26,063 nt of DNA from a virus: positions 1 through 26,063 of the IMG/VR virus record IMGVR_UViG_3300033182_000211, one strand, 5' to 3'. Positions 1-26,063 of this stretch are shown one piece after another. The notes under the pieces were generated by a model. It ran no database searches. It had not been told where the DNA came from and was given only the letters and a program-made list of their open reading frames with translations. The position numbers and the translations under genes were made by a program. The stretch's first letter is position 1. Each line of letters opens with the position of its first letter.

Positions 1-396
1 AATCTCAAACAACTTGTTACCACGAGGCCAGAATACCAAGTCACCTTCATTCGGTCTACTTGATTCTACAATGTTGTTGTCAACAGAAACAAACTGTTCC
101 CATCTTCTTCTTGCAACAGTAAAGGTTGCATCGTCTTGGATGTCTAATCCAAACTTAGACATGAGTTCTTTTTCACCCTCATATCCATCAATGTTGTCCA
201 TATACATTTCAATCAGATATGCGTCTTCAAAAGACGAACCGATATCCTCACCGAAGACATTATCTGTTCCGACTAACTTACGAGGAATGTAGTAGCAGTC
301 TTGGCCATATATACGAAGTTGCTCAATTATCAAATCTTCGTATAAGTGCTGCTCTGGTCTAGTTCCTGTATCAAAGTAAACATTCGTAGGACACAT
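1..396 (-). CDS. 14: Neck protein gp14-like, C-terminus cut off by window edge
   Basis: The frame opens at an ATG at 396 and stays open for 132 codons to the window edge, so only the N-terminal half or less is present (T4 gp14 is about 256 residues). In T4, gp14 forms the neck with gp13 and joins the DNA-filled head to the tail. The N-terminus has the T-G-T-R-P-E-Q-x-L-Y-E-D pattern, followed by I-E-Q-L-R-I-Y-G-Q-D and Y-Y-I-P-R, which I recognise from gp14 of marine T4-like phages. A late R-R-R-W-E segment precedes a G-D-L-V-F-W strand. An AGGA Shine-Dalgarno sequence sits seven bases before the ATG, overlapping the end of gp13. The position directly after gp13 matches T4 order. Identification is from remembered family motifs and synteny. 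Confidence 0.8.
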   Translation of the reverse strand, partial: MCPTNVYFDTGTRPEQHLYEDLIIEQLRIYGQDCYYIPRKLVGTDNVFGEDIGSSFEDAYLIEMYMDNIDGYEGEKELMSKFGLDIQDDATFTVARRRWEQFVSVDNNIVESSRPNEGDLVFWPRGNKLFEI

Positions 397-400
397 TCTA

Positions 401-1216
401 TTATCCTATCATATGAACAGGGGGTAACTCATAAGCTAATTGAATTTGTTCTTCCAATCTTTGGATTTCTTCATTCGCTTGAGTGTAAATCTGTTCACCG
501 TTGAGTGCAACACCACCTAACATTTGAACTCCTTGGAACTTACTCAAGTTCGCACCCCAATTTCGTTTAATTAGTTGTGTAGCGTATCTTTTAAGAAAGA
601 TATCATCCCACACATCTGTGTAGGTAGCAGGGTCTAGTTTACGATAACATTCAATAATCAACCAATCATTCTCAACATAGTCTGTTTGGAAGTCTGCATC
701 CAAATAGAGTCTGTTTTGGTGTTGGTTGTGACGAATAGGTGTCTCACCAACAAGAATGTGGTCTAGAAAGTCCAAGTGTTGCATAGTCATTTCGTAATGA
801 ATGACTGAGGTTGAACTGAAATCGTATAAGTCGTTTAGTCTTAACTGATAACGAACATCAAACATATTCAATGCTTGTTTGTCAGTTAGAGGGAATACTT
901 GAACAATAGACATCACTGAACTAGGAACTGGAATCCAGTTCTTCTGTTCATACCATGTTGCAGTTGTTGAACCGTCAACATCGGTTGCAGTCTCACCAGA
1001 GTTGTTACCTCTCGCACGAGAGATGTCATCAGAGGTTAGTCTGTATTTCATGAATACTTTTTCAATACCATCATAATGATACTGAGAGAAGTATTGTAGT
1101 GCTTCGTCTATTCTATCTTCTACTTGGTCTGGGTCAACATTGATTTCAATCACAGGTTTACCCAATGCTCTGAGACAGTATTCTTTGAATGTTGCTCTTG
1201 TGCTTGGAGTTGCCAT
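401..1216 (-). CDS. 13: Neck protein gp13-like
   Basis: This 271-residue protein is slightly shorter than T4 gp13 (309). gp13 is a head-completion and neck protein that works with gp14 at the portal vertex. The N-terminal stretch with Y-C-L-R-A-L-G-K-P-V-I-E-I-N-V, then D-E-A-L-Q-Y-F and H-Y-D-G, is typical of gp13 in marine T4-like phages. The middle holds a proline-containing I-P-V-P-S-S-V-M-S-I-V-Q-V-F-P segment and a D-H-I-L-V-G motif. The C-terminal part includes I-K-R-N-W-G-A-N-L-S-K-F and a helical, glutamate-rich tail. The start is supported by AGGA nine bases upstream, embedded in the last codons of the preceding gene. gp14 follows five bases downstream. No truncation or frameshift is visible. 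Confidence 0.82.
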   Translation of the reverse strand: MATPSTRATFKEYCLRALGKPVIEINVDPDQVEDRIDEALQYFSQYHYDGIEKVFMKYRLTSDDISRARGNNSGETATDVDGSTTATWYEQKNWIPVPSSVMSIVQVFPLTDKQALNMFDVRYQLRLNDLYDFSSTSVIHYEMTMQHLDFLDHILVGETPIRHNQHQNRLYLDADFQTDYVENDWLIIECYRKLDPATYTDVWDDIFLKRYATQLIKRNWGANLSKFQGVQMLGGVALNGEQIYTQANEEIQRLEEQIQLAYELPPVHMIG

Positions 1217-1222
1217 ATCTTA

Positions 1223-1438
1223 TTATCCTAATGCAATTGCAAAGGTGATACCGTTGTTCACCGCTTTTGTAGTTACTTCTGCTGAAGAATCTACATCCAA
1301 ATTAGTTCTTGCGTCTTCAGCAGTCACAGCACCTGTTCCCCCATCACTGATAGGGATAAAGTCTGCCGCAGTAAATTCAGCAAGACCAGTTACATCTGAA
1401 CCAGTGAAAGTCGCTTTTATAGGTGTCTTTGCTGCCAT
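1223..1438 (-). CDS. Small fibre-tip-like protein (71 aa) ending in AIALG
   Basis: This short protein resembles pieces of phage tail fibres. It contains L-A-E-F-T-A-A-D-F-I-P-I-S followed by a D-G-G-T-G-A-V-T-A-E-D-A-R-T-N-L element of the common fibre GGTGA-(x)-AR-NL type. It has no signal peptide or membrane segment. The C-terminus F-A-I-A-L-G nearly matches the ends of two other proteins here (genes ending at 10965 and 14637). The last codons, TTA GGA TAA, also supply the AGGA ribosome binding site for gp13 six bases downstream. A purine-rich AAGAG lies just before its own ATG. It probably belongs to the fibre and appendage set placed ahead of the neck genes. The exact role is unknown. Confidence 0.7.
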   Translation of the reverse strand: MAAKTPIKATFTGSDVTGLAEFTAADFIPISDGGTGAVTAEDARTNLDVDSSAEVTTKAVNNGITFAIALG

Positions 1439-1448
1439 CTCTTATCTC

Positions 1449-2195
1449 TTAACTCATCACCAGTGTTGTCACCGATGTGCCATCTTCTTTAGTGAAAGGG
1501 ATATACAAATTCTGAACAGCAGTTGATAGAGTTCCAGCCTCTACACTTAAATTCAAACTTGTTGATGTCCCATCTTCTTTAGTAAAAGGAATACCAGTAG
1601 GTGTTCCAATCGTAATTGTATCTGTTGTTGCATCCGTTGTAATAGTATTTAGTCCTGCTCCAACAAGTGTTAAAGTGTCGGTTGAACTGTCTGCTTGGAC
1701 AGTTGATTGTCCACTAACAGAAATGTTAGTAAATGCATTTCCAGAACCACCACTACCACCAGATTGTGTTACCCAAACATAATCACTTCCATCCCAAGAA
1801 AGAACTTGGTTTGCAGAAGCTGAAGAAGTGTTTATGTGTGTATCAATTCTTGCGTCTGTAAAGAAAAGGTTCGTTGAACCTTCTGTTAAATCATCTGTGT
1901 TTCCAGTAATTCCACTTAGTGTTGGGGGTGTGTATGTAAATTGACCAGTTGAGTTATTATAACTCAAGTCCCCATCACCAGAAGCAGTTCCCTCTGCACC
2001 AACACTAATATCTGTTAATGCAATACCACCACCAGAACCAGTTGAATTGTTAGCAATAGTAACAATTCCAGAACTGGAACGCATATAGATTTTTTGGTCG
2101 GCAGTGTTTACTGCAACCTCACCTACTGCTAAATCTGATGTGGAAGGAACCGAAGAGGCCGTCTCCGACCTCTTTAGTTTAATTACTGAAGACAT
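1449..2195 (-). CDS. Tail fibre-like structural protein (248 aa)
   Basis: This low-complexity protein is rich in Ser, Thr, Gly and Asp and looks like a beta-structured phage fibre. The N-terminus (I-K-L-K-R-S-E-T ... L-A-V-G-E-V-A-V-N ... K-I-Y) is the common fibre opening that the 726-residue protein just upstream also has. The middle holds G-S-T-N-L-F-F-T-D-A-R-I-D-T-H-I and an S-G-G-S-G-G-S-G-N linker. The C-terminal quarter contains the direct repeat I-P-F-T-K-E-D-G-T-S twice, the second copy close to the end. Its ATG shares one base with the stop of the preceding gene (TAATG), so translational coupling is likely. It is probably a short tail fibre or whisker component; no enzymatic motif is visible. 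Confidence 0.75.
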   Translation of the reverse strand: MSSVIKLKRSETASSVPSTSDLAVGEVAVNTADQKIYMRSSSGIVTIANNSTGSGGGIALTDISVGAEGTASGDGDLSYNNSTGQFTYTPPTLSGITGNTDDLTEGSTNLFFTDARIDTHINTSSASANQVLSWDGSDYVWVTQSGGSGGSGNAFTNISVSGQSTVQADSSTDTLTLVGAGLNTITTDATTDTITIGTPTGIPFTKEDGTSTSLNLSVEAGTLSTAVQNLYIPFTKEDGTSVTTLVMS

Positions 2196-4375
2196 TAGTA
2201 ACTGCCACCATCCAATTGGGCAAGAGTAACAACACCAGCAGTAACATCAAAGTTATCTGCATGGAATGATGCAACACCTTTATTAGAGTTAGTAGCAAGT
2301 TCTGCATCAATCTGGAAAGTTCCATTTGCATCATCGTATGTGAAGTCAATACCTTCACCGGCAACGAACAATGCATTGATACGGTCATCTACTCTTTCAT
2401 CTGTGTAGTAAAGGTTTGTTCCTTCACCAATGTCGGTTGTAGTAAATGTGTGTGAACCACCCAACGAAATTGATTGAGAGTTGATTGTGATAGAACTATT
2501 GGTTAGTTTTGCATTTGCAATTGAACCAGCAAGCATCGCATTGGTAATACCAAGTGCTTTAACTTGTAGAGAATCATTTGCAATCTCAATAGAACTGTCA
2601 TCAACATTAACATCTAGTGTGTTACCAGTTTTTGACAATGCATCACCAGCACTGATTTGTCCAGCACCAGAGAATTGGTCAAAGGTAATGTTGTCTGTTC
2701 CAAGAGTTGGAGTTCCGTTGTGAGTTGCAACATAACCGTTGTCTGCGTTGTTAGTTCCTTCTTCAACGAAAGTAAATGCGCCACCAGTGATTTCAGAAGC
2801 TTCGTTTGCATCTGGAGTTCTAGTAAGAACGAAAGCAGATGAACCAGAACCAACTGTGGTTACTTTATAGAAACCGTTTTCGGTTGCATCAGTCTGGTCT
2901 TTAACAAGAACTCTGTCGTTTGCAGATAGTGTAACACCATCAATTGAGATTGCACCGTTAGAAGATGCAGTCAATGTTCCATTAGAGTTATTGTAAGTTG
3001 CAGAAAGGTTTGCAGTAGTCGCTACACGAACAGATGCTTTAACATCAAGTCCGTTTGCAACTTGGTCAACATATGCTTTGTTTACAAGTGACTGTGATTG
3101 GAATCCAGCACGACCTTCATAACCAGAAGGAACGATTACTGTTCCAGTTCCGTTTGGAGAAAGTTCCAAGTCACCATTAGAGTTTGTTGTTGAAACAACA
3201 TTACCGTCAAGTGTAATGTTATCAACATCAACCGAAGTCAAACCATTCAAGTCAGTCTGAGTTCCACCAAGTGAAACAGAGTCAGAACCGATTGTGATTG
3301 AAGAGTTTGAAAGTTTTGAGTTATCAATAGAACCAGCAAGTTGTGCATTTGATACACCAAGCGCTTTGATTGTTACTGCACCAGAAGATACTGCGAAGTC
3401 ATTTGAACTAAATGATGCAACACCTTTGTTTGTGTCAGTTGCAAGTTCAGCTGCAATTGTTACTGTATCACCAGAGATAGAAGTATCAATACCTTCACCA
3501 CCAACAAGTGCAAGTGTATCGTTTGCAAGTGCAACACCATCACCAGAACCACTATCTGCACTAACAGAAAGTGTGGTTGAGATTGATGCAGTTCCAGCTG
3601 CAGTCAAACGACCTTGTGCATCAACAGTAAAGGTTGGGATTGCAGTCGATGAACCATAAGAACCGGCAGTAACCGCTGTGTTATCCAAGTCTACTGATAG
3701 AGAACCATTTGCATCATCATAGGTTGCAGTTAGTCCAGTTCCACCAGTAATCAATCCACCAGCGATGTCTTCAACTCTTTCTGCATTTAGAGTAACCGCA
3801 CCACTGGTTACAGTAAAGTCAGTAGAATCAAAAGATGCAACACCTTTATTAGATGCAGTCGCATCCTCAGCTGAGATTAGGGTTGTTCCCGCTGCGTCAT
3901 CATATGAGATGTCGATACCTTCACCTTCTTGCAACTGTCCACCAGTTGCATCTTGAATGTATTCAAGAAGTGAAGTAGATGCATCAACATACATGTTAGA
4001 CACAACAGACTTACCAGTTCCGTTTGGAGTGATGTTAATATCACCGTTGGTGTCTGTTGAAATAATAGTATTACCATTCAAGTCGAGGTTGTCAACTTTG
4101 AGGTTATCTAATTTCTTGTTAGAGTCTGCAATCAGAGCAGTAGATGATGTTAGAACACCATGTGTGTGGTCAAGTAAGTCAGTATAATACTTACCACCGA
4201 CCTTTAGTGGGGTGTTTGTGTTGGTGGTTGGGTCACCAATATAAAGACGACCACCGTTACCACCAGCATCTGTATCTGTTGCAGAGGTGTCATAAAGATA
4301 TGCTAATTCACCTTGCTCCAGAGTAGATGGTAGGTTGGCAGTTGTGGTGCGTTTGATTTGTAAAATAGTTGCCAT
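2195..4375 (-). CDS. Large tail fibre protein with triplicated motif (726 aa)
   Basis: This long beta-rich fibre protein opens with I-L-Q-I-K-R-T-T-T-A-N-L-P and L-E-Q-G-E-L-A-Y, a fibre N-terminus seen in many phages. The motif N-K-G-V-A-S-F-x4-F-x-V-x2-G-x-V-T occurs three times, near residues 175, 315 and 700, so the shaft is internally repetitive. Residues about 445-570 hold a widespread tail-fibre domain with V-K-A-S-V-R-V-A-T-T-A-N, I-D-G-V-T-L-S-A-N-D-R-V-L-V-K-D-Q-T, E-N-G-F-Y and T-F-V-E-E-G-T. Just before it, V-N-K-A-Y-V-D-Q is a classic fibre turn. G-T-N-L-Y-Y-T-D-E-R-V-D-D-R-I near the C-terminus is shared with the next gene. It probably forms a trimeric fibre shaft. There is no S74 chaperone domain at its end. 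Confidence 0.78.
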   Translation of the reverse strand: MATILQIKRTTTANLPSTLEQGELAYLYDTSATDTDAGGNGGRLYIGDPTTNTNTPLKVGGKYYTDLLDHTHGVLTSSTALIADSNKKLDNLKVDNLDLNGNTIISTDTNGDINITPNGTGKSVVSNMYVDASTSLLEYIQDATGGQLQEGEGIDISYDDAAGTTLISAEDATASNKGVASFDSTDFTVTSGAVTLNAERVEDIAGGLITGGTGLTATYDDANGSLSVDLDNTAVTAGSYGSSTAIPTFTVDAQGRLTAAGTASISTTLSVSADSGSGDGVALANDTLALVGGEGIDTSISGDTVTIAAELATDTNKGVASFSSNDFAVSSGAVTIKALGVSNAQLAGSIDNSKLSNSSITIGSDSVSLGGTQTDLNGLTSVDVDNITLDGNVVSTTNSNGDLELSPNGTGTVIVPSGYEGRAGFQSQSLVNKAYVDQVANGLDVKASVRVATTANLSATYNNSNGTLTASSNGAISIDGVTLSANDRVLVKDQTDATENGFYKVTTVGSGSSAFVLTRTPDANEASEITGGAFTFVEEGTNNADNGYVATHNGTPTLGTDNITFDQFSGAGQISAGDALSKTGNTLDVNVDDSSIEIANDSLQVKALGITNAMLAGSIANAKLTNSSITINSQSISLGGSHTFTTTDIGEGTNLYYTDERVDDRINALFVAGEGIDFTYDDANGTFQIDAELATNSNKGVASFHADNFDVTAGVVTLAQLDGGSY

Positions 4376-4398
4376 TTTTTTCTACCTTATTGTTTCCG

Positions 4399-4671
4399 TT
4401 AAAATACGCTTCCGCTTAGTCGAATCTCACCTGTTTCGGTTTCAATTCTGTTTGTGATTACGAACTTCTCAGTCACACCATCATACTGAATCAATGCACC
4501 GTCTTGGACAGAGGATGCATCTACATCTGCGAGTTCTGTTAGTTTTCCACCAGTCGCACCAGAGTCACCTTTAGGGCCTGGGACTGTAACACGAGTTACT
4601 TGAGGTTGTTGTCCTTCCGAGACTGAACCAGTAACACCCTTAGTCTTATTTAATGTAGCAGATATTGCCAT
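4399..4671 (-). CDS. Small collagen-like structural protein (90 aa)
   Basis: This 90-residue protein has a central V-P-G-P-K-G-D-S-G-A-T-G-G segment, a very short collagen-like G-x-y stretch, followed by L-T-E-L-A-D-V-D and L-I-Q-Y-D-G. It ends E-I-R-L-S-G-S-V-F. The collagen-like stretch followed by a Y-D-G-x-x-E-K-F-V-I element is common in small phage appendage proteins. Its ATG follows the stop of the preceding gene directly (TAA then ATG), and its AGGAGC ribosome binding site lies inside the last codons of that gene. It is likely a minor fibre or whisker part co-expressed with the 113-residue protein. Function beyond that is unknown. Confidence 0.72.
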   Translation of the reverse strand: MAISATLNKTKGVTGSVSEGQQPQVTRVTVPGPKGDSGATGGKLTELADVDASSVQDGALIQYDGVTEKFVITNRIETETGEIRLSGSVF

Positions 4672-5013
4672 TTAAGAGCTCCTTGATACACTTGGATTGA
4701 CAGTTGCAATCCCTTCAACAACTCTAGTCTTAACACCGAGTGCATCAGTGATAAGTAAGTCGTAGACATAACGACCAGAATCAAGAGCAGAGGTTTGCGT
4801 GTCGGTTAGGGAAATTGTGATTTTGCCTGTGGTTCTATCGGCATCAAAGGTTGCAGTAAAAGCAGTCGCAGTAGTAGACTCGTAGGTTTTACGAATCTGT
4901 GCAAGTGCTGTATAACTTGTCAAATCAAGTGCTGAACCGTCACTATCTGAAATAGTTACAGTTGTGCTAAAATCAGCACCTTGGTCAATAAAAATATTTG
5001 AAATCGTTGCCAT
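4672..5013 (-). CDS. Small beta-domain virion protein (113 aa)
   Basis: The sequence reads as one Ig-like or BppU-like beta domain: I-D-Q-G-A-D-F-S-T-T-V-T-I at the start, L-D-L-T-S-Y-T-A-x-A-Q-I-R-K-T-Y in the middle, then A-L-D-S-G-R-Y-V-Y-D-L and V-V-E-G-I-A-T-V-N-P at the end. I recognise this pattern from small structural proteins of many phages, including marine T4-like ones, where it may act as an upper-baseplate or fibre adaptor. It is the first gene after the terminator at 5066-5093 and the consensus late promoter at 5038-5045, so it begins a new transcription unit that probably runs through gp13 and gp14. The start is chosen from the GGAG upstream and the family's usual M-A-x-I opening. 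Confidence 0.72.
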   Translation of the reverse strand: MATISNIFIDQGADFSTTVTISDSDGSALDLTSYTALAQIRKTYESTTATAFTATFDADRTTGKITISLTDTQTSALDSGRYVYDLLITDALGVKTRVVEGIATVNPSVSRSS

Positions 5014-5037
5014 CTAACATAATCTCCATTCTCCTTC

Positions 5038-5045
5038 TATTTATA
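5038..5045 (-). promoter_or_regulatory. T4-type late promoter octamer TATAAATA
   Basis: The minus strand reads TATAAATA, an exact match to the T4 late promoter consensus. It lies 25 bases before the ATG of the 113-residue gene and just past the terminator at 5066-5093. It should drive the unit ending with gp13 and gp14. Late promoters of this class lack a -35 box, so the octamer is the whole signal. Confidence 0.72.
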
Positions 5046-5065
5046 AGGATTGTGATTGTTAGATG

Positions 5066-5093
5066 AAAAGAAAACCTCTCCGAAGAGAGGTTT
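5066..5093 (-). terminator. Rho-independent terminator with UUCG loop
   Basis: On the minus strand a perfect 9-bp stem, AAACCTCTC paired with GAGAGGTTT, encloses a TTCG tetraloop and is followed by TCTTTTC. It sits seven bases past the stop of the 115-residue gene and just before a late promoter. The tetraloop and U-rich tail are typical of phage intrinsic terminators. It probably ends the transcript carrying the second glycine-rich fibre cassette. Confidence 0.82.
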
Positions 5094-5099
5094 AGAATT

Positions 5100-5447
5100 T
5101 TATTCGGTTACTGCGTCCCAAGACTGAGTTTCTTCATTCCAAGTATACTTACCATCGCCAGGATGTTCAACTGGAGATTCCCAAGTGCAAGTCTCTTCAT
5201 CTAGAGTCCAACTAGGGTATGGCTGTGGTTCATAGAATGCGTCTCTAGTTACATCATAGACATAACCTAGTCCAGCGAAATTCTTTCTTAGTGGTGTTCC
5301 ACCATCTGAGTGGACACCACCCTGTGTATTGTATGAAGTTTGAATCCACTTGCCTGGAGTTGTATCAACAAAACTATCGAAAAACTCTGGTTCTGCAACA
5401 ATAACATCAATAACCTTACCATCCAGAACTTTTGCAAAATGTGCCAT
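5100..5447 (-). CDS. Small conserved phage protein, AKVLDGKV family (115 aa)
   Basis: The protein begins M-A-H-F-A-K-V-L-D-G-K-V-I-D-V-I-V-A and ends Y-T-W-N-E-E-T-Q-S-W-D-A-V-T-E. Between these are F-A-G-L-G-Y-V-Y-D and a P-Q-P-Y-P-S-W-T-L-D-E-E-T segment with regularly spaced tryptophans. Small proteins of this type are frequent beside fibre genes in marine phages; the function is not known to me. A clear paralogue lies at 11633-11953, and both follow a glycine-rich fibre gene directly. That pairing suggests a fibre-associated role such as assembly factor or tip subunit. A strong AAGGAG ribosome binding site begins at the stop codon of the preceding gene. The terminator at 5066-5093 follows. 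Confidence 0.75.
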   Translation of the reverse strand: MAHFAKVLDGKVIDVIVAEPEFFDSFVDTTPGKWIQTSYNTQGGVHSDGGTPLRKNFAGLGYVYDVTRDAFYEPQPYPSWTLDEETCTWESPVEHPGDGKYTWNEETQSWDAVTE

Positions 5448-5459
5448 TATATTTTCTCC

Positions 5460-6977
5460 TTATAGACCACTAACATCATATCTAATAATGACAATACCAG
5501 AACCACCGTTACCAGCGACACCACCACTTGTGCAAGCGGGGTTATAACCAGAACCGCCACCGCCGGCGCCAGTGTTTGCACTGCCGTTACCAGCTGCGGT
5601 GCAACCATCACCACCAGCACCGCCACCACCAGAACCACCACTACCAGCGGGATATGAACCAGAAGTTGTAGTGGAACCGCCGCCACCACCACCGGCATAA
5701 GTCACCGAAGAACCACTTATAGAACTAGAAGTTCCACCACCACCATTACCACCAGATGCTGCTGTTCCGTTACTACCAGCAGCACCGGCACCACCGCCTC
5801 CGCCTCCGCCCTCAGCACCAGAACCAGCACCAAGTCCATCGCCTCCGTCATTACCTTGTCCAGAAGTTCCAGAACCACCAGTGGATGAACCACTACCAGT
5901 TCCTTTACCACCACCACCAGAACCACCAGAACCAGCACTGGCGGCATCACGGCTGTTACCACCACCACCACCAATTGCAGTTAGTCCGAGGGCAGATGAA
6001 TTAACTCCATTGGTTCCTTTAACACTAGAACTGGATGCCGCCGCACCACCAGCACCTACTGTAATTGTATAGGTTTGGGCAGATATTGATGTAGAACCTG
6101 TCAACATACCACCGGCACCGCCGCCACCGCCGTGTAAGCGACCACCACCAGCACCACCACCGACAATTAGGTATTCTGCGGTTGCACTAAATCCTGTTGG
6201 AACCACAAGAGTTGAAGAACTTGTAAATGTATGAATTCTATAGTTACCAGAAGTTGTTAGTGTTCCACCAGATGGAAGTCCGATTGCCGTTTTATTTACA
6301 CCATCAGAACTCATTCCATCTGAGTTTGTAACTTTAATTGTTACTACATTCCCACCAGTAACACTATTATAAACTGCACTAGGAACTGAAACTGTTGCAG
6401 CAGTATCAGAAGTAGGAGTTACTGTAACATCTTCATCAATACCATCAGATGCTTGAGTAAAATTGACTACTAGATTTGCAGTAAGGAAACCAGAACCAGC
6501 AAGGGTTAATGTGGTTGAAAGACCAGCAATGATATTACCAGTAACAGAATCTAAAGTTGCGACTTGGGCAGCAATCTTATACCAATCTGTTCCATCTGAA
6601 TACATTACAACACCTTCATCAGTGTTGTATCTAATTGCACCAGTATAAGATGCAGCAGCAGGTTCTTGAGCAGTTGTTCCTTGAGGAAGTGTCAATGCAT
6701 CAGTGTTGCCAGAGAGGTCAATAGTATTACCGTTACCATCTAAGTTCCCACCGAGTTGTGGAGTCGTATCGTCCACCAAGTCAGCAGTTGCAACACTCAT
6801 TGTTCCGTCACCGTCTGCTTTAATGAAACCAGACGATGTTCCAGTGAGTCCACTCATCTTTGAAGTGTTGACTGCTTCAGATGCTAAGTCAACTGCAACG
6901 ATTGTCCCATCGTCTAGGCGGTCAGAGTTAATCGCACCATCGTTAATCGCACTACCTTTAATTTTTGAAATTGGCAT
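5460..6977 (-). CDS. Glycine-rich tail fibre/adhesin (505 aa), copy 2
   Basis: There are three parts. Residues 1-135 form a fibre N-terminus with D-G-A-I-N-S-D-R-L and R-Y-N-T-D-E-G-V-V-M-Y-S-D-G-T-D-W. Residues about 139-216 look like a TIG/IPT-type Ig domain (L-T-L-A-G-S-G-F ... V-T-I-K-V-T-N-S-D-G-M-S-S). From about residue 269 a glycine-rich domain starts at E-Y-L-I-V-G-G-G and runs to G-S-G-I-V-I-I-R-Y near the end. Glycine-rich domains of this kind occur in phage adhesins, where polyglycine-II helix bundles display variable loops that contact the host. That supports a receptor-binding role, which remains inference. The 482-residue protein at 11964-13412 is a paralogue, with identical DNA tracts of 39 and 33 bases. 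A late-promoter octamer precedes it. Confidence 0.8.
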   Translation of the reverse strand: MPISKIKGSAINDGAINSDRLDDGTIVAVDLASEAVNTSKMSGLTGTSSGFIKADGDGTMSVATADLVDDTTPQLGGNLDGNGNTIDLSGNTDALTLPQGTTAQEPAAASYTGAIRYNTDEGVVMYSDGTDWYKIAAQVATLDSVTGNIIAGLSTTLTLAGSGFLTANLVVNFTQASDGIDEDVTVTPTSDTAATVSVPSAVYNSVTGGNVVTIKVTNSDGMSSDGVNKTAIGLPSGGTLTTSGNYRIHTFTSSSTLVVPTGFSATAEYLIVGGGAGGGRLHGGGGGAGGMLTGSTSISAQTYTITVGAGGAAASSSSVKGTNGVNSSALGLTAIGGGGGNSRDAASAGSGGSGGGGKGTGSGSSTGGSGTSGQGNDGGDGLGAGSGAEGGGGGGGAGAAGSNGTAASGGNGGGGTSSSISGSSVTYAGGGGGGSTTTSGSYPAGSGGSGGGGAGGDGCTAAGNGSANTGAGGGGSGYNPACTSGGVAGNGGSGIVIIRYDVSGL

Positions 6978-7004
6978 CTAAGTTTTCCTGTCCGTTTATT
7001 TCTT

Positions 7005-7012
7005 TATTTATT
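7005..7012 (-). promoter_or_regulatory. Late-promoter-like octamer AATAAATA
   Basis: The minus strand reads GAATAAATAAAG, differing from the T4 late consensus only at the first base, a position that I recall as variable in marine T4-like phages. It is 28 bases upstream of the glycine-rich fibre start at 6977. The TAA inside it is the stop codon of the preceding S74 fibre gene. Confidence 0.55.
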
Positions 7013-8003
7013 CTGCACTTTCTAATGTTTCAATTCTAGTTCTCAAATCTTCAATTATGACTTGTTGTTCTTTAATTGCGTTAGTTAATAGTGCAACCAA
7101 TGAACCGTAGTTAATTGCATATGCAGATGCCCAACCATTTTCATTTGGAGTATCTGCATCTCCATCATCATACTTAACTGCACTAGGAATAACATCTAAA
7201 ACATCTTGTGCAATAAAACCATAAGATTTACCACTATGTGTCAACCCTTCCTCAATATCACCATCTCTGTTAATCGTATTATAGATTTTACCATCAAGTG
7301 CGTTGACAGTATCCAATGCAGAAGTAATAGATTCTATATTTGTCTTCCTACGATTATCTGAACCACTGTAGTATGAACCATCAATCCTTAGAGAAGTAGA
7401 AATATCACCACCAGAAGAGCCGGGCGCACCGTGAATACGAAACTCAGTTTGAGGGCCATGGTCAGTTGTATTATGGACTGTTATAGTAGGGTAATCATCC
7501 CATGAACGGTCGTATGTGGAATGTTGAGATAACAAGTGCATTTCATGAGACCAAAATGGATTTCCAGTTCCATTATTAAAAGAACCACTAGGCCGCCCGT
7601 CTACCCATATATCAGCATATGTTGCAGCATCAGCAGCATATAATCTGAAATCGCCACCACCATCAATTTGTAGTGCAGTATCTCCACCTTGGTTTTGAAT
7701 TGCAACTCTTCCACCACCAATGTTAATTGCAGTGGTATCATTTTGTTTGATGTTCACATAATGATTAGTAATTGAACCAAAATTTACTGTATCAGTGCTG
7801 TTATCAGCACTCATATAACCTTTTACTGTGTCGCCATTTGTATTTACAAATACACCAGCATTATTACCAGAATCAGCATCAATCTGAATACCATTATTAC
7901 CAGTGTAATCAAATGTATCTGTATTAACAGTTACAGTTTCACTATCAGACAATGAAAAGTCTGTATCTAAAATACTTCTATCATTTATTTTAACTAATGC
8001 CAT
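7008..8003 (-). CDS. Tail fibre with C-terminal self-cleaving chaperone domain (peptidase_S74)
   Basis: The C-terminal 115 residues match the intramolecular chaperone (S74) family: S-D-N-R-R-K-T-N-I, then A-L-D-T-V-N-A-L-D-G-K-I-Y, Y-G-F-I-A-Q-D-V-L-D-V-I-P, Y-G-S-L-V-A-L-L-T-N-A-I-K-E-Q, and a terminal coiled coil R-T-R-I-E-T-L-E. In this family the domain trimerises, guides folding of the fibre, then cuts itself off at the conserved Ser-Asp, here Ser215-Asp216. The rest is a beta-rich fibre with R-L-Y-A-A-D-A and W-S-H-E-M-H segments that may form the mature tip. I place the start at the ATG at 8003, which shares a base with the upstream stop (TAATG) and has GGAG eight bases before it. A TTG at 8021 would add six residues but lies inside the previous gene. 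Confidence 0.85.
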   Translation of the reverse strand: MALVKINDRSILDTDFSLSDSETVTVNTDTFDYTGNNGIQIDADSGNNAGVFVNTNGDTVKGYMSADNSTDTVNFGSITNHYVNIKQNDTTAINIGGGRVAIQNQGGDTALQIDGGGDFRLYAADAATYADIWVDGRPSGSFNNGTGNPFWSHEMHLLSQHSTYDRSWDDYPTITVHNTTDHGPQTEFRIHGAPGSSGGDISTSLRIDGSYYSGSDNRRKTNIESITSALDTVNALDGKIYNTINRDGDIEEGLTHSGKSYGFIAQDVLDVIPSAVKYDDGDADTPNENGWASAYAINYGSLVALLTNAIKEQQVIIEDLRTRIETLESAE

Positions 8004-8338
8004 TATGGTTTCTCCGGCCAAACAACATCATCCAATGATGTGTAGGTATCTGTTATATCTCTAAGTGCTTGTCTGTATGTTTTCCATGCAGCAGGGATGT
8101 TTGTTCCCTTCTCTTTGTGCATAGTGACAACCCAATCTGTTTCTGCGAGTTTTCTATTTCTTTCAAATCTCAATTGTTTTAGTTGAGATTCTGCAATTAC
8201 ATTAGTAACCTCTGCAAGAATTTCATCGTCAGTAGGACGAGTTTGGTCTTCATCTAACCACTCAATACCATCAACAGTTTCTCCAATTACAATAAACCTT
8301 GCATTTGGACGAAGGGACATAAGTGCTTCAGTAATCAT
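8003..8338 (-). CDS. Phage tail assembly chaperone-like protein (111 aa)
   Basis: The N-terminal half reads as a small marine-phage domain: M-I-T-E-A-L-M-S-L-R-P-N-A-R-F, G-I-E-W-L-D-E-D-Q-T-R-P-T-D-D-E-I. The C-terminal half has R-N-R-K-L-A-E-T-D-W-V-V-T, then P-A-A-W-K-T-Y-R-Q-A-L-R-D-I, the hallmark of the phage tail assembly chaperone family (Pfam Phage_tail_APC, as I recall it). Such proteins are encoded next to fibre genes and help them fold or assemble. The gene overlaps the upstream 297-residue fibre gene by four bases (ATGA) and the downstream S74 fibre gene by one base, so the three are probably translationally coupled and the chaperone may serve either fibre. Confidence 0.78.
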   Translation of the reverse strand: MITEALMSLRPNARFIVIGETVDGIEWLDEDQTRPTDDEILAEVTNVIAESQLKQLRFERNRKLAETDWVVTMHKEKGTNIPAAWKTYRQALRDITDTYTSLDDVVWPEKP

Positions 8339-9228
8339 CCGGCAATCTCCATAACAGTTAGTGTTGACATTGGGCGTGTTCCATAAGACCCTGCTACATC
8401 GCTATAGGACGCAGAACGATTGATATAAACAACACCACTACTAGAATCTTCTGGTCTTACTTGGACTTTGTATGTCAACGCTGATGTTGAACTTGGTTCA
8501 TCCATTACAGTAAAGTGAACACCACGAGGGTGATTCCCATCACCTTCACTAGAACCAGTTCTAAAAGTAGTTCCAACTCTATTACTATCAGTTGATGGAT
8601 TTCCCGTTATAGTGTTTCCATTTCTCAATACACGACCATCTAGAGTTCTCTCCCTACTGGCGTGCCAAGTTGAAATCGCACCAAAATAACCCATAATTAA
8701 AAATTTACTATTTGCATCTCTGGGTGTCATAGTAACCGTCAAACTATTCACATCAGTATAACCACCACCAGTGAATGATTGAGTGACACTGAGTGTTGCA
8801 GTTGCAACTTGTAGAACCTTACCAGCAGTAATTGTATCACTACCACCCAATGCAATAGTTGTTCCATTGATTGTGATGGAGTCATTAGCAAGTTTAGTAT
8901 TAGTAACACCACCATCTGCAAGTTGACTTGTGTTTACACTTCCAGCACTTGGAACACCGATATCCAGTGTATCACCGAGTGCCATGATGAAGTCAATGTT
9001 ATCAGAACTTGTCAATGCACTTGCGAATGTAATCTGTGAACCGCTTACAGTGAATGAATCTTGTGGAGCCTGCATAACACCGTTCAAGGAAACCAACAAA
9101 TGATTTGCACTCTGAGGGTAATATGCACCACCATCTAATGTTAGATTGTAGGTAGCAGTTGCCGAAGTTGTGATTGAATCCAACTTAGAGTATGCACCTG
9201 TTTGTGGTTGTTTTCCAATAAATGGCAT
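8335..9228 (-). CDS. Tail fibre protein with MPFIGKQP N-terminus (297 aa)
   Basis: Residues 1-95 carry the marine-phage fibre opening M-P-F-I-G-K-Q-P, then L-L-V-S-L-N-G-V-M-Q-A-P-Q and F-T-V-S-G-S-Q-I-T-F-A-S-A-L, a variant of the DGST beta repeat found in neighbouring genes. Residues about 95-135 are a short N-T-S-Q-L-A-D-G / N-T-K-L-A-N-D-S-I-T-I linker. From about residue 140 a different beta domain begins (V-L-Q-V-A-T-A-T-L-S-V-T-Q) and runs to a conserved-looking end, S-T-L-T-V-M-E-I-A-G, containing F-L-I-M-G-Y-F-G and Y-I-N-R-S. This end domain probably forms the globular knob that touches the host; that is inference. A late-promoter octamer lies upstream and the assembly chaperone overlaps its 3' end. 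Confidence 0.78.
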   Translation of the reverse strand: MPFIGKQPQTGAYSKLDSITTSATATYNLTLDGGAYYPQSANHLLVSLNGVMQAPQDSFTVSGSQITFASALTSSDNIDFIMALGDTLDIGVPSAGSVNTSQLADGGVTNTKLANDSITINGTTIALGGSDTITAGKVLQVATATLSVTQSFTGGGYTDVNSLTVTMTPRDANSKFLIMGYFGAISTWHASRERTLDGRVLRNGNTITGNPSTDSNRVGTTFRTGSSEGDGNHPRGVHFTVMDEPSSTSALTYKVQVRPEDSSSGVVYINRSASYSDVAGSYGTRPMSTLTVMEIAG

Positions 9229-9249
9229 CTTTTAATTCCTATTTCTCTA

Positions 9250-9257
9250 TATTTATT
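9250..9257 (-). promoter_or_regulatory. Late-promoter-like octamer AATAAATA
   Basis: The minus strand reads GAATAAATATAG, 22 bases before the ATG of the 297-residue fibre gene. It is one mismatch from the T4 late consensus. Its TAA is the stop codon of the 73-residue gene. The flanking bases match those of the element at 11630-11637 closely. Confidence 0.55.
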
Positions 9258-9474
9258 CTGTATCAATATATGTCTGTGCAGCATCAACAGATGCCTGAAA
9301 AGCAGACAAATCTTCATCAGAGTCAGTGACTTCTGTGATTGACATTTGAAATTTAATTCCATCCATTACTTCTTTAACTCTAGTCTTGTCACCAGAGTCA
9401 GCAACTAACCCATCTAAGTAAGTCGTTCCGTTAGTCAAGTCTGTAATATATTGTTCTAGTGTTGGTTCACTCAT
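9253..9474 (-). CDS. Small acidic hypothetical protein (73 aa)
   Basis: I do not recognise this protein. It is acidic and predicted helical (L-E-Q-Y-I-T-D-L, V-K-E-V-M-D-G-I-K-F, F-Q-A-S-V-D-A-A-Q-T-Y-I-D-T-E), unlike the glycine- and threonine-rich fibre genes around it. It has no membrane segment or signal peptide. Its ATG shares a base with the stop of the 204-residue gene (TAATG), so the two are probably coupled and it may assist that protein, for example as a small chaperone. That role is inferred from position and composition only. Its stop codon lies within a late-promoter octamer that serves the next gene. Confidence 0.65.
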   Translation of the reverse strand: MSEPTLEQYITDLTNGTTYLDGLVADSGDKTRVKEVMDGIKFQMSITEVTDSDEDLSAFQASVDAAQTYIDTE

Positions 9475-10088
9475 TAGAAAATTCCTTGTTCAATATAATG
9501 TCCAGCACTAACTGGGCCAGTATGCACTAAGAACCTTTGTGAATAAAGTGTCTGTGATGCGTTAGAATATGTCGAGCCAGCAGCAGCAGAAGATGCAGAT
9601 TGTCGCATTCTAATCTCATCACCATCATTTTCATTACTGAAATCAAAGGTTTGGAATGGTTGCGAAGAATAAACATGAACATCACCTTTAAATCTAACAC
9701 ATGCATTATATACAGTCCCATCAATTGTTCTAGTCCATGCATTGTTTATTACATCTTCATTTTCCTGAAAAACAGGTGGAACCCAATGACCTTGTGTATG
9801 GTTCCACAACCCCCAAGTCCAATAATAAGAGCCAGGCGAAATATACCCAGAAAAAGATACTGACCAGAATGGAGTTCCAAACGAATCATAATAAGTAAAC
9901 GACTTACCAGTATCTTTACCGTTTGCATCATTAGCAGTATTGGAACCAGCACTAGTGTTGACACTTCGCAACCCAGATGCAGTTGGACAATATGATTTGA
10001 CATAATCTAATGTTGGGTGTCTCATTAGAATTTGGTTCTGAGAACCAACACTCAGCATCATGTCACCTAAATTTCTTGCTTTACTCAT
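9474..10088 (-). CDS. Unrecognised aromatic-rich virion protein (204 aa)
   Basis: I cannot assign a family. The N-terminus N-L-G-D-M-M-L-S-V-G-S-Q-N-Q-I-L is of a kind I associate with marine phage fibre genes. The central part is unusually rich in Trp and Tyr: G-T-P-F-W-S-V-S-F-S-G-Y, S-Y-Y-W-T-W-G-L-W-N-H and G-H-W-V-P-P. The C-terminal part has F-D-F-S-N-E-N-D-G-D-E-I-R-M-R-Q and ends H-Y-I-E-Q-G-I-F. An aromatic-rich compact domain could suit carbohydrate binding, which is inference. The gene overlaps the upstream DGST-repeat gene by four bases (ATGA) and the downstream 73-residue gene by one base, placing it firmly in the fibre module. Confidence 0.65.
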   Translation of the reverse strand: MSKARNLGDMMLSVGSQNQILMRHPTLDYVKSYCPTASGLRSVNTSAGSNTANDANGKDTGKSFTYYDSFGTPFWSVSFSGYISPGSYYWTWGLWNHTQGHWVPPVFQENEDVINNAWTRTIDGTVYNACVRFKGDVHVYSSQPFQTFDFSNENDGDEIRMRQSASSAAAGSTYSNASQTLYSQRFLVHTGPVSAGHYIEQGIF

Positions 10089-10600
10089 ACTGGTAGATAC
10101 CTTATTACTACTTCCGAACCATCAACTGGTGCAGAAACAAATGTTAATGTTGTTCCACTAACAGTATAATCTGTTGTTGGAGTTAGAATGACACCGTTAT
10201 ATACAACCAAAACACTTTCCACATTATGACCACTTGAAATAGTATATCCAGTTGTTGAACCGTCACCAGTTGCAGTTGTAGATGTTGTATATGTCAAACT
10301 TAGTTTTGAATTTGTAATTGTTCCGTCAGCAGGCACAACCGAACTCTCATGAGTTCCAGCAATATGAAGAACATAGAAGTTCACACCAGAACTAGGAGCC
10401 GCAGACATAGTAAGAGTTGTTCCCGAAACACTATAAGCATCAGTAGGTTCTTGGCGAACATTACCTACGAATACTGCAATGTCGTTTGCAGACGCAACAT
10501 TCTTACTCAGTGTAAATGCTGTAGTTGAACCGTCTGCTGTAAAATCATCTTTGACGATTGAAGCAAATCCAGCGGTTGGTTGTTTTCCTAGAAATGGCAT
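10085..10600 (-). CDS. DGST beta-repeat fibre protein, two copies (171 aa)
   Basis: After the M-P-F-L-G-K-Q-P opening, the protein consists of two copies of one beta repeat, at residues about 17-83 and 104-171. Each has D-G-S-T-T-x-(F/Y)-T-(L/I)-S near its start, then V-x-V-(F/Y)-x-(G/N)-x-V, Y-(S/T)-V-S-G-T-T-L-T and A-P-x-(S/D)-G. The linker carries P-A-D-G-T-I-T-N-S-K-L-S. It ends V-V-I-R-Y-L-P-V. The repeat also occurs in the genes at 10965-11600, 13412-14236 and, more divergent, 8335-9228. It is probably a structural spacer or adaptor domain in short fibres. The N-terminus is shared with the 297-residue fibre, suggesting the same docking site on the baseplate. Confidence 0.74.
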   Translation of the reverse strand: MPFLGKQPTAGFASIVKDDFTADGSTTAFTLSKNVASANDIAVFVGNVRQEPTDAYSVSGTTLTMSAAPSSGVNFYVLHIAGTHESSVVPADGTITNSKLSLTYTTSTTATGDGSTTGYTISSGHNVESVLVVYNGVILTPTTDYTVSGTTLTFVSAPVDGSEVVIRYLPV

Positions 10601-10611
10601 CGTTTATCCTC

Positions 10612-10944
10612 TTATGCTTTTTCCATTAAACCGAGAACAACATCTAGTGCAGATGCAGTTCCAGACTGAACCTTGAGAGCATCACCTGCTTCCAAGATAT
10701 ATTTTTGACCAGCAAGAGTTTCCAATGTCGTATTCGCTGGAATACTCACATTCTCTAGTAGTTGGTATGTTGTTGCAGCAGAACTATCTGAGAATTGAAC
10801 TTGAACTGTAACCGCACTAGTTGTCTTGTTTGCGATTGCGAGTCCTAGAACAACTGTCTGAGTTGCTGAAGGTGCAGTGTATAGAGTATCATATGCGCTA
10901 TCTGATACATCTGCTAATGCACTATTTTTGAAGGTATTCGCCAT
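10612..10944 (-). CDS. Small virion protein, MANxFKN family (110 aa)
   Basis: The protein opens M-A-N-T-F-K-N-S-A-L-A-D-V and reads as a single beta sandwich: L-Y-T-A-P-S-A-T-Q-T-V-V-L-G-L-A-I-A-N, Y-Q-L-L-E-N-V-S-I-P-A-N-T-T-L, G-Q-K-Y-I-L-E-A-G-D-A-L-K-V and V-V-L-G-L-M-E-K-A at the end. I recognise this pattern from small structural-region proteins of cyanophage-type T4-like viruses; the function is not established as far as I know. A paralogue of 114 residues lies at 14250-14594. Each is followed by a DGST-repeat gene, marking the start of the duplicated cassette. A TAGGAAG ribosome binding site precedes the ATG. Confidence 0.74.
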   Translation of the reverse strand: MANTFKNSALADVSDSAYDTLYTAPSATQTVVLGLAIANKTTSAVTVQVQFSDSSAATTYQLLENVSIPANTTLETLAGQKYILEAGDALKVQSGTASALDVVLGLMEKA

Positions 10945-10964
10945 TTTATCTTCCTATTAAGTTA

Positions 10965-11600
10965 TTATCCTAGTGCAATTGCAAGTGCAGTTGCATCATC
11001 CTCTGGGTCAAAGTCAAGTTTAGTTCTAGTAACCGCAGAATTTTGAATCTTTGCAGTTGTAATACTTCCATCTGCAACAGTATTTAGTGTGTTCACTCCA
11101 TTCAATTGATAGATTTGAATGTTGTCTGTTCCACTAGGTGGAGCAGCAGTGAAGGTCAATGTTGAACCAGTAACAGTGAAGGCATATGAAGAACCTTCCC
11201 TCTGATAAACATTGTCAACATAAACCATAAAGTTCTCTGCTGTATTAGAAGCAGGAACTTGTGATAGTGTGAAGGCAGTTGTAGAACCGTCTCCACTGAA
11301 TTCGTCTAGAACTGTATTAGAGTTCGTTGCGGCAGCAGTAAGTAACTGTCTACCCAAGTAAACAATAGAAGCTCTGTCTGCGGCATCTGGTGCTTCAGAG
11401 AAGTTAATATACGATACACCATTAGTTGTTGATGTAGAATATGAATACTCTGGTTCTTGGACAATACCACCCAACACCACCAACAGAGAAGTTGGAGACG
11501 CAACAGTGTAGTCCAGTGCCCACTGAGTAGTGGAACCGTCACCAGTTAATACCTGTCTTTCAAATACACCATATGCTGGTGAACTACCGATATATGCCAT
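10965..11600 (-). CDS. DGST beta-repeat fibre protein, two copies (211 aa)
   Basis: The N-terminus M-A-Y-I-G-S-S-P-A-Y-G-V-F resembles the PFIGKQP opening of neighbouring fibres. Two DGST beta repeats follow, at residues about 16-85 and 97-168, each with T-G-D-G-S-T-T or S-G-D-G-S-T-T and a V-x-Q-(E/R) element about 30 residues later. Then comes a linker, V-A-D-G-S-I-T-T-A-K-I-Q-N-S-A-V, of the kind common in phage fibres, and the C-terminus A-T-A-L-A-I-A-L-G. The same terminal A-L-G is found on the 71- and 167-residue proteins. It probably is a short fibre or adaptor. A late-promoter-like octamer lies 29 bases upstream of the ATG, making this the first gene of its unit. Confidence 0.74.
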   Translation of the reverse strand: MAYIGSSPAYGVFERQVLTGDGSTTQWALDYTVASPTSLLVVLGGIVQEPEYSYSTSTTNGVSYINFSEAPDAADRASIVYLGRQLLTAAATNSNTVLDEFSGDGSTTAFTLSQVPASNTAENFMVYVDNVYQREGSSYAFTVTGSTLTFTAAPPSGTDNIQIYQLNGVNTLNTVADGSITTAKIQNSAVTRTKLDFDPEDDATALAIALG

Positions 11601-11629
11601 TATTGTCTACCTTTAATTTCGTTCATCTA

Positions 11630-11637
11630 TATTTATT
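11630..11637 (-). promoter_or_regulatory. Late-promoter-like octamer AATAAATA
   Basis: The minus strand reads GAATAAATATAG, 29 bases before the ATG at 11600. It differs from the T4 late consensus at the first base only. The stop codon of the 107-residue gene is inside it. It would start the transcript of the second, longer fibre cassette. Confidence 0.55.
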
Positions 11638-11953
11638 CAGTTGTCACTGCGTCCCAAGTTCTGGTTTCTTCATTCCAGATGTAATCATCTGTGCCGGGAT
11701 TTGCACTTGGGGGAGTCCAACGATATTCATCTTCATCAAAAGTCCATGAATCATATGGTTTGGGTGGCAAAAATCTATCATTTGCATGGTCATATGAATG
11801 ACCAACACCAGCAAACATTCCTCTCTGACTTCCATCTTTGAAGGTTTCAATATAGGTGCCTGGTTCATCGTCAACAAGTTCGTTACGATATTCCTCTGAA
11901 CAACTAATTACTTTAATAACTTTTCCGTCTAATACTTTTGCGTAATATGCCAT
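11633..11953 (-). CDS. Small conserved phage protein, AKVLDGKV family (106 aa)
   Basis: This is a paralogue of the 115-residue protein at 5100-5447. It starts M-A-Y-Y-A-K-V-L-D-G-K-V-I, has F-A-G-V-G-H-S-Y-D and P-K-P-Y-D-S-W-T-F-D-E-D-E in the middle, and ends Y-I-W-N-E-E-T-R-T-W-D-A-V-T-T-E. Two ATGs stand in tandem at 11956 and 11953. I chose the second because the AGGA is then seven bases away, the better spacing, and because the paralogue has a single Met. It follows the 482-residue glycine-rich fibre directly, and the ribosome binding site begins at that gene's stop codon. A fibre-linked role is inferred from this repeated pairing. The biochemical function is unknown. Confidence 0.74.
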   Translation of the reverse strand: MAYYAKVLDGKVIKVISCSEEYRNELVDDEPGTYIETFKDGSQRGMFAGVGHSYDHANDRFLPPKPYDSWTFDEDEYRWTPPSANPGTDDYIWNEETRTWDAVTTE

Positions 11954-11963
11954 CATTCTTTCC

Positions 11964-13412
11964 TTACAATGTGTATCTGATGATAACTACACCATCAGCA
12001 CCATCTCCACCATCACCAGTTGCCGCCTCACCACCAGAACCAGCACCACCACCGCCACTATTGGGATGCGATGCATCAGCACCATCCACTGTGCCACCAG
12101 AAGTTGAAGACCAGTTACCATCTGCACCGCCCCCAAGACCACCAATAGGGTAGTTGTTTGCTGCTTCATAACCACCAGAACCACCGCCACCAGCGAAGTA
12201 AACATCAGAACTTACAACTTCACCAACACTGTATGTTGATGCATCAGATGTTGATATGATAGTAGAAATAACACCGTTACCACCGTCACCAGAAGTTCCA
12301 CCAGTTCCACAGTCTCCACCTCTTGCACCGGCACCGCCACCACCAGCACCATTCTGAGAAGTGTTTCCATCACCACCACCATAACCTTGTCCAGAGGTTC
12401 CAGCACCACCTACTTGTGAACCACCACCACCGGCACCACCACCAGAACCACCAGAACGACCACCAGTAGAAGGGTAATATCCACCACCGCCACCACCAGT
12501 AGTAGTAACTAAAGTGGTTGAACCACTATCTTGAATAATTGAAGATGTTCCACCGTCTGAGCCTTGTCCAGCACCAATGTTTCCAGAACCACCAGTTCCA
12601 ACATTGATGGTGTATGTTCCAGCAGACATGTTAAGTTTAGATTGTGCAGAGGTTCCACCACCAGACGAATCACCTGTGACAGATGATTTCAATCCACCGG
12701 CACCGCCGCCACCACCTCTCCAACCGCCGCCACCGCCACCGCCACCGGCAACGACTAGGTATTCAACATTTGATAATGATAATCCAGTTGGAACTGTGAA
12801 TGTTGAGCTTGAAGTAAAGATGTGAGTATATGTTGTTCCAGTAGGGTTAATCCTTGTTCCACCAGAAGGTATTCCAGCTGCAGTCGTTGTTACATTTCCA
12901 GAACTCATTCCATCTGAGTTAGTCACTTTAATTGTAACCACATTTCCTGAAGTAACATTAGAGTAAACACTAGAAGGAACAGTAACAGTTGCAGCAGTAT
13001 CAGAAGTAGGAGTTACTGTAACATCTACATCAATGGAATCTGATGATTGTGTAAAGTTGACTACTAGATTTGAACTAAGGAAACCAGAACCAGCAAGTGT
13101 TAAATCTGAACCAAGTCCAGCATAAATTGTTCCAGTAACAGAATCTAGTTGTGCAACCGCAACAGCAATCTTAAACCAATCAGTTCCATCAGAAAACATT
13201 ACAACACCTTCATCAGTGTTGTATCTAACACGACCAACACCAGCACTTGGTTCTTGTGCATCTGACCCTTGAGGAAGTTCAAAATAACCAGTTGATGTAT
13301 TTGCACTATCAGAAACCGAAGTCGCATTGACTGAAATATTATCCAAGTTTGTTAATAGAACATCACCGTTTGCGTCTAATAGTTCTGCAAGATTTTTATT
13401 TTTACTAGCCAT
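11964..13412 (-). CDS. Glycine-rich tail fibre/adhesin (482 aa), copy 1
   Basis: The architecture matches the 505-residue protein at 5460-6977. A short fibre N-terminus (L-A-E-L-L-D-A-N-G-D-V-L) leads to R-Y-N-T-D-E-G-V-V-M-F-S-D-G-T-D-W. A TIG/IPT-like domain covers residues about 87-170 (L-T-L-A-G-S-G-F-L-S-S-N-L-V-V-N-F). From about residue 216 (E-Y-L-V-V-A-G-G-G) a glycine-rich domain runs to V-V-I-I-R-Y-T-L at the end. The extreme N-termini of the two paralogues differ, and the glycine-rich loops differ in length and sequence, as expected for host-contact surfaces. Its ATG shares a base with the stop of the DGST-repeat gene upstream (TAATG). A receptor-binding role is inferred from the glycine-rich fold class. 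Confidence 0.8.
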   Translation of the reverse strand: MASKNKNLAELLDANGDVLLTNLDNISVNATSVSDSANTSTGYFELPQGSDAQEPSAGVGRVRYNTDEGVVMFSDGTDWFKIAVAVAQLDSVTGTIYAGLGSDLTLAGSGFLSSNLVVNFTQSSDSIDVDVTVTPTSDTAATVTVPSSVYSNVTSGNVVTIKVTNSDGMSSGNVTTTAAGIPSGGTRINPTGTTYTHIFTSSSTFTVPTGLSLSNVEYLVVAGGGGGGGGWRGGGGGAGGLKSSVTGDSSGGGTSAQSKLNMSAGTYTINVGTGGSGNIGAGQGSDGGTSSIIQDSGSTTLVTTTGGGGGGYYPSTGGRSGGSGGGAGGGGSQVGGAGTSGQGYGGGDGNTSQNGAGGGGAGARGGDCGTGGTSGDGGNGVISTIISTSDASTYSVGEVVSSDVYFAGGGGSGGYEAANNYPIGGLGGGADGNWSSTSGGTVDGADASHPNSGGGGAGSGGEAATGDGGDGADGVVIIRYTL

Positions 13413-14236
13413 TAGTTTTGATACCTTATCATAATTGGAAGTCCACTAGTAGGTGCGAATGTGAATGTCACAACACCACTAGAAGTATTAACTGCATAGT
13501 CGGTTGTAGGAACCATCATAACACCGTTATAGTATACCCATGCACTGTTAGTGTTCACACCAGCAGTTGTCAGAGTAAAGGTTGTTGTGGAACCATCACC
13601 AGTGAAGTTATCAACCAACCAATCTGGGCCTCTGCGAACAATACCACGAACACCCATGTGTTTAACTTCAATCTCTGCACTTGAATCTGGTGCAGAAGTA
13701 AATGTAAGAGTTGTTCCAGAAAGTGTGTAGTTATAACTTGCACCTGCTTTCTGAACAATACCGTCTACCATCACCAACAAAGTATTGACATTTGGTGGAG
13801 TCTCTGATAGAGTAAATGCAACAGTAGAACCATCACCAGAGAAAGTATCTGTAGTGAAGGTTTTCATTTGTTCTGTCAACTGAGTCGCACCAACAGAGTT
13901 GTTTGGTGGAGTCATGTTGTAAGGGCCGACACCTTTATGAATTACATAGATAGATGCAGATGAAGATGGAGACTCAGAGAAGTTTATAATTCTTGGTCTG
14001 TTTGAACTATCTTCATGAACTGAATATGCAACATCGGGTTCTTGACGAACATTGTCCAAAAGAACTTCAATGTTTCCTGCTTCAGAACCAGGCACATCAA
14101 TACTCAACTCAACAGCATTTGAATATGACCCGTGAGCACCTGTCACAGAACCGAAGTCTGAACCTGTATAGTCTTCCTTTGGAAAGGTTGTAGAGACTTG
14201 GTTTATAAATGGAACACCGATATATGCGTCAGACAT
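13412..14236 (-). CDS. DGST beta-repeat fibre protein, three copies (274 aa)
   Basis: The N-terminus contains A-Y-I-G-V-P-F, related to the openings of the other DGST-repeat proteins. Three repeats follow: a degenerate one at about 40-103 (L-L-D-N-V-R-Q-E-P-D-V-A-Y-S-V), a clear one at about 127-200 (F-S-G-D-G-S-T-V-A-F-T-L-S ... L-S-G-T-T-L-T-F-T-S-A-P), and a clear one at about 208-274 (F-T-G-D-G-S-T-T-T-F-T-L ... F-A-P-T-S-G). It ends P-I-M-I-R-Y-Q-N, a C-terminus similar to that of the 171-residue protein. It probably is a structural spacer or short fibre that works with the glycine-rich fibre encoded directly downstream, to which it is coupled by a one-base overlap. Confidence 0.76.
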   Translation of the reverse strand: MSDAYIGVPFINQVSTTFPKEDYTGSDFGSVTGAHGSYSNAVELSIDVPGSEAGNIEVLLDNVRQEPDVAYSVHEDSSNRPRIINFSESPSSSASIYVIHKGVGPYNMTPPNNSVGATQLTEQMKTFTTDTFSGDGSTVAFTLSETPPNVNTLLVMVDGIVQKAGASYNYTLSGTTLTFTSAPDSSAEIEVKHMGVRGIVRRGPDWLVDNFTGDGSTTTFTLTTAGVNTNSAWVYYNGVMMVPTTDYAVNTSSGVVTFTFAPTSGLPIMIRYQN

Positions 14237-14249
14237 TATTCTCTACCCC

Positions 14250-14594
14250 TTATGCAACATCTTCTAGAATTGATGCGACAACATCTACTGTAGATGCAGT
14301 TGCATATACACGAACTTCATCGTCACCGTTCAACACAACTTTCTGACCAGATACCACTTTCAATGCACCACCCGCTGGGATAGGAGCATTCTTTACGATG
14401 TGATAAGATGCAGCACCAGAGTCATCATAGATTTGAACGCTGACTTGGATTGCAGATGAACCTGTGTTTGCAACATCAAGTTCAATCAGAATTGAGTTGA
14501 CGGCAGAACCATTGTTCGCAGTGTAAACAGTTGTAGGGCTTCCAGAAGAAGTCGATACACTTGTTGCGAATGCGTTTTTAAAATTGTTTGCCAT
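14250..14594 (-). CDS. Small virion protein, MANxFKN family (114 aa)
   Basis: This is a paralogue of the 110-residue protein at 10612-10944. Both open M-A-N-x-F-K-N, carry a V-Y-T-A/L-Y-T-A strand, then Y-H-I-V-K-N-A-P-I-P-A-G-G-A-L in the middle, G-Q-K-V-V-L-N-G-D-D-E-V-R-V, and end in a V-x-x-I-L-E strand. The whole length is one predicted beta sandwich with no membrane segment. It is the first gene after a perfect late promoter octamer and opens the first fibre cassette; the 3' end leads into the three-repeat DGST gene with an AAGGGG ribosome binding site straight after the stop. The role is unknown beyond membership of the virion or appendage set. Confidence 0.74.
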   Translation of the reverse strand: MANNFKNAFATSVSTSSGSPTTVYTANNGSAVNSILIELDVANTGSSAIQVSVQIYDDSGAASYHIVKNAPIPAGGALKVVSGQKVVLNGDDEVRVYATASTVDVVASILEDVA

Positions 14595-14624
14595 TCTGAT
14601 TTTTTCCTTTAGTTTATACTATGT

Positions 14625-14632
14625 TATTTATA
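14625..14632 (-). promoter_or_regulatory. T4-type late promoter octamer TATAAATA
   Basis: The minus strand reads TATAAATA exactly, four bases after the stop codon of the 167-residue gene and 30 bases before the ATG at 14594. It should drive the first fibre cassette (114-, 274-, 482- and 106-residue proteins). Confidence 0.72.
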
Positions 14633-14636
14633 ATGA

Positions 14637-15140
14637 TTAACCGAGTGCAATACCCATTGCAACAGAGAATCCCTCTGTTGCGATTGCACCACTGTTTGTT
14701 GGGAATGTCAATGAGGTTCCACTATCATTGTTCAGTGAACCTGTCATGTAAAGGTCTTGCCATTCCTTTCCACTCGCACCCAAATCATAAGTTGCGGCTG
14801 CGTTTGGAATAATGTTAGAGACAACATCTGCATTAAAGTCAATAGAGTCTGTATCTGCATCACCCATTACGATGTTACCACCGAGAGTAATGTTACCAGT
14901 TACTTCTAAGTTTGCATCAATACGAACATCACCAGTGAAGTCATAAGAACCATCAATGATAGAGTTGATGTCAGACACCAGTCCATCTAGAGCATTCTCT
15001 ACGGTTGTGTATGTTGGAGTTGAAGCAGGAATCGAACCAGTGATACCACCATTGATATCGCCGACATCGACTGCGAGTTCATTAAACTCAACACGCCATT
15101 CTTCAAAAGTAAAACTTGCTGGTGTATTACGAGTTGCCAT
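14637..15140 (-). CDS. Short fibre-like structural protein (167 aa)
   Basis: The N-terminus S-F-T-F-E-E-W-R-V-E-F-N-E-L-A-V-D-V-G-D-I is of a type I recall from structural-region proteins of cyanophage-like T4 viruses. A helical linker (V-E-N-A-L-D-G-L-V-S-D-I-N-S-I-I) leads to repeated beta elements, L-E-V-T-G-N-I-T-L-G-G-N-I-V-M-G-D-A-D, then I-I-P-N-A-A-A-T-Y-D-L-G and G-K-E-W-Q-D-L-Y-M-T-G, which are standard tail-fibre shaft motifs. It ends F-S-V-A-M-G-I-A-L-G, sharing the terminal A-L-G with two other proteins here. The ATG follows the stop of the coiled-coil gene directly (TAA then ATG). It probably links the DUF4815 baseplate protein to a short fibre, which is inference from position. 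Confidence 0.72.
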   Translation of the reverse strand: MATRNTPASFTFEEWRVEFNELAVDVGDINGGITGSIPASTPTYTTVENALDGLVSDINSIIDGSYDFTGDVRIDANLEVTGNITLGGNIVMGDADTDSIDFNADVVSNIIPNAAATYDLGASGKEWQDLYMTGSLNNDSGTSLTFPTNSGAIATEGFSVAMGIALG

Positions 15141-15368
15141 TTATTCTTTATCCACTAACTTTAATAAGAGATTTTTTATTTCATGCATCTCTGACTTTAG
15201 ATTATTTATGTCTCTTACTGCGTCTCTTAAATCATCTTTTTGTTTGTTTGCGGCACGAGAACGAGCAACCGCAGCCTCATATGCAGCAAGGTTAGTATTA
15301 ACGATTCCACGAGAACCTACATCTCTTGCAAGGTGTGGATGGTCTTTTACTTTAACATAGTCCGTCAT
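15141..15368 (-). CDS. Small coiled-coil virion-region protein (75 aa)
   Basis: The N-terminus V-K-V-K-D-H-P-H-L-A-R-D-V-G-S-R-G-I-V-N-T-N and the following A-Y-E-A-A-V-A-R-S-R-A-A-N-K-Q form a pattern I recall from small conserved proteins in the structural region of marine T4-like phages. The last 30 residues (I-N-N-L-K-S-E-M-H-E-I-K-N-L-L-L-K-L-V) show heptad spacing of Leu, Ile and Met and should form a coiled coil, perhaps trimeric like other fibre parts. It begins one base after the stop of the 2117-residue gene and ends flush with the next ATG. Its constant position next to the DUF4815 gene suggests a baseplate-associated role; no function is proven. Confidence 0.74.
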   Translation of the reverse strand: MTDYVKVKDHPHLARDVGSRGIVNTNLAAYEAAVARSRAANKQKDDLRDAVRDINNLKSEMHEIKNLLLKLVDKE

Positions 15369-15369
15369 A

Positions 15370-18300
15370 TTAAGTCGCCAGTGCTATTGCTCTTAGGTCT
15401 TTGATACGAGGAACCTCAGAAGAGTTAGTTCCTTGCAGACGAATCTTAATTGCGAATGCAATGAACTCTTCTAGACCTTCTACTGTGTATTCTCTTTCGA
15501 TGAAGTCCGTATTGTTTACAGATGCGTTCACAGCTGTATCTGGAGTTCCATCACCATTGAAGTATGTCCAACCAATCTCATCGAAGTCAGATGCATCGTC
15601 TGAACGAAGAATCTTATACATCACTTGGATTTCAGCAGTGTCAAACTTAACCGCATCCAAGTATGTTCTGATTGCAGTCGCTGGAGTCTTCAACTGAACC
15701 TTACGAGTGACATAGTTACATTCGTTAGAATCACCTTCTGGTTCTGTTGGAGAAATATAATCTGTTGAAGGATAGATTGCAGATGAACTATCAACATTAT
15801 CCAAACGGTTTGCAACAGCAACAACAGTTCTTCTATCCAAGTCAATGATTGGTGACAAGTTCTCTTTGTCCGAAGTCATTGTGAAGATAAGGTTGAATGA
15901 TTTCTCACCAGACAATTCTTGTGTTTCATTGACTTGTGAACATACAATCTTAGGATTCGCAAAGTAATGGTTATCCGTAATCGGAATAGACTCTGCTTGT
16001 CCTAGAGTTTGTTTTGAGAACGAAGTCTCTGTTCCACTTGGTGAAGTTCCAGATGTCGTTCTGACTCTTGCAGTCAAAGAAGTATCTGGGTGTTCAATTG
16101 TAGGAACAAGAGTTTGCATGTTGTTCATCAATGCGTTTTCAGTTGAAGTTACAGAGTCACCACCACCAGAACCATCAGCAGTTGCAGCGGTTGTAGTTGT
16201 AATAGTGTAAGAGTCAATCTGAATATCACCGATTGCATTGTGTGTCTTGTTCACTTCTGTCAATGGAATACCATTCAACTGATAGAGTTCAATCGTTGCA
16301 CCATCAGAGTGTGCAGCAGCATCACCCTCAACTGCACGAGAAAGTGAAGTGATTGAAGTTCCAGAAATGGTTCCAGACATTACTTCATCATCTACTTTAA
16401 CATATACAGTTCCAGACGAAGGCCATAGGTTTGAACTTGTCAATGTGAGTGAAGTTGCACTATCGGTGATTGCACCATTCAGTGTAGTTTCGATACCAGA
16501 ATGAACACCAGTGATTGTCACATTGTTCGAAGACGAATACATGTGATGGTCTTGGTGTGTAATCTTAACCTTAGAGTCGCCACTGATTGTTCTGCAAGGA
16601 TTGTTCTGTAGAGTAACAGCAGGAACCTCATCGTTGACGAAGGTTACTGTTCCAGTTGCAGAAGTATCAAATGATGCACGATACAAGTTGAACTTCAAGT
16701 CTTCAAAATCGTATGCAGTCCAAGTTGTGTTGTTCTGTGATTTGAATAGAACACCCAAGTAAGGTTGTTCTGAAACCAAACGAGAACCACCCACATCAAC
16801 TTCACCCATACGAGAAATCCATGCGAAGTATTTCGCAGAGTCAGTGAAGAGAACGATACAGTATTCTACACCATCTTTAACATAGACAGGTTCTTCAAAT
16901 ACAAATGTTGTTGGAACAGATGCATCATCAGAGATATTAACTTGAGATGGTTCGTAAGTTACAGAACCGAAAGGTAGAACCTTGGTGGTTGGGTAACCAT
17001 TAGACATCTCACGAATCTGACATGTAACAGGTAGGTCATCATCCTTACCTTGGAAGTAAGTATCAATCTTAGTGATGAACTCTCCGCCTGGGGCTTGTGG
17101 CATAAATGATTGAGCAAGTGGATCCCACCATCCAACAACTGCATCACGAGTTTGAGTGTTAGTAACCGTTCTAGATTGAGATACATTACGAACCTCAACC
17201 CTTGCGTTACGAGTTGCGATGATTGTCTCTTGAACAGTATTAAGGATACCAGTTGCAGAGTAAATTGCTTGTGCGAAAGTTTCTGGTTCTGGAGTTTCTT
17301 CATTCGTTGCAGAAGAAGTCAATCTGAACACTCTCTCACCAGTTCTGAATTTAGGGTTACCATTCACATTAGGGTCTGGAATTCTGAATACACCTTCAAT
17401 CTTACCAGCAGCAGATGTGATAAGGTTATCACCTTCTGAACCACCAGATGGAGTTACAAGACTAGATACTTTATTCTTATCAAAGAATGGATAAACCTTA
17501 GTCAAAGGTTTCATACCAGTAACGGTAAATGTAATATTCTTTGCACGACAGAAAGGAATCAATGCACGAGATAAAACTCTATCACCTTGTGATTCGTAAT
17601 CAATCTGTGGAACAACCGAAGTCTGAATACCAGTTCTAGATTGTCCAGTTTGAGTCGTTGTCGTTGTTCTCTGAATAACAGGTCTGAAAGGAACTTGTCT
17701 TCTTGCACGAGCCCAAGAGGTTTCTCTGAATGTAGTAGTTCTAGAACTAGTTACACCAGACCATTGGGTTTGCCATGCGTTCCATACTGTTCCAATTGCG
17801 TTACGGTTTGCAGCAAGGACAGTATCAAAGTTACCTTCTCTGTTGATAATCAAATCTGGGAGACGGTTTACTTCAAACCACTCATCACCAGATGGAGATA
17901 GTTTACAAATACCCGCCCATGAGAATGAGAGAACAGGGTTCAAGTTTTCAATACGAGTCGCATATGGTTGACTTACTGCAACCTTATGAGTGTATGGAAG
18001 AGTTAGAATATCACCTGTCTTCTGATATTGGTCATTGGTTCTTTCTGCATCAGTAGTATTCTCTTCTGAGATAGACACACCCTTCATGTAGTATTTCGGA
18101 CGAAGTTCACCCGCTTGCATGTCAATCGCATTACGATAGTCTGGGTGTTTAACATCACCAGTTGCGTGACCAGCGAAGTTGTCTACTACGAAACCAGACT
18201 TGAATCGGTTTAGACCGTTAGAGTCTGTAATCTCTAGTGACTGTGCGTCCTTCTCAAGAAGGTTCAGTGCAGTGTAGTATTCCATGTTACTGATACGGGT

Positions 18301-21300
18301 TTCAAGTTTACCGATATCACGCATGGTATATCTACGGTTGTTTTCTTTTGTGAACGATGCATCACCGATGTCAATGATGTATGGGTTCAAGTTGATATGT
18401 GCAATCTTCATTGCATTATCAATTGGTTTAGGTGGAACAGGTTGTTCAGCAGATGCACCACTGACTACCTTAAACTCACCTTGTGAATTCAAGAACAACA
18501 TGTCAATACGACCAACATAGTAGTCAAAGTCGTAGACGAAGTTTGAGTTATCTTTTGGAATACCGATAGTTGACGAACCAGTTCCAGCAAAACTTCTGTC
18601 TTCAAAGTTGAAAGACATAGAAGTAACTTTGTAAGTTGTCTGAGACTGAATAGTAGTTGTAGTCGTAGTTGCGTCTGCAACACGAGGTCTAAAGTCAACT
18701 GCATCACGCAAGTCGTATTCACCAGTAGGTTCTGCAACCTCTGGGTCTACACGAGTCGCAGAGTAAGTAGGAATTTCTTTATAACTGATTTGACTATAAG
18801 AGTCAACAGTGAAGAAGTCACCAGTTCCGTGTGAGAAGTAATCTGCAACAATCAACAACTTACCAGTAGGTGCAACAACACCAGGCTTACGAACTAGTCT
18901 ACCGATATCGTAGAAGTTGTCTCGTTGTCCATTGTCCAATGTAAATCTGTTTGTGACATTCTCATCACCAGCAGTGAATGTATCAAGTGTTGCGTATTCT
19001 TCACTCTCTGCACCGATGATTTGTTCACCAGATGTGAATGCAACATTGTTGACTGACACATAAGTGATTGGTGTCAATGGGTTTACGATTCTTGCAATCG
19101 CACCAGAGTCTTGTCCAGTAATCAATTCACCTTTTTGGAATACACCAGATGCACCAGTAACAGTCCATTGAGGTAGAACAGGGTCAGTAGAATTATCAGC
19201 AGATTCAAACACCGCCCATAGTTTATGAATGTCTGCAACACCAAGTGAAACATCTTTATGGTGTGCAGAGGTTCCGTATTCAGCACCACCAGCAATACCA
19301 TCATTGTCTACAAGGACAAGATGCATTCTGTTTCGTGTCTTGGTTTTTTCGTTTACTACAGTTCTTGTCAGTGTGGTAATCAAACGAACTTCTGCACCAT
19401 TACCCAAAATAGTTGAAGAGGTAACAGTCAGTGTTCCAGTTCCAGCACCAGTAACAGTAACATTAGAAGAGTTAAGGTTTACAATGTCACCCGCTGCACC
19501 AGAACCACCAGAACCAGCAGCAACAATCATCATCACATAGTCTGTGTTGTCAACTGCACCGAAGGTTTCGTTTGAACCAGCTGTGAAGGTAACCGCACCA
19601 CCAGCAGATGATGAGTTGACAAACGACCTACGAATGGTTACTTGAGTATCAGAGATGCCACCGTTTGCTTCTGTCTTGAGTGTTTTAATAGAACTCTTTT
19701 GTAGTTTACGAAGGAGAATGTTTTTGTTTTGGTCATTGAGTTGAGCTCTCTTACGAGTTGCACCGATAGACGATACAGTTGTTGTAGGAGCAGAATCAAC
19801 TTCAATTTCGTTTGCACTGTTAATTGTAGAAACAGTTCTCTCTTCTAAGACACCACCAGAACCAGTTGGGATTTCAATAACATCACCAACACGCAATTCA
19901 TTTGAGAAATCTGTTTGGTAACCAGTAATAGTAACCGAAGATGAACTTGTAGTAATAAGTCCAGATAGAGTGTAAGATGCACTCAAATCAATATCAGCAG
20001 TGAAGTCTGGGTCGCCCACATCTGGGTCACTCATATAAACTTGTTTTGCAGAAGACAAGTCGTGTGGAGTAACAGAGCTGATTGTCAAGTCTGTGTTACC
20101 AGAGTCTTCTAGAATCTCATCAGTCTCAGTAGAAGAGGTAGAGATTAGTTTCTCACCAGCAGTGAATTGTCCAACAACCGAAGTTAGAGAAATAATTGAG
20201 CCACTAGATGCAGATGCAACAAATCCATATGCACCAGATAGAGAACCAGTTACTTTGGTTCCCTGTGTTACGGCAGGACTTGGAGTTGCACTCATTGTTA
20301 GGTTTGTGAACATACGAAGGTCAAACAAGTAGAGTTTGTATTTCGTATCTGTATTAGTTGAATCTACAACGAGGTCTGTTCCAGAAGTGTCATTACCTTC
20401 ATGGTGTTCAAATGCACGAGCTCTTGCGAAACCAATCTTGTTACCAGATGGAGTTCCACGAGATGCAGTCTGTGTATCGTATAGTGCAATCTCACGATAA
20501 GGTTCATCAATCTCACCAGAGATGAAAGGTGAAATTTCTGGAGCACCATTGATGTTATTTACAATAAGGTAGTTACCGACCTCTACAGGGGTAACCGCTG
20601 CGTTGTAGTTTTCGAATCCTCTTGGTTTAGGGAAGTCGATGTATTTTGGTGCGATTGTTTCAATCTCATAACCACGAACATAGGCCTTGCCTGGCGATAC
20701 TTGAACAGTAAGGTAATCATCAGATGCAGTGTTACCAGAGTCGGTTGTGTCACCAACATTATAAACACCGTCATTCAAACCATCGTTCAAAGTCTCACGA
20801 ATGTCGATTTGGAAATCACGAACTGTGTAGTCACCAGACTCATCGTATGTTCTACGAGCAAGTGTCTCACCCAATACTGAGTATTCTGTGTTTCGTGCTT
20901 TCTCTTGTGCAACACCATTCTTAACTCTTAGGAGTTCAATAAAATCTTCATCTTCCTCAGAGTCAAGAGCAAGTTTTGCAAGTGTTAAAGAAATCTTGAG
21001 ACGGTGAGCGCCCTTTGCGTTTACATTGGATGTTCCAGTTGCGTTATCCAAAAGAGTAGTATCTTCTTCTGGAGTTTCCAAAGATTCAGTCACAGTCAAA
21101 CCGATACGGTATGAAGGAGTTGCAGTGAATTTGTCTAGAATAAGTCTTTGTTCTGCAACACGAACGAAGTGTCCACGAATGAAGTAAACACCTTCTTGGA
21201 TGTTTGCAGATGAACCGATTGCAGTTCCATTAACTGTTGCAGAGTCAATACCAGAACCGAAAGAACCTACAGTTCCATCTGCACTAATATTCTCACCATC

Positions 21301-21723
21301 GTTAAACACAACAGTTTCGTTGTCAGAACCAGTTCTTACATATTTTACATAAAGAGTGATAGGGTCTGCGGCAGTCGCTGCAACCGCTTCAACAACTTCT
21401 GCAACAACACCAGAGGTTGTTCCAGTAATTCTCTTACCAACATAATCGTCAATCTGAGATGTAATATCATTAGACGAAAAGGTAGACTCTAACTTTACTG
21501 CATAATACTCATTCGTAAAACCGATTGCGCCAGGGATAACCACTGTTCCTTCTTTGAACATATGTCGTCCATGTCTCTCAATCTGATTCTGTAGAATAGA
21601 TTGGAGTTGAGTTAGTTCACGACCTTGGACAGCGAAGCCTGGACGAAAGAGAACACGATGAAAATTCTTGTCCTCTGAAAAGTCGTCATAATAAGGATTG
21701 ACATTAAGATTGGTTTTTTCCAT
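15370..21723 (-). CDS. Very large DUF4815-type baseplate structural protein (2117 aa)
   Basis: The N-terminus (N-P-Y-Y-D-D-F, K-N-F-H-R-V-L-F-R-P-G-F-A-V-Q-G-R-E-L-T-Q-L-Q) is the hallmark of DUF4815-type structural proteins of marine T4-like phages. Other parts are D-N-G-Q-R-D-N-F-Y-D-I-G near residue 925, E-Y-D-L-R-D-A-V-D-F-R-P near 1000, and M-E-Y-Y-T-A-L-N-L-L-E near 1157. W-W-D-P-L-A-Q-S-F near 1540 leads into G-K-D-D-D-L-P-V, N-G-Y-P-T and E-Y-C-I-V-L. Around 1740-1830 sits an inserted beta domain with S-L-S-R-A-V-E-G-D-A-A-A-H. It ends D-L-R-A-I-A-L-A-T. Genomically it takes the place of T4 gp9 to gp12, so it may be the peripheral wedge to which fibres attach. Its ribosome binding site is weak and lies in the end of the homing endonuclease gene. 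Confidence 0.82.
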   Translation of the reverse strand: MEKTNLNVNPYYDDFSEDKNFHRVLFRPGFAVQGRELTQLQSILQNQIERHGRHMFKEGTVVIPGAIGFTNEYYAVKLESTFSSNDITSQIDDYVGKRITGTTSGVVAEVVEAVAATAADPITLYVKYVRTGSDNETVVFNDGENISADGTVGSFGSGIDSATVNGTAIGSSANIQEGVYFIRGHFVRVAEQRLILDKFTATPSYRIGLTVTESLETPEEDTTLLDNATGTSNVNAKGAHRLKISLTLAKLALDSEEDEDFIELLRVKNGVAQEKARNTEYSVLGETLARRTYDESGDYTVRDFQIDIRETLNDGLNDGVYNVGDTTDSGNTASDDYLTVQVSPGKAYVRGYEIETIAPKYIDFPKPRGFENYNAAVTPVEVGNYLIVNNINGAPEISPFISGEIDEPYREIALYDTQTASRGTPSGNKIGFARARAFEHHEGNDTSGTDLVVDSTNTDTKYKLYLFDLRMFTNLTMSATPSPAVTQGTKVTGSLSGAYGFVASASSGSIISLTSVVGQFTAGEKLISTSSTETDEILEDSGNTDLTISSVTPHDLSSAKQVYMSDPDVGDPDFTADIDLSASYTLSGLITTSSSSVTITGYQTDFSNELRVGDVIEIPTGSGGVLEERTVSTINSANEIEVDSAPTTTVSSIGATRKRAQLNDQNKNILLRKLQKSSIKTLKTEANGGISDTQVTIRRSFVNSSSAGGAVTFTAGSNETFGAVDNTDYVMMIVAAGSGGSGAAGDIVNLNSSNVTVTGAGTGTLTVTSSTILGNGAEVRLITTLTRTVVNEKTKTRNRMHLVLVDNDGIAGGAEYGTSAHHKDVSLGVADIHKLWAVFESADNSTDPVLPQWTVTGASGVFQKGELITGQDSGAIARIVNPLTPITYVSVNNVAFTSGEQIIGAESEEYATLDTFTAGDENVTNRFTLDNGQRDNFYDIGRLVRKPGVVAPTGKLLIVADYFSHGTGDFFTVDSYSQISYKEIPTYSATRVDPEVAEPTGEYDLRDAVDFRPRVADATTTTTTIQSQTTYKVTSMSFNFEDRSFAGTGSSTIGIPKDNSNFVYDFDYYVGRIDMLFLNSQGEFKVVSGASAEQPVPPKPIDNAMKIAHINLNPYIIDIGDASFTKENNRRYTMRDIGKLETRISNMEYYTALNLLEKDAQSLEITDSNGLNRFKSGFVVDNFAGHATGDVKHPDYRNAIDMQAGELRPKYYMKGVSISEENTTDAERTNDQYQKTGDILTLPYTHKVAVSQPYATRIENLNPVLSFSWAGICKLSPSGDEWFEVNRLPDLIINREGNFDTVLAANRNAIGTVWNAWQTQWSGVTSSRTTTFRETSWARARRQVPFRPVIQRTTTTTQTGQSRTGIQTSVVPQIDYESQGDRVLSRALIPFCRAKNITFTVTGMKPLTKVYPFFDKNKVSSLVTPSGGSEGDNLITSAAGKIEGVFRIPDPNVNGNPKFRTGERVFRLTSSATNEETPEPETFAQAIYSATGILNTVQETIIATRNARVEVRNVSQSRTVTNTQTRDAVVGWWDPLAQSFMPQAPGGEFITKIDTYFQGKDDDLPVTCQIREMSNGYPTTKVLPFGSVTYEPSQVNISDDASVPTTFVFEEPVYVKDGVEYCIVLFTDSAKYFAWISRMGEVDVGGSRLVSEQPYLGVLFKSQNNTTWTAYDFEDLKFNLYRASFDTSATGTVTFVNDEVPAVTLQNNPCRTISGDSKVKITHQDHHMYSSSNNVTITGVHSGIETTLNGAITDSATSLTLTSSNLWPSSGTVYVKVDDEVMSGTISGTSITSLSRAVEGDAAAHSDGATIELYQLNGIPLTEVNKTHNAIGDIQIDSYTITTTTAATADGSGGGDSVTSTENALMNNMQTLVPTIEHPDTSLTARVRTTSGTSPSGTETSFSKQTLGQAESIPITDNHYFANPKIVCSQVNETQELSGEKSFNLIFTMTSDKENLSPIIDLDRRTVVAVANRLDNVDSSSAIYPSTDYISPTEPEGDSNECNYVTRKVQLKTPATAIRTYLDAVKFDTAEIQVMYKILRSDDASDFDEIGWTYFNGDGTPDTAVNASVNNTDFIEREYTVEGLEEFIAFAIKIRLQGTNSSEVPRIKDLRAIALAT

Positions 21724-21728
21724 TTAAT

Positions 21729-22490
21729 TTAACTCTTTTGTGTTACAGTATAACCTTTATACTGCTTCAATTTTCCTTTAGCAACTGAGGACATATTTCC
21801 TCTATGTAACTTGTGTTCCCTACAAAATTCGGCAAGATTGTCCACTTCTTCTGTGTGTCCATCTGGGAAAGTAACAATCCATTGTTTTGTCCATGCAACT
21901 GTTCCCTTTTTAGATAAACTCATTTTCTGTTTGTATTCTTCACTCCAAGTCTTACCTTTGTTCCACCCCTCTTTTCCTAGATTGGCTTCACTAATTTTTC
22001 TCTTGGTTTCCTCTGTATGATGTTTACCATATAGAGGATGATTCTCACCAGAATATAAACCTTTCTTTTTCTCACTCATCAGTTTCTTAGTTTCTTCTGA
22101 GTGGGATTTACCAAACATCGGGTTGAGTTGTCCAGAACGAGATTTACCTTTCCAGTAATTATTCTCACTCATCTTTTGTTTAGATTCATCAGTATGATAA
22201 ACCAAACCAACTCCACCTTCATTCATATTATAACCAGATTCAAATGTGTTGAACTCTTTGATATATTTAGTCTCTAATTCCAAAGCATTTTCTTTAGTAT
22301 CAGTCATATCAATTTGTTCAATCTCAAATAAATCCTTACCATATTTTCTAATCGCTTGGTGAAATTTATAATCACTATAACGACTTTGTGTGATATGTTC
22401 CTTTAATCTTTGATTGATATCATTCTTAGTGATACCAATATATTTCTTTCCGTTTGTTTTATTCGTTACACAATATATGCTGTAGTTCAT
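21729..22490 (-). CDS. GIY-YIG homing endonuclease with NUMOD3 repeats (253 aa)
   Basis: Residues 4-19 hold the GIY-YIG signature in the form S-I-Y and Y-I-G. By alignment to I-TevI, Arg28 (N-Q-R-L-K-E-H) and Glu73 (L-E-L-E-T-K-Y-I-K-E-F) correspond to catalytic Arg27 and Glu75, so the nuclease looks intact. Residues about 110-190 carry three NUMOD3-type DNA-binding repeats (N-P-M-F-G-K-S-H-S-E-E-T; H-P-L-Y-G-K-H-H-T-E-E-T; W-N-K-G-K-T-W-S-E-E-Y). The C-terminus (F-P-D-G-H-T-E-E-V, N-L-A-E-F-C-R-E) is a further DNA-binding module typical of these enzymes. It is lysine-rich and more AT-rich than its neighbours, as expected for a mobile gene. It is free-standing between gp8 and the DUF4815 gene, both intact. 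A hairpin covers its ribosome binding site. Confidence 0.9.
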   Translation of the reverse strand: MNYSIYCVTNKTNGKKYIGITKNDINQRLKEHITQSRYSDYKFHQAIRKYGKDLFEIEQIDMTDTKENALELETKYIKEFNTFESGYNMNEGGVGLVYHTDESKQKMSENNYWKGKSRSGQLNPMFGKSHSEETKKLMSEKKKGLYSGENHPLYGKHHTEETKRKISEANLGKEGWNKGKTWSEEYKQKMSLSKKGTVAWTKQWIVTFPDGHTEEVDNLAEFCREHKLHRGNMSSVAKGKLKQYKGYTVTQKS

Positions 22491-22491
22491 A

Positions 22492-22543
22492 GTTGAGTCC
22501 TCATTGTTTTACTAATACTATTTAGTAAAACTTAGAACTCAAC
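22492..22543 (-). promoter_or_regulatory. Two-stem hairpin over the ribosome binding site of the homing endonuclease
   Basis: In the minus-strand RNA, GUUGAGUUC (22543-22535) can pair with GGACUCAAC (22500-22492) with one G-U pair. An inner perfect 9-bp stem, UUUUACUAA (22530-22522) with UUAGUAAAA (22515-22507), has a six-base loop. The outer stem includes the GGA of the GAGGA ribosome binding site (22502-22498). There is no U-tract after it, so a terminator is unlikely. It probably blocks translation of the endonuclease from read-through gp8 transcripts, as described for I-TevI of T4. Confidence 0.65.
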
Positions 22544-22549
22544 CTTATA

Positions 22550-24019
22550 TCAAAATTCTATAACAATTTTTATATCTTCTGTTTGGTCGCTTGCACGAGA
22601 GATAGGTCTTCTATTCTCTACATAAAGAATGTCACCACTGTCTGGTTCCAACTCTGGGTTTGCATAACCAGATGTAAATGTAATCGTTGAACCACCAGTA
22701 AGTGTTACTGTGTCAGATGCATTAGAAGATGGAGTTGCAACCGCAGTTGAAGTTGCACCAGTGATTGCATTTGTTCCACTGAATGCAGCAGTATTACCAT
22801 CACTGTCTACACCATAGTTTTCCCACTGTTCTTGCATGAGGTAAAGAATGTTATTCGTTGAATCCCATTCAACTACACGACCTACTGCACCAGTAGTTGC
22901 TTGTGTAATCTTCTCATCAATCTCAAAATCAGTAGATGGAGCTGTTGTGAAGTAACATGCAAATGTCTGTCTACGAGTAGTCGCAGAAGATACTGTAGTT
23001 GTTCCATAGTTATAAGGATTTCTTACAATACCAACTTCTCTGAAATCGTTTGCAACAGTGATGTCGTCACCTTCAAACTGTTCTAGTTTAACATTGACCA
23101 TTACATAGTGTCCACCCAATTCTGTCACTGCGTCATAACCGTGGCCACCTTTAGGTGAAATGATTAGTTCAACCGCACCACCAGTTCCAGCACCAATTGA
23201 ACCAGAAGTAGTTAATGCAGCATCAGTATAGATGTCGTTAGTCAAGTCTACTGTTGCGAATGTGTAACCAGAACCCGCAGTGTAAACATTGGTTCCAGAA
23301 GAACTCTGAGATGCAATCGCACCACCAGATACAACAATCTCAACAACACCAGAAGAACCATCACCACGCACTGGTGCATAGTAAGTTCCATCAGTGTATC
23401 CAGAACCAGCGGTAACTCTAGTCACATCCAGTGAACCATCAACTGCGGCAGCAGATACAGTTGAGTCAGTTAATACTGGAATGAAGTCTGAGGTTACGAA
23501 CTTCTGAATCTGAGAAGTTGAAAGAGTATACATGTATTGCAACAAGTAACCACCCAACTCAAATGGAGTTGCAGAGGTTGACGAAGGTTCAGAACCACTA
23601 TATGCAGTTCCACCATTGTTGTCAAGGACTTTATAAATCTTATATTCAGATGTCATAAAGAAGTATGTTCCATCTGTCAATGTAGTCGCACCAGAATCAG
23701 TTGTGTTAGAAGAACTGATATCGTGTTCATACATGTCGTAAGTAGTGGAGTTAGTCCAATCTCTACGAGGAACAACATATGATACATCCGAAGATGAAAT
23801 AAGTTTTGCACCCAACATTGAATCCCACTTATAAAATTCAGTGGTGATATCATCATTAGGGACAGGTGGAGAGTTGTCACTACCACCAGAAGTCGCAGAA
23901 GTAAAAGGTGAACTCTTACCTACGAACAAGTAATAAGTTGTAGCCGCTGCTTCAGAGAACGATTCATAAAACTGTTCTGCATTGTGGCGTCTAAACTTTT
24001 CTGTAATAATCGCTGCCAT
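22550..24019 (-). CDS. 8: Baseplate wedge protein gp8-like (489 aa)
   Basis: The N-terminus F-R-R-H-N-A-E-Q-F-Y-E-S-F-S-E-A-A-A-T-T-Y-Y-L-F-V-G-K is characteristic of the gp8 baseplate wedge homologue of marine T4-like phages. Further on are F-Y-K-W-D-S-M-L-G-A-K, Y-V-V-P-R-R-D-W, M-Y-E-H-D and Y-K-I-Y-K-V-L-D-N-N-G-G, and a central A-G-S-G-Y-T-D-G-T-Y-Y repeat-like region. It ends with I-L-Y-V-E-N-R-R-P-I-S-R-A-S-D-Q-T-E-D-I-K, a tail I also recall from this family. At 489 residues it is longer than T4 gp8 (334), which is usual for the marine members. In T4, gp8 forms part of the six wedges around the hub. A late-promoter-like octamer lies 31 bases upstream of the ATG. Confidence 0.8.
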   Translation of the reverse strand: MAAIITEKFRRHNAEQFYESFSEAAATTYYLFVGKSSPFTSATSGGSDNSPPVPNDDITTEFYKWDSMLGAKLISSSDVSYVVPRRDWTNSTTYDMYEHDISSSNTTDSGATTLTDGTYFFMTSEYKIYKVLDNNGGTAYSGSEPSSTSATPFELGGYLLQYMYTLSTSQIQKFVTSDFIPVLTDSTVSAAAVDGSLDVTRVTAGSGYTDGTYYAPVRGDGSSGVVEIVVSGGAIASQSSSGTNVYTAGSGYTFATVDLTNDIYTDAALTTSGSIGAGTGGAVELIISPKGGHGYDAVTELGGHYVMVNVKLEQFEGDDITVANDFREVGIVRNPYNYGTTTVSSATTRRQTFACYFTTAPSTDFEIDEKITQATTGAVGRVVEWDSTNNILYLMQEQWENYGVDSDGNTAAFSGTNAITGATSTAVATPSSNASDTVTLTGGSTITFTSGYANPELEPDSGDILYVENRRPISRASDQTEDIKIVIEF

Positions 24020-24050
24020 TTTAGTTTTCCATTATTCCTTTTTACAAAGT

Positions 24051-24058
24051 TATTTATT
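24051..24058 (-). promoter_or_regulatory. Late-promoter-like octamer AATAAATA
   Basis: The minus strand reads CAATAAATAACT, three bases after the stop codon of the 544-residue gene and 31 bases before the gp8 ATG. It differs from the T4 late consensus only in its first base. It would start the baseplate transcript gp8, endonuclease and DUF4815 gene. Confidence 0.55.
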
Positions 24059-24061
24059 GAG

Positions 24062-25696
24062 TTACACAAAACTACTTCTAGATTTGTTATAAATGTCTGC
24101 AACTGCACCAGCACTAAGAGCTGCGTTATAATATCTAATATCTGCTTGAGATTTGTATCCAGAGGCACCAGTTGAATAATTTCCAGGCAATCCGCTAGAC
24201 TTACCGTCACCACGACCATTGAAGTTACAGGTTTGACTTGCACCGATGGCAGGCAAATTTCCAGTGTTTGACAAGCTATGCGATTGTGACACACCATTTA
24301 GGTAAACTGAAATATTCCCACCACTATAAACAACAGCAATGTGAAACCATACACCCTTATTGCCGTTACTTCCACCAGAAATATTAGGAGTTACAAATTC
24401 TCCTTGATATGTCCCATTGGCATAATGCTTGAGTTTAACATTACTTGTCCCGTTTGTATACCAATCGTGAGCCATATATGCATTACCACCAGTGCCTGCC
24501 CAACAATGGAATGTTGGAGAGAATAAATCACTTCCAGTGTTTGCACTTCTATCTTCCCACATAATCCAATAACAGATTGTATGATTATCATGACTTCCTT
24601 GAAAAACACTATTGTCAGATGGAATATCTACCCAAAGTGAATCGTTTGCATCACACATCCATGCTTTGTCATCATCTTGTTTTGCTTGAGTGTTCAACCC
24701 AGAAACTCCGCCCTGTGCATCTTTAATTTTTGTTGTTCCATTTACTGGTGAGGATGTGGTTGTTTCACTGTTTGCAACAACACTGTTAATAATATTAACT
24801 TTGTTCGCAACATCATACGAAGAACCAAATTTTGCAGCAGTGGGAGTTGTTCCAGAAAGGTTTCCACCAGAGGTTCCATTCCAACCAGCACGCAACCAAA
24901 GTTTTAGATTTGATTCATACGCAGCAGACTCATCGTTTGTAGTTACCATACTAAATGAACGAGAAGTTGTGTTTACACCATCAGACGCTTCAATGTCAAA
25001 TGTTGATGTAACATCTCCACTTACAGCATCTGGGTCACCAGTAATTGCACCAGTAGATGTGTTTAGTGAAAGTCCAGCAGGCAATGAATCACCACTTGCA
25101 ACCGCATATGTTACAGTATCACCATCTGGGTCTGTGGCAGAAACAGAAAGTGATTCAATAATCTCACCTTCAAATAGAGTTGCACCACCCATCAGAGAAC
25201 CAGATGCAGTTGTCCAAGTAGGAGAGGCACCAGCATCCAGTGCATCTGCAAGAGTAGAAGAAAGTCCAGATGGGTTTGTTACTTGGATATCATAGGGTTC
25301 ATTTGCAACAGTCAATGCAGAACTTGGAGTTTGTGCAACTAAAGTGGTTGAGTTTGTAAAGGTAACAGTGGGAGAAGCATACTCAGTTCCATCATTACCA
25401 ACAAATTTTACAGTAGCACCAGATTGGAAGTTAGAACCAGCAATACTAATATCTGCATTCGCATCTGTTTCTGTGGTTGGTGAAATTGAAGAAACTATTG
25501 GGGGGGAGTCAATAGACTTCCATTGAGTTCCATCATAATACTCCATAAGATTCAAATCAGAATTGAATCTCTGGTCACCAGACTTTACATTTGCTCTTTG
25601 TGCAGTTGTGCCAACAGGCATTCTTGCAGCTTCTGTTCCGGCAATCTCTAAGTTTTCTAAGTCTGCCGCTCTTGTTCCAATTTTATCAATTGCCAT
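24062..25696 (-). CDS. Modular adhesin with TIG, Ig-like and LamG-like domains (544 aa)
   Basis: A fibre N-terminus (A-I-D-K-I-G-T-R-A ... P-V-G-T-T-A-Q-R ... Y-Y-D-G-T-Q-W) leads to a TIG/IPT domain at about 67-155 (V-S-S-I-S-P-T-T, I-S-I-A-G-S-N-F-Q-S-G). At about 180-258 comes a He_PIG or cadherin-like Ig domain (A-T-D-P-D-G-D-T-V-T-Y, L-P-A-G-L-S-L-N-T-S-T-G-A-I-T-G). The C-terminal part, about 350-540, looks like a concanavalin/LamG jelly roll: H-T-I-C-Y-W-I-M-W, W-F-H-I-A-V-V-Y-S-G-G-N-I-S-V-Y-L-N-G and I-R-Y-Y-N-A-A-L-S. LamG-like jelly rolls often bind sugars, so this is a candidate receptor-binding protein. It lies directly upstream of gp8, where T4 has baseplate genes. An AGGA precedes the ATG. 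Confidence 0.77.
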   Translation of the reverse strand: MAIDKIGTRAADLENLEIAGTEAARMPVGTTAQRANVKSGDQRFNSDLNLMEYYDGTQWKSIDSPPIVSSISPTTETDANADISIAGSNFQSGATVKFVGNDGTEYASPTVTFTNSTTLVAQTPSSALTVANEPYDIQVTNPSGLSSTLADALDAGASPTWTTASGSLMGGATLFEGEIIESLSVSATDPDGDTVTYAVASGDSLPAGLSLNTSTGAITGDPDAVSGDVTSTFDIEASDGVNTTSRSFSMVTTNDESAAYESNLKLWLRAGWNGTSGGNLSGTTPTAAKFGSSYDVANKVNIINSVVANSETTTSSPVNGTTKIKDAQGGVSGLNTQAKQDDDKAWMCDANDSLWVDIPSDNSVFQGSHDNHTICYWIMWEDRSANTGSDLFSPTFHCWAGTGGNAYMAHDWYTNGTSNVKLKHYANGTYQGEFVTPNISGGSNGNKGVWFHIAVVYSGGNISVYLNGVSQSHSLSNTGNLPAIGASQTCNFNGRGDGKSSGLPGNYSTGASGYKSQADIRYYNAALSAGAVADIYNKSRSSFV

Positions 25697-25715
25697 TTTT
25701 CTTTATCCTAATATC

Positions 25716-26063
25716 TTAGTTCAATGAAACCCATGCAGAGCCATCGTATCCATGAAACTGTGCAGTGCCACCACCGTCACCATCTGTTACGAAAACAATC
25801 ATACCAGCAGATGGAGTTGCAATTGCAGTGTCTCTTGCAGTGGTGTCTGCATAGACTGCCAATTGAACAGCACCAGTTGCAGTTACATCAGTAAATGAAC
25901 CAGCAGCAGGAGTTGTTCCACCAACGATACCATCTACATTACCTGTAACATTACCAGTTACATTTCCTGTCAAGTCACCAGTTACATTACCAGTAACATC
26001 TCCAGTTAGGTTTCCTGTTACATCTCCTGTAACATCTCCAGTTAGGTTTCCTGTTACATCTCC
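25716..26063 (-). CDS. Tail fibre with GxVT repeat shaft, 5' end outside window
   Basis: The frame is open from the window edge (26063) to the stop at 25716, giving 116 codons without a credible start, so the N-terminus lies beyond the window. The visible part begins with a tetrapeptide repeat, G-(D/N)-(V/L)-T, over about 44 residues, then G-T-T-P-A-A-G-S-F-T-D-V-T-A-T-G-A-V and a common fibre end domain: Y-A-D-T-T-A-R-D-T-A-I, G-M-I-V-F-V-T-D-G-D-G and F-H-G-Y-D-G-S-A-W-V-S-L-N. Such G-x-V-T repeats form extended shaft segments in phage fibres. The matching DNA is tandemly repetitive. The gene stops 20 bases before the 544-residue adhesin, with which it is probably co-transcribed. Confidence 0.78.
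   Translation of the reverse strand, partial: GDVTGNLTGDVTGDVTGNLTGDVTGNVTGDLTGNVTGNVTGNVDGIVGGTTPAAGSFTDVTATGAVQLAVYADTTARDTAIATPSAGMIVFVTDGDGGGTAQFHGYDGSAWVSLN
25995..26063 (-). repeat. 36-bp tandem direct repeat inside the fibre gene
   Basis: The segment at 25995-26027 is repeated identically at 26031-26063, giving a period of 36 bases; the second copy is cut by the window end. The 36 bases are three 12-base units, each coding G-(D/N)-(V/L)-T, and looser 12-base units continue down to about 25927. Such in-frame repeats allow shaft length to change by slippage or recombination without shifting the frame. Confidence 0.85.

Follow-up and report, generated by a model that had tools for sequence, protein, structure and literature searches.

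A putative hairpin-gated start site, with a late-promoter-type octamer inside it, at a free-standing homing endonuclease gene of a marine T4-like phage

The start site of a free-standing homing endonuclease gene in a marine T4-like phage is probably gated by an RNA hairpin that carries a late-promoter-type octamer, ACTAAATA, and we place the probability of this reading at roughly two in three. The hairpin at the endonuclease gene is real, and it is a fresh example of a published switch in an unusual late-operon setting. The stretch of DNA analysed, called here the window, is 26,063 nucleotides long and comes from the genome of a marine T4-like phage; among the annotated genomes of the collection searched, Methylophilales phage Melnitz is nearest to it (72.9% DNA identity across 65% of a 2.5-kb query). 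In RNA begun upstream, as the gp8 message or as earlier read-through, the hairpin would pair the ribosome binding site and block translation of the endonuclease. A late RNA polymerase of the gp55/gp33/gp45 type would begin 6 nt past ACTAAATA, within the hairpin, and the resulting late RNA would lack both 5′ arms and leave the ribosome binding site open. The likely outcome would be a low and separately controlled endonuclease output within a strongly expressed late operon, together with silence on early read-through. Since gp8 is itself a late gene, such a gate would mainly limit the dose of endonuclease, rather than part early from late expression.

The hairpin and its gene neighbourhood

Three genes of the minus strand follow one another in the order gp8, endonuclease, VrlC-like gene. 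The late gene gp8 (22550..24019; PF09215, PHROG 438) encodes the baseplate wedge, and is followed by the endonuclease gene (21729..22490), whose 253-aa product matches GIY-YIG (Pfam PF01541, E 8.8e-14), the NUMOD3 repeats (PF07460, E 7.4e-28) and the homing endonucleases of PHROG 314. The key GIY-YIG residues Y6, Y17, G19, R28, E73 and N88 are invariant in the four sequences aligned. Downstream lies a VrlC-like structural gene of 2117 aa (15370..21723), at which a possible ribosome binding site, AAGAG (21737-21733), is found within the 3′ end of the endonuclease gene and 9 nt ahead of the VrlC-like ATG; the VrlC-like gene may thus not need translation of the endonuclease, having an AAGAG of its own.

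Among the best 80 gp8 loci, about 75 are readable past gp8, and in these the VrlC-like gene comes next, separated from gp8 by a short gap that is usually 3 nt. Both the endonuclease gene and the hairpin are missing from these approximately 75 empty sites, so that the two are absent together. Melnitz is one such empty site, and a single locus among them (L153) has its own late octamer behind gp8. Judging from these sequences, the gene is a free-standing GIY-YIG endonuclease that is either present or absent at one site.

The minus-strand RNA between 22560 and 22480 folds into a single stable structure of -23.9 kcal/mol (z = -4.84), a hairpin spanning 22491..22544. The original prediction, made from the letters alone, had placed two stacked 9-bp stems between gp8 and the endonuclease at 22492-22543; the fold that it proposed for checking bears out both stems and corrects their size. 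The outer stem has 11 bp including 2 G-U pairs (22544-22534 with 22501-22491), and the inner stem has 10 bp without any mismatch (22531-22522 with 22515-22506), closing a 6-nt loop, ATAGTA. The 5′ arm of the outer stem, GGTTGAGTTCT (22534..22544), begins 6 nt past the gp8 stop codon, and its 3′ arm, AGGACTCAACT (22491..22501), contains most of the ribosome binding site; the inner arms, GTTTTACTAA (22522..22531) and TTAGTAAAAC (22506..22515), were given both by the fold and by a separate listing of inner arms. The ribosome binding site, GAGGA (22498..22502), stands 7 nt ahead of the ATG at 22490, and 4 of its 5 bases are buried in the computed outer stem, in agreement with the earlier statement that its GGA is paired.

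Such a fold is rare for DNA of this composition. When the 60 nt preceding the ATG were shuffled with dinucleotides kept, -23.2 kcal/mol was reached in 0 of 20,000 shuffles, and the hairpin stretch is the most stable among 6,766 segments of 60 nt with no more than 40% G+C. Moreover, the endonuclease start is the costliest to open among the 27 gene starts in the window. No Rfam family matched the window or any of the hairpins tested.

The octamer and the cost of opening the start site

ACTAAATA (22526-22519, minus strand) straddles the inner 5′ arm and the loop. It had been described as two mismatches away from the late octamer, which is right with respect to T4 TATAAATA; the more useful reference is the consensus of this phage group, N[A/C]TAAATA, which it fits. 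In Melnitz, 23 of 38 occurrences of ATAAATA precede an annotated start by 15-70 nt, a range that covers 8.3% of positions (p 6e-16), and the same holds for 7 of 17 occurrences of CTAAATA (p 0.0003, against the same 8.3%), while GTAAATA (1/16) and TTAAATA (2/16) show no enrichment there in that genome. A C at -12 is therefore tolerated in the group, and this enrichment makes ACTAAATA a plausible late promoter. Its credibility is further raised by the occurrence of CTAAATA ahead of gp8 in Melnitz (CCTAAATA), at the place where the window carries AATAAATA (24051..24058, minus strand), by the annotated Melnitz genes for a late sigma factor and a late coactivator, and by phage Aeh1, in which the late promoters are CTAAATA (PMC1524935). 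In cyanophages, NATAAATA has been reported as the late promoter (PMC2984593). Within the window, ATAAATA occurs 7 times on the coding strand and 0 times on the opposite strand, and 6 of the 7 are found immediately upstream of a structural gene. All 15 occurrences of the shorter TAAATA are likewise on the minus (coding) strand, and the plus strand has none.

With the T4 spacing, at which the octamer occupies -13 to -6 (PMC1524935), the late transcript is predicted to start at 22513 on the minus strand. Opening the ribosome binding site together with the start codon costs 14.6 kcal/mol in the read-through RNA versus 1.5 in the predicted late RNA; when the upstream segment was shuffled 200 times, this cost never came out as high. 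Opening GAGGA alone costs 8.0 versus 0.6 kcal/mol. The earlier suggestion that a transcript begun inside the hairpin leaves the site free thus agrees with the computation for a start 6 nt after the octamer. The equivalent calculation for T4 I-TevI gives 14.5 kcal/mol for the read-through RNA and 1.6 for the late RNA.

The possibility that late promoters are generally wrapped in such hairpins was considered and rejected: in a survey of 40 late octamers, taken from Melnitz and the window, the gate was slight or lacking at most. Only 2 of the 40 differ by as much as 13 kcal/mol between the two RNAs at p < 0.005, namely the octamer of the endonuclease and that of the Melnitz gp5-type hub gene at 76363, so that late promoters do not as a rule bring such a gate with them.

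As far as computation goes, the locus has the make-up of the I-TevI type: an endonuclease gene downstream, a ribosome binding site held in a stable hairpin and a candidate late promoter whose RNA omits the 5′ arm. Embedding in an early or middle transcription unit, which is usual for the type yet not strictly defining, is not seen here, where the gene upstream is the structural gene gp8 with its own late octamer (24058-24051). The early/late timing logic of I-TevI cannot be transferred unchanged to a site behind a late gene; silence on any early read-through would remain. The case for a timing role of the gate is weak, since the read-through message is itself late; repression in the cell and a role in limiting dosage are what we infer from the computed energies and the gene order.

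Same-site relatives and alternative readings

Beyond the window, four loci were recognised with the endonuclease at this site, and neither a profile search nor a loose DNA pattern for the promoter region recognised any further one among the matches listed. The only other copy with the hairpin (L001) is identical to the window over 5,176 nt and is therefore not an independent copy. The remaining three, L002, L003 and L004, carry a related endonuclease (57-58% protein identity) at the equivalent site and amount to two distinct sequences, L002 and L003 being alike upstream. All three have the full TATAAATA at the position matching ACTAAATA, yet no gate is predicted in them (ddG -0.2, -0.2 and 1.6). 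The outer 5′ arm is similar in L004 (GTTGAGTTTTA) and L002 (GAGTTCTA), with GAGTTYTA similar upstream in all three, whereas the downstream arm is different and the partner is thus missing; a weak inner pairing of TTAYTA or TTGTTA with TAGTAA is left. The outer stem is kept in 0 of the 3 loci, and no covariation of it is found among them. Within its own lineage, then, the hairpin lacks conservation, and compensatory changes cannot be demonstrated: covariation between the two arms, which the original prediction had named as a check, fails for lack of partners in relatives that retain the octamer. From this failure it does not follow that the hairpin is idle. The few same-site sequences are compatible with either a gain of the outer stem in the window or its loss in L002-L004.

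These comparisons bear on how the hairpin is to be read. It may silence the endonuclease while ACTAAATA is no working promoter at all, in which case the gene would be nearly off, or would be read only where ribosomes coming off gp8 open the stem, by translational coupling. The two departures of ACTAAATA from TATAAATA, set beside relatives with the full octamer at the same site, speak for such a silencer, and the gp8 stop codon, only 6 nt ahead of the 5′ arm, speaks for coupling. We nonetheless hold this to be unlikely, given that the octamer position is retained in all same-site relatives and that a C at -12 is both enriched upstream of Melnitz genes (7/17, p 0.0003) and the consensus in Aeh1. 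Some coupling may also accompany the gate with a working promoter: a ribosome that terminates at the stop codon of gp8 (22552-22550) would overlie some of the outer 5′ arm and might briefly open it, allowing a leak of translation. That the whole structure is a chance fold without function is extremely improbable, even if the fold is missing in the closest same-site relatives, in view of the 0 in 20,000 shuffles, its rank as the best fold of 6,766 A+T-rich segments and an energy gate that matches the one computed for T4 I-TevI.

Two further explanations give the sequence a different task. The palindrome could act as DNA, being an operator over the promoter that is bound by the endonuclease in an autorepression like that of I-TevI. 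Its perfect 10-bp palindrome does overlap the octamer, as the I-TevI operators overlap late promoters, and the 5′ arm GAGTTYTA is kept in the relatives without the stem; yet the promoter region shows no significant similarity to the gp8/VrlC-like junction, taken as a stand-in for the true homing site, in six comparisons on both strands covering the window and five relatives (p 0.24-0.95), and the outer stem would be left unexplained. We regard an operator as quite improbable, and as very improbable that the hairpin belongs to the gp8 mRNA, as a processing site for RNase III or RNase E or as a stabiliser of the 3′ end. A long and stable hairpin beginning 6 nt after the gp8 stop would suit the latter role, but approximately 75 relatives have gp8 without it, no intrinsic terminator or U-run follows it in the window, and the burial of the ribosome binding site and the placement of the octamer would have to be coincidence.

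Known systems and similar hairpins elsewhere

The original prediction had drawn a parallel with T4 I-TevI, which is controlled by a hairpin that blocks read-through RNA and by an internal late promoter. This account of I-TevI is correct and the mechanism has already been published, not only for I-TevI but also for I-TevII, I-TevIII, SegB and MobE (PMC2988022). It is shared by the T4 genes e and soc, where early read-through RNA is blocked by a hairpin and late promoters inside it release translation (PMC3014915). Compared with I-TevI, an I-TevI-like mechanism at our locus is sustained by a site that is buried and freed at energies near those of I-TevI; it is not sustained by the timing argument or by covariation. 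I-TevI (of the td intron), I-TevII and I-TevIII have a hairpin over the site and an internal late (or middle) promoter, but they lie in introns of early or middle genes, whereas the window endonuclease is free-standing in a late operon. I-TevI further binds an operator resembling its homing site, and no operator similarity of this kind was found in the window.

Closer in arrangement are Aeh1 mobE and T4 segB, free-standing endonuclease genes whose ribosome binding site is covered by a hairpin and which are served by a late promoter, the Aeh1 late promoters being likewise CTAAATA. They differ in that mobE is an HNH gene in nrdA and segB lies in the tRNA region, so neither stands between two late structural genes. 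The leaders of gene e (lysozyme) and soc serve the phage's own genes, unlike that of a mobile endonuclease. The parallel that was called notable accordingly stands and becomes less notable, for SegB and MobE were already known and gates recur at other viral endonuclease genes. A literature search gave no report of the mechanism for marine phages, which is weak evidence of novelty as few subscription papers were covered.

To what extent such gates recur was surveyed in IMG/VR, where related GIY-YIG genes gave 122 distinct upstream regions. A late octamer stands about 15-70 nt before the start in 28 of the 122, and for 13 of these 28 the computed gate amounts to 6-23 kcal/mol (p <= 0.025). The 13 gated regions represent approximately 5 sites, which are the window locus, L182, L231, nrdA/nrdB and a split-intein nrdA (L200, L202). 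At nrdA/nrdB (L169, L173, L179, L185, L204 and others), TATAAATA lies in a hairpin loop just before a GIY-YIG/NUMOD3 gene, an arrangement that resembles our locus; those genes differ by a protein identity of about 30-36%, by a nucleotide-metabolism site and by a stem in which no ribosome binding site can clearly be made out. The hairpin there (L169 and others) has a 17-bp stem, 98% paired, with three pairs changed on both sides. Independent gates of this form at four other endonuclease sites, one family of them with covariation, lend weight to the reading given here. Directly before a GIY-YIG gene following phoH, L182 has a hairpin (1700-1770) of roughly 20 bp whose loop carries TATAAATAAATA; its gate of 22.6 kcal/mol is the strongest seen. 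In L200 (1-2935) and L202 (1-2702), a two-part intein splits nrdA (..CVAGDTLISI / ..HNFFANDILVHN-C..); the GIY-YIG gene that separates the halves has TATAAATA within a long start-site hairpin (ddG ~11 kcal/mol).

Similar hairpins also occur at a virion gene. In Melnitz (MZ577097, 76315-76365; L163, L368), a hairpin covers the ribosome binding site of a gp5-type (OB-domain) baseplate hub gene, and it is found likewise upstream of the gene start in L369-L389, L413-L418 and L423-L426. In Melnitz, L369 and L388 the hub gene adjoins a tRNA gene. Altogether the hub-gene hairpin is present in approximately 30 marine IMG/VR loci, its loop invariably containing TATAAATA or CATAAATA, and has a gate of 10-21 kcal/mol in nearly all of them. 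The ribosome binding sites vary (AAGGGA, AAGGGG, AAGAGGA) and the 5′ arms are changed to match. No Rfam family corresponds to it.

The hairpins at the hub gene and at the other sites establish that the anatomy exists in this phage group, and are no proof of function at the endonuclease locus. It is possible, at somewhat less than even odds, that marine T4-like phages commonly place a late promoter in the loop of a start-site hairpin, on essential virion genes such as the gp5-type hub gene as well as on several unrelated endonuclease insertions, and that the hairpin described here is a dosage limiter and not a timer. If this is true, selfish endonucleases of ocean phages would repeatedly use the T4-type RNA/promoter switch, apparently with a different sequence at each site, and the hub-gene hairpins would show that, in many marine phages, an ordinary virion gene is under such a switch as well. 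The late-operon setting described here separates two ideas on the purpose of the switch, timing on the one hand and dosage or protection of the host operon on the other.

Two further start-site structures were noticed on the minus strand of the window. At 5011-5065, before a gene at 4672-5013, TATAAATA (5045-5038) lies between 9-bp arms, CATCTAACA and TGTTAGATG, whose pairing takes in the start codon. Immediately upstream is an intrinsic terminator (5093-5072), and at the Melnitz orthologue of the gene (107306) a related hairpin is found whose arms have changed. At 9206-9270, AATAAATA is part of a weaker start-pairing structure of a gene at 8335-9228 (ddG 6.4, p < 0.005).
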